From: Bacteroidales bacterium
Lineage (GTDB): Bacteria > Bacteroidota > Bacteroidia > Bacteroidales > UBA3663
Direction: 5' to 3'
Assembly (NCBI GenBank): GCA_024694125.1
Contig: JAILKE010000006.1
Span: 1 to 64,000, forward strand
DNA length: 64,000 nucleotides
Shown here: positions 1 through 64,000 of the stretch, in pieces
Layout of the letters: every line of letters starts with the position of its first letter
Numbering within the stretch: the first letter of the stretch is position 1
Translations under genes and position numbers: made by a program
The notes under the pieces: generated by a model
What the model was told of the DNA's origin: nothing
The model's database searches: none
Seen by the model: only the letters and a program-made list of their open reading frames with translations

Positions 1-260
1 ACTCCTGCCATATAAAAGACAGGTTGTGGTATGTCGTCAGTAGGAATACCAGCCAATCCACCGAACACAAACATATACATAATGGTCGATACCAATGGCT
101 GTATCAAAAACCAAAGTGGACCCAAGATTGTCTGTTTGTACTGCGTAACGATGTCACGTTTAATGTACATATAATAAAGATCTCGATAACGCCATAAACC
201 TTTGATATCGACATCTAACCACTTCTTTTTAGGTTGTATGTGTGAAATATTATCTATCAT
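1..260 (-). CDS. ABC-2 type polysaccharide/O-antigen export permease (partial, N-terminal end only)
   Basis: The reading frame starts at an ATG at 260 and runs off the left edge of the window, so only about 86 N-terminal residues are visible. A cytoplasmic head (MIDNISHIQPKKK) is followed by the segment LYYMYIKRDIVTQYKQT and then ILGPLWFLIQPL leading into the first membrane helix. This is the typical start of Wzm/TagG/KpsM-like permeases that move polysaccharide across the inner membrane with an ATPase partner. It follows wzc by 65 bp on the same strand and is probably the last visible gene of the export operon. The cognate ATPase would lie outside the window. The family is fairly sure; the substrate is unknown. 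Confidence 0.85.
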   Translation of the reverse strand, partial: MIDNISHIQPKKKWLDVDIKGLWRYRDLYYMYIKRDIVTQYKQTILGPLWFLIQPLVSTIMYMFVFGGLAGIPTDDIPQPVFYMAG

Positions 261-325
261 TATGAGAAATAGTGTTTCTTATTTTCGTTTCGCAAAGGTG
301 AAACTAAATGGAGCAAAGAACAAAA

Positions 326-2809
326 TCAAACTTTCTTAGAGTCTTCGTGATCACCATAGTAACCATAGTTATAACCGTAACCATAACCATAACCGTAACC
401 ATAGCCATAGCCATAGCCATACCGATTATATCCATACCGAGAAGAAGAAGCCTCAGAGCCATTGAGAATCACACACAGATTATTGAACGTTCCATCTTTG
501 TAGTATTGATCTATCGTAGCCAGATGACTGCGTTCCATCACTCCTACACGAACAATGAACAGTGTAATCTCAGCCAAAGGCTTGATGATTGTTGCATCGG
601 CGACAATTTCAGCTGGAGGACAATCCAAGAAGATATAATCGTATTCCTGCTTGGCGGATTGTATCAATTTATTGAGACGTTCCTGTTGCAGCAACTCAGC
701 AGGATTAGGAGCCAATCGCCCAGCAGGGAGCATATACAAATTATCATAGTCTGGAACTGCAACTATCGCAGTATGCCAATCAGATAGCTGGTTACTTAAA
801 TAAGTTGTGACACCCTCCTTGGGACGACCAACGTGACGGGAGATGGAGCGCTTGCGCAAATCAAGATCAATTACCAAAACCTTTTTACCGGAAACGGCAA
901 AGGATGCTGCCAAATTAGCCATGATAAAGGTCTTGCCTGATCCCGCATTGATAGAAGTAACCATAAATACTTTCTTCTGGTCATACTGATTCTGTCCAAC
1001 CATAAAGGCCAGATTAGAACGTAATATACGGAAAGCCTCATTGATCATATTCTTTCCATCTGCCTTGACCTCCATGACCGTGTGGGGAGTAATCTTTTTC
1101 TCCTTATTGGTTCTCTCAACCATCGGCAGTTCTCCAACAAATGGAGTAGAGAGGCGCTCAATGTCCTTGCGACCTCGTACCTTCGTATTGAGCAAATACA
1201 TGATTACAATGACAATCAATGGAATCAAGAATCCGATTGCAACAGCATATGTCTTGATTTTCTTTACATCAGGTGATACTGGACTAAAACTGCCTGATGG
1301 AGCACTGATCAAACGAGAATTATATGCGATAAATGCCTGATTGAGTTCAGTCTCCTCTCGCTTCTGCAACAGATAAGTATATAGAGCCTCCTTTACCTTC
1401 TGTTGGCGCTGTACACGCTGCAGGTATTTTGCCTGATTGTGAGACTCAGCCAAATGCTGGTTGCTATCGTAATGACGACTTTGAGCAGTCTTAATTTGTG
1501 TATTGATGGTATGCATCTGGTTGTCAATGGTCATCAAGATAACATCGCGAAGGTCCTTCAACTTCTGATCATACTCCTGAACGACAGGATTGGTTGGAGA
1601 ACTCTGCTGCAGGACCTCATTACGATTCATAAGCATCGAATTGTACTGAGAAATCAAAGATTCTGTAGAACCGCTGCCCGTACCACTATTAGCTGGCAGA
1701 AGTGCCTCTACATTATTAGGATTAGACACATAATCACGGACGTAACGGCACATATACAATTGCGTATTCAGATTCTGTATTTCCAAGTCCGTCTGCATCG
1801 ACTGCGAAAGGTATGTACTCGAGATCGTACCATTCTCCGGAAGCATATTGCTCGATTTGTAATCTGAAATATTGTCCTCTACATCGCTCAATTCCTGCTC
1901 TATGACAGCGAGACGTTCGCTAATGAATTTAGAGGTAGCAATGGAAACCTGGTTGCGGTCCTTAACCCAATTTTGGTTGTAAAGAACGATCAGTTTATTG
2001 AGGATATCTTCGGCTCTCTGGTACGAAACGTCACGATAGGTAATATCAATGATAGAAGCACCCTCTTCCGGTGCCCATACAGAGACACGCGAAGAACAAA
2101 TGGATGCCATGTCGTAAAGAGAAATTCGATTGACATGCATCTCAAAGGTGTTTGCCGTACTATAGCTTGAGGTCTTGGATATGACAACTCGCCCCATCAA
2201 GCACTTGAGCGTATCATCAAATGATGCAGGAACAATCTCGTCAATACTCTTGCCTCCATACGACTGACTCTCGATATTGATACCACCTTGACCATCCAAT
2301 TGCAATGTCATTCGAGCATAATCGCGATCTGCTAAATCTAGGAAATCAACTTTAATTGGAGAAGCATTACCGTACAACTCTTTGTCCAACAATCGACCTG
2401 TACGGGCATACGTGGTATGTAGGCCTAACTGACGAACCAACTCGGTATAGATAGCTGGAGCCTTGAGGGCAATGAGCTCATTGCTTACATTGGCATTATT
2501 CTTGTTGATACCAACAGCACTCAATCCATCCGAAATACCGCCAATAGACTGCTTACTGTCACTCTTGATCATCAACTTGGCAGTACGACTATACACAGGC
2601 GGAGTAGTGCGAATCTCAAACCACGCAATACAACCGCATATTACGAGCGACAAAATGAACCATGGCCAATGTCCCAAACAGAGAAACAAGATATCCTTGA
2701 TATTGATATCTGAAGACCCTGTTCCCATTTGTGCAAACGGGTTAGAATTGCTCTGCTGGATGATAACAGTATTGGGTGTCGCAGTATTTGTTTGCTTATT
2801 TTCGTCCAT
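326..2809 (-). CDS. wzc: Wzc-like polysaccharide co-polymerase / tyrosine autokinase
   Basis: The protein has 827 residues from the ATG at 2809, 6 bp after the wza stop; an in-frame TTG two codons earlier is less likely. An N-terminal Wzz-type domain has a membrane helix around residues 45-65 (WPWFILSLVICGCIAW). A long periplasmic coiled-coil region follows, then a second helix near residue 530 and a cytoplasmic BY-kinase domain with Walker A NAGSGKT, Walker A' VLVIDLDLRK and Walker B YDYIFLDCPP. The C-terminus carries a tyrosine cluster made of eight successive Tyr-Gly pairs plus flanking tyrosines, the expected autophosphorylation tail. It should control chain length and export of a surface polysaccharide together with Wza. 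The tail is encoded by a hexamer repeat that can slip (see repeat feature). Confidence 0.93.
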   Translation of the reverse strand: MDENKQTNTATPNTVIIQQSNSNPFAQMGTGSSDINIKDILFLCLGHWPWFILSLVICGCIAWFEIRTTPPVYSRTAKLMIKSDSKQSIGGISDGLSAVGINKNNANVSNELIALKAPAIYTELVRQLGLHTTYARTGRLLDKELYGNASPIKVDFLDLADRDYARMTLQLDGQGGINIESQSYGGKSIDEIVPASFDDTLKCLMGRVVISKTSSYSTANTFEMHVNRISLYDMASICSSRVSVWAPEEGASIIDITYRDVSYQRAEDILNKLIVLYNQNWVKDRNQVSIATSKFISERLAVIEQELSDVEDNISDYKSSNMLPENGTISSTYLSQSMQTDLEIQNLNTQLYMCRYVRDYVSNPNNVEALLPANSGTGSGSTESLISQYNSMLMNRNEVLQQSSPTNPVVQEYDQKLKDLRDVILMTIDNQMHTINTQIKTAQSRHYDSNQHLAESHNQAKYLQRVQRQQKVKEALYTYLLQKREETELNQAFIAYNSRLISAPSGSFSPVSPDVKKIKTYAVAIGFLIPLIVIVIMYLLNTKVRGRKDIERLSTPFVGELPMVERTNKEKKITPHTVMEVKADGKNMINEAFRILRSNLAFMVGQNQYDQKKVFMVTSINAGSGKTFIMANLAASFAVSGKKVLVIDLDLRKRSISRHVGRPKEGVTTYLSNQLSDWHTAIVAVPDYDNLYMLPAGRLAPNPAELLQQERLNKLIQSAKQEYDYIFLDCPPAEIVADATIIKPLAEITLFIVRVGVMERSHLATIDQYYKDGTFNNLCVILNGSEASSSRYGYNRYGYGYGYGYGYGYGYGYNYGYYGDHEDSKKV
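352..432 (-). repeat. Hexanucleotide tandem repeat encoding the Tyr-Gly tail of Wzc
   Basis: Near-perfect 6-bp units (TATGGC, TATGGT or TACGGT on the coding strand) encode eight Tyr-Gly pairs in a row near the C-terminus of Wzc, with irregular Tyr-rich codons on either side. Because the unit is six bases, gain or loss of units keeps the frame and changes the number of phosphorylatable tyrosines. Confidence 0.85.
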
Positions 2810-2815
2810 GACCAA

Positions 2816-3598
2816 TTAATTATTTGCAAGATTACGGAACAATATAATGAGAGATAAAGCAGTCGAGAATAACGACATATAGAACGTATAGGTATTGAAC
2901 ATAGTTCCATTGATATTAGACGACTGAATCTTCTTGTTGTTCGGCTCAACGTAAATAATATCGTTCTGCTGCAGATAATAGGCTGGCGAAGCATGCAGTG
3001 CTTCCCGACTGGTCAAATCCAATCTATAGGTACTCTCGGTTCCATCTGGATTCTGGCGAATCACGAGCACATTCTTGCGTAAGCCCGTCAACTGCAAATC
3101 TCCAGACATGGCAATTGCTTCAAGGATATTGGTTTTGTCATGCTTGAATGCTACAAATCCTCCACCCATATCGCCTAATGTATAGAAACCCACATTGTTG
3201 TATTGGACAGAAACATACGGTTCCTTGATCAATTCACTCTCAATGAGTTTCTTCTTCAAGTATGCCTCGGTCTGCAAACGATCCAAACCTGCAATGCGAA
3301 CTTTACCTAAATAAGGGAAATCAATCTCACCCGACTCATCAATTGTATATTCATTGCCTCCACTACCAGACTGTGCTGATACCTGATTGAACATCTCGCT
3401 GAGTTCCTTATTACGTGTCGTCACATTGATAAAGACTTTATCTCCAGGACGAAACTGTATATTGGACAGAATCTTTCTATCCGCCTGTGCATAGATGGTA
3501 TCTACGTCAGGGATATCCTGTACATAGACTATATTCTTGCGACTGGCGCACGATGAGAGGAGCAACGCAGCAAAAAGCAAAATCAGAAATTGCTTCAT
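2816..3598 (-). CDS. wza: Wza-like outer-membrane polysaccharide export lipoprotein (SLBB)
   Basis: The ATG at 3598 gives 260 residues. The N-terminus is a lipoprotein signal (LLFAALLLSSC, Cys17). A polysaccharide export domain follows (IQFRPGDKVFINVTTRNKEL, then DESGEIDFPYLGKVRIAGL), and an SLBB-type region (YTLGDMGGGFVAF, then NILEAIAMSGDL). A C-terminal hydrophobic segment (MSLFSTALSLIILF) resembles the transmembrane tail of Bacteroidota Wza proteins. It forms the outer-membrane exit channel for the chain handled by Wzc, whose gene begins 6 bp downstream. The frame is open 51 codons further upstream, but only this start gives a signal peptide. Family assignment is strong. Confidence 0.93.
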   Translation of the reverse strand: MKQFLILLFAALLLSSCASRKNIVYVQDIPDVDTIYAQADRKILSNIQFRPGDKVFINVTTRNKELSEMFNQVSAQSGSGGNEYTIDESGEIDFPYLGKVRIAGLDRLQTEAYLKKKLIESELIKEPYVSVQYNNVGFYTLGDMGGGFVAFKHDKTNILEAIAMSGDLQLTGLRKNVLVIRQNPDGTESTYRLDLTSREALHASPAYYLQQNDIIYVEPNNKKIQSSNINGTMFNTYTFYMSLFSTALSLIILFRNLANN

Positions 3599-3657
3599 AA
3601 TAAAAAACTTAAAAGAGTAATATATGTCTTTGTCAGCAAAGAGGAGTCTCGAAACCT

Positions 3658-4440
3658 TTATCGAACAAAAAACTCCTTGACCACATTCCATACAAACTGA
3701 GGATTGCCGATACCATAGCGACGGAACAAGCGTATCGGTTCGCGTGACCACCTATAGAGCCACTCTAATCCACAACGCTGCATAAAGAGTGGTGCACGGG
3801 GCATTGTACCTGCATAAAAGTCGAATACGGCACCTATGGACCCTACATGACACTGGATGTCAAGTTCTTTCCAATGGGAATAAGACCACTTCTCCTGCTT
3901 GGGAGCGGTCATTCCAATCCAAACCATATCTGGATCCGCACTGTTGATAAATTCAACGATAGCCGCATTGTCTTCGTCCGAAAAAACAGGCTTGAATGGA
4001 GGTGAATAGGTCCGCACCTCTATATTGGGAAATTCTGAAGCAGCCTTGGCTCGGATCAGATTGAGTACATTCTCGGAAGAACCGACAAACAGAACGTAGG
4101 GCTTCTTTCTGCCGGGATTACGCTTGCGCCAATAGGAGTTTTCGTCGGACAATGAAGCATCAAGACGCTCCATCTCGTAGCGAAACAGGTCCCAACCTGT
4201 ACATCTGTGGCATGGACGACTTTTGGCTCGCAAGAAATGACAAGCCAACACAATGCTCGTGCCATCGGCCAACAATACATCACTGTTGGTCAATGCTTCT
4301 GCAAAATCTTTATCGTATTTTGCCTGGTTGCAACTATAGGCATTGATGGTGTTGATCAATACCTTTCCCTCTGGAATACTTTTTAATTGATCCCGGCACT
4401 CCAACAGGGTCAGTTTTTTAAGGCTAAAAGAATCCTTCAT
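3658..4440 (-). CDS. WecG/TagA/CpsF family glycosyltransferase (GT26)
   Basis: 260 residues from the ATG at 4440. Family hallmarks are the N-terminal substrate region (NTINAYSCNQAKYDKDF), LADGTSIVLACHFL, the central YVLFVGSSENVL, WIGMTAPKQEKW, and the C-terminal GAVFDFYAGTMPRAP followed by GLEWLYRWSREPIRLFRRY. Such enzymes add N-acetylmannosaminuronate or a similar sugar to a lipid-linked intermediate at the cytoplasmic membrane. It is the first gene of the minus-strand export operon, directly behind a consensus promoter, 59 bp ahead of wza. Donor and acceptor cannot be read from sequence. Upstream in-frame codons to 4488 overlap the promoter-proximal leader and are not needed. Confidence 0.9.
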   Translation of the reverse strand: MKDSFSLKKLTLLECRDQLKSIPEGKVLINTINAYSCNQAKYDKDFAEALTNSDVLLADGTSIVLACHFLRAKSRPCHRCTGWDLFRYEMERLDASLSDENSYWRKRNPGRKKPYVLFVGSSENVLNLIRAKAASEFPNIEVRTYSPPFKPVFSDEDNAAIVEFINSADPDMVWIGMTAPKQEKWSYSHWKELDIQCHVGSIGAVFDFYAGTMPRAPLFMQRCGLEWLYRWSREPIRLFRRYGIGNPQFVWNVVKEFFVR

Positions 4441-4541
4441 AATGAGCTTTCGTTCGCTTTTCGGCACAGCTCCGCTAAAGCATGTCACATCGGTGAATGC
4501 AGCAATTCAGTACCTTTACGACAGAATACTATTTATCGGTG

Positions 4542-4573
4542 CAAAGATAACAAAATAATCTACAAAAAACAAA
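4542..4573 (-). promoter_or_regulatory. Bacteroidota-type promoter of the polysaccharide export operon
   Basis: On the minus strand TTTG (4570-4573) and TATCTTTG (4542-4549) are separated by 20 bp, the expected -33/-7 arrangement of the phylum's primary sigma factor. Transcription would begin near 4535, about 95 bases before the WecG-like start. Confidence 0.75.
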
Positions 4574-4791
4574 AAAGAGTCTCTTTTTTTGTGCAACAAG
4601 CATCATTTTTTGCTCAAACAATACATTTTGACATCTAATACAGTCTTGTTCCCTACGGGAACGACTTCTCATACCCCATTCATACCCCAGTCATAGGCTA
4701 TCAGCCCGGCCTTGGCGCAATCGAAAGCGCATACAACAAAACGAATCGCCATTAACCCAACAACCACTGGAATAGCACAACAGGATTGAAT

Positions 4792-4908
4792 GGGTATTAC
4801 AAGGGTACTACAAAGGTATTATGAAAAGAAGTGTAGCGTAAGTGGAGAGTAAGAGGAGAGTAAGTGAAGAGTAAGTGTTTTCACTTACGCTGAACTTATG
4901 CTGAACGA
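4792..4908 (+). repeat. Dispersed noncoding hairpin repeat, copy A
   Basis: The element begins with three related units (GGGTATTAC, GGGTACTAC, GGTATTA). These are followed by AGCGTAAG-, GAGAGTAAG- and GAGTAAGTG-type units, and then by a hairpin GTAAGTG/CACTTAC (4871-4877 and 4882-4888). It ends in two TGCTGAAC-like units. The same arrangement recurs at 29247-29361. Both copies lie between genes and have no coding capacity. Function is unknown; a REP- or MITE-like unit is the simplest reading. Confidence 0.7.
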
Positions 4909-5038
4909 CCACTCCCCCTACCCTGTCTTTACGCCAATAATGCCTTTCCACAAGCTTCTAAAGAACGACAGAAATGAGAATTACGTTGAAGTAACTTTCA
5001 AATACAAGGCACTCGATCGTATAAGTCCTAAAAATAAA

Positions 5039-5071
5039 TGCCCGAAGCGCTCATGTAAAGCTCTTCGGGCA
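5039..5071 (-). terminator. Rho-independent terminator of hpt
   Basis: A perfect 9-bp stem TGCCCGAAG (5039-5047) / CTTCGGGCA (5063-5071) is followed on the minus strand by TTTATTTTT. It sits 35 bp past the hpt stop. Confidence 0.85.
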
Positions 5072-5105
5072 AAGTATATTCAATAGCCGTACTGACACGA
5101 TAATA

Positions 5106-5657
5106 TTACTTCACAACCCAAATATCGGGCAAATTTCGTCCTTGCTCATTATAATCGAGACCATAACCAACGATGAAATCATTAGGAATCTCAAAGCAGC
5201 AATAATCGATCTGCAAATTCGGAACCTTGAGTGCATTAGGTTTACGCAGCAACGTACAGACCTTGACCTGTCCTGCGCCGAAGCCGAGCAGCTGGTGGAT
5301 GAGGCGGTCCATAGTATAGCCGGAATCGACAATATCCTCTATGATAACGACCGTACGACCTTCAATAGCTTCGGTCAAGCCGCTTATCACTCGCACCTCT
5401 CCGGTGGTAGATAGTCCAGCATACGACTTCAACCGTATGGTCGTGAACTCTGCCTGAGGCAATGTGATGCACCTGAAGAGATCTGCTGCGAAGATAAATG
5501 CTCCGTTCAGCACGCACAGGAAGAGCGGACGCTCCACACCCTGCAGGTCTGCATTGATCTGCGAAGCAACTCTCTGTACTTCACTCTGAATCTGCTCCCT
5601 GCTGAGATAGGATTTGAATTCTCTGTCCGAAACTTGGATAGTACTTGATTCTGTCAT
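5106..5657 (-). CDS. hpt: Hypoxanthine phosphoribosyltransferase
   Basis: 183 residues from the ATG at 5657 (MTESSTIQV); the open frame extends 18 codons further without family resemblance. The PRPP-binding motif VVIIEDIVDSGYTM, the substrate region LCVLNGAFIFAADLF and the C-terminal FIVGYGLDYNEQGRNLP are all present. It converts hypoxanthine or guanine plus PRPP to IMP or GMP in the cytoplasm (purine salvage). It lies 62 bp downstream of the POT transporter on the same strand and may be cotranscribed; a clear terminator follows. Confidence 0.95.
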   Translation of the reverse strand: MTESSTIQVSDREFKSYLSREQIQSEVQRVASQINADLQGVERPLFLCVLNGAFIFAADLFRCITLPQAEFTTIRLKSYAGLSTTGEVRVISGLTEAIEGRTVVIIEDIVDSGYTMDRLIHQLLGFGAGQVKVCTLLRKPNALKVPNLQIDYCCFEIPNDFIVGYGLDYNEQGRNLPDIWVVK

Positions 5658-5719
5658 GACATTTTTATTCTTAAAGCAGCCACAATCAACTACAATCAAC
5701 CGTGGCTTCAACCTTTATC

Positions 5720-7288
5720 TTAAGCGGTCATCGCCTTCAGTTTCTTGAGCAATGAGAACATCACGATAGCACTAATCAGACACAGCGCGATGAGGATACC
5801 CCAGTTGTACATGAGCGGAATACGATTCCACAACATCGATGGGATGGAGCTCAAGTAATTACCGATGGCAGTAGCGCCAAACCAACCGCCCATCATCAAA
5901 CCCTTATACTTGGGAGGAGCCACTTTGGTAACAAAAGAGATACCCATAGGAGAAAGCAGCAACTCAGCCAAAGTCAAGGTGAAGTAGGTCGAAATGAGCC
6001 AACCTGGAGAAAGGACACTCTGTGTACTATCGCCCAAGTCCATTGGAGAGATAAGATCGGTCGATGCAAGGGTGATAACTACAAATCCGAGAGCAGCTAC
6101 CAACATACCCCAAGCGATACGAGCAGGAGCGCTTACCTCCTTGCCCTTGTCTGCCAATGCACCGAAGAACGCCATACTGAATGGAGTAAGAGCAACGACA
6201 AAGAATGGATTGAACTGCTGGAAATCGGAAGGCTGTGCATTAACAGGATCGGCCATCTGCATGAACAAGGCTATAGCCGACAACCAGAGTACTACCGTAA
6301 TGGAACCACAAATAACTTTGGTCTTGGAAACTTTAGACTGAATGGCGGTAAAGCCCGTGTAAACGGAAGCTGCAATCAAAGCCAAACTGAAAATATTGAA
6401 GCCGATACGCATACCTCCACTGACGGTAAGATCAGTATATTTCTTGGCGAAGAAAGTGAGCGCCGAACCATTCTGATGGAATGCCATCCAGAAGAAAATC
6501 ACAACTCCGAAAACCAGCAACAAAGCCACGATACGGTCTTTAGTCTGCTTGGGGGAAAGTTCTTCAACTGGAGCAGCAGAGGCCTGAGCCTGCTTGGCTG
6601 TAACATCTGCATGCTTGAACCAGCTACGGCAACTGAAATAGATAACAGCAGACAAGACCAACGAAAGGCAAGCTACACCAAAGCAAAGGCCGTATGCCTC
6701 GTAAAGACGAGTCAAGTATTCGCCAGCTCGATCACCATACGCCTTGGCAGCATCGGCTGCATAGACAAAGCCATATCTATCCAAATACTTCTCCGTGATA
6801 TAATTGGCCATAGATGGAGCGAACATAGCGCCGATATTGATGGCCATATAGAAGAGGCTGAATGCCGAATCTCGGCGTGCTCCATAACGTGGATCATCGT
6901 ACAGATTACCTACCAGCACCTGGAGATTACCCTTGAAGAGGCCGGTACCGAACGACACACAAGCCAGACCTGCCACCAGGGCAATCAAACCTGTTGTATC
7001 TGGATGAGTAGGCAATGCCAAACCGAGATAACCCAGGAACATGATAACCATGCCCGTAATAACACACTTACCATAGCCAATCTTGTCGGCTATAACACCA
7101 CCTAACAACGGAGTAAAATAAACGAATGCCAAAAATATAGCATTACACTGGCCGACCTGAGCCTCATCCCATCCGAACTTGGCCTGCAGGAACAGCGTAA
7201 AGATGGCAAGCATAGTATAATAACCGAATCGCTCACCGGTATTGGCCAATGCTAAAGCATAAAGGCCTTTAGGTTGTCCTTCAAACAT
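5720..7288 (-). CDS. POT/PTR family peptide:proton symporter (MFS)
   Basis: 522 residues with about 14 predicted membrane helices. The family segment TGERFGYYTMLAIFTLFLQ is near the N-terminus, and FSLFYMAINIGAMFAPSMANY gives the second POT signature. The canonical ExxERFxYY motif reads NTGERFGYY here, so its first, proton-coupling glutamate is Asn. This variant seems typical of a Bacteroidota subgroup, from memory. The protein should take up di- or tripeptides across the inner membrane. It follows another MFS gene with a 56-bp AT-rich spacer and precedes hpt. Family is certain; substrate and coupling are inferred. Confidence 0.92.
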   Translation of the reverse strand: MFEGQPKGLYALALANTGERFGYYTMLAIFTLFLQAKFGWDEAQVGQCNAIFLAFVYFTPLLGGVIADKIGYGKCVITGMVIMFLGYLGLALPTHPDTTGLIALVAGLACVSFGTGLFKGNLQVLVGNLYDDPRYGARRDSAFSLFYMAINIGAMFAPSMANYITEKYLDRYGFVYAADAAKAYGDRAGEYLTRLYEAYGLCFGVACLSLVLSAVIYFSCRSWFKHADVTAKQAQASAAPVEELSPKQTKDRIVALLLVFGVVIFFWMAFHQNGSALTFFAKKYTDLTVSGGMRIGFNIFSLALIAASVYTGFTAIQSKVSKTKVICGSITVVLWLSAIALFMQMADPVNAQPSDFQQFNPFFVVALTPFSMAFFGALADKGKEVSAPARIAWGMLVAALGFVVITLASTDLISPMDLGDSTQSVLSPGWLISTYFTLTLAELLLSPMGISFVTKVAPPKYKGLMMGGWFGATAIGNYLSSIPSMLWNRIPLMYNWGILIALCLISAIVMFSLLKKLKAMTA

Positions 7289-7344
7289 ACAATTATTAAT
7301 TTCTAATTACTAATTACTAATTTCTAATACCGCACATCGAATGA
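7289..7344. repeat. Low-complexity AT-rich spacer
   Basis: A short run of repeated TAATTTCTAATTAC-like units separates the two transporter genes. Similar TAATTACTAATT strings are common in Bacteroidales spacers, from memory. No stem-loop with a T-tract is seen, so readthrough is likely. Confidence 0.5.
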
Positions 7345-8718
7345 TTATTTCTTTTCATTAGGGAGCTGCAAGCCGTAGCCTTTCTTCTTATCCTCGAACA
7401 GGAGAAGGAGAGAAATAACAATAGCTACAAGTCCAAATGAAGCGAAGATAGTCATTGACTCCGTATAATTGATTACTCCCTGAGCATCTGTGTTGCGGTC
7501 ATTGACGGAACCAATCCACATCGGAACCATAGAAAGTCCAATGTTCTGAATATAGAATATGAGAGCATAAGCCGTACCGAGCAACTTCATCGGAATGATC
7601 TTAGGTACCGATGGCCACATGGCCGAAGGTACAAGTCCGAAAGCCACTCCCAACACAATCATCATAACAATGGCCAATACCCATTCATTGACTGGCAAAG
7701 CAAAAACCACGTGAACCAGAGTCAAAAGAACCGAACCCATTATCATCAACGTAGCTCCCTTTCCATACTTGTCGTAATAACCTCCGAACAATGGGGTAAG
7801 GATAATCGTTCCGAAAGGCAACATTGCCGGTATCATACCCGCTGTTTCCTCGGGTACTCCATACTTGAAAATCATTAGTTTGGTAGCGAATTTCAGGAAT
7901 GGGAAGACTCCAGCATAGAAGGTCAGGCAAAGGAAAGTGATATACCAGAAGCCTTTGTTACCGAACAAGAGTGTCAAGTCCGAGAACTTAAAGCCATCTT
8001 CGGGTTCAGTAGCTGCGGCAGCTGCGGCTGCATCTTCCTTCTTGTCCATCACATTATAAACCAAGAACGCAATCAAGCCAATGCACAGGCAAGCAGCACC
8101 GAGAGCTACCGGAGCGGACACTCCGCCCATTGCCTTGGCCAATGGCAAAGAGACAGCCATCGTAACTGCAGTTCCTACACGCGCCAAAGCTACCTGAAGG
8201 CCCATCGCGAGAGCCAACTCATGACCTGTAAACCACTTGACAATCACCTTGGAGACGGTTATACCTGCTATCTCGCAGCCCACTCCGTAGATGGCAAAAC
8301 CCAATCCTGCATAAGCGACCTGGGCCTGCACATCACCGCCGAATGGCACCCATACAGTAGCATCGCCGAAGTCTGTACTGACTGACCACCACTTGATAAG
8401 CGCACCCACGAACATCAGGGCTGTTGACATAACGCCAGTAAAGCGAATGCCGAACTTGTCAAGAATAATACCACCAAAGAAGAGCAACAACAGATAGACA
8501 TTCATCAATCCGTAGGCGCCCGAGAACCAGCCATACTCGCTGGAAGTCCAGCCCATACCTAATCCTCCCTCACTGCCCTTGTCGGCAGTAAGCAGAGATT
8601 CAAGTGGAGCCATAACATCGGTAAAGAAATAACCGAACATCATTGTCACCGAGACAATGACCAATGCAGTAAAACGAAACGCCTTACTGTCGCTCAGTTT
8701 TTTGCTGTTTGTTTCCAT
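7345..8718 (-). CDS. MFS transporter, possibly MFSD1-like (dipeptide carrier type)
   Basis: 457 residues with about 12 membrane helices and a long cytoplasmic loop with an Ala-rich stretch after helix 6. The N-terminal part (MFGYFFTDVMAPLESLL), the motif YGLMNVYLLLLFFGGIILDKFGIR and the C-terminal half PFGTIILTPLFGGYYDKYGKG fit the major facilitator fold. The pattern recalls the MFSD1-type group, which transports dipeptides; this is a weak family-level guess supported by the POT gene downstream. Its ATG at 8718 lies inside the preceding gene (35-nt overlap), so the two should be translationally linked. Confidence 0.85.
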   Translation of the reverse strand: METNSKKLSDSKAFRFTALVIVSVTMMFGYFFTDVMAPLESLLTADKGSEGGLGMGWTSSEYGWFSGAYGLMNVYLLLLFFGGIILDKFGIRFTGVMSTALMFVGALIKWWSVSTDFGDATVWVPFGGDVQAQVAYAGLGFAIYGVGCEIAGITVSKVIVKWFTGHELALAMGLQVALARVGTAVTMAVSLPLAKAMGGVSAPVALGAACLCIGLIAFLVYNVMDKKEDAAAAAAATEPEDGFKFSDLTLLFGNKGFWYITFLCLTFYAGVFPFLKFATKLMIFKYGVPEETAGMIPAMLPFGTIILTPLFGGYYDKYGKGATLMIMGSVLLTLVHVVFALPVNEWVLAIVMMIVLGVAFGLVPSAMWPSVPKIIPMKLLGTAYALIFYIQNIGLSMVPMWIGSVNDRNTDAQGVINYTESMTIFASFGLVAIVISLLLLFEDKKKGYGLQLPNEKK

Positions 8719-9355
8719 TGCTTATAAAAATTTGTTTAATCTTTCGCACAAAAACTCTCAGATACCTGACAATCAACAGCCTATCTTCAGGCAATCGCAA
8801 GGTATCGGACAAATGTAATGCAGCCTCTACCTCGCGGTAGTGCTGCATTGAAAAGTCTCCCATACGCACACGTGTCTGCCGTAAGGAGTCCTTGGCCTTA
8901 GTCTGCAGTGTGAGCAAAGTGCTGACCGGGCTTGGAGCAACCTGCACCGACTTTGCATCGGTCAAGACAAAATCTGCTCCCTGCGGAGTAACCGTGACAA
9001 AATAGCAAACTCCATTACGCTCCGAAATCAATTCGGCCTGATAAGAATCACTCCACTCCCGACGGTGAGCATCAAATACAGTCCTGGTACAGCTCCAAAA
9101 AGCCAAACGTTGTCCCTGTTGCGCCAACTGATCCACATTGGCCATAGGGAAATCACCCCATGGTTCCATTCGTTGTATATCGGAATCAAGTTCAGAGATA
9201 CGCTCCAATTGACGGCGTTCAACATGACGAAGGGCACTCCACTCTCCATATAACGGCGAAATATCCGCAGCCTGGTCCTTACATTCGGGGAGTCCGGCTC
9301 GGATATCATCGGCTGACAAATGACGTCTCATCTCGGACAACATTTCCAGCAACAT
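8684..9355 (-). CDS. Stand-alone protein resembling the cytoplasmic domain of V-ATPase subunit I
   Basis: 223 residues from the ATG at 9355, about 22 bases after the start site predicted from the promoter; longer starts would overlap the promoter. A coiled coil (about residues 30-70) leads into EPWGDFPMANVDQLAQQG, then LAFWSCTRTVFD and VCYFVTVTPQG. A second coiled region follows (LLTLQTKAKDSLRQTRVRM). This order matches the N-terminal half of bacterial V/A-type ATPase subunit I. The normal C-terminal half with its membrane helices is absent, and no other V-ATPase genes are nearby. It could be a free regulatory stalk-like protein or an old remnant. Judged from remembered family features only. 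Confidence 0.5.
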   Translation of the reverse strand: MLLEMLSEMRRHLSADDIRAGLPECKDQAADISPLYGEWSALRHVERRQLERISELDSDIQRMEPWGDFPMANVDQLAQQGQRLAFWSCTRTVFDAHRREWSDSYQAELISERNGVCYFVTVTPQGADFVLTDAKSVQVAPSPVSTLLTLQTKAKDSLRQTRVRMGDFSMQHYREVEAALHLSDTLRLPEDRLLIVRYLRVFVRKIKQIFISNGNKQQKTERQ

Positions 9356-9383
9356 GGATGTCTTATCGCTCGTATTCACGGTG

Positions 9384-9417
9384 CAAATATACTGTATTTT
9401 TTTCAATAAATTACAAA
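9384..9417 (-). promoter_or_regulatory. Promoter of the V-ATPase-I-like gene and transporter block
   Basis: On the minus strand TTTG (9414-9417) and TATATTTG (9384-9391) are 22 bp apart, slightly longer than usual. It fixes the start of the downstream gene at 9355 rather than further upstream. Confidence 0.6.
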
Positions 9418-9463
9418 CAAAGGTGCGATTTTTCACAATATAACGGATTTTTGAATAAAAAAA

Positions 9464-9494
9464 TTGGTTCATATGACAAAAAATTGTAATTTTG
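9464..9494 (+). promoter_or_regulatory. Promoter of the divIC-like gene
   Basis: TTG (9464-9466), 20-bp spacer, TAATTTTG (9487-9494), followed by CACC. It lies divergent to the promoter at 9384-9417 and 18 bp before the ATG at 9513. Confidence 0.65.
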
Positions 9495-9512
9495 CACCCA
9501 AATCCGTCAAAA

Positions 9513-9818
9513 ATGAGAACGAAAGAGATTGCTTTAGGACTGGTTGTTTATGTCAAGCACCACAAATTCGGGACAATAGTACTGATCTCGACTATTTGGC
9601 TATGTTTCTTGAGCGAACACTCCGTACTTGCTATTTGGCAACTGCGTCGTGAAAAAGAACGCCTGCAGAACGAAATCATCAATTACAAGAATACTATCAG
9701 CGAATTCGAACAATCGATAGATGAAGTAAGCGGTGACCGCAATGCAATGGAACACTTCGCCCGCGAGCGCTTGAACATGAAAAAGCCCAATGAGGACGTA
9801 TATATCATTGAGGATTAA
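9513..9818 (+). CDS. FtsB/DivIC-type septum formation initiator
   Basis: 101 residues from the ATG at 9513, just behind a consensus promoter. One membrane helix (about residues 19-43: FGTIVLISTIWLCFLSEHSV) is followed by a coiled coil (QLRREKERLQNEIINYKNTI) and the typical ending EHFARERLNMKKPNEDVYI. Such proteins form a bitopic complex with FtsL/FtsQ-type partners in the divisome. The frame is open seven codons further upstream, but these would overlap the promoter. It begins a plus-strand run of genes. Confidence 0.88.
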   Translation: MRTKEIALGLVVYVKHHKFGTIVLISTIWLCFLSEHSVLAIWQLRREKERLQNEIINYKNTISEFEQSIDEVSGDRNAMEHFARERLNMKKPNEDVYIIED

Positions 9819-9860
9819 TACAACAAGCAACGTTTTCACGACATTGAAGATAAAATCTAT

Positions 9861-10214
9861 ATGAATATATTAGAACGCATTTCATACATTCTGGTATTGT
9901 TGGCTGTGATCATGGCTTTTCAACAACCCGACATTGCTCGTTACGTCGCATCTGTCGGTGCTGCCGGCATTGCTATCGTACGTCTGCGCGAGAGGTACGA
10001 AGGCTCGAACCTCCGCCTCAAGCGGCTGGTCCGGCTCAGACACCTGGTCGGAATCATATATGTGGTGGGCGCAGGTCTGATGTTCCGGCCCTACAACTAC
10101 TGGTTGGTTGCATTCTTCATCGCTGTGATGATTGAACTTTATACAATCTTCGTCGCTGAACGCGAGTGCAAGAAAGAGTATAAGAATGACAAAGAGTCGA
10201 AACTCAAGAAATAA
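9861..10214 (+). CDS. Small conserved membrane protein of unknown function
   Basis: 117 residues. Four hydrophobic segments are visible: ISYILVLLAVIMAF, YVASVGAAGIAIV, LVGIIYVVGAGLMF and YWLVAFFIAVMIELYTIFV. The end is a charged tail (ECKKEYKNDKESKLKK). It follows the divIC-like gene by 42 bp and is probably cotranscribed. Small proteins of this form accompany divIC in Bacteroidales, from memory. I assign no function. Confidence 0.8.
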   Translation: MNILERISYILVLLAVIMAFQQPDIARYVASVGAAGIAIVRLRERYEGSNLRLKRLVRLRHLVGIIYVVGAGLMFRPYNYWLVAFFIAVMIELYTIFVAERECKKEYKNDKESKLKK

Positions 10215-10285
10215 TGCACCTGAGAAAGGAAGCCCAAGATACAATTATCTGACAACTAACCTCACTCATTATTAATATATAATCT

Positions 10286-11653
10286 ATGAAAAAATTATCA
10301 CTTATTGCCCTGTCGCTGCTCATGTGCATGACACTGTCTGCCAAGAAGCAGAAAACGGCTCAGCCTCTATGGCCAAACGGAGAAGTTATGGACGAATGGT
10401 TCCAGAAGACCGATCGTGTAGCATTGGCCGACTTAGGCAAGCAATACAAACTCACCGACTATCACATCAATGCTGATGGACGTGTACATACTGCCGAGAT
10501 TCAGGCCCTCATCGACCAAGCTGCTGCCAATGGTGGCGGCGTAATAGTTGTTCCTTCGGGCGTCTTCATGACCGGTGGTCTATACTTCAAGCAGGGCACT
10601 CATCTATACCTCGAACAGGGTGCAGTCCTGATGGGAAGCGACTTTATCGGAGACTACAAGATTGCGCAGACCCGCATCGAGGGTGAGACTTGCAACTATT
10701 TCGAAGCGCTCATCAATGCCAACGGTCTGGACGGTTTCACCATTTCAGGTCAAGGCACCATCGACGGCAACGGCTTGCGTTATCACCAGGCCTTCTGGTT
10801 GCGCCGCAAGTGGAACCGCAAGTGTACCAACAAGGATGAGCAGCGCCCTCGTCTGATATACATCCAGAACTGCAAAAATGTACAATTGCAGGACGTAAGC
10901 CTGCAGAACTCTCCATTCTGGACCACTCACGTTTACAACAGTGAGCATGTCAAGTTGCTCGGTTTGCACATCTACAGTCTGCTGCACCCAGATGACTCGA
11001 AAGGCCCATCGACCGATGCTGTCGATCTCGATGCTGTACACGACATATTGATCAAGGATTGCTATATGTCGGTCAATGACGATGCCGTTGCCATCAAGGG
11101 CGGCAAGGGTCCATATGCCGATGCCTTCGAAAAGGAGTATCCTGGTGTTAAGATTCCAGAAGAGAGCAAGGGCAATGGTTCCAACTATAACATCTTGATT
11201 ACAGATTGCCACTATGGTGAAGCACACAGCTGCCTGACATTGGGCAGTGAGTCCGTACACAGCTGGAACATCATTCTGCGCAACATCAACATCACCAATC
11301 CATCGCGCAATCTGCTGTGGCTCAAGATGCGTCCAGACACCCCTCAGCGCTATGAATATATCACTGTAGAGGGTATCACTGGTCCTGTTCGCAACTTCCT
11401 GTATGTTGCTCCATGGAAGCAGTTCTACGACCTGAAGGGCCGTCCAGACAGCCCGATGTCATACAGCGACCACATCACTATGCGCAACTGCAAGGTAGAG
11501 TGTGAGTCGTTCTTCAATGTCAAGCAGCAGGAGGATGTATATCATCTGTCTAACTTCGTATTTGAGAATCTCGAAATCACTTCGAAGAAGGACAAGGATA
11601 TCGACTCATCTATCATTGATGGTTGCACCATCACTAATGTCAAGGTACAGTGA
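10286..11653 (+). CDS. GH28 family polygalacturonase-like glycoside hydrolase, secreted
   Basis: 455 residues with a signal peptide (MKKLSLIALSLLMCMTLSA). A right-handed beta-helix follows: GGGVIVVPSGVFMTGGLYFK near the N-terminus, FTISGQGTIDGNG, WTTHVYNSEHVKLLGLHI, then STDAVDLDAVHDILIKDCYM. Catalytic aspartates are expected in DAVDLD and SVNDDAVAIKGGKG, with the downstream LTLGSES and RNLLWLKMRPDTPQ strands. It should cleave galacturonan or rhamnogalacturonan side structures in the periplasm. Its stop overlaps the GTG start of the agmatine deiminase gene. Exact specificity is not readable. Confidence 0.93.
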   Translation: MKKLSLIALSLLMCMTLSAKKQKTAQPLWPNGEVMDEWFQKTDRVALADLGKQYKLTDYHINADGRVHTAEIQALIDQAAANGGGVIVVPSGVFMTGGLYFKQGTHLYLEQGAVLMGSDFIGDYKIAQTRIEGETCNYFEALINANGLDGFTISGQGTIDGNGLRYHQAFWLRRKWNRKCTNKDEQRPRLIYIQNCKNVQLQDVSLQNSPFWTTHVYNSEHVKLLGLHIYSLLHPDDSKGPSTDAVDLDAVHDILIKDCYMSVNDDAVAIKGGKGPYADAFEKEYPGVKIPEESKGNGSNYNILITDCHYGEAHSCLTLGSESVHSWNIILRNINITNPSRNLLWLKMRPDTPQRYEYITVEGITGPVRNFLYVAPWKQFYDLKGRPDSPMSYSDHITMRNCKVECESFFNVKQQEDVYHLSNFVFENLEITSKKDKDIDSSIIDGCTITNVKVQ

Positions 11654-12705
11654 TATTACCCGCAGAATGGGCTGAACAAGCCTTCGTTCAAATAGCATGG
11701 CCACACGCAGCCACCGACTGGCAACCCTATCTGGAGGCTGCCTGGCAATGCTATGCTCAAGTAGCTCGCGAGATAAGCAAGCGCGAACCGCTCGTCATTG
11801 TCACTCCCGAACCCGATGCTGTATATCAGTATCTATTGGATCAAGGAGACATTGACCTGCAACGCATTCATCTGCTGCAGATTGAGACGAACGATACTTG
11901 GGCTCGGGACCATGCCTTCATCACTTGTATTGATGGAAACGGCAAGAAAGCGCTGCTGGATTTCATCTTTAACGGGTGGGGTCAGAAGTTCGCTGCGGAC
12001 CTGGACAATATGATAAACCGCAAGGCTTTCACCTCATTGCGAGACTTGCTTTTGGGCCAGGCTTCATACATTGGTCCCATCCGTATGGTCCTGGAGGGAG
12101 GCAGCATCGAAAGTGACGGAAAGGGTACGGTACTGACAACGACGTCTTGCCTATTGGCTGATAACAGGAACTACTTCAGTTCCAAACAGGAGGCCGAAGA
12201 ACTTCTGCTTCCATTATTGCACTCCCAAAGAATCCTATGGTTAGACCATAGTTGGCTGGATGGCGACGACACAGACGGACATATTGATACGGTAGCGAGA
12301 TTTTGCCCGGATGACACCATCGCCTATGTGCAATGCTCCGACCCTAATGACGAGCATTATACGGAACTAAGCGCTATGGAACGGGAACTTCAGGCTCTAC
12401 GTACTGCCGATGGTCACCCCTATCATTTGGTACCGTTGCCCATGCCCGACGCCATATACGAACGAGACTTCGCTGATGCGGTTGAAGAGGAACGAGACCA
12501 ACGGTTGCCGGCTACTTACGCCAACTTCCTGATTGTAAATGGCGCTGTATTGATGCCTACCTACGGACAACCCGACAATGATGCCAAGGCCCGGGAGCAG
12601 TTGCAGAAAGCATTCCTAGACAGAGAAATAGTCGGTATAGACTGTCGCGTACTGATTCGTCAACATGGATCATTGCACTGTATCACTATGCAATATCCCA
12701 AATGA
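11650..12705 (+). CDS. Agmatine deiminase (porphyromonas-type peptidylarginine deiminase family)
   Basis: 351 residues starting at a GTG whose last two bases are shared with the GH28 stop (GTGA overlap), matching the usual family N-terminus (LPAEWAEQAFVQIAWPHAATDW). Motifs: ETNDTWARDHAFI, LEGGSIESDGKGTVLTT, WLDGDDTDGHIDTVARF, and the catalytic Cys in SLHCITMQ at the C-terminus. It hydrolyses agmatine to N-carbamoylputrescine and ammonia (polyamine synthesis). The last motif reads QHGSLHC where GGGxIHC is usual. Translational coupling to a pectinase has no obvious metabolic reason. Confidence 0.9.
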   Translation: MILPAEWAEQAFVQIAWPHAATDWQPYLEAAWQCYAQVAREISKREPLVIVTPEPDAVYQYLLDQGDIDLQRIHLLQIETNDTWARDHAFITCIDGNGKKALLDFIFNGWGQKFAADLDNMINRKAFTSLRDLLLGQASYIGPIRMVLEGGSIESDGKGTVLTTTSCLLADNRNYFSSKQEAEELLLPLLHSQRILWLDHSWLDGDDTDGHIDTVARFCPDDTIAYVQCSDPNDEHYTELSAMERELQALRTADGHPYHLVPLPMPDAIYERDFADAVEEERDQRLPATYANFLIVNGAVLMPTYGQPDNDAKAREQLQKAFLDREIVGIDCRVLIRQHGSLHCITMQYPK

Positions 12706-12761
12706 CCAGACAACCCCTCTCCCTCATTGGAGATATTAACCAAACAGACAATCGATAAAAA

Positions 12762-13364
12762 ATGAAAGCGGAATACGTCATAAGCAATACCGATTGGACC
12801 AAATGTCCCGACACTCAATTGCCGGAGTATGCCTTCATAGGCCGAAGCAATGTTGGTAAGTCGAGCCTGATCAATATGCTGACCAATCATAAAGGATTGG
12901 CCAAGACATCTTCGAAACCAGGCAAAACTCTCCTCATTAATCACTTCAAGATTGATGACAGTTGGTTTATCGTCGATCTGCCCGGATATGGATATGCCCG
13001 CATTGGCAAAGTCGGACTGGAAAAGTTGCAGAAACTGATCAATGGCTACATTCTGCATCGGGAACAGTTGACGTGCCTGATGTTGCTCATCGACAGCCGC
13101 CACGAACCACAGAAGATAGATTTAGACTTTATGGAGATGCTCGCTACCAACGGAATCCCGTTCGCTATCATCTTCACCAAATTGGACAAACTGTCCACCC
13201 GCCAGTGGCAAAATAATCTGAAAGCCTACAAAGCCCGACTGGAACAAGATTGGGAGGAACTTCCCCCCATCTTTGCGACAAGTTCGGAAAAAGGCACAGG
13301 ACGAGAAGAAATATTAAACTACATAAACGCAATTAACAACAACTTAAAAAATGGCAATGAATAA
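12762..13364 (+). CDS. engB: Ribosome biogenesis GTP-binding protein YihA/YsxC
   Basis: 200 residues. GTPase motifs: G1 GRSNVGKS (27-34), G3 DLPGYGYA, G4 TKLDK and G5 ATSSEKGTG. It is an essential small GTPase for large-subunit ribosome assembly. Its stop overlaps the start of the next gene by 14 nt, so the two are probably coupled. Confidence 0.97.
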
Positions 13365-13824
13365 TTGGTACGAGTGCCGTGTAAAGTTTGAGAAGGTACT
13401 CGAGAATGGAACCCAAAAGAAAGTGACTGAAGTGTATCTCGTAGACGCCATGAGCTTTACAGAAGCAGAGAACCGCATCATCGAGGAGATGACCCCCTAC
13501 ATCAGCGGCGAATTTGAAGTGACCGCTGTGAAGAAGGACCGCATATCCGAACTCTTTATCGATCCAGAAGGTGACAAGTGGTACCGCGCTAAGGTGATGT
13601 TCATCACCCTCGACGAAAAGAGTGGCGCCGAAAAGAAAGCAGCATCTATCATGCTCATCCAAGCTAAGGACTTCAATACTGCTGTCAGCAACCTGGAGGA
13701 TGGTATGAAGGGTACTATGAGCGACTGGGAAATCAATACCCTGTCCGAGACAAACATCATGGATGTATATGGTGTAGTTGCTCGCGAGACAAGCGAGGCC
13801 GAAGCTAAGCCTGCCGAGGAGTAA
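13351..13824 (+). CDS. DUF4494 family protein
   Basis: 157 residues (or 155 from the second Met). The start [19 protein letters not shown] and the pattern [20 protein letters not shown], then [15 protein letters not shown] match the Bacteroidota-specific DUF4494. It is soluble, alpha/beta, without signal peptide. Its role is unknown. It starts inside the engB 3' end, and gene pairing with engB suggests shared expression rather than proven shared function. The C-terminus is acidic. Confidence 0.85.
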
Positions 13825-13851
13825 CATCTCTACAATCCAAGTTCTAATCAA

Positions 13852-13925
13852 ATTGTCGGTGTCCGGTACCTGTACGTCGCTCTATTGGGCATGGCAGGAC
13901 TCCGGTACCGACAATAATCATTTAC
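13852..13925. terminator. Large imperfect hairpin after DUF4494
   Basis: Arms ATTGTCGGT-GTCC (13852-13864) and GGAC..ACCGACAAT (13907-13925) pair over about 13 bp with a six-base bulge on the right. There is no long T-tract, so it may be an mRNA-stabilising or attenuating structure rather than a full terminator. Confidence 0.5.
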
Positions 13926-13967
13926 AAATCACTGCGATATTGCACAACCATAATAGCAATTCAGTCG

Positions 13968-14651
13968 ATGATCAAAGAAAATCTGGCTAAGGTCAAAGCC
14001 TCAATACCTGAGGGCGTGACTCTGGTAGCTGTATCGAAATTTCATCCAGCAGAGATGATAGCCGAAGCCTACGAACAGGGGCAGCGCATCTTTGCTGAAA
14101 GTCGCGAGAATGAGTTTCGTGACAAGGTATCAAAACTGCCGAAAGATATAATCTGGCACTTCATTGGACACCTTCAAACCAACAAGGTCAAATACGTTGT
14201 ACCCTATGCCTCTATGATACAGAGCATAGACAGCGAAAGACTATTGGACGAAGTTGAAAAGCAGATGCAGAAGACTGATCGTTCCTCCATCGACGTACTG
14301 TTACAGTTGCATGTGGCACAGGAGGAAACCAAGAGCGGATTCCTGCCGGATGAGATAATGGCACTGTTAAGTCAGAACTGCATCGCCGAACGTTGGCCTC
14401 ACATACGCCTGCGAGGAGTGATGGGCATGGCGTCGTTTGTAGATGATGCAGCTCAATGGAGACGCGAATTTGGCGCAATAAGAGCTTGCCACAAAGCGCT
14501 GTTGGATGGTCCGTTGAAGGCTCAAGGCATTAGTGCAGAACAATTTTCAATCCTATCCTATGGCATGAGCGAAGACTATCCCGTTGCCATAGAAGAAGGC
14601 TCAAATATGGTACGTGTAGGAACCAGCATATTCGGCCCACGCAATTATTGA
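13968..14651 (+). CDS. YggS/PLPBP family pyridoxal-phosphate homeostasis protein
   Basis: 227 residues. LVAVSKFHP holds the PLP lysine (Lys24). FAESRENEFRDKV, WHFIGHLQTNKVKYVV, LRLRGVMGMASFVDD (first residues IRLRG) and the ending SYGMSEDYPVAIEEGSNMVR are diagnostic. It binds PLP without known catalysis and balances vitamin B6 and amino acid pools. No promoter is obvious; it follows DUF4494 by 143 bp, with the hairpin between. Confidence 0.95.
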   Translation: MIKENLAKVKASIPEGVTLVAVSKFHPAEMIAEAYEQGQRIFAESRENEFRDKVSKLPKDIIWHFIGHLQTNKVKYVVPYASMIQSIDSERLLDEVEKQMQKTDRSSIDVLLQLHVAQEETKSGFLPDEIMALLSQNCIAERWPHIRLRGVMGMASFVDDAAQWRREFGAIRACHKALLDGPLKAQGISAEQFSILSYGMSEDYPVAIEEGSNMVRVGTSIFGPRNY

Positions 14652-14747
14652 TTCAACCACAAGGCATCGAACAGTAGTTATTCATTTTAAGTGGATTCAT
14701 ATAGAACAATAACTACCCGATTGCCTCACCAATAAAAGATTATTGAT

Positions 14748-15158
14748 ATGACTATCGAAATTCCTAATGTAGAGGCTCTGCCAGAAGCAGCCCGCACATT
14801 CATCGCCAATATGGGCGACAATACGGTATTTGCCTTTCGTGGAGAGATGGGCGCCGGCAAGACTACGTTCATCAAGGCTGTATGTGATGTACTGGGTGTA
14901 GAGGACGAGGTCAACTCTCCTACCTTTGCCATCGTCAATGAATATAGATCGGCAACAGCCGAACTGATTTACCACTTCGACTGCTATCGTATCAAGCAAT
15001 TGGAAGAGGCACTCGACTTCGGTTTTGAAGATTATATGGATTCGGGAGCATTGTGCCTGATAGAATGGCCTGAAAACGTAGAGGAACTGCTGCCCGGAGA
15101 TGTTGTAAATGTCAAGATAACCGTCAACGAGGACGGCAGTCGTACTCTGAACTTCTGA
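14748..15158 (+). CDS. tsaE: tRNA threonylcarbamoyladenosine biosynthesis ATPase TsaE
   Basis: 136 residues. P-loop GEMGAGKTT (32-40), switch-like [11 protein letters not shown], and the [21 protein letters not shown] segment identify TsaE, the ATPase that drives the TsaB/TsaD/TsaE complex making t6A37 in tRNA. The next gene begins 4 bp after the stop. Confidence 0.96.
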
Positions 15159-15162
15159 CAAT

Positions 15163-15474
15163 ATGTTAATATACAACACTACTTTTCACGTAGAGGAAGC
15201 TCAACTACAAGCCTTCCTATGCTTCATCAAGGATGAATATTTCCCCGCTGTGACAGCTAGTGGGCACCTCTCTCGTCCCCGATTGGTGCGCCTTCTAGGC
15301 GATGTGGGCGAAGGTCTATATGGTTATGCCATTATGGCCGACTGTGCGGGCGAGGCTGCTGCCATAAAAAAATGGCGCAATGAGACGGGAGACACCCTTC
15401 TTCAGACACTTCAACAGAAATTTGGAACCAAAGTATTGACATTCAGCACTGCGATGAAAGTGGTGAAAGAATGA
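15163..15474 (+). CDS. DUF4286 family small protein
   Basis: 103 residues. The pattern MLIYNTTFHVEEAQLQAFLCF, with YFPAVTASGHLSRPRLVRLL and KFGTKVLTFSTAMKVV, fits DUF4286, a Bacteroidota family with a ferredoxin-like dimeric alpha/beta look. It is cytoplasmic with no known role. It is coupled closely to tsaE. Confidence 0.8.
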   Translation: MLIYNTTFHVEEAQLQAFLCFIKDEYFPAVTASGHLSRPRLVRLLGDVGEGLYGYAIMADCAGEAAAIKKWRNETGDTLLQTLQQKFGTKVLTFSTAMKVVKE

Positions 15475-15530
15475 ATCGATTGATAAGTATAACGAGGGAG
15501 CAGAACGCTCCCTCACTTCGTTTCATCTGA

Positions 15531-15680
15531 AAACACAAATGTCGCACCGGGGACAAAGAAGCCTTTCTCTTGGTTGTACAACATTACCAACGGATGCTCT
15601 TCACCCTGGCTGCACGACTGCTCTGCAACGAAGACGATGCCAAGGTGAAGTGTTCCAGTATGACATCTTTTCACTCATAA
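15531..15680 (+). pseudogene. Remnant of an ECF sigma factor gene (region 2 N-terminal piece)
   Basis: One frame, open from 15531 to a stop at 15678-15680, reads GDKEAFLLVVQHYQRMLF followed by TLAARLLCNEDDAK. This is the start of sigma region 2 in ECF factors, where the consensus has AF..L...Y...L...A...L....DAED.. . The frame then loses resemblance and stops, and no region 4 is found downstream. No proper start codon precedes it in this frame. A 91-residue frame on the same strand covers the same bases, but only the shorter frame has family resemblance. Confidence 0.55.
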
Positions 15681-15797
15681 CGCCCTCTCTGAAGGATAAG
15701 ATGGACCAGCGGTCTTCCATCTATGAAGACATTGCCACCTTCAATCTGAAATACAGACTCACCCTGCCTGCACGTATAGATTCTGCAAGCTCAAAAG

Positions 15798-15831
15798 AAA
15801 TCCCCCTAAGCTGATTGGCTTAGAGGGATTT
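15798..15831. terminator. Bidirectional terminator for hsp20 (minus) and the plus-strand run
   Basis: AAATCCCCCTAAGC (15798-15811) and GCTTAGAGGGATTT (15818-15831) form a 14-bp stem with one mismatch and a 6-nt loop, flanked by T-rich sequence on the plus side. Confidence 0.75.
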
Positions 15832-15839
15832 TTGTTCCT

Positions 15840-16298
15840 TTACTTAATCTCAATCTGCCTTGATGTATCGACTACAGGAGCAGGCTGAGTCTTTGGGATA
15901 TCGATAGAGAGGACACCGTCAGCCATATGGGCTGTGATAGCTGCCTTATCAACATTGTCAGGCAATGTGAAGGCCTGCTGATACTTTGAGTACGAGAACT
16001 CACGGCGCAGATACTTATGCTGCTTATCTTTCTCCTGCTTGTTATCACCCTTGTCAGACTTCTTTTCAAGCGAAATGACAAGATTATTGTCATTATCGAC
16101 CTTGATTTGGAAGTCCTCCTTGTTCATACCAGGAGCAGCAACCTCTACTTTATACTCCTTCTCCTCCTCAATGACATTGACAGCAGGAGCAGTAACATTG
16201 TTTTTACGTGTGGTCATCCAGACATCGTCGTCAAAGAAATCATTGAACAGCGACGGGAACCAGTTCTGATCATTGAATCTTGCAATCATTGGTAACAT
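15840..16298 (-). CDS. Hsp20/alpha-crystallin small heat shock protein
   Basis: 152 residues. The short N-terminal arm (IARFNDQNWFPSLFNDFFDD) is followed by the alpha-crystallin domain (NVIEEEKEYKVEVAAPGM to ADGVLSIDIPK) with the A-x-x-x-n-G-v-L motif HMADGVL, and a tail with the partner-binding I-x-I (RQIEIK). It is an ATP-independent holdase chaperone. It has a strong Shine-Dalgarno sequence, which is unusual in this genome. The second Met at 16289 is a less likely start because the SD fits 16298. Confidence 0.95.
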   Translation of the reverse strand: MLPMIARFNDQNWFPSLFNDFFDDDVWMTTRKNNVTAPAVNVIEEEKEYKVEVAAPGMNKEDFQIKVDNDNNLVISLEKKSDKGDNKQEKDKQHKYLRREFSYSKYQQAFTLPDNVDKAAITAHMADGVLSIDIPKTQPAPVVDTSRQIEIK

Positions 16299-16305
16299 AG
16301 TTGTA

Positions 16306-16313
16306 CCTCCTTT
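16306..16313 (-). promoter_or_regulatory. Shine-Dalgarno site of hsp20
   Basis: AAAGGAGG lies 7 bases before the ATG at 16298. Most genes in this window lack such a site, as is usual in Bacteroidota, so this one stands out and fixes the start. Confidence 0.85.
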
Positions 16314-16525
16314 CGGTTATTTCCTCCAGTCCTTGGGACCTTTGGACTTTAATGGTTAAACATTTATCTGGACGCCTGTTGAACGAACTCTCGCCGGTTA
16401 AACCGAAGCGGTTGTTTCAAGCGTTCATCCCTCTATTTCCAACAATCGTGCCAAAACCAGAAACACCTAAAAATGAGACAAATTGTCCCATCCGGATGTA
16501 ATTTTTGTCCTATTTCTGTAACTAA

Positions 16526-18844
<2,319 letters not shown>

Positions 18845-19276
18845 AGGCATCCATCTCCGATGTAAATAAATTCTTTCTATTATTAAGAGTTCGCCTCTCT
18901 GGTATATTCTATTCGAGATGAGAGCGACCATCGGCACAGGCATTATACAAACCTTAATAACAATATGATGCCTTGCCCAATTAACCGTAGGAGGCAATAC
19001 CAGACAGGGTATTTGCCTCCTACTTTTTGTCCAATCTTATGTCCAATTCTTCAGACATAAATGAAATACACAGCCAAACTATATCGTTTTTTCAACCGCT
19101 ATTCGAATGCTCCTCCATATCTCAAATGCCCTCATTTGTCAATCTCCGACACCTCCTAAAAAATAGGAGAGAAATGCTCACGCACTCCTCTCCCCAATGA
19201 TGTAATCGCTTACTTTTTAGTTGTTGTTTATATACTTTTCATCTATAATTCTCAATATTCTCTATTTATGACTTAG
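18845..19276. other. 432-bp intergenic region after the xylanase gene
   Basis: It holds the terminator at 18987-19029. The remainder (18845-18986 and 19030-19276) shows no gene or RNA that I recognise. Confidence 0.6.
18987..19029 (+). terminator. Strong Rho-independent terminator of the xylanase gene
   Basis: GTAGGAGGCAA-TACC pairs with GGTA-TTTGCCTCCTAC (15 bp in all, one unpaired base) around a 6-nt loop, and is followed by TTTTT. It lies 142 bp past the stop. Confidence 0.85.
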
Positions 19277-19891
19277 TCAATTTTGTGGAGTGCAGTTACC
19301 CTTGATAGCGATAACGGAGCCATCTTCCAGGACGCCATACATCTCGACCGAGAATGCATTGGTTGAAGCAACACACTTGATGGCGCCATCCTTAAAGCAA
19401 GAGCTACCCTCTAATTCTTTTTCACCATATCGGCTAAAGATCTCACCACCGTAGGCGTCCAATCCGATATAGCCATTTTCTTTCTCTTGATTATACAATC
19501 CAATGGCCATATATTCGTTATCACTCAACGACGGTTTTACCAAACTAATGGTTTTACCCGACAACGAATAACTCATATCCCCATATCCATATATTTCCAT
19601 CAAAGAGCCAGCAGACGCACGTGATCCTTCAGAATCAATCACTTGCATATTATAATGCATTGTTTGTTGTTCAGAATCAGATCCATCCATTACGTGAGCG
19701 TTAATATTTAAATCATATACTGTTCCATCTATAGAACATTGATTATCACTCAATGATGACAGAGTTGAAGTGGCGGCCTTGGAGAAAGAGCCCTCTTCAG
19801 TAGAACTTTCATCTTCATCGCAAGAAGCGAATGAGAAGGTCATAGCTGGCAATAATGCAAAGAGCAAAAGCTTGTTAAAAAACTTCATCAT
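19277..19891 (-). CDS. Lipoprotein of unknown function
   Basis: 204 residues with a lipoprotein signal (LLLFALLPAMTFSFASC, with Asp-Glu-Asp-Glu after the Cys; this acidic run resembles a surface-export signal of Bacteroidota lipoproteins). The mature part is Ser/Tyr/Gly-rich, predicted beta (IYGYGDMSYSLSGKTISLV, then GYIGLDAYGGEIFSRYGEK). No family is recognised. It stands alone behind its own promoter and two 21-bp tandem repeats, divergent from an AraC-type regulator that may control it. Confidence 0.75.
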   Translation of the reverse strand: MMKFFNKLLLFALLPAMTFSFASCDEDESSTEEGSFSKAATSTLSSLSDNQCSIDGTVYDLNINAHVMDGSDSEQQTMHYNMQVIDSEGSRASAGSLMEIYGYGDMSYSLSGKTISLVKPSLSDNEYMAIGLYNQEKENGYIGLDAYGGEIFSRYGEKELEGSSCFKDGAIKCVASTNAFSVEMYGVLEDGSVIAIKGNCTPQN

Positions 19892-20012
19892 AGCAGTAGT
19901 TTATTAATGGGTTTTAGAATAAGATAAATAAATGTGTTTGATATTGAAAGCAGAGAATCAAGTACAGAACCAACTTCTACCCGGAGCAGGACCGCTTCTC
20001 GATTCCACATGG

Positions 20013-20042
20013 CAAAGATAAGATTTTCGAAATTATTACAAA
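20013..20042 (-). promoter_or_regulatory. Promoter of the lipoprotein gene
   Basis: On the minus strand TTTG (20039-20042) and TATCTTTG (20013-20020) are 18 bp apart. The predicted leader is about 115 bases. The -33 box touches a pair of 21-bp direct repeats. Confidence 0.65.
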
Positions 20043-20083
20043 CTTACAAATTCACATTTTTCACTTGCAAATTCACATTTTTC
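20042..20083. repeat. Two tandem 21-bp repeats next to the lipoprotein promoter
   Basis: 20042-20062 and 20063-20083 differ at one base; each holds CAAATTCACATTTTTC. A 21-bp period places both copies on the same face of the helix, as expected for a dimeric activator, and they abut the -33 element of the minus-strand promoter. Confidence 0.75.
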
Positions 20084-20167
20084 TCATTTTGTAACATTTT
20101 ATACCCTATTTTCAGCACCAAAATGAACTTTTTCCACATACCAAACCATGTTTTCAGCTAAAAAATC

Positions 20168-20198
20168 TTGTTTATTACACAAAAACTTATCATCTTTG
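20168..20198 (+). promoter_or_regulatory. Promoter of the AraC-type regulator gene
   Basis: TTG (20168-20170), 20-bp spacer, CATCTTTG (20191-20198), one base off the consensus -7. Confidence 0.5.
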
Positions 20199-20203
20199 CA
20201 AAG

Positions 20204-20236
20204 GAATAACCACTATATCAGAATAACCACTATATC
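20204..20236 (+). repeat. Two 16-bp direct repeats in the AraC-type gene leader
   Basis: GAATAACCACTATATC occurs at 20204-20219 and 20221-20236 (17-bp period), just past the predicted start of transcription. It may be an operator for feedback control or a simple duplication. Confidence 0.75.
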
Positions 20237-20276
20237 GAGATCAGTTCTCGATCTACACACATAGTTACATTTTACC

Positions 20277-21482
20277 ATGTTTACAACATTAGTAATAACT
20301 GCACCTACATATGTTTGCTTTTTCTGGGCAATGCTGTTCCTGTTTCAATACAAGCAACAGAGTCCAGACAAACGTATTATGTTCTGGTTTATGATTATGG
20401 CCTCTGCCCTATACTTCGGACACTATTGCTACTTCAGCCGGGAGGAGTCAATCCTGCCCATCACAGACACCATCTATTCCTTAGCCAATCTGTCTGTTTA
20501 TCCCCTATACTACACATATATAAAGAATATCACTTCCAACAAGTTGAATATACGCCACATTCTGCTCTATCTGTTGCCAGCCATGTTGGTCGCCGTTGGC
20601 AATGCCATTGCATATGCACTGGAACCCGAAGATACCCGTTCCAAGTTCATACATGATTATCTCTACCACGAAACTATATCTTTCAGCAGTGGAAATTTTT
20701 GGCTGCCCATGTTACACAGTATGGCCAGAATCATCTTCCCTATCCAAGTAATCATCTGTCTGTATTTCGGGACGAAAAAAATCAAGGCATTCAACAATCA
20801 GCTCAAGGACATCTACTCAGACACAGAAGCTCGTGACCTATCGATCATCAACATACTGATTACCCTGATGTTAGTGACATCTATCGGATCAATAGCCCTC
20901 AGTCTGCTGAGCAAATCATATTTTTCGGACAACCAGACGATACTGGTATTCCCTTCTATCGCATTCTCCACATTACTCTTTCTGATAGGTCACGATGCCT
21001 ACCATCGTCAATTCACGGCAGCCGATATCCAGCGCGAGATACCCGAAATACAACTGGCTGCTATCGAGGACAATGACACCGACGCCCCAACCTCTAAAGA
21101 GGAAAGTTCGGCAATGCCCGAGCAGAACCACTCCATGGCCAACGTCCCACATGACCTGGCAGACAAGCTACTTGTCTTGCTGCGCGACGAGAAACTGTAC
21201 CTGATTCCCGACCTAAAGATCACAGATATAGCGCAACGTCTCCAGACAAACAGGAACTACACATACTATGCAATAACCGTCGAACTGAAAACCACTTTTG
21301 CCGATTTGGTCAACAGCATGCGCATAGAGTATGCACAGCAGATACTCACCACTAATCCGCACATAAACATGTACGAACTGATGACACAAAGCGGCTATTC
21401 TTCTGAATCGACGTTCTTCCGCAACTTTAAGAAAATAACCGGCAAGACCCCCAAGATGTGGATAGAAGAGAGCAATCTGTAG
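20277..21482 (+). CDS. Membrane-anchored AraC-family transcription regulator
   Basis: 401 residues. The first 235 hold about six or seven hydrophobic helices (VITAPTYVCFFWAMLFLF, IMFWFMIMASALYFG, ILLYLLPAMLVAVGNAIAY, ILITLMLVTSIGSIALSLL, TILVFPSIAFSTLLFLIG). A charged linker (about 245-290) leads to a C-terminal AraC HTH (KLYLIPDLKITDIAQRLQ, then YAQQILTTNP and SGYSSESTFFRNFKKITGKTP). The start is the ATG after the repeats. It should sense a signal in or at the membrane and bind DNA directly. Its divergent neighbour lipoprotein is the likely target; its own leader has repeats that suggest autoregulation. Confidence 0.88.
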   Translation: MFTTLVITAPTYVCFFWAMLFLFQYKQQSPDKRIMFWFMIMASALYFGHYCYFSREESILPITDTIYSLANLSVYPLYYTYIKNITSNKLNIRHILLYLLPAMLVAVGNAIAYALEPEDTRSKFIHDYLYHETISFSSGNFWLPMLHSMARIIFPIQVIICLYFGTKKIKAFNNQLKDIYSDTEARDLSIINILITLMLVTSIGSIALSLLSKSYFSDNQTILVFPSIAFSTLLFLIGHDAYHRQFTAADIQREIPEIQLAAIEDNDTDAPTSKEESSAMPEQNHSMANVPHDLADKLLVLLRDEKLYLIPDLKITDIAQRLQTNRNYTYYAITVELKTTFADLVNSMRIEYAQQILTTNPHINMYELMTQSGYSSESTFFRNFKKITGKTPKMWIEESNL

Positions 21483-21530
21483 CCTCTCTATAGCATCACC
21501 TGAAGATAAAGGTAGAGTTTCGCCCCCAGC

Positions 21531-21818
21531 TCAATATTTTCTTTTAGGGTTCTTGGGGAACCATCCTCGCGCGACACGCTTCTTCTGCTCAAACAGTTCC
21601 AATATGCTCCACAAGCAGGAACATCCCGTCACACCCAGAATAGTACTTACAGCTTGATTATCAACAAAGAGCGACAAAACGATAAACGCAATACCAGCAA
21701 CGCAGAATACCCACCAGCAACGTGTTCCGAAATAATACTCACCCTTGATAACCAATGGGTGAAAAATTCCAATAATCAAGAAGGTTGCTACGGCACTTAT
21801 CAATCCAATGAAATTCAT
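21531..21818 (-). CDS. DUF4491 family membrane protein
   Basis: 95 residues with three hydrophobic segments (LISAVATFLIIGIFHPLV, WWVFCVAGIAFIVLSLFV, AVSTILGVTGCSCLWSIL) and the conserved EYYFGTRCWW and ELFEQKKRVARGWFPKNPKRK. It is an inner-membrane protein of unknown role. A TAATTTTG box (21850-21857, minus strand) precedes it. Confidence 0.87.
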   Translation of the reverse strand: MNFIGLISAVATFLIIGIFHPLVIKGEYYFGTRCWWVFCVAGIAFIVLSLFVDNQAVSTILGVTGCSCLWSILELFEQKKRVARGWFPKNPKRKY

Positions 21819-21980
21819 AAGTCTTTACAATCTATTTTAAATTAGTTTGCAAAATTAGGCAAAATAAGGTGAACTAAAGAATTTTGGTAGTTAAAATTTA
21901 TTAAACGCGCATAAAAAACACTCATTAAATACTAAAAAAACACAAAACTGACATCATTACTTTAAAAAAATCATTATTTC

Positions 21981-22012
21981 TTTGGTCATGCAGAATTTAT
22001 TACATATCTTTG
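21981..22012 (+). promoter_or_regulatory. Promoter of wzi
   Basis: Perfect match: TTTG (21981-21984), 20-bp spacer, TATCTTTG (22005-22012). The ATG at 22032 is 19 bp after the -7 box. Confidence 0.8.
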
Positions 22013-22031
22013 CATGCTTATATTCTGAAAC

Positions 22032-23627
22032 ATGCACAATCAATTTGCTAAACCATATAGAAAACTTATAACTTGCCTGACGATAGTCCTGTTTGGTATT
22101 GTCACGCCTACCATGGCCGAAGACAATCCCTTAGAAGCGACATTCGAGGGACAAGTATCATTCAGCAACGCCAAGACTCCGTTGTGGCTCAATGCAAACA
22201 AGTACGGATTGAGTACGCTCACTCCCAAGAATGCATACGCCAGAGCGAACATCCTGTATTCCAAGGACTCCCTATGGAACCATTTTGACATCAACATCGG
22301 TGCAGATATCGTCTTACCTTTCCACTATTACTACAAAGGTTACAACAAGGATTATATAAGCAAGTTGATCATACAGCAAGTATATGGAGAAGTAACTTGG
22401 AAAAAGATTACAGTCTTTGCTGGCATGAAACAATTTCCAGCTCAGTTACGCAACAATCTACTTTCCAGTGGAGCACAGACATTAGGCATCAACTCCCGTC
22501 CTATACCTCAACTTCGATTGTACCGCGACACTTGGTGGGAAATACCGGGGCTCAGAAATTGGCTCGGGTTCAAGGGTCATATCTGCTTTGGATTGACAAC
22601 CGACGCAGATTGGCAAGAGACCTTCACATCGGGCACAAAATTACCGTACAACAGATGGTTGCGGCATCATGAGAAAGCCGTTTACCTTCGTATTGGCAAA
22701 CCCAAGAAGTTTCCACTCACAGCAGTAATCGGGCTCGAGATGGCAGCACAGTTCGGTGGTACATTGTACAACTACAAGGGCACCGACCAGAACGGCTACC
22801 GTAGCTTCCATTATATATCTTTAGGCAATGGATGGGAGAACTACTGGAATGCCCTGACCTGTGGTGGTGGCGGAGCCGACGAATCCAAATATGTCAATGC
22901 CGAAGGAAATCATTTAGGCAGTTGGGTAGCCCGTCTGGAATGGGACAGCAAGAAATACACCATCGGAGCCTACCTTGACCATTTCTTCGAGGACCATTCC
23001 GGCCTGTTCTTCCTCGACTATGACGGATATGGAAGTGGTGACAATTGGAACGTCAAGGAAGACATCAAGTATCTCCGATACCCGATGCGGGATTTCCAGC
23101 TTGGATTAGACCTGAAGCTCAAGGAATTCACGCCCATACAGGGAGTCACGTTAGAATATATGACGACCATGTACCAGAGTGGTCCAATCTATCACGACCA
23201 CAACGAGACCACTTCCGACCACATCGGTGGTATAGATGAGTTCTACAACAACTCCAACACCCGAGGATGGCAGCATTGGGGTCAGGCCATAGGCAACCCA
23301 CTTTACCGCTCACCCATGTACAATACGGATGGAAATATTACCTTCAAGTCCAATCGATTCTTTGCCTGGCATTTCGGTGCCAATGGTTCGATACTCCGCA
23401 ATCTGGAATACCGAGTACTCTACACCTGGCAGAAGTCATACGGCACCTACCTCAATGTATTTGCCTACCCCCAGGAGAATACCAGCATATTGGCAGAACT
23501 GACCTACCGGTTGCCCGACATCATGCAGTTCCATTCTCCCATGATACGTTTAGCTTATGGAGCAGACATGGGCAAACTATTAGGCGACAATTCAGGTTTC
23601 CAGTTCACCGTACAATACAAATATTAA
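22032..23627 (+). CDS. wzi: Wzi-like capsule assembly outer-membrane protein
   Basis: 531 residues with a signal peptide (ITCLTIVLFGIVTPTMA). A beta-barrel of aromatic-rich strands follows; GMKQFPAQLRNNLLSSGAQT with INSRPIPQLRLYRDTWWEI matches the Wzi family region, and the C-terminus ends in an aromatic strand (FQFTVQYKY). It anchors or organises capsule at the cell surface, so it may work with the Wza/Wzc system at 1-4.5 kb although the genes are about 18 kb apart. The next gene follows 3 bp later. Confidence 0.87.
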   Translation: MHNQFAKPYRKLITCLTIVLFGIVTPTMAEDNPLEATFEGQVSFSNAKTPLWLNANKYGLSTLTPKNAYARANILYSKDSLWNHFDINIGADIVLPFHYYYKGYNKDYISKLIIQQVYGEVTWKKITVFAGMKQFPAQLRNNLLSSGAQTLGINSRPIPQLRLYRDTWWEIPGLRNWLGFKGHICFGLTTDADWQETFTSGTKLPYNRWLRHHEKAVYLRIGKPKKFPLTAVIGLEMAAQFGGTLYNYKGTDQNGYRSFHYISLGNGWENYWNALTCGGGGADESKYVNAEGNHLGSWVARLEWDSKKYTIGAYLDHFFEDHSGLFFLDYDGYGSGDNWNVKEDIKYLRYPMRDFQLGLDLKLKEFTPIQGVTLEYMTTMYQSGPIYHDHNETTSDHIGGIDEFYNNSNTRGWQHWGQAIGNPLYRSPMYNTDGNITFKSNRFFAWHFGANGSILRNLEYRVLYTWQKSYGTYLNVFAYPQENTSILAELTYRLPDIMQFHSPMIRLAYGADMGKLLGDNSGFQFTVQYKY

Positions 23628-23630
23628 GAT

Positions 23631-24113
23631 ATGAAGAGTCATCAGATATTTCGGTTGTCTGCCCTGTGGTGCACACTTTTACTCCTGGTCACGAGCCTGG
23701 GGCTGACCTCATGTGGCATGTTCACCGAGAGTTACGATAATGGAGACTTGGATGGTCTATGGATTATCAGTCAGGTGGACAGCCTGCAGGAGAATAAATC
23801 GGCCAATATACAAGCAGAATGCAAGACCTGGGCATTCCAGGCCAAGTTATTGCAATTCTGTAACCAATACGAAGACACACGTCCCTATTTAGTAATGGCG
23901 AGGTTCAACCATACAGATGGCATGATCATCGTATCCGATCCATTTGTTTACAACCGTATGGATGGCAATGTAGAACTTACTGCCGATAGCGTACATCGTC
24001 TGGCTCCGCACTTCATCAACTGCCTGCCAGATACGTTCTACATCGAGAAACTCAACAAATCCACCTTGCGCCTATACGATGATGTCGTAAGACTGCATTT
24101 CAAGAAGTATTGA
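23631..24113 (+). CDS. Lipocalin-like lipoprotein (DUF4847-like)
   Basis: 160 residues with a lipoprotein signal (LLLLVTSLGLTSC, Cys28). The mature part starts with the lipocalin-like phrase DLDGLWIISQVDSLQ and ends in beta strands (DTFYIEKLNKSTLRLYDD). It lies 3 bp after wzi and is surely cotranscribed, so a role at the envelope with Wzi is plausible. The DUF number is from memory and less sure than the fold. Confidence 0.72.
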   Translation: MKSHQIFRLSALWCTLLLLVTSLGLTSCGMFTESYDNGDLDGLWIISQVDSLQENKSANIQAECKTWAFQAKLLQFCNQYEDTRPYLVMARFNHTDGMIIVSDPFVYNRMDGNVELTADSVHRLAPHFINCLPDTFYIEKLNKSTLRLYDDVVRLHFKKY

Positions 24114-24233
24114 CCTCCCCCAATATCCAGGCACAATACAAGACCGAAGAAACAGGTCTATCCAACCAACAGTTAAACGATGGACAATCTCCGATTATAA
24201 AAAGGATAATCTCCGTACTCCTGTACATAATAC

Positions 24234-24284
24234 AATGAAGGTTCGAGACAAAGGTATGCTACATACCCATCTCGAACCTTCATT
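24234..24284. terminator. Bidirectional terminator between wzi-lipoprotein operon and HAD gene
   Basis: A perfect 15-bp stem (24234-24248 and 24270-24284) contains a nested GGTATG/CATACC stem. The convergent genes end on both sides. Confidence 0.85.
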
Positions 24285-24318
24285 TATATATGGTCCAATG
24301 ACCCAAGCCAGGGTCTAT

Positions 24319-24963
24319 TTATCGTTGTTGCAACAGGTTTTCGTACGTGATACCCTGGAACGAGTCCAATACCAAGTTACACTTATCCTGTATGTCCTCA
24401 CGAGAGTTGTACGATGCCAATCCCACAGTGAAGATACCAGCAGACATGCCGGCCTGCAATCCCGAGTATGCGTCCTCGAACACGATACAATGATCCAATG
24501 GAAGACCGAATGCTGCAGCTCCCTTCAGGTAGCAATCCGGATCGGGTTTGGATGCTGCAAAGTCTTCCGACGTCAGCACACGGTCGAACAACGAAAGCAG
24601 TTCGGGGTTCTTGTCGCGCAGGTGCTGCATCTTCTTCTGGTCCGAACTGGTCACAATGGCGCACTTGACTCCATGTCGCTTGATATCGAGCACGAACTCA
24701 CGGGCGCCGGGGAAGAACTGATACTGCATCTGAGCCTCATAGTCATCCAGTCTTTTCTTGACAATAGCCTGTACCTCAGGGTCGGGAAAGAACCGTTCCA
24801 GGATTCTCACCAGAGTATTACCCTTGATGGCATCATGCAGGTCAGGCACATCGGGCCTGAACTCACGGCCAATCTGCCCCCACACAACAGAGTATTGACC
24901 CTCCGTATCAATCAGAGTCCCGTCCAGATCGAACAGGGCTGCTTTAAAATTCTCTAAAACCAT
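24319..24963 (-). CDS. HAD-superfamily phosphatase (beta-phosphoglucomutase-like)
   Basis: 214 residues from the ATG at 24963. HAD motifs: I ALFDLDGTLIDTE, II AIVTSSD, III KPDPDCYLKG with IV VFEDAYSGLQAG. The helical cap follows motif I. It hydrolyses or isomerises a small phosphorylated metabolite; which one is unknown. It lies downstream of coaW, with an 86-bp gap, and ends at a strong terminator. Confidence 0.92.
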   Translation of the reverse strand: MVLENFKAALFDLDGTLIDTEGQYSVVWGQIGREFRPDVPDLHDAIKGNTLVRILERFFPDPEVQAIVKKRLDDYEAQMQYQFFPGAREFVLDIKRHGVKCAIVTSSDQKKMQHLRDKNPELLSLFDRVLTSEDFAASKPDPDCYLKGAAAFGLPLDHCIVFEDAYSGLQAGMSAGIFTVGLASYNSREDIQDKCNLVLDSFQGITYENLLQQR

Positions 24964-25049
24964 AACGCAATATATTTCAATTTTGAAGCAAAAAGACAAA
25001 TCCTTATTAGCAAGCACACCCTAACAGCAACAACTTCAACCCCACCACA

Positions 25050-25841
25050 TTACAGCAGAGCGGCACCCATTGCCGTCATATATTCAGGTTGTTTGGGTAT
25101 GATGTACCGCACACCATACAGATCCGAGAGGCGGTCCAATACCGTTCGCACCATAGGCAGAGCAGCCACGCGGCCTATCACGACGAAATCCTGGATACCA
25201 TATCCCTTACCCGCCAGATAGGCCATCACGCCTACATTCTGCACGACCAGATTGACCAGTCCCACAGCCAGGTCTTCGGGCTTGGACGATTGCGAAGCCT
25301 TGCCGAAATTAACCACGGTCGTATCTATCGGCAGTTCGGGCAAATCAACCCTACACACATCCCCCAGAGTGAGATCTATCTGGGACAATGCCCCCTTGGC
25401 GGACAGAGTCTGCATCAATCCCCAACCACCGCCAGGCAGGAGCATCTTAAACATTCGGAACAACGTACCTCCGCCCAGGGCACTGCCACCCAGGTGTCGG
25501 GTCTGCTCGCCGTCTATCATAACGAAACTGACACCCGACCCGATTGAGACCACGATACAACGGTCCTGCTCACACATAGTACGCACGGACTTGCCGTTGG
25601 CCATAAATTCATCCACACGTTCGGTATGGATACCGCACAGGTGTCCATGCACGGACTTGCTGCCCACGCCGGTCAGCACGATGCGACGCACGCGATTGCG
25701 GGCAGAGTTACTCTTCTTGATGTAATCATTGAGTTTAGACGGAACGAATTCTCCCTCCCATAGCTCCACATCATACACCTTTTCTCCTTTCATTAGCACC
25801 ACCTTCGTAGCACTGATGCCCAAATCCAAGCCAATAGTCAT
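25050..25841 (-). CDS. coaW: Type II pantothenate kinase
   Basis: 263 residues. ASKHA-fold motifs: GLDLGISATKVVLM at the N-terminus, VVSIGSGVSFVMIDG, LGGSALGGGTLFRMFKMLL. Type II enzymes phosphorylate pantothenate in coenzyme A synthesis and, unlike type I, are often insensitive to CoA. A matching promoter lies just upstream. Confidence 0.9.
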   Translation of the reverse strand: MTIGLDLGISATKVVLMKGEKVYDVELWEGEFVPSKLNDYIKKSNSARNRVRRIVLTGVGSKSVHGHLCGIHTERVDEFMANGKSVRTMCEQDRCIVVSIGSGVSFVMIDGEQTRHLGGSALGGGTLFRMFKMLLPGGGWGLMQTLSAKGALSQIDLTLGDVCRVDLPELPIDTTVVNFGKASQSSKPEDLAVGLVNLVVQNVGVMAYLAGKGYGIQDFVVIGRVAALPMVRTVLDRLSDLYGVRYIIPKQPEYMTAMGAALL

Positions 25842-25876
25842 AATCGTTAAGTGTGTTTATTTATTTGTAGATGATG

Positions 25877-25908
25877 CAAAGGTAGGATTTTTTGCTGAAT
25901 ATTCCAAA
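25877..25908 (-). promoter_or_regulatory. Promoter of coaW
   Basis: Minus strand: TTTG (25905-25908), 20-bp spacer, TACCTTTG (25877-25884). Confidence 0.75.
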
Positions 25909-25986
25909 TTTAAGGGTCGATAAATGGGTTCAATGGGACAAAATCATGACGAAAATAATGCTTTTAAGCAATTTGGAGGTCGAATA

Positions 25987-26018
25987 TTTGGACGATAGAA
26001 AAAATCTAAGTAACTTTG
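25987..26018 (+). promoter_or_regulatory. Promoter of the coiled-coil protein gene
   Basis: TTTG (25987-25990), 20-bp spacer, TAACTTTG (26011-26018). It sets the start at 26054 rather than the upstream in-frame codons, which precede the promoter. Confidence 0.78.
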
Positions 26019-26053
26019 CCTCGATAAAAAATACAAAACTATCCATTAAAACT

Positions 26054-26782
26054 ATGAAAAGTATAACTAAAATTTTACTTACTGCTGCCATCTGCTGCTT
26101 CACTCTCACAGCATGGGCAGACGACCAAATGTCTAACACTGAAGCGTCTAAATACTACAGTCAGAAGATTGATATCGTCAAATCGGAAATCACTACCCTC
26201 AAGAAGCAGAAGAAGCTCGACCCTCTCAATGCCGACTATGCTCGTGGCCTGCAGGAGAAGCAGGTCGAACTGGAGATGCTCAAGGCCAAGAAAGAGGTTG
26301 TAGATAAAGCTATCAAGGCCGAGAAACAGCGCCAGAAGAGCGAAGAGAATGCCAAGGCTGCTTCCAAGAAGGCCTCTAAGACTGCCGCTTCGGCCGAGAA
26401 GGCTGCCCGCGAAGCACAGATGGCTGCTGAGCGCGCCCAGAATGTAGTGGAGGACAACATGACCCTGGAGCAAGCCGAGGACATGTACGAACAGAAAGTG
26501 GATCTGGTCAAGTCCGAAATCAAGTTGCTCAAGAAACAGAAGAAACTCGAGCCGGACAATGCAGAAGTGCTCACCAATCTGGCTGCCAAGAATGCAGAAC
26601 TGGACGACTTGAAGTCCAATCTCAAGATTGTCAAGGACGCCATCAAGTCTGACAAGAAAGCCAACAAGGCCCAAAAGAGCGCCGAAAAGGCTGCTTCCAA
26701 CTCGGACAAGGCCGACATGAAGGCTGCCAGTTCGAAGCGCAATGCTGAAAAGGCCAACGCTGAGGCAGAGCAGGTCAAATAA
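26054..26782 (+). CDS. Secreted coiled-coil protein with an internal duplication
   Basis: 242 residues with a signal peptide (ILLTAAICCFTLTAWA). The mature part is Lys/Glu/Ala-rich helical. It contains two copies of a unit of about 80-90 residues: YYSQKIDIVKSEITTLKKQK (first) and MYEQKVDLVKSEIKLLKKQK (second), each followed by a charged coiled coil and an Ala/Lys-rich tract (ASKKASKTAASAEKAA in the first). It is probably periplasmic. No family or function is recognised; the composition resembles OmpH/TolA-like linkers, but that is not evidence of homology. Confidence 0.8.
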   Translation: MKSITKILLTAAICCFTLTAWADDQMSNTEASKYYSQKIDIVKSEITTLKKQKKLDPLNADYARGLQEKQVELEMLKAKKEVVDKAIKAEKQRQKSEENAKAASKKASKTAASAEKAAREAQMAAERAQNVVEDNMTLEQAEDMYEQKVDLVKSEIKLLKKQKKLEPDNAEVLTNLAAKNAELDDLKSNLKIVKDAIKSDKKANKAQKSAEKAASNSDKADMKAASSKRNAEKANAEAEQVK

Positions 26783-26837
26783 CAAAACACTCGCCCACGC
26801 AGATTGGCGAGGCAAGACATCTTATTGAACCCACATT

Positions 26838-26880
26838 TGGAGTTTCGCCAGCGTATCCACCTACGCATGCGGAACTCCAT
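26838..26880 (+). terminator. Hairpin after the coiled-coil gene
   Basis: TGGAGTTTCG..CAGCGTA pairs imperfectly with TACGCATGCGGAACTCCA; the T-tract is weak. A smaller CTCGCC/GGCGAG stem lies at 26790-26811. Confidence 0.55.
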
Positions 26881-26951
26881 TTCAAATTAAGCAACTCGCT
26901 CACGGGCAGTTGTTCATATAGTATTCAACCCAAAACTCACATCAACTCATC

Positions 26952-28013
26952 ATGGGGATAAACATCAATACCCAACGGCTCCTACACATACTGGACGTGA
27001 CGCCTGCATCGCAGAACATACTCCTGGTAGGCAAGCACGGCATTGGCAAGTCTGAAATACTGACTCATTACTACCAGCAACGGGGACAGAGAGTAGTTTC
27101 TCTCTTTCTGGGACAGATGGCCGATCCAGGCGATCTGATAGGTCTGCCCAAGACCGGCGAAAGAACCGAATTCGTACCGCCGTACTGGTGGCCGGCTGAA
27201 GGCGAACCTATCGTACTCTTTCTGGACGAACTGAACCGAGCCCGAGCCGAGTTGCTCCAGACGGTCATGGACCTGGTACTGAACCGCAAGTTGGCTGGTC
27301 GTACGCTCCCCGAAGGCAGCCGGCTCATAGCCGCGGTGAATGATGGAGACGAGTATCAGCTCACGCCTATGGACCCAGCATTGGTCTCGAGGTTCAATAT
27401 ATACAACTTCTGCCCTACGGCCCAAGAATGGCTGCAATGGGCAGAGAGCGAAGGCGTCGATGCACGGGTAATCCGGTTCATCAGCCTGGAGAGCCATTGG
27501 CTGGACGGCATCGAGGGACAGAAGAGCGGTATCGATACCGGGTTGGAACGCCTGCCGGACCGCCGTGCTTGGAAGCGGCTCTCGGACGCCATCCTACCCC
27601 ATCCCGAACTGGATGAGGCAGATATAGACTGGTTGGCCGGCATCATCGGCGCGCAGGCCGCATCCCGTTTCATGCACAGCCTCTCCGGTCATGCCCTGCT
27701 CACGGGTGCCGAGGTCCTGCAGCACTTCGACCAGCACGAGGCACAGTTACGCAAGTACCTGCTCCATCAGTTGGCCCTGGTGAGCGAGTCCATCTTCCGC
27801 CACCTGGAGGTTGCTGCCGATGATGCACCGGAGTGTTACGCCAGCAATCTCACCAAGTACTACGAACTGCTGGTAGATATGGAGGCCAACGAGGCTATTG
27901 CCTTCCTGGCCAATCTCATGGAGAGCGGCAGTTACCCGAAGACGGTTCTGTACATAGCCGAACATTGTCCGACGGTCTCTTCCGGTTTGATGGAATTTAT
28001 CGCTTCACTATGA
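26952..28013 (+). CDS. MoxR-type AAA+ ATPase
   Basis: 353 residues. Walker A GKHGIGKS (27-34), Walker B LFLDELNR (89-96), sensor-like IAAVNDGDEYQ and arginine region DPALVSRFNIY. It acts as a chaperone-like ATPase paired with a VWA protein; the VWA gene starts within its stop codon (ATGA overlap). The client is unknown. Confidence 0.92.
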   Translation: MGININTQRLLHILDVTPASQNILLVGKHGIGKSEILTHYYQQRGQRVVSLFLGQMADPGDLIGLPKTGERTEFVPPYWWPAEGEPIVLFLDELNRARAELLQTVMDLVLNRKLAGRTLPEGSRLIAAVNDGDEYQLTPMDPALVSRFNIYNFCPTAQEWLQWAESEGVDARVIRFISLESHWLDGIEGQKSGIDTGLERLPDRRAWKRLSDAILPHPELDEADIDWLAGIIGAQAASRFMHSLSGHALLTGAEVLQHFDQHEAQLRKYLLHQLALVSESIFRHLEVAADDAPECYASNLTKYYELLVDMEANEAIAFLANLMESGSYPKTVLYIAEHCPTVSSGLMEFIASL

Positions 28014-29212
28014 CCCCACTCGAGATGATACACGAGGTGGCCGAGAACTGGTTCCTCGGCGAACCGCCATTCTATGCCCTCTACTGCATGCAGCAACTGC
28101 AGGACAATGCGGGCATGGAGTGTGCCGTGCGTGTGGGTCATGGTCGATTGGAGTACAATCCCTTGTTGCTCAGCCACAAGAACTACCGCGAGGTCGAGCA
28201 ACTGATGCGCATCGAGATGATACGTCTCCTGCTCAAGCATCCCTACCAACGCCGCCCCGAAGGGTGCGACGGCGAGGTCATCTCGTTGGGCTCTGATTGT
28301 ACCATTGCCGACGGATATGCACTCCTGCGCGAGGCTGGAGCCCTGCAGGGACCCGGAGCATACCACCTGCCCATCGGTCAATGCTACGAATGGTACTGCA
28401 AGGAGATAGCCCGCCAGCGGGAGAGCAATGATGACTCTGGCTCGGACCCTCAGCCCCACCACAATCACGAGCAGGAACAATCACGAGGGAACAATGACAA
28501 TCCCAGCAATACAGACGGTCAGAATGACGAAAGCCGCGGCGAACGGTCGCAACGGATGGCCCTCAGCGCACTGTGGGAGGACGATACCCTGCGTCAGGCA
28601 CAGATCAACGACCTGATAGAGAGGACTTCGGACTGGGGGAGTCTGTCGGGCGACATTGTCGAGATGATACAGGCCTCTACCCGTGCCCGACTCAACAGGC
28701 AGATGGTCATGCAGGGGTTCAAGAGCCAGTTGCTCTCCCCTCTCCGCCAGTTGACCCGCATGCGTCCCAACCGCCGCACCGGATTCATCCAGATGGGCAA
28801 TCGCCGCCAGACGCAGGCGCGCCTGCTCATTGCCATAGATTGTTCCGGCAGCATTGATACCGAGACCCTGCAGCTGTTCATCGGCACGGTCAACAGACTG
28901 CTGCGCGATGTTGATACCAGCATCGACCTGATGCAGTTCGATGCTGAGATATTGAGCATAGAGCCCATGACGCACACCCTGCCGCAGATGGAGGTGCACG
29001 GCCGCGGCGGCACTGACTTCCAGCCCGTCATAGATTATTTCATCGAGCATATCCGACACTACGACGCCTATATGATACTGACCGATGGCGAGGCTCAGCC
29101 GCCCCACCTCGCGCGCCGGTGCAAACCTATCCTGTGGGTTTGCCGCAATGAGGATGACTACCGCCAGCACCATGCCTGGATGGAGCAATCGGGTCGTTGT
29201 TGTTGGCTTTAG
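28010..29212 (+). CDS. VWA-domain protein with a degenerate metallopeptidase-like N-domain (DUF2201-like)
   Basis: 400 residues from the ATG at 28010; the frame is open further upstream but only inside the ATPase gene. Residues 1-130 resemble the DUF2201 peptidase-like domain, where the usual HExxH site reads IEMIR (68-72) before LLLKHPYQR, so the zinc site seems lost. A low-complexity Asn/Gln/Asp-rich linker (about 138-180) follows. The C-terminal VWA domain has MIDAS DCSGS (277-281), a GGTDF and ILTDGEA. It binds the MoxR ATPase, likely as an adaptor to a metal-dependent client. Confidence 0.85.
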   Translation: MTPLEMIHEVAENWFLGEPPFYALYCMQQLQDNAGMECAVRVGHGRLEYNPLLLSHKNYREVEQLMRIEMIRLLLKHPYQRRPEGCDGEVISLGSDCTIADGYALLREAGALQGPGAYHLPIGQCYEWYCKEIARQRESNDDSGSDPQPHHNHEQEQSRGNNDNPSNTDGQNDESRGERSQRMALSALWEDDTLRQAQINDLIERTSDWGSLSGDIVEMIQASTRARLNRQMVMQGFKSQLLSPLRQLTRMRPNRRTGFIQMGNRRQTQARLLIAIDCSGSIDTETLQLFIGTVNRLLRDVDTSIDLMQFDAEILSIEPMTHTLPQMEVHGRGGTDFQPVIDYFIEHIRHYDAYMILTDGEAQPPHLARRCKPILWVCRNEDDYRQHHAWMEQSGRCCWL

Positions 29213-29246
29213 GACCAATGTCCGATGTACTTTTCCAATATTACCG

Positions 29247-29361
29247 GGGTATTACAAGGGTATTACAAAGGTATTACTGGAGGAAGTGGAAAGTAAGTGA
29301 AGCGTAAGAGGAGAGTAAGTGAAATGTCTTACTCTCCTCTTACGCTGAACGGATGCTCGGC
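29247..29361 (+). repeat. Dispersed noncoding hairpin repeat, copy B
   Basis: Starts with GGGTATTAC-AAG units as in copy A (4792-4908) and continues with the same GTAAG-type units. It holds a perfect 19-bp inverted repeat, AGCGTAAGAGGAGAGTAAG at 29301-29319 and its complement at 29328-29346, with an 8-nt loop. It lies between the converging VWA and TRIC genes and could also act as a terminator there. Confidence 0.75.
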
Positions 29362-29414
29362 GCACCCAGAAGCTTTCTATACCGAAGGGGCACAATAGGT
29401 TCAAACTTGGCCTA

Positions 29415-30026
29415 TCAACTATCGTGCAATATCGGTAACTGCCAGTGGAAGAGCACCGCCAGCAGGCGGATGATGATCACAACCATTGCACACCCTATGG
29501 CACAGGCCTCAACCGGCAATCCCTGCGTGTAGCCCCAGGCATAGAAGACTCCTCCGGCGAAACATGCCAGGGCATAGATGTCGCGGCGGAAGATGAGCGG
29601 CACCTCATTGATCAATATGTCACGCAATACACCACCTGCCGCACCCGTCAGCATACCCATGCTGCAGGCGGTCCAGAGCGGGAAACCTGCATCGAGCGTG
29701 CGCTGAATGCCCACGACCGTAAAGAGCCCCAGTCCTATGGTATCGAACAGGAAGATCGTATTGGCTATACGGTTGATCTGATTCCGGAACAGGGCGAAGA
29801 GCAGCAATGCCAATCCCGTTATGGCCAGATAAACCCACTGGGTCATCCAGAAAGGACTGCGGTTCAGCATCAGGTCTCGCACCGTACCACCTCCCACGGC
29901 GGTAACCAAACCCACGATGAAGGCACCAAACAGGTCGAACTGCTTGGCCGAAGCCAGCCGCACACCCGACATTGCAAAAGCGAAGGTACCCAGGTAGTCG
30001 ATAATATCGACAAAAGTAATAGCCAT
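29415..30026 (-). CDS. Trimeric intracellular cation (TRIC) channel family protein (UPF0126)
   Basis: 203 residues from the ATG at 30026 (MAITFVDIIDYLGTFAFAM); the TTG 11 codons earlier lies in the -7 promoter box and is unlikely. Seven membrane segments form two similar halves, each with a glycine-kinked motif: AVGGGTVRDLML and GAAGGVLRDILI. Prokaryotic TRIC proteins are potassium-permeable inner-membrane channels. Confidence 0.9.
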   Translation of the reverse strand: MAITFVDIIDYLGTFAFAMSGVRLASAKQFDLFGAFIVGLVTAVGGGTVRDLMLNRSPFWMTQWVYLAITGLALLLFALFRNQINRIANTIFLFDTIGLGLFTVVGIQRTLDAGFPLWTACSMGMLTGAAGGVLRDILINEVPLIFRRDIYALACFAGGVFYAWGYTQGLPVEACAIGCAMVVIIIRLLAVLFHWQLPILHDS

Positions 30027-30056
30027 AAGACTGACGAAAAGTTGAATTTTACGCTG

Positions 30057-30064
30057 CAAAGATA
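30057..30064 (-). promoter_or_regulatory. -7 box of the TRIC gene
   Basis: Minus-strand TATCTTTG at 30057-30064; the nearest TTTG (30088-30091) is 23 bp upstream, longer than the usual spacing. Confidence 0.55.
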
Positions 30065-30153
30065 AGGAAAAATCGTTGGGTTTTAATCAAAAAACGGCCA
30101 AAAACGCCATAAAAAGTTCTTTTGGACCGACGCCTTGACGCTTTTGCTTGCTA

Positions 30154-30184
30154 CACTGCCATAATAAAATGGCATTAGGCAGTG
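30154..30184. other. Hairpin in the TRIC-aroB divergent region
   Basis: CACTGCC (30154-30160) pairs with GGCAGTG (30178-30184), extended by TAAT/ATTA across one bulged base. It may be a control structure; no function is evident. Confidence 0.45.
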
Positions 30185-30209
30185 AGGTTTTTCGTTTTTC
30201 GACCAAAAA

Positions 30210-30241
30210 TTTGGAGATTTGAAATAAAAGCACTACCTTTG
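30210..30241 (+). promoter_or_regulatory. Promoter of aroB
   Basis: TTTG (30210-30213), 20-bp spacer, TACCTTTG (30234-30241). Confidence 0.75.
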
Positions 30242-30266
30242 CCGCGCATATATTTATAGCTCTGCA

Positions 30267-31385
30267 ATGGAAACTCCGACAGAGAACAATAATTACATAA
30301 AAATGAACGATCAACAGGTATTGTTTACCAATGACATTTGTGAGGCTTTAGAAGAAATAACCACCAAGATTCAGCACGACAAGCTATTTGTGCTGTTTGA
30401 CCTCACAACTATCCGGTTCTGTATGCCGGTCATCACTCCTTTTCTCAACAAGTATGAGGAGTCACATTCTGGACAACGCATACATCAGATTGTCATCGAG
30501 ACCTCTGACCAAGCCAAGAATATAGACAGCCTCACCGAGGTTTGGAATGCTCTTTCGTCCAATGGAGCTACTCGCCATTCGTTGCTCATCAACATCGGTG
30601 GCGGTATGATTACCGACCTGGGCGGCTTTGCTGCTGCTACCTTCAAGCGCGGCATCAAGTTCATCAACGTTGCCACCACCCTGCTGGGTGCTGTCGATGC
30701 TGCCGTGGGCGGCAAGACGGGCATCAACCTGGGCAATCTCAAGAACGAGATCGGCGCCTTTGCTCCTGCATCGGCTGTACTGATTTCGACCAAGTTCTTC
30801 GAGACGCTCAATCATGACAACCTCATCTCCGGCTATGCCGAGATGATCAAGCACGGCCTGCTCAGCGACAAGCAGCATCTGTTCGACTTGCTCAACTACG
30901 ACATCCAGCATTGGGACAACGAGACATTGCTGCCCCTGTTGGAGTATTCGGTCAATGTCAAGCGCAAGGTAGTGCGTCAGGACCCCTACGAACAGGGATT
31001 GCGCAAGGCGCTCAATCTGGGCCACACCTTCGGCCATGCGTTCGAGACCTGGTGCATGCAGACCAACAAGCCCATCCTGCACGGCTACGCTGTGGCTTGG
31101 GGTATGGTATGCGAGCTGATTATGAGCCAGCAGCAAGTCGGATTCCCATCTGACACACTCTACGAGATTGCCAACTTCGTACGCGACAACTATGGTCCCC
31201 TGCAGTTCAATTGCGGCGACTACGATGCCTTCATCGAACTGATGAAACACGACAAGAAGAATGAAGGCGACGAGATCAACTTCACCCTTATGAGCGCCAT
31301 CGGCGTTCCTACGCTCAATCACTCCGCCAACAAGGAGCAGATCAGCATCGTGCTGGACATCTACCGTGACTTGATGGGGATTTGA
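30267..31385 (+). CDS. aroB: 3-dehydroquinate synthase
   Basis: 372 residues (360 if the second Met at 30303 is used). NAD-binding NIGGGMITDLGGFAAATFKRG, GAVDAAVGGKTGINL, and metal ligands in GYAEMIKHGL, LGHTFGHAFE and LHGYAVAWGM. It catalyses the second step of the shikimate pathway in the cytoplasm. The M6 protease gene follows 35 bp later on the same strand. Confidence 0.95.
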   Translation: METPTENNNYIKMNDQQVLFTNDICEALEEITTKIQHDKLFVLFDLTTIRFCMPVITPFLNKYEESHSGQRIHQIVIETSDQAKNIDSLTEVWNALSSNGATRHSLLINIGGGMITDLGGFAAATFKRGIKFINVATTLLGAVDAAVGGKTGINLGNLKNEIGAFAPASAVLISTKFFETLNHDNLISGYAEMIKHGLLSDKQHLFDLLNYDIQHWDNETLLPLLEYSVNVKRKVVRQDPYEQGLRKALNLGHTFGHAFETWCMQTNKPILHGYAVAWGMVCELIMSQQQVGFPSDTLYEIANFVRDNYGPLQFNCGDYDAFIELMKHDKKNEGDEINFTLMSAIGVPTLNHSANKEQISIVLDIYRDLMGI

Positions 31386-31420
31386 GAGAGAGAGGGTAAA
31401 ACTATAAAACACATATTTAC

Positions 31421-33187
31421 ATGAAACGATTCTTACTCCTGGCTATGGCTGCTTTCAGCCTGTTCACAGCCCCTACACGCGAGGCGCTGACCACCCAGGC
31501 ACAGGCCGCACCAGCCCTGCGCCGCATCGTTACGCTCACCCAGCCAGACGGCACCACCATACAGGCCATCCCTATGGGCGACGAACACATGAGCTATTGG
31601 CTCGATGCCCAGACGGGTCTGTACCTGACTCAGGACACGCTGACTCACTACTGGCGCGTCATGACCGATGATGAGGCCACCACCAACTACAGCCAGTGGA
31701 CCGAATCGCGCCAACATGCAGCCCGCACCCTGCATCAGATCAAGACCCTGGGCGGTGTTACCCCCAAGAATCAGGTCAAACTGCCCATGGTGCTGGTACA
31801 GTTCTCCGACCTCTCACTGACCGAGGAGTTCGGTTCCGAGCTCTTTATGGACTCGGTTATGAACATGATGGATTTCGACCGCGTGGCTTACACCTACGGC
31901 GGCAAGGAATATCATACCGGCTCTGTGCGCAAGTATTGGAACGTGCAGAGCTTCGGCAAGTTCGACCCTGTGTTCGACATCCTGGGCACCATCACCTTGC
32001 CACAAAGCTATAGTTACTACGGCGCAGAAGGCACCACAGGACACGATGCCAAGGTAGGCTCACTCATTGCCGAGGTTGTTGATTCGCTCATCAAGAGAGG
32101 CTCATTGGACAATGCAGCTCAATATGACAACAACAACGACGGCAAGTTAGACTGCCTCTATATCATTTATGCTGGCTATGGGCAGAACGAATCTGGTGTT
32201 GCCGATCATATATGGGCCAAGAACACGACAGGATACGTTTACACCCTGCCAGATGGCACCAAGACCAACCTCATGTTGCTCTCACCGGAATTGTATGGAT
32301 GCTCTTATAAAAATCCTCTTATACTACCCAACATTGGCGTCTTTACCCACGAATTCGGACATTCTATAGGACTGCCGGATTTCTACGGCACAAACTCTTC
32401 GACCGCCAGTCAGTGCTATGGTATGGACAGTTGGAGTCTGATGGATCAGGGGGAATACAGCGGCAAAGGCCAAATACCAGGATGCCTGACAACCCACGAA
32501 CGTATGTACTTGGGGTGGCTGGAGGAGCCACAATCCGTCAATGCCGAGTGCCGCGACACCCTCTCCCCCTGCGTATCGACCGGAGATGTCCGCATATTCC
32601 GCAATCCAGAGGTTGAGAATGAATATATCACCATCGAGAACCATCAGCCCGAGAACTGCTGGGAACGCACCTGGGGTAATTCTGGATATTACTCAACCCA
32701 TCAACACCGCGGCCTGCTCATTACATACGTCTATTTCGACCAGAGCCTTTGGTCGGCCAATGGTCCTAACAATACGCCCAGTTTCCAACATTGTTCGCCT
32801 ATCTGCGCAGACGGAGATCGATACCTGTACTCTAATGTCACAGATCAGGCTACTTATACGGAATGGATGGCCAATCTTTCGTCCGACATTTACCCAGGCA
32901 AAAGCAACATCACTACTCTCGATAGCACCAACACGCTCTTCCGTTGGCACAGCGGCGATACGATAGCATTCAACATCACTGCTATACAGACGCTGGCAGA
33001 CAGCAGCGTGGTCATCACCTTCGGCAACCCGAAGGAAGACGAACAGTCTTCGATCGATACTCTGTACGACCAGCAGCAACCTGTGCGCGCTACCAAGCGA
33101 ATGCGTGGCGGACAGATCTACATTGTCAAGGGCGGCAAGGAGTACGACCTGATGGGCCGTCCAGTGCAAACATCAGAACAAAACTAA
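31421..33187 (+). CDS. Secreted M6-family metalloprotease
   Basis: 588 residues with a signal peptide (MKRFLLLAMAAFSLFTAP). The zinc site is HEFGHSIGLPD (His310, Glu311, His314). The M6 catalytic core extends from about residue 110 (PMVLVQFSDLSLTEEFG) through YGMDSWSLMDQGEYSG. The end, GGQIYIVKGGKEYDLMGRP, looks like the short C-terminal motif of type IX-secreted proteins in Prevotella. Role: extracellular or cell-surface protein breakdown (inferred). It is cotranscribed with helicase and S9 peptidase genes, with only an 7-bp gap to the next. Confidence 0.9.
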   Translation: MKRFLLLAMAAFSLFTAPTREALTTQAQAAPALRRIVTLTQPDGTTIQAIPMGDEHMSYWLDAQTGLYLTQDTLTHYWRVMTDDEATTNYSQWTESRQHAARTLHQIKTLGGVTPKNQVKLPMVLVQFSDLSLTEEFGSELFMDSVMNMMDFDRVAYTYGGKEYHTGSVRKYWNVQSFGKFDPVFDILGTITLPQSYSYYGAEGTTGHDAKVGSLIAEVVDSLIKRGSLDNAAQYDNNNDGKLDCLYIIYAGYGQNESGVADHIWAKNTTGYVYTLPDGTKTNLMLLSPELYGCSYKNPLILPNIGVFTHEFGHSIGLPDFYGTNSSTASQCYGMDSWSLMDQGEYSGKGQIPGCLTTHERMYLGWLEEPQSVNAECRDTLSPCVSTGDVRIFRNPEVENEYITIENHQPENCWERTWGNSGYYSTHQHRGLLITYVYFDQSLWSANGPNNTPSFQHCSPICADGDRYLYSNVTDQATYTEWMANLSSDIYPGKSNITTLDSTNTLFRWHSGDTIAFNITAIQTLADSSVVITFGNPKEDEQSSIDTLYDQQQPVRATKRMRGGQIYIVKGGKEYDLMGRPVQTSEQN

Positions 33188-33194
33188 TCTATCC

Positions 33195-35117
33195 GTGCAG
33201 AATCCTGAACTTGATTTAGCTTTTAAATACGCGCAATATACGCATCGGAACATCTTCCTGACCGGTAAAGCCGGCACGGGCAAGACCACCTTCTTGAGAC
33301 ACCTGCGGGCCGAGACACACAAACGTAACATCGTTGTGGCGCCCACAGGTGTCGCTGCCATCAATGCTGGCGGCGTGACCATCCACTCGTTCTTCCAACT
33401 GGCTCCTGGACTCTACCTACCCGGTCAGACGGTCAAGCGCGAGGGAAAAGGCAAATATGGTTTCTCCAAACACAAGATCAACATTCTCCGCTCCCTGGAC
33501 CTGCTCATCATCGACGAGATCTCGATGGTACGCTGTGACCTGCTCGATGCCATCGACGAGGTTCTGCGCCGTTATCAGGACCACTTCAAGCCATTCGGAG
33601 GTGTACAGTTGTTGATGATAGGCGACCTGCAACAGCTGGCTCCTGTATCGAGCGACGAGGAGTGGCAGTTGCTCCAGGCCAACGGCTACACGACGCCCTA
33701 CTTCTTCGGCAGCAAGGCATTGGCCCAGGCTACCTACACGGGCATCGAGCTGACGCACGTCTTCCGCCAGGCAGACCAGAGTTTCGTGCAGTTGCTCAAC
33801 AACGTGCGCGACAACCACCTGGATACAGCCACCCTGCAGACGCTCAACAGCCGCTATCGGCCCAACTTCCGTCCTGCTGACGACGAGGGATACATCACAC
33901 TGACGACGCACAACTACCAGGCGAGCGACATCAACCGCCACCGCCTGTTGATGCTCACCACCGAACCGCACACGTTCAGCGCCGTCGTGAAGGGAGAGTT
34001 CCCCGAGGGCTCCTATCCTACCGACGCACAACTCACGCTCAAGGTGGGCGCACAGGTGATGTTCTGCAAGAACGACTCCAATCATCAGTACTACAACGGC
34101 AAGATAGGCCGTGTCACTCAGATTACGGACAAGGCCGTATGGGTCGAGAGTACTGACGAGGACGGCAAACCGCAGGACATCATGGTCGATGCCCAGGAAT
34201 GGCAGAACACCAAGTATGTAACCAAGGAACAGACAGGCGAGATAACCGAAGAGGTAATCGGCTCATTCACGCAGATTCCCCTCCGTCCAGCATGGGCCAT
34301 CACGATACACAAGAGTCAGGGCCTCACCTTCGACCGTTGTATCATCAATGCCGGTCAGGCTTTCTCCTTCGGCCAGGTCTATGTGGCACTGTCGCGTTGC
34401 CGCACACTGGAGGGATTGGTGCTCAGCACCCCGATTCACAGCCACGTCGTGATGTCGGACCCCACCATCATCAACTACAACCAGAGCATACAGGAGAACC
34501 AGCCGGACCAACAACGTCTGATGGCAGACCGTCGCGATTGTATCGAACAGACATTGTGCAGCATCTTTGACTACATGCCGTTGTTGATGCAATTCCGACA
34601 TCTGCTACGTCTGGCAGACCAACATCTGCCCAAGGCACACCAGGATTATGTGAACAACATCAAGACTATCGTTGCTCAGTGCGAGGAACAACTGGAGACT
34701 GTCGGGCAGAACTTCAAAGCGCAGATACATCGGCTCATCGCCCTATGCCCTACATACGAGGAGAACAAGCAGCTCCACGAACGTGTACGCAAGGGCAATG
34801 AGTATTTCCTGATCAAGACGACTGAACTGATTGATGACTTCATTCAGGCGGGATTGCCCAAACTTGAGAACAAGCACACTGCAGAAATTCTGAGCCGCGA
34901 GTTTGAATTGCTCAAACAGGACTATGACATCAAGACGCGCATATTGATCCGCACTGCCAACGAGTTTACGCTCGATGCCTACTGGAACGCCAAGGCGGAA
35001 GTGACGATGCAGGAATCGGCAGTAGGCCAACCCGGTTATGCCGGCAAGAGCACACGTCCTGCTGCACGTTCCGCTGCCCGAACTACAAAGAAAACAAAAA
35101 CCGCAAAAAAGCAATGA
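33195..35117 (+). CDS. PIF1/RecD2-like superfamily 1 DNA helicase
   Basis: 640 residues, GTG start at 33195 right after the M6 stop. Walker A GKAGTGKT (24-31), APTGVAAINAGGVTIHS, Walker B LLIIDEISMV, and the C-terminal UvrD-like AITIHKSQGLTFDRC with QVYVALSRC. Residues after about 460 form a helical extension. The end is Ala/Lys/Thr-rich and basic. It is an ATP-driven DNA helicase; pathway unknown. Its stop overlaps the S9 gene start (ATGA). Confidence 0.88.
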   Translation: MQNPELDLAFKYAQYTHRNIFLTGKAGTGKTTFLRHLRAETHKRNIVVAPTGVAAINAGGVTIHSFFQLAPGLYLPGQTVKREGKGKYGFSKHKINILRSLDLLIIDEISMVRCDLLDAIDEVLRRYQDHFKPFGGVQLLMIGDLQQLAPVSSDEEWQLLQANGYTTPYFFGSKALAQATYTGIELTHVFRQADQSFVQLLNNVRDNHLDTATLQTLNSRYRPNFRPADDEGYITLTTHNYQASDINRHRLLMLTTEPHTFSAVVKGEFPEGSYPTDAQLTLKVGAQVMFCKNDSNHQYYNGKIGRVTQITDKAVWVESTDEDGKPQDIMVDAQEWQNTKYVTKEQTGEITEEVIGSFTQIPLRPAWAITIHKSQGLTFDRCIINAGQAFSFGQVYVALSRCRTLEGLVLSTPIHSHVVMSDPTIINYNQSIQENQPDQQRLMADRRDCIEQTLCSIFDYMPLLMQFRHLLRLADQHLPKAHQDYVNNIKTIVAQCEEQLETVGQNFKAQIHRLIALCPTYEENKQLHERVRKGNEYFLIKTTELIDDFIQAGLPKLENKHTAEILSREFELLKQDYDIKTRILIRTANEFTLDAYWNAKAEVTMQESAVGQPGYAGKSTRPAARSAARTTKKTKTAKKQ

Positions 35118-37318
35118 ATAAATCCATCCTTGCCATTATGGCTACATCATTATTGCTGGATGCCTGCGCCCCCAAGGCCGAGGCACCTGATGCCGATTAC
35201 ATCGGTCGAAGCTCCATCCGAACCAACAAACTAACGCCTGAACTGCTGCAAGAATTGGGCAAGATTCAGGACATCCAGCCTTCGCCCGACGGCACCCGAC
35301 TGCTCTATCCTGTCACCTATACCAGCGTCAGTCAGAACAAGAGCAATACGGAACTGTTCACGCTCGATGTTACATCGTGGACAGCCGAACCTCGCAACAT
35401 CACCCACACCAATGCCAGCGAACGCGGTGCTGTGTGGTTGGACAACGACAACATCGCCTTCCTGTGGACTCAGGATGGTCACACCCAACTGTGGCGCATG
35501 CGTGCCGATGGCAGCGAACGCCGCCAGATCAGCCACACAGACCGCGACATCGAGGGATTCGTCTTCAGCCCTGACCGCAGCCAGGTGCTGCTCGTCATGA
35601 CTTTGCCTGTCCAACGCATAGACAGCGCTCTGTTCGAGGGATTGGACAAGACTACCGGACGACTGGAGGACGAGATGAACTATCGCCATTGGGACAGTTT
35701 CGTCAACGATTATCCTCACCCATACCTGGCACAGGTCAGCGCCGATGGAGAGGTCAATAACGAAAGCATCATCGACATCATGGAGGGCGAACCCTACGAG
35801 TGTCCAATGCGCCCCTTCGGCGGTACCGAGGCCTTTGCGTGGAGTCCTGACGGCAAGCAGATTGTATATAGCTGCCGCAAGGAGACTGGCACCACCTATG
35901 CCTTCTCTACCCGCTCCAGTCTCTACCTGTACGACATTCAGAGCCGACAGACCATCGACCTGCACCCTGGCGATCACGGCTACGACACCAATCCTGCCTA
36001 CTCGCCCGACGGACATTGGCTGGCATTCCAGAGCATGGAGCGCAATGGTTATGAGAGCGACAAGAACCGTCTCTGCATCATTGACATAGCCCCATATAGC
36101 AACTTCCAGTCCATGCCCGCTGCAGCACCAGCCATCACCGACCTGACCCGTTCGTATGACAACAGCGTCAACTCGTTCGTGTGGCGTCCCGACGGACAGG
36201 CGCTCACCTTCACCAGCTATGATGGTGGCATTGCACCTATCTTCGACGTAGATCTCCAGGGCAAGGTACAACGTCTGACCGACTACTCGCCCCACGACTA
36301 TGCCATGGCTTGCTATTGCAGCAACCGCCTCTACGCACTGCGTCACGACTGGCATTCGCCCAACGAGATATACTCCATCACCAACGGCGCCGCCATTCAG
36401 TTGTCCCACGAGAATGACGAACTGCTCGCACCTCTGGGCGATATGGGCAAGTTCAAGTCTCGCATGATGCGTTGCACCAACGGTGACTCGATGTTGGTCT
36501 GGGTTGCCTATCCTGCCGGCTTTGACCCTGACTCTCTTCCTCAGGTCGAGGCTTGCCGCGGCTCTATTCCTACGCTGCTGTATTGCCAGGGAGGTCCCGA
36601 ATCTGCAGTCAGCCAGTTCTGGAGCACCCGTTGGAACATTGCCATCATGCAGGCCAACGGCTATGCCATCGTATTGCCTAACCGTCACGGCGTGCCCGGC
36701 TTCGGACAGGCTTTCAATGAGCAGATTGCTGGCGACTTCGCCGGTCAGTGTATGCGCGATTACTTCACCGCGATTGACGAAGTGGCCAAAGAGCCTTGGT
36801 GCGATACCTCCCACCTTGGCGCTATCGGAGCCAGCTTTGGCGGATATAGTGTATATTGGTTGGCAGGTCATCACGAAAAGCGCTTCAAGGCACTGATTGC
36901 TCATTGCGGCATCTTCAACTGCGAGTCTATGTATGGCGAGACCGAGGAGATGTGGTTTGCCGACTGGGATTACGGTGGAAGCTACTTCGGTCAGGATGGA
37001 CTCCAGCCAGGCCTGTGCCACACTCCTCGCCGCGGCAAGGGTGGTGTCAATGCCTGCTATACTGATTCGCCCCACAAGTCTATCACCAAGTGGGACACTC
37101 CTATCCTCGTCATTCACAACGAGCATGACTACCGTATTCCTGTCACACAGGGTATGCAGGCATTCAACTTGGCCCGTATGCGTGGCATCCCAGCCCGTTT
37201 CCTCTATTTCCCTGATGAGTGCCATTGGGTAACCAAACCTCAGAATGCAGTACTCTGGCAGCGTGTCTTCTTCGATTGGCTCGACCGCTACCTCAAGGTT
37301 GATGACAAACAGAAGTAA
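35114..37318 (+). CDS. S9-family prolyl oligopeptidase-like peptidase (DPP type)
   Basis: 734 residues. An N-terminal lipoprotein-like signal ends in LLLDAC (Cys17), with an Asp before Ala-Cys that is atypical for a lipobox. A WD-like beta-propeller follows (repeats such as SPDGTRLLYP, WSPDGKQIVYS, YSPDGHWLAFQS). The alpha/beta hydrolase domain has Ser574 in GASFGGYS, Asp in HNEHDYRIP and His in DECHWV. It removes dipeptides from peptides in the periplasm or at the surface. It is coupled to the helicase gene by overlap and ends at a strong terminator. Confidence 0.92.
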   Translation: MNKSILAIMATSLLLDACAPKAEAPDADYIGRSSIRTNKLTPELLQELGKIQDIQPSPDGTRLLYPVTYTSVSQNKSNTELFTLDVTSWTAEPRNITHTNASERGAVWLDNDNIAFLWTQDGHTQLWRMRADGSERRQISHTDRDIEGFVFSPDRSQVLLVMTLPVQRIDSALFEGLDKTTGRLEDEMNYRHWDSFVNDYPHPYLAQVSADGEVNNESIIDIMEGEPYECPMRPFGGTEAFAWSPDGKQIVYSCRKETGTTYAFSTRSSLYLYDIQSRQTIDLHPGDHGYDTNPAYSPDGHWLAFQSMERNGYESDKNRLCIIDIAPYSNFQSMPAAAPAITDLTRSYDNSVNSFVWRPDGQALTFTSYDGGIAPIFDVDLQGKVQRLTDYSPHDYAMACYCSNRLYALRHDWHSPNEIYSITNGAAIQLSHENDELLAPLGDMGKFKSRMMRCTNGDSMLVWVAYPAGFDPDSLPQVEACRGSIPTLLYCQGGPESAVSQFWSTRWNIAIMQANGYAIVLPNRHGVPGFGQAFNEQIAGDFAGQCMRDYFTAIDEVAKEPWCDTSHLGAIGASFGGYSVYWLAGHHEKRFKALIAHCGIFNCESMYGETEEMWFADWDYGGSYFGQDGLQPGLCHTPRRGKGGVNACYTDSPHKSITKWDTPILVIHNEHDYRIPVTQGMQAFNLARMRGIPARFLYFPDECHWVTKPQNAVLWQRVFFDWLDRYLKVDDKQK

Positions 37319-37386
37319 AAATTACGGACAATTCACATCATTACCGGAATTTCCCTATACTCTGACATTCCGATAATGCAGAAAAC

Positions 37387-37431
37387 AATAATGGCTGAGC
37401 AATCCAAAGAAAAGGATGCTCAGCCATTATT
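37387..37431. terminator. Bidirectional terminator between S9 peptidase and uxuA
   Basis: An 18-bp stem built on AATAATGGCTGAGCA (37387-37401) with one extra A, a short loop, and GGATGCTCAGCCATTATT (37414-37431). The T-rich ends serve both directions. Confidence 0.88.
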
Positions 37432-37460
37432 GTATATTATCCCTGATAGGGACAACCTGA

Positions 37461-38732
37461 TCAATCAAAGAAGCCAGGCTGCTGATACTTGATGCCAAGT
37501 TCGCGATCTACCGTAGCCAAGATACCTTGTACCTGACCCATAGCAAACATACGGCCCAACAGAGTGTAGCCTGAATTGTGTCCGTGAGCAGACTCATCGA
37601 ATACACCGCCAGGCTGGTCCGTGAAGGTCATACCATGATCGACACGCATAGGAAGACGACGACCACTGTTGCACTTGCCACGCTGTTCAGCCTGCTCGAA
37701 GATACGGCACAGCTCAATCAGATCTCCACGGCCGCCGAGGTGCGAAGCTTCGGTGAAGTTACCATTAGGGAAGATGTGACATGAGCGGAGGTGTACGAAA
37801 TGAGTACGGTCAGCGAACTGACGTGCCATAGCTACGACATCATTGTGCTCACCTGCCGAGAAGGAACCTGCACAGAACGTGAGGCCATTATGAGGATTGG
37901 GCACTGCATCGAGCAACCACTGAACATCATCAACATTACCTACGATGCGAGGCAAACCGAAGACAGGATATGGTGGATCATCAGGATGCACGCACATATT
38001 GATGTCGTACTCCTCGCACACTGGCATGATAGCCTCCAACCAGTACTTCATGTTGGCCTGCAGCTGTGCCTTGTCGATGCCCTTATAGAGTTTCAACAGG
38101 TCGTGGAAAAGCTCCAATGGACGTTCGTCACCCTCCTTGAAGTTTCCGCTCACGAATCCCTGAGTCTTGATGATGATATTCTGTACCAGTTCGTGATCCT
38201 GCTCAGGAGTAGTAGTCTTCTTCATCTCATCGGCCTCAGCAACGAGGTCACGGCCCCACTTGTGGACCTTCGAGAATTCTGCCCAATCCTGACGAGCGCC
38301 ATCGCGCTTCAGGATATGAATGTCAAAATAGGCAAAGACACCCCAATCCATATAGAGATTGGTAGCACCATTGGGATTAGGATGTGACAAGTCGGTACGA
38401 GCCCAATCCAGTACAGGCATAAAGTTGTAGCAGATACACTTGATGCCCTCTTTACCGAGATTACGCAATGACTCCTTGTACACCTCAATCTGGTGCTCGC
38501 GGTCAGGGCCACCATACTTGATTGTTTCTACTACAGGAAGCGACTCTACGACGCTCCACTTCATACCATAAGACTCAATATAGACCTTGAGATCGTGAAT
38601 CTTCTCCTGAGTCCATACTTCGCCCAGGGGCACATCGTGCAAGGCAGTTACGATGCCTTCCACACCAATTTGCTTGAGTTGGGCAAGGGTAATCTTATCC
38701 TTCTTGCCGAACCATCGCCAAGTTCTTTCCAT
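37461..38732 (-). CDS. uxuA: Mannonate dehydratase
   Basis: 423 residues. MERTWRWFGKKDKITLAQLKQIGVEGIV at the N-terminus begins with MERTWRWFGKKD. Other motifs are DINMCVHPDDPPYPVFGLPRI and MRVDHGMTFTDQPGG. It converts D-mannonate to 2-keto-3-deoxygluconate with a divalent metal. It should be in an operon with uxuB (39354-40943). The palindrome starting at 38738 leaves only 5 bp before its ATG, so its leader is now part of a repeat. Confidence 0.94.
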   Translation of the reverse strand: MERTWRWFGKKDKITLAQLKQIGVEGIVTALHDVPLGEVWTQEKIHDLKVYIESYGMKWSVVESLPVVETIKYGGPDREHQIEVYKESLRNLGKEGIKCICYNFMPVLDWARTDLSHPNPNGATNLYMDWGVFAYFDIHILKRDGARQDWAEFSKVHKWGRDLVAEADEMKKTTTPEQDHELVQNIIIKTQGFVSGNFKEGDERPLELFHDLLKLYKGIDKAQLQANMKYWLEAIMPVCEEYDINMCVHPDDPPYPVFGLPRIVGNVDDVQWLLDAVPNPHNGLTFCAGSFSAGEHNDVVAMARQFADRTHFVHLRSCHIFPNGNFTEASHLGGRGDLIELCRIFEQAEQRGKCNSGRRLPMRVDHGMTFTDQPGGVFDESAHGHNSGYTLLGRMFAMGQVQGILATVDRELGIKYQQPGFFD

Positions 38733-38737
38733 ATCTG

Positions 38738-38777
38738 ACCCACTCCCCGACCCTCTCCCATTAGTAGGGAGAGGGAG
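38738..38777. repeat. Left palindromic end of the DUF559 cassette
   Basis: A 9-bp stem CCCTCTCCC/GGGAGAGGG with loop ATTAGTA sits behind ACCCACTCCCC. The inverted counterpart is at 39311-39350. Confidence 0.75.
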
Positions 38778-38785
38778 TATTTTGT

Positions 38786-39187
38786 TTATTCTCCCGGGAG
38801 TGGCTGGGGAGTTTTTATTTGATTAATGATTTCTTTTATCCGTTGTTCCACCTCTTCAATGCTAAACAACACCTGTTCATTGCGAAAACGGATGACATAT
38901 AGACCCATCTCATTCAGATGCTGCGACCTGGCCAGATCATCCTCATGTTGTACTCGTTCAGCATGATAACCGCCATCAACCTCAATAACGAGATTATAAT
39001 AGGGCAGCAGGAAATCTACAATATAATCTCCAACAATGTATTGCCTGAGCACTTTAGTACCGAATGACTCACCTCTCAAGTATTTCCACAACTGCCTTTC
39101 TGCCAATGTAGCATTGTTGCGATTCTCTCGGGCGAATTCCTTGAGCAACATATATCTATCCGGAGATGCTGTCCGATATTTCCACAT
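38786..39187 (-). CDS. DUF559 (Vsr/endonuclease-like) protein
   Basis: 133 residues (or 121 from Met13 at 39151). ATLAERQLWKYLRGESF, VLRQYIVGDYIVDFLLPYYN, LVIEVDGGYH and VIRFRNEQVL form the PD-(D/E)XK-like fold of DUF559. The Asp-Glu pair of the active site (IVDFLLP ... IEVDG) is intact. Its last residues (TPQPLPGE) are encoded by a third palindrome-related segment at 38791-38812. No methyltransferase partner is near. The gene lies inside a repeat-bounded cassette between uxuB and uxuA. Confidence 0.85.
   Translation of the reverse strand: MWKYRTASPDRYMLLKEFARENRNNATLAERQLWKYLRGESFGTKVLRQYIVGDYIVDFLLPYYNLVIEVDGGYHAERVQHEDDLARSQHLNEMGLYVIRFRNEQVLFSIEEVEQRIKEIINQIKTPQPLPGE
38791..38812 (-). 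repeat. Third palindrome-related segment inside the cassette
   Basis: CTCCCGGGAG plus ACTCCCCAG on the minus strand resembles the outer repeats but with a shorter loop. It overlaps the 3' end of the DUF559 gene. Confidence 0.55.
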
Positions 39188-39310
39188 ACATAGAGTTTAA
39201 AACTGCTCCAAGAGCATGCCTCGCCAAGAACGGCTTCGGCAGTGGACTGAAACTGAGAGCTGAAGCAGCCTGTTTCTGCGGGTATTTGTTCCAGGGTGCA
39301 TAGCATTATA

Positions 39311-39350
39311 TGCCCCCTCCCTATTAACGGGAGGGGGTTAGGGGGTGGGT
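39311..39350. repeat. Right palindromic end of the DUF559 cassette
   Basis: CCCCCTCCC/GGGAGGGGG with loop TATTAAC; read on the minus strand it matches the left end (38738-38777) at most positions, including ACCCAC at the outer border. It ends 3 bp before the uxuB stop. The sequence between 39188 and 39310 shows no further gene. Confidence 0.75.
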
Positions 39351-39353
39351 CTA

Positions 39354-40943
39354 TTATCTCTTCTCCACATACTTGTGCAGGGTAGCGCGGACAGCACCCT
39401 TGCCAGCATAGAGTTCCTTGACCATGCCCTCAATCTGAGCACCGAGACCAGCCTCGTAGAGGTCGATACCGAAGATGTCGGCACGAGAGAAGAGGTTCTT
39501 GAGCGGACTCCAATCCTGATCGGGCTTACCGATAGCCAAAGGAGCGACAATGGCCTGCAGTTCTTCCAGCTTAGGATCAGAAGAAGGAGTGAATGGCTGA
39601 AGATCATCATCAAGTGCCTTGAGGAATCGAGCATAACCAGCCAGAGTCAATGGAATGAGCACGAGATTGCTCATATCGAGGCCACGGGCCACATACTTCT
39701 TGATGGTCTCACCGAATCGGATAGGCAACTTCTGCGATGTATCGGTCGAGATACGCTGAGGTGCATCGGGCATGAATGGATTAGGCAGACGCTTGTTGAT
39801 GACTGCACCGATGAACTCATAAGGATTGAGCACACCTGGATCGGTAACAACAGGCATAGCCTCGATGTAACCAATCTTCTGGATGAAGGAACGCAGGTCA
39901 GCATCGGCCATCTCTGCTGAAATGAGATTGTAACCCAACATCACGCCGTAGATAGACATTGCGGTATGGAGAGGATTGAGGCAGGTAGTCACCTTCATCG
40001 TCTCGACCTTATCTACAGTCTCACGAGTAGTATAGAGCGTACCACCCAACTCGAGAGGTGGACGACCATTGGTATAATTATCTTCGATGACCAGATACTG
40101 AACCTCTTCGGCATTGACGAAAGGAGCTGTGAAGGTATGGCGCTCAGTCTCGAGGAAGTTGTTATCCTCAAAGCCATCAGCTGCCAACATCTCCTGAACC
40201 TTGACATGAGGACGAGGAGTAATCTTGTCAATCATAGACCATGGGAATGTGACCTTCTTCTCATCCTTGAGGTAAGAGAGGAAGCCAGCCTCGACCAATC
40301 CGTCTGCTACCCAATGTTCAGCATAGGCAAAGACACCAGCCTTGACCTTGTCACCATTGTGCGAGCAGTTGTCCATACTCTGCACAGTGAGGGGCAACTG
40401 ACCAGCCTTGTATCGTTCCAGGAGCAGGGCGCAGACCTTGCCCATAGCCAATACTGGATTGAGACCACGCTCCAGGTCAGCCGGAGCGACACTGTAGCCC
40501 TTCTCCGTGATGGTGAATGTAATCATCTGCAATGAAGGATTGCGGAAGATCTCAGTAAGGCGTGCCCAATCATCAGCGAACTGCTTATCTGCCTTGAGGC
40601 TCTCAGTTACCGAAGCAATGACCTTCTTCTCGATAGTACCCGATGACTGGAGACTGACCAAGAGAGAGAGGTTGTTATATGGACGATATGCACGGTCAAT
40701 AATCTCGTAGTCGAAGCTCTCAGCCACGATTACGCCACGATCGTACTTACCAGTATTGAGCGCATCATTCAGGATGGCTGCTGGAAAAGCACGGAAAATG
40801 TTACCTGCACCGAAATGTACCCATGTAGGGTTGTCGTGCGTCTTACGCGCTACAGCTGCGACATCAAACTTAGGCAGCTGGTAGCCTTTTGCTTCCCACT
40901 GGGCTGCATCGAAACCAGGGGCAAGAATATCATTAAGTTTCAT
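39354..40943 (-). CDS. uxuB: Fructuronate reductase / mannitol dehydrogenase family
   Basis: 529 residues. WVHFGAGNIFRAFPAAILN is the NAD-binding start. SMDNCSHNGDKVKAGVFAYA and MIDKITPRPH carry the substrate and catalytic Lys/Asn/His region of polyol dehydrogenases. NPLHTAMSIYGVMLGYN is typical. It reduces D-fructuronate to D-mannonate, the step before UxuA. Its position ahead of uxuA supports glucuronate or galacturonate use; the first isomerase is not in view. Confidence 0.92.
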   Translation of the reverse strand: MKLNDILAPGFDAAQWEAKGYQLPKFDVAAVARKTHDNPTWVHFGAGNIFRAFPAAILNDALNTGKYDRGVIVAESFDYEIIDRAYRPYNNLSLLVSLQSSGTIEKKVIASVTESLKADKQFADDWARLTEIFRNPSLQMITFTITEKGYSVAPADLERGLNPVLAMGKVCALLLERYKAGQLPLTVQSMDNCSHNGDKVKAGVFAYAEHWVADGLVEAGFLSYLKDEKKVTFPWSMIDKITPRPHVKVQEMLAADGFEDNNFLETERHTFTAPFVNAEEVQYLVIEDNYTNGRPPLELGGTLYTTRETVDKVETMKVTTCLNPLHTAMSIYGVMLGYNLISAEMADADLRSFIQKIGYIEAMPVVTDPGVLNPYEFIGAVINKRLPNPFMPDAPQRISTDTSQKLPIRFGETIKKYVARGLDMSNLVLIPLTLAGYARFLKALDDDLQPFTPSSDPKLEELQAIVAPLAIGKPDQDWSPLKNLFSRADIFGIDLYEAGLGAQIEGMVKELYAGKGAVRATLHKYVEKR

Positions 40944-40995
40944 ATAAATGTTGTTAAATGAAGTAACAAATATTATCTAATTATAACAGGCTATA

Positions 40996-42324
40996 TTACA
41001 ACGACGGCAAGCTCATGCCATAAATCTTGCGATACAGGTCGAGAGCATAGACATCGGTCATGCCCGATATATAGTCGAGCACCGCCATGATACGAACCTC
41101 AGGCTGTTCGGACTTGACCTCATACTGAGAGGGCACACGATCCAGGAGCAAGCGGCTATAGGCCTTGTTGGGGTTATTGACCGCATCCAACAGACGATCG
41201 AGCAATACAGAAATGATCTGATGACCGGCGATTTCAATCTCCACCACCTGATGGGCATTGTAGATTCGTTGTACAGCCAGTTTGCTGCAAGCCTGATATG
41301 CCTTGCGAGGCACCTCGCTGACATGTTCGATAAACGGGCCCGAGAAAGAACCGGACAGAATCTCCTGCTCATGGTTATTGAACACCTCCCCGCACTCATA
41401 GACCAAAGTGCCGATCACTCGGCTGCGCAGATAGGCTATCTGTTCGTTGTCATCAGCCAGATGGGTCAATCCACGTTCTACCTTGCCACGCGTCTCGCCC
41501 TCGAAGAACTGAAGCAGCAGTTCGATGGTATCCTCCTGCGTGAGCAGTTTCAGGTGGCAGGCATCCTCGATGTCCATGATCTGGTAACAGATATCGTCCG
41601 CTGCCTCGACCAGCCATACCAGAGGATGTCGGCTGTAACGACGGCACTCGGCATCAAGCGGCTGCATTCCGAGATGTTCCACCACACGGTGAAAAGCCTC
41701 CTGCTCCGAAGCAAAGAAACCGAACTTCGGTTTGTGGGTTGCTTCCAACGAGGAATAGGGATACTTGATGATAGAGGCCAATGTCGAATAGGTCAAGGCA
41801 AAACCACCTTGGCGTCGGCCATTGAACTGATGACTGAGCAGGCGGAAAGCATTGGCATTACCATCATAGTGCGTGATGTCGCTCCATACCTGAGGATTGA
41901 GCCCATCCCGATAATGGAGGCCCGCACCCTCGCTGAAATAGGATATGATGGCACGTTCACCACTATGACCGAAGGGCGGATTGCCCATATCGTGAGCCAG
42001 ACAGGCCGTTGCAACGATATCATCGAGGCTCTCCAACTTGGCGGTCCATTCCTCCCCCTTGTACTTTTCTGCAAGGAAAACGGCGGCATTGCTGGCCAAT
42101 GAACGACCCACGCAACTCACCTCCAGGCTATGGGTCAATCGGTTATGGACGAAGATGCTGCCCGGCAGAGGGAAAACCTGAGTCTTGTTCTGCAATCGGC
42201 GGAAAGCCGAAGAGAAAATCAGGCGGTCATAATCCCGCTGAAATTCATTGCGTGTATGTTGACCCTGCGTCAAGTGTTCCTGTCCGAAACGCAAGGCAGA
42301 GAGCAAAGTGTCCCATTGCATCAT
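40996..42324 (-). CDS. dgt: dGTP triphosphohydrolase (HD domain)
   Basis: 442 residues from the ATG at 42324 (the second Met at 42321 is equally possible). EFQRDYDRLIFSSAFRRLQ, KTQVFPLP, NRLTHSLEVSC, CLAHDMGNPPFGHSGE (HD metal site) and YPYSSLEATHKPKFG define it. It cleaves dGTP to deoxyguanosine and triphosphate. A perfect promoter lies just upstream; codons to 42354 are not needed. Confidence 0.95.
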   Translation of the reverse strand: MMQWDTLLSALRFGQEHLTQGQHTRNEFQRDYDRLIFSSAFRRLQNKTQVFPLPGSIFVHNRLTHSLEVSCVGRSLASNAAVFLAEKYKGEEWTAKLESLDDIVATACLAHDMGNPPFGHSGERAIISYFSEGAGLHYRDGLNPQVWSDITHYDGNANAFRLLSHQFNGRRQGGFALTYSTLASIIKYPYSSLEATHKPKFGFFASEQEAFHRVVEHLGMQPLDAECRRYSRHPLVWLVEAADDICYQIMDIEDACHLKLLTQEDTIELLLQFFEGETRGKVERGLTHLADDNEQIAYLRSRVIGTLVYECGEVFNNHEQEILSGSFSGPFIEHVSEVPRKAYQACSKLAVQRIYNAHQVVEIEIAGHQIISVLLDRLLDAVNNPNKAYSRLLLDRVPSQYEVKSEQPEVRIMAVLDYISGMTDVYALDLYRKIYGMSLPSL

Positions 42325-42391
42325 AATAAAATTTTTACATTTTAAAATAAACAATCAATAATGGGCCGCAAAAGCTATTTATAACGTGCGG

Positions 42392-42423
42392 CAAAGATAT
42401 AGTTTTTTTGAGAGTCCGCCAAA
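42392..42423 (-). promoter_or_regulatory. Promoter of dgt
   Basis: Minus strand: TTTG (42420-42423), 20-bp spacer, TATCTTTG (42392-42399). Confidence 0.75.
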
Positions 42424-42462
42424 TAATTATTGAACGAAAACTTTACCTGTCATTCAAATGTA

Positions 42463-43107
42463 TCATTTTTTACCTAAATTTGATACAAATTTACAGAAGC
42501 TACTTATACCACAATCAGCGCATTTAGGGTTGCGTGCGGTACATACGTAACGCCCATGCAGGATGAGCCAATGATGGGCCAAGGGAATCAATTCACCGGG
42601 GATATTGTCCGTCAATGTGCGTTCAGTAGCCAGAGGTGTACGGCTGTTGTTGGTCAATCCAATACGGTTGGCGACACGGAAGACGTGAGTATCGACCGCC
42701 ATGGTCGGTTTGTTGTATATCACCGCAGATATGACATTGGCCGTCTTGCGTCCCACTCCAGGCAAGCTCAACAGGGCATCATAATCCTCAGGTACCTCAC
42801 CGCCATAGTCATCGACCAACCGTTGAGCCATAGCAACGAGATGTTCAGCCTTGGCATGTGGGTAGGAGATGCTCTTGACATACTCATACACCTCGTCGGC
42901 TGTCTGACGCGCCATAGCCTCGGCCGTAGGGAATGCCCGCAGCAGTTCGGGAGTAACCATATTAACCCGCTTGTCCGTGCATTGGGCAGACAAGATAACC
43001 GCCACCAACAACTCAAACGGGTTGTGGTAGATCAATTCGGTCTGTGCATTGGGTTGATTGGCCAGAAAATAGGCAATCACACCCTCGTATCGCTGTCTTG
43101 TAGTCAC
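42463..43107 (-). CDS. nth: Endonuclease III (DNA glycosylase/AP lyase)
   Basis: 214 residues from a GTG at 43107 (VTTRQRYEGVIAYFLANQ), which aligns with the family N-terminus. The frame is open to 43182 but the extra residues look like leader. LVAVILSAQCTDKRVN, the HhH motif LPGVGRKTANVI with its catalytic Lys, and VDTHVFRVANRIGL with the catalytic Asp are present. The [4Fe-4S] cluster ligands follow C-x6-C-x2-C-x5-C. It removes oxidised pyrimidines. It follows the fused methyltransferase gene by 75 bp. Confidence 0.95.
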   Translation of the reverse strand: MTTRQRYEGVIAYFLANQPNAQTELIYHNPFELLVAVILSAQCTDKRVNMVTPELLRAFPTAEAMARQTADEVYEYVKSISYPHAKAEHLVAMAQRLVDDYGGEVPEDYDALLSLPGVGRKTANVISAVIYNKPTMAVDTHVFRVANRIGLTNNSRTPLATERTLTDNIPGELIPLAHHWLILHGRYVCTARNPKCADCGISSFCKFVSNLGKK

Positions 43108-43182
43108 TTTTATTATGGGGTTAAGGTTAAAGGTTGATTGGGGCCTGTACTCACAGCAAATAGTAAAGCAGTCCTCGTGCAA

Positions 43183-45297
43183 TCAGCGTTCGTAGGCTAT
43201 ACGGCGCAGACGTCCATCGACGAACTCCAGCACGCGGCGACCGGCATAATGCCAGCACTCGACCATACCGCCCTTCGTCTCATATCGTTCGAAACGCTGA
43301 GGACGCCCCCACGACAGACGCGCCTCCTCGAGCGTCATATCGATCTGCACCTGATTGGACTGAATCATGTTCCACACGCGAGCCGTAATGTCGGGATACT
43401 TCAGGTATGGATCAGTCGTAGAGAAGAAGCGTTGAACGGGCGTAGAAGTAGCCTCCTCGCGACTATCGGGCAGAGAGGTAAAAATCGACGCCACAGCACC
43501 CGAAGGGTGTCTGAACCATATCTGCAACGGAGCAGTCTGCCGTCCCACTGTCACGGAGTCGATATGTACAGGCACGAACTTGGTCAACCGTACCGTATCG
43601 GCCGTGATGAGCCTTTCGTCGTTGATGAGCAGGTACAACTGTCGGCCACGCAGACGCAGGTCACTCTCACGGACTGGATCCAGGGCACACAGAGAATTGA
43701 GTGCCGGACGATAGGTTGTATCGCCTACCTGGCTCATCAATCGGCCCGTGGCAAAGAGGTAGAGCCGGTCGTGCGGACTACGGAAGACCAACTGCATACA
43801 TTGCTGACCCATCCAGTCCTCTTGGCTCAATATTCCATCGAAGGTCCATACTGTCTGGGCATAGTTCAATGTGTCAAACTTCAAATCGGGCTCCTGCGGA
43901 CGCAGGGAGACATCCAGCCTGTCGCTCAGATGCACGAACTCCTTACCTTGATTCCACAGGCATGGGGCCTCGAGCTGCACCCCCTTCAGGAGGCTCTCTA
44001 CAGTCACTTCGGGTGCTGCATGGCGCTTGCGACGGGCGAACAGCAATCCCGGCATCAGTACCAGGACGAGCAGCAGCATGACCTTGCGGCACAACATCAA
44101 CCAGGCATCGCGATGGCCGAACGTCGTGCCGAACAGATAGGACTCTCCCCCATCGCGTATGCCCGTCTTGCGCCTCAAGGCATCGGCCGAAAGGGGAAAA
44201 TTACGGGTAGCAATATTGGCCTGGGGTACCTGCACGCGCAGAGACTTGAGCAATTTACTGGAGTTTGGCATAGATTGTTCGATCTTGAATATTCGGCCAG
44301 GGAATGAGGATTCCAGCCGATCGGAAATGTATAAATGACTGTTAGGGCCCACCTTGCGCACTCCATACAGCGAACAGGGCAGGCGGAAGGCGCCAGCCTT
44401 GAGCAACGTCACATCGGGCTCGTACAACCAGCCCTGCACGCCTCCCTCGGCCACGGCAACCTCATCACAATATTCTACGGGAGCCTGGGGTTCATCTCCC
44501 CACAGATAGTTCATACGGACCTCGTCCTGTGTCCGGAAGTCGATGCAGTGTACCTCAATCTGGGACTCGGGGACAGGTGTAGCCTCTGCCCTCTCACCAT
44601 CCAGCACCAGGAGCACCTCCTTGCACTCATTGCGCACCGCCACTATATGTATCTGGGTCAATCCAGGCATCTGTGCCACGATGCTGGCCACATCAGCCAT
44701 AGGCGAAACCTTGACGATCAGACGCCGACAATGCCGCAGCAGTTCACTACGCCAAGCCACCACATCCGGTTCGCAGTCCGACAGACGATATACCCGACTC
44801 CCATCGGCGGCACGTCGGGCTGGGTCCAGATAGATAGTATCGACATCCGGTATATCCTCGACCCGGGCATCGGTATGGCGCACTTCGATATTGTCCGCTC
44901 CGAGTTGGCCGAAGTTGTGCCGCGCCACTTCGCACAGTTCCTCCTGACGCTCGTGATAGATGGCCCGCTCCAGACCTCGGCTCATATAGTAACAATCGAC
45001 CCCCATTCCCCCGGTCAAATCGCACAGAGACTGGCCCACGACCAATGCACGCTTATATTGCGCCGTCTGCTGCGAACTGCATTGCTCGGCTGGGACACGG
45101 CCACCCATGATGAGTTGTACACCCGGTGCGACCCAGTCGGGCAGCTTGTGGCGCAACTGCTGTCGCACCTCTATCTGAGCAGCTGCCCATCGGACATCTA
45201 TACCTGGATATCGGGAGGCAGCGAGCAAGAGTCGGGCGGGATCATCGTCGGCATGTTCGCTCAAAAAAGAGCACATTTCGGTAGTCAATTGCATCAT
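43183..45297 (-). CDS. Fusion: THUMP-like class I SAM methyltransferase + secreted domain with internal signal peptide
   Basis: 704 residues. Residues 1-406 form a complete family protein: SLCDLTGGMGVDCYYMSRGL, IYLDPARRAADGSRVYRLS, and the ending ESYLFGTTFGHRDAWLMLC, where related proteins stop. Without a stop codon the frame then runs into MLLLVLVLMPGLLFA (residues 407-421), a typical signal peptide, and a 280-residue domain (VTVESLLKGVQLEAPCLWNQ to the C-terminus) of no recognised family. An internal start at 44079 would make the second part alone. Either stop-codon loss, a sequencing error, or internal translation must be considered. Confidence 0.8.
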   Translation of the reverse strand: MMQLTTEMCSFLSEHADDDPARLLLAASRYPGIDVRWAAAQIEVRQQLRHKLPDWVAPGVQLIMGGRVPAEQCSSQQTAQYKRALVVGQSLCDLTGGMGVDCYYMSRGLERAIYHERQEELCEVARHNFGQLGADNIEVRHTDARVEDIPDVDTIYLDPARRAADGSRVYRLSDCEPDVVAWRSELLRHCRRLIVKVSPMADVASIVAQMPGLTQIHIVAVRNECKEVLLVLDGERAEATPVPESQIEVHCIDFRTQDEVRMNYLWGDEPQAPVEYCDEVAVAEGGVQGWLYEPDVTLLKAGAFRLPCSLYGVRKVGPNSHLYISDRLESSFPGRIFKIEQSMPNSSKLLKSLRVQVPQANIATRNFPLSADALRRKTGIRDGGESYLFGTTFGHRDAWLMLCRKVMLLLVLVLMPGLLFARRKRHAAPEVTVESLLKGVQLEAPCLWNQGKEFVHLSDRLDVSLRPQEPDLKFDTLNYAQTVWTFDGILSQEDWMGQQCMQLVFRSPHDRLYLFATGRLMSQVGDTTYRPALNSLCALDPVRESDLRLRGRQLYLLINDERLITADTVRLTKFVPVHIDSVTVGRQTAPLQIWFRHPSGAVASIFTSLPDSREEATSTPVQRFFSTTDPYLKYPDITARVWNMIQSNQVQIDMTLEEARLSWGRPQRFERYETKGGMVECWHYAGRRVLEFVDGRLRRIAYER

Positions 45298-45315
45298 TTA
45301 CCTATAAAAATTGCA

Positions 45316-45323
45316 CAAAAATA
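45316..45323 (-). promoter_or_regulatory. -7-like box of the fusion gene
   Basis: Minus-strand TATTTTTG at 45316-45323; no clear TTTG at the right distance. Confidence 0.45.
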
Positions 45324-45424
45324 ACGATTTTTCTTCTAAAAAACGCCATTATTCAATAAAAAATATTAATTTCGCACCGCGAAAATAAAGTTACACGGTA
45401 AAAAACGCCAAAACAGCATAAAAA

Positions 45425-46354
45425 ATGATTGAATTCTGGAAGTGCGAATCAGGTTTCAAGCAGTTGTCCGAATGGCAGAGCGACTGTTGGATTCAGGTCA
45501 CAGCTCCTACCGAAGAGGAGCTCAAGGAACTGGAGACTCGTTTCGATGCACCTATGGACTTCATACAGGATGCAGAAGATGCAGAAGAACGCCCTCGTAC
45601 AGAGAGCGAGGCTGGTTGGCTCATGACCTTGCTCCGCGTGCCCAGCAAAGAAGTGGACAGCGACGGGGACTCCATCTACAGTACCATGCCATTGGCCCTG
45701 CTGATACACGGAGATGTCTTTATTTCGGTCTGTTTCTATCGCAATGAGATGGTTTCGGACTTCATCCGTTGGACCAATCGCAAGATGATCGAAGAGCGTG
45801 AGCGCTATGACTTGATGCTGTCGCTGTTCCTGTCCAGTTCTGTCTGGTACCTGAAGTACCTCAAACAGATGAACGTCATGATGAAAGCTGCCGAAGAGGC
45901 GCTCGAGGACTCGATGGACAATGACCGACTGCAGCAGATAATGCGCATCGAGAAGTTCTTGGTCTATTTCATCACTTCTCTGCGTGGCAATGAGGTGGTA
46001 CTGGTCCGACTCAAGAAGCATCTACGCCACCTGCAGTACGACGAAGACCTCCTGGATGATGTTGAGGTCGAGTTACAACAGGCCTATACCACGGCCAATA
46101 TATACAGCGAGGTCTTGGAACGTCAGCGCAGTTCATACTCGAGCATTATCAGCAACAACCTGAATGCCATAATGAAACGGCTCACCACCATCACCATCAT
46201 CTTGATGATTCCAGCCGCTATATCAGGCTTCTTCGGCATGAATGTGCCCAACGGTCTGGAGCACTGGTGGCCCGCCTTTGGCTGCATCGTGGTGTTCACC
46301 TTGATTCTCATTATTATATGTTATGTGATATTCAAGAGGAAAAACCTATTCTAA
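45425..46354 (+). CDS. corA: CorA-type magnesium/divalent cation transporter
   Basis: 309 residues. N-terminal cytoplasmic domain, long stalk helix (about 130-245), then two C-terminal helices with the signature GMN in SGFFGMNVPNGLEHW and a short basic tail KRKNLF. It forms a pentameric inner-membrane channel. It ends near a terminator. Confidence 0.95.
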   Translation: MIEFWKCESGFKQLSEWQSDCWIQVTAPTEEELKELETRFDAPMDFIQDAEDAEERPRTESEAGWLMTLLRVPSKEVDSDGDSIYSTMPLALLIHGDVFISVCFYRNEMVSDFIRWTNRKMIEERERYDLMLSLFLSSSVWYLKYLKQMNVMMKAAEEALEDSMDNDRLQQIMRIEKFLVYFITSLRGNEVVLVRLKKHLRHLQYDEDLLDDVEVELQQAYTTANIYSEVLERQRSSYSSIISNNLNAIMKRLTTITIILMIPAAISGFFGMNVPNGLEHWWPAFGCIVVFTLILIIICYVIFKRKNLF

Positions 46355-46380
46355 GCACATCTATACAACAATATAACCGA

Positions 46381-46414
46381 GTGAGCAAGTAGTCTTCTAC
46401 CTGCTCACTTTTTT
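46381..46414 (+). terminator. Terminator of corA
   Basis: GTGAGCAAGTAG pairs with CTACCTGCTCAC with one mismatch around a TCTT loop, followed by TTTTTT. Confidence 0.8.
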
Positions 46415-46474
46415 ATTGTCACTCTGCGCCGACATACCGACTTTTAGCTACTCACTAATAGCCATTTATAGGTA

Positions 46475-46505
46475 TTGTCCAATTAAAAATAAACAACTAC
46501 CTTTG
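46475..46505 (+). promoter_or_regulatory. Promoter of the DUF2023 gene
   Basis: TTG (46475-46477), 20-bp spacer, TACCTTTG (46498-46505), then CACC. Confidence 0.7.
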
Positions 46506-46575
46506 CACCCGAAAAAAATTGGTAAAAACGGTAAATACGGTAATTACGTTATAATACCCTCATAGTAACAACACA

Positions 46576-46995
46576 ATGAGAACAAGCGCAAAACAGCCAA
46601 GCGAATTGAGAGTACTCTCAAACCACATCTACGAGTTTCAGAAAGGAGTGCGCCAGATGGTGCTTTTCACCTGTGCCAAGAAGTACGGCGACGAGGCCGT
46701 CGAACGACTCGAAAGCCAAGGCATCCCCTACATACTGCAACCTGCCGGCAGGCAGAACGTCAATGTTTACTTCGGCCGACGCGAATGCCTGGATGCCATC
46801 AGGCTCATTGCCACTCGACCATTGAACCAACTCAGCCCCGAAGAGGACTTCATGCTCGGAGCAATGTTGGGTTATGACATCTGCGTGCAGTGCGAGAGAT
46901 ACTGCCAACAGAAAGGGCGTTGCTGCCACGGAGATGGCCAATGCTGCCACAATGAGGAATGTTGTCACGAGGGCGGTTGTTGCAAGGACAATTGA
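46576..46995 (+). CDS. DUF2023 protein with a Cys/His-rich metal-binding-like tail
   Basis: 139 residues. The N-terminal 100 match DUF2023: LSNHIYEFQKGVRQMVLFT, VNVYFGRRECLDAIRLI, RPLNQLSPEEDFMLGAMLG. The usual end CVQCERYCQQK is followed by an added tail of four CC pairs, three of them CCH (CCHGDGQ, CCHNEE, CCHEGG, CCKDN). The tail holds 8 Cys and 3 His in about 25 residues, in addition to 3 Cys before it. This suggests binding of Cu, Zn or a thiol-reactive metal. DUF2023 genes often lie beside a flavodoxin (from memory); none is here. Confidence 0.85.
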   Translation: MRTSAKQPSELRVLSNHIYEFQKGVRQMVLFTCAKKYGDEAVERLESQGIPYILQPAGRQNVNVYFGRRECLDAIRLIATRPLNQLSPEEDFMLGAMLGYDICVQCERYCQQKGRCCHGDGQCCHNEECCHEGGCCKDN

Positions 46996-47020
46996 CCCGA
47001 TTCCCATCGTAAAGAAGATC

Positions 47021-47051
47021 AAGCGACTCTCCTGAACCGAGAGTCGCTTTC
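47021..47051 (+). terminator. Terminator of the DUF2023 gene
   Basis: Perfect 11-bp stem AAGCGACTCTC (47021-47031) / GAGAGTCGCTT (47039-47049) with a 7-nt loop and a short T-run. Confidence 0.82.
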
Positions 47052-47301
47052 ATTGTATGACCATCGCCACAAACGAGAAGGAAAGCTCAATAGGCATTGA
47101 CTCAACACACCCTATGACGCCTGCGCAACCACCATCACATTCATCCCAACACACTTTATACCGACCTTAAATAGACACGTTTTCGTCAACTGCTGACACA
47201 AAAATGTATTATAAAACATAAAAAACAAGGTTTTATCCAAGAAAATTGACCCTTTCTGCAACATTTTAGCAAAAAATAATACAACTTTAACATTTTTCAC
47301 T

Positions 47302-47309
47302 TATATTTG
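47302..47309 (+). promoter_or_regulatory. -7 box of the surface protein gene
   Basis: TATATTTG followed by CACT; no good TTTG 20 bp upstream. Confidence 0.5.
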
Positions 47310-47352
47310 CACTATAATTAGCACGCAACAATAAGTATTAATAATTGCTAAG

Positions 47353-50300
47353 ATGAACACCATGTCCAAATTTTTAGACAAGTGCATAGCAACCACAGCA
47401 CTTATTTCATTATTCTTCACTACAACCCTTTCTGTCTGGGCCGAAAGCTCCGTTTGGGATGGATCCATGATCCGTTTGTCGCAAGGATCGGGCACGCCTG
47501 ATGATCCATTCCTGATCACTTCGGCTGAAGAAATGGCTTACCTTATCAGAAACTATGACTACAACGAAGGAATCTGTTACAAGAAATACTATAAATTGAC
47601 CCGAGACCTGGATATGAGAAGTACCCAGTGGACCTTCGGTTCAGCTTCGTCTGACCGTAAGTGTTTTCGCGCTCACTTCGATGGTGCAGGCCACAAGATT
47701 TCCAACATTGAGGTAACCCTGAAGGACTCTCCAGGCGAATGTCACTATGGTCTCTTCCCCCAGTTGGGCGGTGATTCGGAATTTGAATCCGTCATCGAGA
47801 ACCTCGAGGTCGAGAACATCCACTTCGTACGTACCACAGGTGATGCAACCGGTACGTACAATTTCCGTATCGGCGGTCTGGTCGGCAAGATGTATAGTCA
47901 CTCACGCATCACCAACTGTCTGGTACACGGTTTCACGGTGACGGACTACGGCACCGACGTAAACCTGCACCCATCGTCCAGAATCTCTGCATGCCCATTG
48001 GTCGGCACCGTGCTCGATTACTTTGGCGAGGTACAGAGTTTCTACGAGGATGCCAGCGTCGTCATTGAGCACAGCTACGGTTACGGCAACCCTGACTTGA
48101 CCCACTTCCACGGCCGCGATGACCAGTTCTACTACACCAAGGCTCAGGGCATCAAGCACAACGAAGGTTACTCATACAACGAGATTAACTGGCACGCTAT
48201 CAACGAGAACGAGCGTTCGTTCTCTTTCCTCAATGTCAGCGTCGGTCCATCCATGACCGGAACCAAGTTCCTCTATGAAGGAGTCTTCACCCGCGAGCGC
48301 AACCACACTTACACCTACCACTGGTCTATAGATGGTGTCCGACTGGGTGACTACAAGACCTCTTCCATCATCGCCGAACCGAAACCATATCAGCAGCGAC
48401 TCAGTTTGACTGTGTACGACAATGGTATTGAGGCAGGTAGCGGTGGTATATTGATCGAGCCTGACCAGTATGACCTCTCCATATTGCCCGAGGATGAAGC
48501 ATCCGCCAAGCGCAACAAGAAAGGTCTGCACACTGTACAGGCGCAGATTACTGCTGTGAGTGGACTGGAAATCAAGGAAGAGGACTTCGAGTTCTCTTGG
48601 CAGGACCTGACAGACAACTTCAACGAGGTATCGACCAGTTCTACCCTTACGGACGCCAAGGATGGACACACATACCTCCTGCTTGCTACCCACCGACTGA
48701 ACAAGGCTGCTCGCTTCTCAATCGTCAAGTCGTTCACCAACCCGATCTATGTCTGCAACCAGGGCATCAGCGCATCGGACGTCAATACCTATACCAGCAA
48801 TGGCAAGACCTACAAGGTAGGAAATGACCGCAACGACGGACGTACCCCCGAGACTGCAGTCCGTACCTTGAAGCGCGCATACGAGCTGATCTCTTCGACA
48901 GACAAGGGTGGCAGCATCGGCAAGAATGTCATCATCGTGATGGGAGCCTACGAGGAATACGATTTCACCGAATACCTCGATAGCCACTGCACGATGGCCA
49001 ATGCAGCATATTTCTCCAAGAATAAACCTGCTATCATCACTGGCCGATATGACAGTTTCAAGAACGGACGTCTTCTCTTTGCCGGTCTGAGCATCCGATT
49101 TGATGCCGATACCCGTTTCGAGCAGATCAACCTGAGCGGTGCTTCGTTCAGCAGGAACGACCTTCCTAACCAGACCAAGGTGTTTGCCTGGGGCCACAAC
49201 CTCACGATGGGATACGGCATCTTCGTCAGTGGTTATAAGATCATGGACTATACCCTGGGTCTGGATGAAGGTGTGCTTGCTCCTGCTATCACCCTCTACG
49301 GCGGCGTCCTCAACAACAATGACCCAGACTATGTCCACAAGGAGAATACAGTAACCGTGCTCTCGGGCACCTACGGACGTATCATTGCGGGCGATGGTTA
49401 TACATTGCAGATGGAACGCACCGGTAATATCTCCGGTTCTCCCCAGCATCCAGTCCGCACCCATATTGTCTGCGATGCATCCAACTACTACAATCCTTGG
49501 CACAACCAGTACGATATCGCCCTCATCATTGGTGGACAGGCCGACGGTACTGTATTTGCTGATACCCGTATCGAGATCAAGGGCAGTAGCCACATTGGAC
49601 GTATAGTAGGTGGCAATGTCGGATTCGGTCGTATTGTACAGGGCCGACCTGCGGACAGTTTCTTCGGCAAGAGCGAAGTGACCGTGACAGACGGCGCGGT
49701 TACGGAAGTTTTCGGTACCAACCTCGGTCGATATGGACACATCCTCTATGCCGACGAGACCGATCACGATTCGTGCGTCACATACTTCTACGGCAAGTCG
49801 TACCTGAACCTGCTGGGCGGCACAGTATATAACACGATTTATGGTGGTGGAGCAGCCTGCGTATGCGGTCTGGATTACGACAGTACCAATCATACAGCCG
49901 ACCCCCACATCCCATATTGGAAGAACAACAAGATTGTGTTCGGCACCTACAAGGAGGCCAAGGACAAGATGCCTATCGTACAACTGCGCGGCAATGAGAC
50001 CTTGGACCTGAGCAAGACAGAGTTACACATCAACATCGGAGGAACAGCACGTCTGATGGGTTCCGTCTATGGCGGCAGTATCTCGTTCAGTTCTCTCCTA
50101 CCTACCCACCAGGCAGGATGTCAGTCGGGCAATATCTACGCCGATACATATATAGATATGGATGGTGGCGTGGTCGATGGATATATCTTCGGCGGATGCC
50201 GTGGTAACCTGGCATATTTCGACGACAGTGACCATAGTGGTTTCCCCTATGCCAATGGAATACAGACGGACAAGATGTTCTTCTCCAAGATAGCACAGAT

Positions 50301-51219
50301 GTTCGGCAATACCCACGTCACTGTGACTGGCGGAGAGGTCAAGGGCAATATCTTCGGTGGTGGAGAAGGTCCATACCACCGTGCCATAGCCTTCGACAAT
50401 CTGACCAATGCCGTTGATCTTGTAGCTACCACATACGGCAATACACAGGTCAACATCGGCGGTAGTGCAGTCATCCGAGGCTATATCTTCGGTGCAGGCA
50501 ACTATGCACACGTCTATCGTTCAGGCGGCGAGATCAACCCCGAATTGGCAGGCAACGTAGAACTGAACGTCTTCGGTGGCAAACTGCATTCAGCAGTAAT
50601 TGGTGCAGGACACGGACATCGTGATGACCTCGATGCAAAATCTATCTACACCAAGGTAGGCGGCGACGTACACGTCAATGTGACTGGAGGATACTTCTAC
50701 CCCAACACAAGCCGTCCACAGTACATCGAGGACCGACGCATCTACGGCGTGGCTTGCGGTGGATTTGTTTCGAGCACCGTGCGTGGCAATACCTACCTGA
50801 ACATTGAGTGCAACCCATTCCCAGACATTCTGAAGAATGACTCAACCGTAACTGCCGAGGATATGATTCTCTGTGCGGGCGGATATGCCAAGGACTGTGC
50901 CGTAGTAGGAAGCGCACATCTCCGTGTGGACTCACGCGATTCAGAGAAGATAGACCGAGTATATATGGGCGGAATATTCGGCTCTGTACGCACCACACAC
51001 GCCAATATCCTGAGCGGCAAGATTGACCGTCTGTATGGTTCCGGCCGACGTGGTCGCGTAGATACCGACCATGTATATATCGAGGTAGGTTCGGAGAACG
51101 ACTCAATCAGTAATTCCACCATTGTCATAGACAATATATACGGCGGCACACAACTCAAGAAGACCCACATCAACATACATGGTGGCGAGGTTCTCAATAT
51201 CCTGCGTCCTGAGTTATAA
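47353..51219 (+). CDS. Large secreted repeat protein, beta-helix-like
   Basis: 1288 residues with a signal peptide (IATTALISLFFTTTLSVWA). The N-terminal part resembles GLUG-type modules (GTPDDPFLITSAEEMAYLIR, YKLTRDLDM, FRAHFDGAGHKISNIEV). From about residue 640 to the end, a unit with G-G-x-V-x-x-x-I-F/Y-G-G-G recurs (GGTVYNTIYGGGAACV, MDGGVVDGYIFGGCRG, VTGGEVKGNIFGGGEG, VFGGKLHSAVIGAGHG), as expected of a beta-helix with one turn or more per unit. It ends without a recognisable sorting domain. It is a probable adhesin or surface protein; ligand unknown. Single-gene unit. Confidence 0.78.
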   Translation: MNTMSKFLDKCIATTALISLFFTTTLSVWAESSVWDGSMIRLSQGSGTPDDPFLITSAEEMAYLIRNYDYNEGICYKKYYKLTRDLDMRSTQWTFGSASSDRKCFRAHFDGAGHKISNIEVTLKDSPGECHYGLFPQLGGDSEFESVIENLEVENIHFVRTTGDATGTYNFRIGGLVGKMYSHSRITNCLVHGFTVTDYGTDVNLHPSSRISACPLVGTVLDYFGEVQSFYEDASVVIEHSYGYGNPDLTHFHGRDDQFYYTKAQGIKHNEGYSYNEINWHAINENERSFSFLNVSVGPSMTGTKFLYEGVFTRERNHTYTYHWSIDGVRLGDYKTSSIIAEPKPYQQRLSLTVYDNGIEAGSGGILIEPDQYDLSILPEDEASAKRNKKGLHTVQAQITAVSGLEIKEEDFEFSWQDLTDNFNEVSTSSTLTDAKDGHTYLLLATHRLNKAARFSIVKSFTNPIYVCNQGISASDVNTYTSNGKTYKVGNDRNDGRTPETAVRTLKRAYELISSTDKGGSIGKNVIIVMGAYEEYDFTEYLDSHCTMANAAYFSKNKPAIITGRYDSFKNGRLLFAGLSIRFDADTRFEQINLSGASFSRNDLPNQTKVFAWGHNLTMGYGIFVSGYKIMDYTLGLDEGVLAPAITLYGGVLNNNDPDYVHKENTVTVLSGTYGRIIAGDGYTLQMERTGNISGSPQHPVRTHIVCDASNYYNPWHNQYDIALIIGGQADGTVFADTRIEIKGSSHIGRIVGGNVGFGRIVQGRPADSFFGKSEVTVTDGAVTEVFGTNLGRYGHILYADETDHDSCVTYFYGKSYLNLLGGTVYNTIYGGGAACVCGLDYDSTNHTADPHIPYWKNNKIVFGTYKEAKDKMPIVQLRGNETLDLSKTELHINIGGTARLMGSVYGGSISFSSLLPTHQAGCQSGNIYADTYIDMDGGVVDGYIFGGCRGNLAYFDDSDHSGFPYANGIQTDKMFFSKIAQMFGNTHVTVTGGEVKGNIFGGGEGPYHRAIAFDNLTNAVDLVATTYGNTQVNIGGSAVIRGYIFGAGNYAHVYRSGGEINPELAGNVELNVFGGKLHSAVIGAGHGHRDDLDAKSIYTKVGGDVHVNVTGGYFYPNTSRPQYIEDRRIYGVACGGFVSSTVRGNTYLNIECNPFPDILKNDSTVTAEDMILCAGGYAKDCAVVGSAHLRVDSRDSEKIDRVYMGGIFGSVRTTHANILSGKIDRLYGSGRRGRVDTDHVYIEVGSENDSISNSTIVIDNIYGGTQLKKTHINIHGGEVLNILRPEL

Positions 51220-51281
51220 GTAGTCATTCAAAATCATTTTATACATAAAGTATTGTCAAGACTACAATCTAAGAATTAGAT

Positions 51282-51335
51282 AAAATGAAATCGGACAGAT
51301 ATCTATTATCAGATAATCTGTCCGATTTTCATTTT
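51282..51335. terminator. Bidirectional terminator between surface protein and MBL genes
   Basis: AAAATGAAATCGGACAGAT (51282-51300) pairs with ATCTGTCCGATTTTCATTTT (51316-51335), about 19 bp with one bulge. Confidence 0.85.
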
Positions 51336-51431
51336 CCGAAGAAAGTCACGAAGAGTGACAAGAAAGACCGAGGAGATTAAGACCGGTCGAAACTGATTGA
51401 GACGACCTATAAACTCAATCTGTTTGAGTTA

Positions 51432-52196
51432 TTATTCAGCGCCGTTCCATTGCAGAGTCTCACCCTCGTAGGCGATGCTCCAGAAGGGAATATGCAGCGG
51501 GTCCGTAAATTCCTTCATACGCCAAGCACTTTCAAAACCGCTTACTACAAAGTGCATAGGCACAAAGAGACCGACCTGGAACTGAGAGATAAACTGCCGA
51601 GCACCTCGAGTATAACCATTACCTACGCGCCCATCGACAGGAAACATCACGATGTCAAAGGCATCAGCGACCTTGCGGATATCCTTGAGTTCGCCCAGGA
51701 ATTGCTTCTCATCCTTGAGTGGGTCAATCTCACCGAACTCCTTACTGATGATTGTTCCTCCCGCATAGTCCTCGGTCAGGAACCGGGCATACCAGTTATT
51801 CAGGTCGCCGGCATGGAACAGACGTCTACCATCCGCCTCCACTATCCACGATACGCCACTGTCGTTACTACCCAGGGCCCAAACACGGATGCGTTCGTCC
51901 TGCCATTGTCCGCCCTTTGCCAACCACACATCAGCCTCCTCACGTTCAGCACGACGGTGGCGCAGGATATCCTTGGACAATATGTAGATCAAGTCCGAAG
52001 GTCTCATATTGCGCCAGGCAAAGATATCCCGACAAAAATGATCTTCGTGGAAATGACTGGCAAAGACATAAACAGGCTTATCACCGGCAATCAGTCCAGG
52101 CACGACCCCAGCAGGATCTCTCCAACAATCAAAGATCAGAATACAGGAATCGCACTCTACGGCAAAGCCACTATGAAAAATGTAAGTCAGTTTCAT
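51432..52196 (-). CDS. MBL-fold metallohydrolase (UlaG/L-ascorbate-6-phosphate lactonase-like)
   Basis: 254 residues from the ATG at 52196, the family start (MKLTYIFHSGFAVE). Metal site SHFHEDHF (HxHxDH-like), FHAGDLNNWY with the bridging Asp, and PMHF near the end. It is a soluble hydrolase of unknown substrate. It lies behind the MFS gene in the purL run. The frame is open to a GTG at 52229 that overlaps the MFS stop, but this adds only unrelated residues. Confidence 0.85.
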   Translation of the reverse strand: MKLTYIFHSGFAVECDSCILIFDCWRDPAGVVPGLIAGDKPVYVFASHFHEDHFCRDIFAWRNMRPSDLIYILSKDILRHRRAEREEADVWLAKGGQWQDERIRVWALGSNDSGVSWIVEADGRRLFHAGDLNNWYARFLTEDYAGGTIISKEFGEIDPLKDEKQFLGELKDIRKVADAFDIVMFPVDGRVGNGYTRGARQFISQFQVGLFVPMHFVVSGFESAWRMKEFTDPLHIPFWSIAYEGETLQWNGAE

Positions 52197-52228
52197 ATTC
52201 CATAGATATCTATTGCACAGGTCCGTCA

Positions 52229-53418
52229 CTACTTGATTTCACGCAGATACAATCCCTTGCACCACACAAAGAAAGAGACCACTCCGATAACCTGGACCAA
52301 GGCAGCCAGCCAGAAGGCAGACTCATAGCCCCACCATCCAGCCAAGACACCTCCTAATAACGTACCCAGTCCTGCGCCTGCATCCCAGGCAGCGAGCTGG
52401 GTACTGTTGGCTACTCCCCTACGTCGGTCACCCGCCATATTGACGAACATCATCTGCATTGAGGGGAACATGTGTCCATTGCCGAACCCCACAATCAAAG
52501 CACTGGCATAGTAAGCCACTGGGTGATGGACCGCAGCAAAGAGCAAGAAACCGAAAGCCGAGACACAAATACCCTCAGCACAGTTCTGCCATATACGGCC
52601 GCGGCGCAGTTGTCGGCTGCCAGTCAGTCGCGACACAATCAGTCCACCACTCAGCACGGCGAAGAATATACCCGTATGGCCAGCCGTATCGGGATGCTGC
52701 ACACTATATATGGCCAGATAGGTAGCCACTACACTGTATGCCATACCGTAGCACACTTGATTCAAGGCCAATGGCCAGGCATTGCTCAGGAAGAGCTTAG
52801 AGTACCACGACGTGCGCATCTGCGACTGAGGCACAGCCATGAAGGGAGCCTGGGCAGGCAGATGAATACAGGCGTCAATGACCAGACCACAGAATGCCAC
52901 AGCCATAGAGAGACCGAAGAGCAAATCGAAATTGTGGAAACTATTATAGAGCAGCAGACCGACAGTCGGAGCTATTGCCGTAGCCAGGTTGTTCGACAGT
53001 CCGTAGTAGCCTATACCCTCAGCCCTGCGGCTGTTGGGCAGCACGTCTATAGCCACCGTGCTGTTGGCCACACTGGTCAGGCCGAATGGTGCACCATGCA
53101 GCGTACGGACCATAGCAAACAGCAGCAGGCTGCCAGCCAGTATATACCCGGCGAAAAAAGCGAAGAGCAGGAACCACGACCATACCAGCACCTGTTTGCG
53201 GGGCAGAGTATCGACCATATAACCACTGCCAGCACGCGACAGCATGGCCAGCCAGGTATAACCGCTCAGCACCACCCCTATCACATCAGTGCCAGCGGCG
53301 AACCTCTCATGCAGATAAATCGGCAAGAGAGGAACGACGAGCATAAATGAAAAGAAGAGCATGAAGTTTGCACTCCATGCCTTCAAATATTCTTTGTTCC
53401 AAAGACGTTCGTTATTCA

Positions 53419-53419
<1 letters not shown>
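52229..53419 (-). CDS. MFS transporter (12 helices)
   Basis: 396 residues. The N-terminus (FMLFFSFMLVVPLLPIYL) and the motif A region (SGYMVDTLPRKQVLVWSW) fit major facilitator exporters. The start overlaps the purL stop by one base (TAATG), so translation should be coupled. Substrate unknown. Confidence 0.9.
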
Positions 53420-57186
<3,767 letters not shown>

Positions 57187-57293
57187 TTTGTTGAAAAGAT
57201 TATGAAATTATAAGTATGGATATATTTTCCTTAATAAACGTGCTAAATGCCAAGTTTGGTGGTTCAAAAGAGACATTTACCTAAACGTGGGTG

Positions 57294-57301
57294 CAAAAAT
57301 A
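57294..57301 (-). promoter_or_regulatory. -7 box of purL
   Basis: Minus-strand TATTTTTG followed by CACC; the nearest TTTG (57326-57329) is 24 bp upstream. Confidence 0.5.
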
Positions 57302-57345
57302 ACAAAAAATTTTGAAAGGAATGCACAAAATTAGGAAATTATCGT

Positions 57346-57353
57346 TATATTTG
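57346..57353 (+). promoter_or_regulatory. -7 box of the LysE-type gene
   Basis: TATATTTG, divergent from the purL box; no clear -33. Confidence 0.5.
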
Positions 57354-57399
57354 CCCAAAATTTATTGAGAAAACTAAAATCCGTCAACTACAACCGACA

Positions 57400-58116
57400 A
57401 TGGAAGGCATTATAGCTGTAACTATATTGACTGTTTTATGGGGTATCGTATTTGGGGTGTTGGTATCGGCGCCTATGGGACCGACTGGCATCCTGGTCAT
57501 ACAGCGCACCCTCAACCGTGGGTGGCTGCCTGGCCTGTTCACAGGACTGGGTGCTGTATTGAGCGACCTGTTCTATGCCCTCCTCTCCACCTTTGCGGTC
57601 AGTCTCATCGTTGATTGGATAGACCACAACCAGACATTGCTCTACTTCACCGCGGGCATACTGATAGCCACCTACGGCATCTATCTGTGGCGCAGCAACC
57701 CTGCTTCGGCGCTCAATACCAAGGAGGCTACCCCCTACGCCAAACTCTCCATCGAGGTCCGCACCATCAGTCGTTTCCCGGGCTGGAGTGTGATGAAGTT
57801 CTTCTTTTCGGGTTTTGCGCTCACTGTGAGCAATCCTGCCATTGTCTTCTTTTTCCTGCTGCTCTTTTCGCGCGCAGGCTTTATATTTGTAGCAGCCGAG
57901 GACCATTGGGGCATCTATCCCCTGTTCTTCATCAGCATCGTGGCTGGTGCCATCAGCTGGTGGCTGCTCATCACCTGGGTCATCAACAAGGTGCGCAATC
58001 ACTTCAAGCTCAAGACGCTCAAGGTGATCAATCGTTCCATCGCCGTCATCATGTTCTTCATCGCAGTATGGGGCTTCGGTAATGGAATCTACGCCCTGGT
58101 TACAGCCCAGCAATAA
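57400..58116 (+). CDS. LysE-type translocator
   Basis: 238 residues with about six membrane helices. The N-terminal GVLVSAPMGPTGILVIQRTL is the family motif. A charged central loop (about residues 100-125) separates two halves. Such proteins export amino acids or other small molecules. It ends 4 bp before a cobalamin riboswitch, so any promoter for the B12 locus must be inside or before this gene. Confidence 0.87.
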   Translation: MEGIIAVTILTVLWGIVFGVLVSAPMGPTGILVIQRTLNRGWLPGLFTGLGAVLSDLFYALLSTFAVSLIVDWIDHNQTLLYFTAGILIATYGIYLWRSNPASALNTKEATPYAKLSIEVRTISRFPGWSVMKFFFSGFALTVSNPAIVFFFLLLFSRAGFIFVAAEDHWGIYPLFFISIVAGAISWWLLITWVINKVRNHFKLKTLKVINRSIAVIMFFIAVWGFGNGIYALVTAQQ

Positions 58117-58120
58117 TCAT

Positions 58121-58212
58121 CGACGTACGTCGGGGGAATCCGGTCAGAGTCCGGAGCTGTCCCGCAACTGTAGGCGGTCCCATTGACCGCGAGTCAGAAT
58201 GCCTGTCGTACG
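58121..58212 (+). ncRNA. Cobalamin (B12) riboswitch
   Basis: The core reads GGGGGAATCCGGTCAGAGTC, then CCGGAGCTGTCCCGCAACTG and TAGGCGGTCCCATTGACCGC, which is the typical cobalamin aptamer with its P6-P8 GCAACTGTA segment. GAGTCAGAATGCCTGTC follows as the 3' part. Outer CGTACG arms (58124-58129 and 58207-58212) form P1. It lies in the leader of btuB and should repress it when B12 is plentiful. The aptamer is short for the class. Confidence 0.88.
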
Positions 58213-58257
58213 CCATTTTCTATTAAAGTGCTATTCCGCGAGCGACGGATTGTACCT

Positions 58258-60216
58258 ATGCTTTTTACATTTCTCACCGATGCTCTGCTCATAGGCAGCA
58301 GCATTCTTTCCGACACATGTGACGTACGCCCTCTCAACGAGGTTGAGGTGGTGCAGGAACAGCGTTTCAGGGAGGTTCTTTCGGGCCGACGGCTCGAGGG
58401 TGCTGACTTGGAGCGCCTCAGTGCGTTGTCAGTGGCCGATGTGCTGCATCAGTTTGCCGGCATACAGGTACGCGACTACGGCGGGATTGGGGGCATCAAG
58501 ACGATCAATGTCCGGAGCATGGGCAGTCAGCACACAGGCATCTGCTACGACGGCACCGAGTTGGGCAATGCGCAGAACGGGCAGATAGACCTGGGACAGC
58601 TCTCCATGGACAATATCGAGTCCGTGCAGTTCTGCCCTGGCCAGCGCAGCGCCATCTTCCAGTCGGCATCCGACTTCGCGCACGCCAGTACCGTCTATCT
58701 ACGTACGCGCACGCCGCACTTTGCTCTGGGCCAACGCAGGCATCTGCGTTTCCGCGCACAGGGTGGTTCCAGTGCCCTGCTGCGGCTCTCGGCGCTGTGG
58801 CAGCAACGGCTCGGGTCGCGCCACACACTCTCGCTGCACGTCGAAGGTCTCTCGGCCGATGGTCGTTATCCCTTCCGTTACCGTCGTCTCAACTACGACG
58901 GTTCCGTGGCGTACGATACTACTGCCACCCGCCGCAACGGCGATGTGCAGTCCCTGTTGGCCGAGGTCAACGTGACCGGCTCGCACGCTGATGCCTTCTG
59001 GCGGCTCAAGGGCTATACCTACCACAGCAACCGCGGCATACCGGGAGCCATCGTGAACAACGTGTGGCGGCGTGGCGAACGGCAGAGCGACCACAACACA
59101 TTCTTTCAGGGACAATGGCAGCGGGATTTGGGTCCCACTTACAGCATGCGCGTGCAGGGCAAACTGGCCTGCTACGGCACACATTACGTCAATCGCGACA
59201 CGACACAGTACATGACCGACGTCTGCTACACGCAGTTGGAGGGCTACTGTTCCACCAGTCATGTCTGGTCGCCCCTTCCCTGGTGGAGTTTTTCATTGAG
59301 CTACGACTACCGCTACAACCGTCTGGAGTCCGATGCTCCCCTCTTCGATACAGTACATCGTCATCAGCACCTACTGTCGGCTGCCACGGCCGCCAGCTGG
59401 GGCGCTTTCCGTGCGCAGTTCAGTCTGCTGCAGACGTGGAGCCGGGACCATCATCCGCTCCGCTCTGCCCCGTTGTACGACCGCAGGACCCCCGCACTGA
59501 TGCTGCACTGGCAGGCACTGGACGGTCTATCGATCCAGGCATTTGCCAAGCGCAGTTTCCGTCTGCCCACATTCAACGACCTCTACTATACCGATCTGGG
59601 CAATGCCCTGCTCCGCCCCGAGACGGCTGACCAGTACAATATCGGTGCCCGATACGCCGGGCAGTGGCAGTCACTGGGCCGATGGTCCCTCCAGTGCGAC
59701 CTGTACCACAATGCCGTCCGGGACAAGATCATTGCCTACCCCAAGGGGCAGCAGTTCCGTTGGACCATGCTCAATCTGGGACGGGTCAGCATCAACGGAG
59801 CGGACCTGCAACTGGACCTGCACCGTGACCTGCCTCGCTGGGGCTACTCCCTGTCAGCACAATATACCTACCAGCAGGCCATCGACGTGACCTCGGCGGC
59901 CGACTCCTACTACCGCGACCAGATACCCTACATACCGCACCACAGCGGCACTCTCACCGTGACGGGCAGTTACCTACGTCGCTGGATCCTCACCTACATC
60001 TTCACCTATGTGGGCGAACGGTACAGCCAACAAGAGAATATTTCCTACAATCATCTCCAGCCCTGGTACACCAGCGACGTACACCTTCAGTACGAGCAGG
60101 GACGTTACCGAGTGTTGGCCGAGGTGCTCAATGCGCTCGACCAGCAGTACGACGTCATAGCCAATTACCCCATGCCGGGGCGCAATTTCCGTCTTTCGAT
60201 ATGCATACATATATGA
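58258..60216 (+). CDS. btuB: BtuB-like TonB-dependent outer-membrane B12 receptor
   Basis: 652 residues from the ATG at 58258; earlier in-frame starts lie inside the riboswitch. Plug domain: LSVADVLHQFAGIQVRDYGG, then GGIKTINVRSMGSQHTGICY. The barrel has alternating aromatic strands and ends PMPGRNFRLSICIHI. The N-terminus is a weak signal peptide (LFTFLTDALLIGSSIL). It imports cobalamin with TonB energy. The next gene overlaps by ATGA. Confidence 0.92.
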   Translation: MLFTFLTDALLIGSSILSDTCDVRPLNEVEVVQEQRFREVLSGRRLEGADLERLSALSVADVLHQFAGIQVRDYGGIGGIKTINVRSMGSQHTGICYDGTELGNAQNGQIDLGQLSMDNIESVQFCPGQRSAIFQSASDFAHASTVYLRTRTPHFALGQRRHLRFRAQGGSSALLRLSALWQQRLGSRHTLSLHVEGLSADGRYPFRYRRLNYDGSVAYDTTATRRNGDVQSLLAEVNVTGSHADAFWRLKGYTYHSNRGIPGAIVNNVWRRGERQSDHNTFFQGQWQRDLGPTYSMRVQGKLACYGTHYVNRDTTQYMTDVCYTQLEGYCSTSHVWSPLPWWSFSLSYDYRYNRLESDAPLFDTVHRHQHLLSAATAASWGAFRAQFSLLQTWSRDHHPLRSAPLYDRRTPALMLHWQALDGLSIQAFAKRSFRLPTFNDLYYTDLGNALLRPETADQYNIGARYAGQWQSLGRWSLQCDLYHNAVRDKIIAYPKGQQFRWTMLNLGRVSINGADLQLDLHRDLPRWGYSLSAQYTYQQAIDVTSAADSYYRDQIPYIPHHSGTLTVTGSYLRRWILTYIFTYVGERYSQQENISYNHLQPWYTSDVHLQYEQGRYRVLAEVLNALDQQYDVIANYPMPGRNFRLSICIHI

Positions 60217-62195
60217 CACGTCTCTTCCATCTGTGCGGGCTCTGCCTGCTGTGCTGCAGCCTGTTGACTGCTTGTCGGGACGACGAGTATGTCGTCTATT
60301 CCGACCAGCAGCAGACCGGCGCAGTCTCCGCCGATGACAGCTACACCGGGCTCTACTTGCTCAATGAGGGCAACATGGGCAGCAACCACTGCACGTTGGA
60401 CTACCTGGACCTCACATCGGGCACCTATCACCGCAACATCTACGCCGAGCGCAATCCATCCAGCGTCAAGGAACTGGGTGACGTGGGCAACGACATGCAG
60501 GCCTACGGCTCGCAGTTGTGGATAGTGGTCAACTGTTCCAACAAGGTCGAGGTCTGCCGCCTCACCGATGCAGCGCGTCTGGGGCAGATCGATATACCCA
60601 ACTGCCGCTACGTCACCTTCTCTGGGGGCTATGCCTATGTCAGTTCCTTCGTTGGTCCCGTCTCGCTCACCGGCCATGCACAGTTGGGCCGCATCTATCA
60701 GGTCGATACCCTCTCGCTGCAGGTGGTTGATTCGGTCACGGTCGGCTATCAGCCCGAGGAGATGGCCATCATCGGCACGCAGCTCTATGTGGCCAACAGC
60801 GGCGGCTACCTCCTGCCCCAGTACAGCCGCACGGTCAGCCAGGTCGATCTCACGTCGTTCACGCAGGTGCGTCAGCTTTCGGTCGGGACCAATCCGCACC
60901 GCCTGGAGGTGGACCGTCATGGCCAACTGTGGGTCTCTACGCGCGGCAACTACCGCGACATTCCCCCGGCGCTGTTCTGCCTACAGGCCGATGCATCGGG
61001 CATCTACACCGTGGTCGATTCCCTGCCACTGGCAGTGTCGGATATGCAGTTGGTGGGCGACACCCTCTGGTACTACGGTGCGGTATGGAACGACCTCACT
61101 CAGACCTCAACTGCCGATTATGGCTGGCTCGATGTCCGCACGCACCGGCAGATAGAGACCACGCTCTTCGATGCAGCGGAGATAGCCGGGATCGAGACTC
61201 CCTATGGACTGTTGGTCCACCCCACGTCGCACGACTTCTATCTGATGGATGCACGCAACTACGTCTCGAGCGGACAGTTGCTGCATTTCCAGTCCGACGG
61301 CACGTTCGACTGGCGCGTCTGGACGGGCGACATTCCTTCGCGAGCCCTGTTGGTACGGGGCTCTGCTGCAGGCGCTGTTCCCGCTGTCTCGGACACGGTC
61401 ACGTCACCCTATATTGCTGCGGTCGATGAGTATGTACCGGCACCTGGTCAGTTCGTCAATGTACTGCCCCGCTATACCCAGGGGGACGATGCTGCGACCA
61501 TGGCTGCCCGATGCACCGAGGCACTGGCGGACAATGCCCAGGGCGTGGTCACGCTGGGCAGTTTCGGCGGCTACATCACCTTCCATTTCGCTCGTCCCAT
61601 ACGCAATGTGGCAGGCAGCGCCGATTTTGCCGTGTGGGGCAATGCCATGGCTGGCAGCAGCGAACCGGGCATCGTACAGGTCTCGGTCGATGCCAATGGC
61701 AATGGTCTGCCGGACGACGAGTGGTACGAGCTCTCGGGCAGTGCCGATGCGGACAGTGCTGCACTGATGCGCTATGGCTACAGCATAACCTACAGCATGG
61801 ACAGCCTGCACGATGTCCCCTGGCAGGACTGTCTGGGTCAGACGGGCACGGTCCCGCGTAACTCCTTCCATCAGCAGGAGTACTTCCCGCTCTGGCTCCC
61901 GTCGCCCCTCACGCTCTCGGGCACGCTCCTGCCGCCCAATGGGTACAATGCCAGCGCCACGGGCCAGCACTGGATCCTGCAGTCTCTCCGCTACGGCTAT
62001 GTGGATAATCTTCCCAATGCTGACACAGCAGGAAGCAGCTTTGACCTCGACTGGGCGGTTCATCCCACGCTCCGCACTCCGGTTCACCTCTCCCACGCCG
62101 ACTTTGTCCGCGTCTATTGTGCCCAACGTCAATCCTGCGGCTGGTTGGGCGAGACCAGCACGGAGATCTCGGGAGCAGAACTGCTGAATCAGTGA
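60213..62195 (+). CDS. btuG: BtuG-like B12-capture lipoprotein fused to a second surface domain
   Basis: 660 residues from the ATG at 60213, overlapping the btuB stop. Lipoprotein signal ends in SLLTAC (Cys21). Residues about 40-380 form a YncE/BtuG-like seven-bladed propeller (LLNEGNMGSNHCTLDYLDL, LGDVGNDMQAYGSQLWIVV). Residues about 400-660 are a distinct domain (EYVPAPGQFVNVLPRYTQGD, LGSFGGYITFHFARPI, EPGIVQVSVDANGNGLPDDE) that, to my memory, is encoded separately beside btuG in Bacteroides B12 loci. The two parts should capture B12 at the cell surface and pass it to BtuB. Confidence 0.75.
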   Translation: MTRLFHLCGLCLLCCSLLTACRDDEYVVYSDQQQTGAVSADDSYTGLYLLNEGNMGSNHCTLDYLDLTSGTYHRNIYAERNPSSVKELGDVGNDMQAYGSQLWIVVNCSNKVEVCRLTDAARLGQIDIPNCRYVTFSGGYAYVSSFVGPVSLTGHAQLGRIYQVDTLSLQVVDSVTVGYQPEEMAIIGTQLYVANSGGYLLPQYSRTVSQVDLTSFTQVRQLSVGTNPHRLEVDRHGQLWVSTRGNYRDIPPALFCLQADASGIYTVVDSLPLAVSDMQLVGDTLWYYGAVWNDLTQTSTADYGWLDVRTHRQIETTLFDAAEIAGIETPYGLLVHPTSHDFYLMDARNYVSSGQLLHFQSDGTFDWRVWTGDIPSRALLVRGSAAGAVPAVSDTVTSPYIAAVDEYVPAPGQFVNVLPRYTQGDDAATMAARCTEALADNAQGVVTLGSFGGYITFHFARPIRNVAGSADFAVWGNAMAGSSEPGIVQVSVDANGNGLPDDEWYELSGSADADSAALMRYGYSITYSMDSLHDVPWQDCLGQTGTVPRNSFHQQEYFPLWLPSPLTLSGTLLPPNGYNASATGQHWILQSLRYGYVDNLPNADTAGSSFDLDWAVHPTLRTPVHLSHADFVRVYCAQRQSCGWLGETSTEISGAELLNQ

Positions 62196-62199
62196 ACCC

Positions 62200-62225
62200 C
62201 GTACGATGACGAAAACGAAAAACTC
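62200..62225. repeat. Left inverted repeat flanking the btuH-like gene
   Basis: Matches the reverse complement of 63543-63574 (GAGTTTTTCGTTTTCGT plus ATCGT and GTACG) with one base change and a short insertion. Confidence 0.6.
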
Positions 62226-62310
62226 TTTTACACTCAGTTTGCTCTGCGACAGACAAGAAGTTTCGTTTCATTAGTTTAAATCGGGGATAAACATTCGCCC
62301 GTCGTTTGTA

Positions 62311-62348
62311 TTGTCCCTTTGTACTTCGTACTTTGTCCCTTTGTACTT
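62311..62348 (+). repeat. Direct repeat upstream of the btuH-like gene
   Basis: TTGTCCCTTTGTACTT occurs at 62311-62326 and 62333-62348 (22-bp period). Runs of this type are frequent in Bacteroidales spacers, from memory. Confidence 0.65.
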
Positions 62349-62392
62349 TCCTTTTTAACAACCCTTTTTAATTAATTAAATATTTTTGTGTT

Positions 62393-63238
62393 ATGAGAAA
62401 AGTTCTACTTTCTTTCGCAGCTGTGCTGTTCGCTGGAGCAGCCACTGCACAGGTTACTGTCGATTTTGAGGATTTCAATCTGAAGGCCGACACTGTCGAT
62501 GTGGGCAAGACCCTCACCCCAGGTAAGGGCTTCGACATCCAGGGCTTCAATTTCTGCAATGGCTATGTCGATTATGACGGCTATGACTATTTCGATGGAT
62601 TTGCCATTTCGACCATGACCTCGACAGCCTTTCAGTCGCTCAGCGACCAGTACAACTCATGTGTAGGCAGCGGCGCAGAACAGTCCAAGACCTATGCCGT
62701 CCTGTACTACAGCACCTACGGTGGCAACACCATGCAGATCACACACTCCGAGAACCATTACTTCTCGCCTCAGAGCGTAGCAGTGACCAATGCCGCCTAT
62801 GCCTTCTCGTCCATAACCAACGGCGATAGCTTTGCCAAGCGCTTCACTGCCGATGACTGGTTCCGTCTTTACATCATCGGCATGAAGGACAGTGTGGTCA
62901 CTGACACGGTTACTGTCGATCTGGCTGCCGACGGTATGTTGCTCTTTGCCTGGCGGACCATCGATCTCACCTCTCTGGGCGAAGTGGACCATATTGTGTT
63001 TGGCATGAACAGTACGGATGTCAGCGCCTATGGCATGAACACTCCTGCCTACTGCTGCTTCGACAACTTCGTTTCTTTGGTGAGCGAGACCACTGCTGCC
63101 AAGTCTATCAACAGCTCTGTCTATGAGGCTGCTCCTCTCGGCATCTACTCGGTGGACGGCACTCAGCTGCAGTCTCTACGCCGCGGCCTTAACTTGCTCC
63201 GCATGAACGACGGCTCTATCCGCAAGATCTACCGCTGA
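62393..63238 (+). CDS. btuH: BtuH-like DUF4465 secreted protein
   Basis: 281 residues with a signal peptide (VLLSFAAVLFAGAATA) without a lipobox. The DUF4465 pattern is seen: FDIQGFNFCNGYVDYDGYDYFDGFAIS, with YDYFDGFAISTMTS and FSPQSVAVTNAAYAFSSI as fixed parts. DUF4465 proteins of this context bind B12 in Bacteroides (BtuH). The end (GIYSVDGTQLQSLRRGLNLL) resembles a Prevotella type IX secretion tail rather than lipid anchoring. It has a TATTTTTG box at 62381-62388 and is separated from btuG by 197 bp of repeats, so it may be expressed on its own. Confidence 0.75.
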   Translation: MRKVLLSFAAVLFAGAATAQVTVDFEDFNLKADTVDVGKTLTPGKGFDIQGFNFCNGYVDYDGYDYFDGFAISTMTSTAFQSLSDQYNSCVGSGAEQSKTYAVLYYSTYGGNTMQITHSENHYFSPQSVAVTNAAYAFSSITNGDSFAKRFTADDWFRLYIIGMKDSVVTDTVTVDLAADGMLLFAWRTIDLTSLGEVDHIVFGMNSTDVSAYGMNTPAYCCFDNFVSLVSETTAAKSINSSVYEAAPLGIYSVDGTQLQSLRRGLNLLRMNDGSIRKIYR

Positions 63239-63602
63239 TAACTTCTCTCCTGTGACTATTGTCACATACTCATGGCTCCGATGTCTCTCCCCTCTCTGCT
63301 CCCGACTGGGACTATGGGAATGGACTTCGGAGCCTACTCGTTTCCTACTAGGATTAAATCCGTACTGGAAAGATTTTTATTACTAGAATTAGAGAATTAT
63401 AGGAATTATTTCCGCCTCGCGTTAATGTTTAAGAATCACCGAATTAAACGAATTAATACTAATCTTTCGATTTATTTTGTATTTTTTGTGTTCAATTTTA
63501 TTAAACGAATTTGTAACGAATCATATCACTCCGTTAGGTAAGGAGTTTTTCGTTTTCGTTATCGTCTTCGTACGAAGTATCATGGTACGATAGAACGGCT
63601 GT
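63239..63602. other. 364-bp intergenic region with repeats
   Basis: Two direct copies of ATTAAACGAATT (63443-63454, 63500-63511) and the right inverted repeat (63543-63574) lie here. No gene or RNA is recognised; similar AATTCGTTTAATT strings recur in Bacteroidales spacers, from memory. Confidence 0.6.
63543..63574. repeat. Right inverted repeat flanking the btuH-like gene
   Basis: GAGTTTTTCGTTTTCGT plus ATCGT and CTTCGTACG; inverted relative to 62200-62225. Confidence 0.6.
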
Positions 63603-64000
63603 TTACCCCGACACCCTCTGGTAGGCCAATCGTTCATCGCCCGAAGCGAGATAGATGATGCCGCAATAAGAGAAACCCAGTTTGATCAGATTATGCTGCA
63701 TGATGGTATTATCCCTATGTGTATCGATGCGCAGGTTAGGGTCCTGGGCAGAGCAGAACGCGAGCAGGTCCCTCAGCACATTGTGCACATCAGGATAACT
63801 GGCTATGCGATGCACCACGTGATAGGGCAACGTATCATCCAGCCACTCCCCTTCGTATATCGTGCCGTAGGTCGGATCGGGCGAAGGCAGGAAGGCGAAA
63901 TATCCTACCGTCCGTCCCTGGTCGATAATGACATGACCGCCACCACATTGCATGTCGGCGAGCAGGACCTGTTCGGATGGATAGTTACCTTGCCACTGCT
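63603..64000 (-). CDS. GNAT-family N-acetyltransferase (partial)
   Basis: The frame runs off the right edge, with readable codons upstream of the first internal Met (WQGNYPSEQVLLADM), so the start is outside the window. GRTVGYFAFLPSPDPTYGTI, WLDDTLPYHVVHRIA, LRIDTHRDNTIMQHNLIKLG and FSYCGIIYL follow the GNAT pattern of an acetyl-CoA loop and the late strands. Substrate unknown. Confidence 0.83.
   Translation of the reverse strand, partial: QWQGNYPSEQVLLADMQCGGGHVIIDQGRTVGYFAFLPSPDPTYGTIYEGEWLDDTLPYHVVHRIASYPDVHNVLRDLLAFCSAQDPNLRIDTHRDNTIMQHNLIKLGFSYCGIIYLASGDERLAYQRVSG

Follow-up and report, generated by a model that had tools for sequence, protein, structure and literature searches.

A DUF559 nuclease gene bounded by inverted triplex repeats of the BoxC/PIT type: a probable mobile cassette of Bacteroidales

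The unit between uxuB and uxuA

The window, the first 64,000 nucleotides of contig JAILKE010000006.1 (forward strand) of a Bacteroidales bacterium of lineage UBA3663, belongs to a draft genome of 2.97 Mb that is 79% complete (GCA_024694125.1, here G000). On its minus strand uxuB, a gene of the mannitol-dehydrogenase family (39354-40943; PF01232 and PF08125, E 1e-16), is followed downstream by uxuA (37461-38732; PF03786, E 9e-108), and the two host genes are separated by a unit of about 610 bp that contains a DUF559 nuclease gene of 133 codons in the same orientation (38786-39187; Pfam PF04480, E 3e-27). The profile score of the gene is 94.9 bits against a curated cut-off of 20.6. When the coding strand is read, the unit begins 4 nt past the uxuB stop codon and ends 6 nt ahead of the uxuA ATG; the original prediction had given distances of 3 and 5 bp.

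The sequence and the PF04480 match confirm the DUF559 gene in this position, flanked on either side by C-rich palindromes that are inverted relative to each other. Each end of about 40 bp, previously taken as one 40-bp palindrome, consists of a 25-bp hairpin and a 12-nt tag, and these parts were assigned from the sequence, the folding of the stem and the fit of a third strand. The left repeat (38739-38775, minus strand), which forms the 3' end of the cassette in the direction of the gene, is composed of a pyrimidine (Y) arm (38767-38775), a loop (38760-38766), a purine (R) arm (38751-38759), the spacer TCG (38748-38750) and the third strand GGGAGTGGG (38739-38747). In the right repeat (39313-39349, plus strand), the 5' end of the cassette, the Y arm (39313-39321), loop (39322-39328) and R arm (39329-39337) are followed by the spacer TTA (39338-39340) and the third strand GGGGGTGGG (39341-39349). 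The stems of 9 bp, CCCTCTCCC/GGGAGAGGG on the left and CCCCCTCCC/GGGAGGGGG on the right, each enclose a loop of 7 nt, and the repeats are mutually inverted with their C-rich tags pointing outward. The predicted folding energy of each end is about -10 to -11 kcal/mol, with z scores of -2.2 to -3.6 relative to dinucleotide shuffles. A third, degenerate copy, ACTCCCCAGCCACTCCCGGGAGA (38790-38812, minus strand), inverted relative to the left repeat, encodes the C-terminus ...PQPLPGE of the DUF559 protein, as had been proposed, and is retained in the orthologue of the congener G002.

The palindromes as potential triplex motifs

On the G-rich strand the left end reads GGGAGAGGG-TCG-GGGAGTGGG and the right end GGGAGGGGG-TTA-GGGGGTGGG. 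At both ends the third strand fits its own stem at 9 of 9 positions according to the purine-triplex rules (G.GC, A.AT or T.AT), so that a pyrimidine arm, a purine arm and a purine-rich third strand combine within the limit of one mismatch. It had been claimed that the stems of the two ends differ and yet keep their 9-bp pairing; the pairing is there, but the stems differ at a single base pair only, and the third strand carries the matching change, so that all three strands covary. Among 256 palindromes beside DUF559 genes, 132 fit a class II intrastrand triplex if no more than one mismatch is allowed, compared with a mean of 48 and a maximum of 65 when the tags were permuted among the elements in 500 trials. 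Judged by their sequences, the repeats belong to the BoxC/PIT/TM type and are potential intrastrand triplexes of class II; this known class had not been recognized in the first reading.

Triplex motifs formerly called BoxC or PIT occur in more than 260 genomes, have second loops of TTA or CCG, form inverted pairs of types A and B (Holder et al. 2015; PMC4666352) and have been demonstrated to form triplexes in vitro with E. coli sequences (PMC4666352). Knowledge of them dates back to the 1990s, and they are markers of unstable genome regions, with no known origin or mobilizer; an association with mobile elements or gene functions was not found (PMC4666352). The words 'endonuclease', 'DUF' and 'ycjD' do not occur in the text of that paper. 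The repeats described here share with these motifs the order of Y arm, R arm and third strand, the G/C-rich stem, the 3-nt second loop of the TTA or CCG type (TTA on the right of the window unit; the TCG on the left also appears in copy 12 of the published E. coli table), dispersed intergenic copies and inverted pairs of types A and B. They differ in bounding a nuclease gene, in being translated within host genes, and in their first loop of 7 nt, which exceeds the 1-6 nt allowed in the published search (ITxF; PMC4666352) but falls within the 0-10 nt of Hoyne. Tag orientation varies between cassettes: in 34 with repeats on both sides the tags point inward in 15, outward in 7 and in mixed orientation in 12.

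In E. coli, BoxC copy 9 of the published table (MG1655 1,351,239-1,351,204) is identical in sequence to the repeat between the DUF559 gene ycjD and fabI. BoxC flanks ycjD on just one of its two sides, and the majority of E. coli BoxC copies are distant from this gene. A comparison with ycjD-less strains did not yield a clean empty site because these carry efflux genes beside sapF: ycjD-fabI lies downstream of sapF in some strains (L135-L137) and an MFS/efflux gene pair in another (L138).

Palindromes beside DUF559 genes in other bacteria

The window genome contains three DUF559 genes, each with inverted palindromes of its own subtype at both ends. The exact left palindrome of the window occurs once in the genome, but the other two genes have versions of their own. 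One of these genes, the C32 copy, lies between rmlA and rmlB, provides the stop codon of rmlA and lengthens the N-terminus of rmlB (frames as we read them).

Genes of the DUF559 family were found in 81 of 198 Bacteroidales genomes. Under a strict definition, a C-rich palindrome lies within 450 bp of 55 of 80 Bacteroidales DUF559 genes, and on both sides of 21 of the 80; none was found beside 400 random intervals from other Bacteroidales genomes or, in other stretches of ten survey genomes, beside 91 short ORFs. Some Bacteroidales DUF559 genes have no clear palindrome, and many of the loci scored as negative carry shorter versions. In Alphaproteobacteria, whose background is GC-rich, all 31 DUF559 genes have a palindrome (23 on both sides) compared with 40 of 400 random intervals (5 on both sides); the genes surveyed were the top of the profile ranking. 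Further examples are the Deinococcus paaD-DUF559-paaZ locus, the flanks of which share an inverted-repeat match of about 70 bp, Sphingomonas sufB-DUF559-sufC, and genes of Synechocystis, Neisseria, Photobacterium and, with ycjD, E. coli. In Photobacterium sp. GJ3 (L133, about 1860-3267) inverted dimers of the BoxC type form a long tandem array behind the DUF559 gene, with about 148 bp per unit.

The two ends of a cassette belong together. In 67 cassettes from 23 genomes having several cassettes, the left and right ends of the same cassette match with a median score of 23, versus 13 when a left end is compared with the right ends of the other cassettes in its genome (p 2e-10). Matched repeat pairs generally accompany DUF559 genes across distantly related bacteria. 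REPs with a CGTC tag, which were considered as an alternative partner, lack a systematic association with DUF559: of more than 120 loci just 2 have GTCATTGCGAG motifs nearby, in one case 1.4 kb away, and neither the CGTC tag nor the ATTGCGAG-type stem is present in the window repeats. Assignment of DUF559 to an anti-phage defence family was likewise rejected, the PADLOC matches being weak and partial, and a scan of viral contigs with another Bacteroidales DUF559 protein (L031) found no relatives.

Occupied and empty sites in congeners

As the original prediction had suggested checking, the uxuB-uxuA junction was compared in related genomes. It is cassette-free and 45-118 bp long in the congeners G001, G004 and G009, measures 621 bp with the cassette in G000 and 608 bp in G002, and in G011 contains a lone repeat that belongs to a different subtype. 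Identity in uxuA is highest between G002 and G011 (92.5%), and G000 is about 80% identical to both; the closest pair differs in cassette content, so that occupancy does not follow kinship. Among the congeners the cassette is present or absent as a whole. A target-site duplication was not identified, the occupied and empty sites being too diverged to define the ends. In G002 the BoxC-type loop at uxuB-uxuA (L013/L017) contains a palindromic insert of about 70 bp, CCCCTCGCTAAAGC...ATTATCAAT...TTTTTGCTGCGAGGACCC, that is also found at ilvD-ilvB of G012 (L007), a nested element at two unrelated sites in two species.

Alternatively, the gene might be an immobile resident, and the palindromes on its sides common terminators or hairpins that serve mRNA stability. 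They do lie at gene ends, and the 30 Bacteroidales cassettes located between co-directional genes all have the orientation of their hosts. We nevertheless regard this explanation as very improbable in view of the empty sites in congeners, the in-frame insertions inside leuS, ileS and capF described below, and the fit between third strand and stem, which a terminator would not need. In addition, PIT elements showed no terminator activity in work cited by PMC4666352.

Gene-free repeats were examined for the subtype that bounds the C99-type DUF559 gene. The half-site of this type is present in 31 copies in G000, 31 copies in G011 and 0-2 copies in 13 other congeners, and a reversed-pattern control gave none. 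G000 and G011 are also the only congeners with a C99-type DUF559 gene (sister proteins, support 0.98); the chance of such a coincidence of two carriers and two amplified genomes among the 15, mostly incomplete drafts, is 1 in 105. Of 25 C99-type copies that were read, including both ends of the C99 cassette itself, 17 have the stop codon of a long gene within 60 bp on the tag side, mostly at 0-18 bp, and none has one on the hairpin side. Most gene-free repeats stand immediately behind a stop codon, to which the tag points.

These data bear on the role of the nuclease. The repeats could be moved by host replication and repair or by another enzyme, with DUF559 as a passenger or as a domesticated nuclease that resolves or removes triplexes or mismatches nearby. 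The distance of most E. coli BoxC copies from ycjD is in keeping with such a role, as is the Caulobacter DUF559 protein VsrA, which triggers the SOS response and is genotoxic in cells lacking a cytosine methyltransferase and was proposed to be a mismatch nuclease (PMC12907096). We consider this reading as a whole quite unlikely, however, given that the gene and both ends are present or absent together, that the ends are matched per cassette, and that the repeats are amplified only in genomes with the cognate gene.

Cassettes in frame within host genes

Several Bacteroidales have the cassette, together with its repeats, inserted in frame in leuS (7 loci, all at one site in the editing domain) and ileS (2 loci), as well as in hsdM, a methyltransferase-like gene and capF; the names of the hosts other than leuS were read from the sequences. 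Cassettes also occur within essential genes, and all 12 Bacteroidales DUF559 genes inside other genes have the orientation of the host. The leuS site holds a segment of 16 residues in most relatives and of 153-175 residues in the occupied copies. The leuS-inserted proteins do not form one clade (moderate support), which suggests repeated arrival at this site. The copy in LeuS of G044 is decayed, without the equivalents of D71 and H75. In addition, LeuS frames of about 1036-1062 aa such as L220 (leuS of G095, locus 3301-3861) contain after '...INQGMIQGRSNFVYRV' a second DUF559-like domain, which is degenerate (E 6e-6) and may be a cassette domesticated long ago.

The DUF559 protein

The residues T27, E30, W34, Q49, D58, F59, E69, D71, G72, H75, D84, R100, F101 and N103 are invariant, and among them E30, D58, E69-x-D71-G72-x-x-H75 and D84 form an acidic/histidine set. 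The AlphaFold model of the window protein (pLDDT 86) was matched by Foldseek to the gonococcal DUF559 protein NGO0050 (3HRL, E 4e-6), the homing endonuclease I-Bth0305I (3R3P, E 9e-5) and Vsr (1VSR, E 0.04). The fold matches, together with the conserved acidic/histidine site, place the modelled protein in the EDxHD/Vsr nuclease fold; this predicted resemblance to I-Bth0305I and Vsr had escaped the first reading. Three segments that carry a transposase and DUF559 acted as hotspots of recombination in L. pneumophila during experimental evolution (PMC12308824).

With I-Bth0305I as the best structural relative of known biology among the model's matches, the unit might be a homing cassette: DUF559 would cut the empty host site, a gene junction or the leuS/ileS loop, homologous repair of the break would copy the cassette in, and the triplex repeats would be secondary, for example in shielding or insulating. 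Conserved in-frame insertion sites are a trait shared with homing elements, the leuS insertions at one site by proteins of more than one clade fit this scheme, and the rmlA-rmlB and uxuB-uxuA sites are common within the genus. Unlike the EDxHD homing endonucleases and Vsr, the DUF559 genes stand alone or in frame and are bounded by triplex repeats. The window gene lies at an operon junction where no splicing element of an intron or intein was seen, and DUF559 in leuS is an in-frame domain, not the content of an intron or intein. Homing to the empty site appears unlikely to us, as it leaves unexplained the matched triplex ends specific to each cassette and the roughly 30 gene-free repeats that track the nuclease, and the cassettes occupy many unrelated sites.

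A model for movement of the cassette

We consider it probable, if well short of certain, that the window unit is a copy of a small mobile nuclease cassette, composed of a triplex repeat, a DUF559 gene and an inverted triplex repeat, in which the nuclease acts on its own repeat. The proposal of a REP/RAYT-like or nuclease-driven mobile unit is well supported with regard to the REP/RAYT-like organization of a nuclease-containing mobile unit, for which the matched palindromes at other DUF559 genes, the solo palindromes, the empty site in relatives and the in-frame insertions speak; that the nuclease itself cuts or moves the repeats is what we infer. Points against the model are the varying tag orientation, the lack of an identified target-site duplication, the one-sided BoxC of ycjD and the distance of most E. 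coli copies from it, the Bacteroidales DUF559 genes with no clear palindrome, and a repeat amplification seen in two carriers among 15 mostly incomplete drafts. Neither of the outcomes named beforehand as fatal to the proposal was encountered: the junction is not occupied in every relative, and palindromes occur elsewhere and beside other DUF559 genes.

According to this model, the DUF559 nuclease would recognize repeats of its own subtype when they are folded or single-stranded, probably at the replication fork, and would cut next to them. Repair of the break would then place a copy of the repeat by itself, or of the gene with its repeat pair, in a new site. Insertions would be tolerated by selection behind stop codons, between co-directional genes and in frame in a surface loop, and the gene would probably be expressed by read-through from the host operon. 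By such a mechanism DUF559 would be to BoxC/PIT repeats what RAYT transposases are to GTAG REPs.

Comparison with REPtrons and other palindromic elements

In REPtrons, which consist of a RAYT gene and GTAG REPs (Di Nocera 2013; PMC3733652), short palindromes likewise flank a single enzyme gene, and gene-free singles and inverted dimers are found elsewhere. The likeness extends to the cassette class, in which repeats that flank the gene also occur alone, but not to the exact window repeat with its single copy. The enzyme differs, being a PD-(D/E)XK nuclease (PF04480) instead of a Y1/HUH tyrosine transposase, as do the repeats, which are triplex motifs without GTAG and whose tags are C-rich third strands. 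The Y1 gene of the window genome lies elsewhere with other repeats. The RAYT genes of the same genus (L102, L103, L105) are accompanied by another palindrome class, AGCCCCGAAGGGGC / GGGCAACGCCC, and at the RAYT locus of the window genome itself (L104, at C17) the repeat is weaker and further out. Mobilization of the cassette by RAYT in this genus is disfavoured because the RAYT genes there carry these unrelated palindromes. The cassette is thus of the REPtron-like kind that combines repeats and an enzyme, without being a REPtron. Rickettsia palindromic elements resemble it in that palindromic repeats are inserted in frame in coding sequences; in PMC3733652 they are described without an enzyme of their own, whereas the DUF559 cassettes carry a nuclease gene.

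Significance

DUF559 and BoxC/PIT repeats have been known separately. No link of DUF559, COG2852 or Vsr to palindromes, REPs or BoxC/PIT was found in the literature searched, which did not extend to subscription papers and some preprints, nor was their reading as one mobile unit. In its most general form, which we advance tentatively and with somewhat more doubt than belief, the proposal is that DUF559 and BoxC/PIT triplex repeats constitute a widespread class of mobile elements in which a Vsr-like nuclease, and not a transposase or recombinase, would move DNA by means of ends that form intrastrand triplexes. Such elements would spread behind stop codons, into the junctions of operon genes and, in frame, into essential genes, and would be the source of the BoxC/PIT repeats in hundreds of genomes.

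DUF559 thereby becomes a concrete, testable candidate for the driver of BoxC/PIT repeats, including those of E. coli K-12, where ycjD lies beside fabI. If the proposal is true, it describes a transposase-free mobile unit analogous to REPtrons, explains why some leucyl- and isoleucyl-tRNA synthetases have additional domains, and suggests a role for DUF559, a large family of 'unknown function'.
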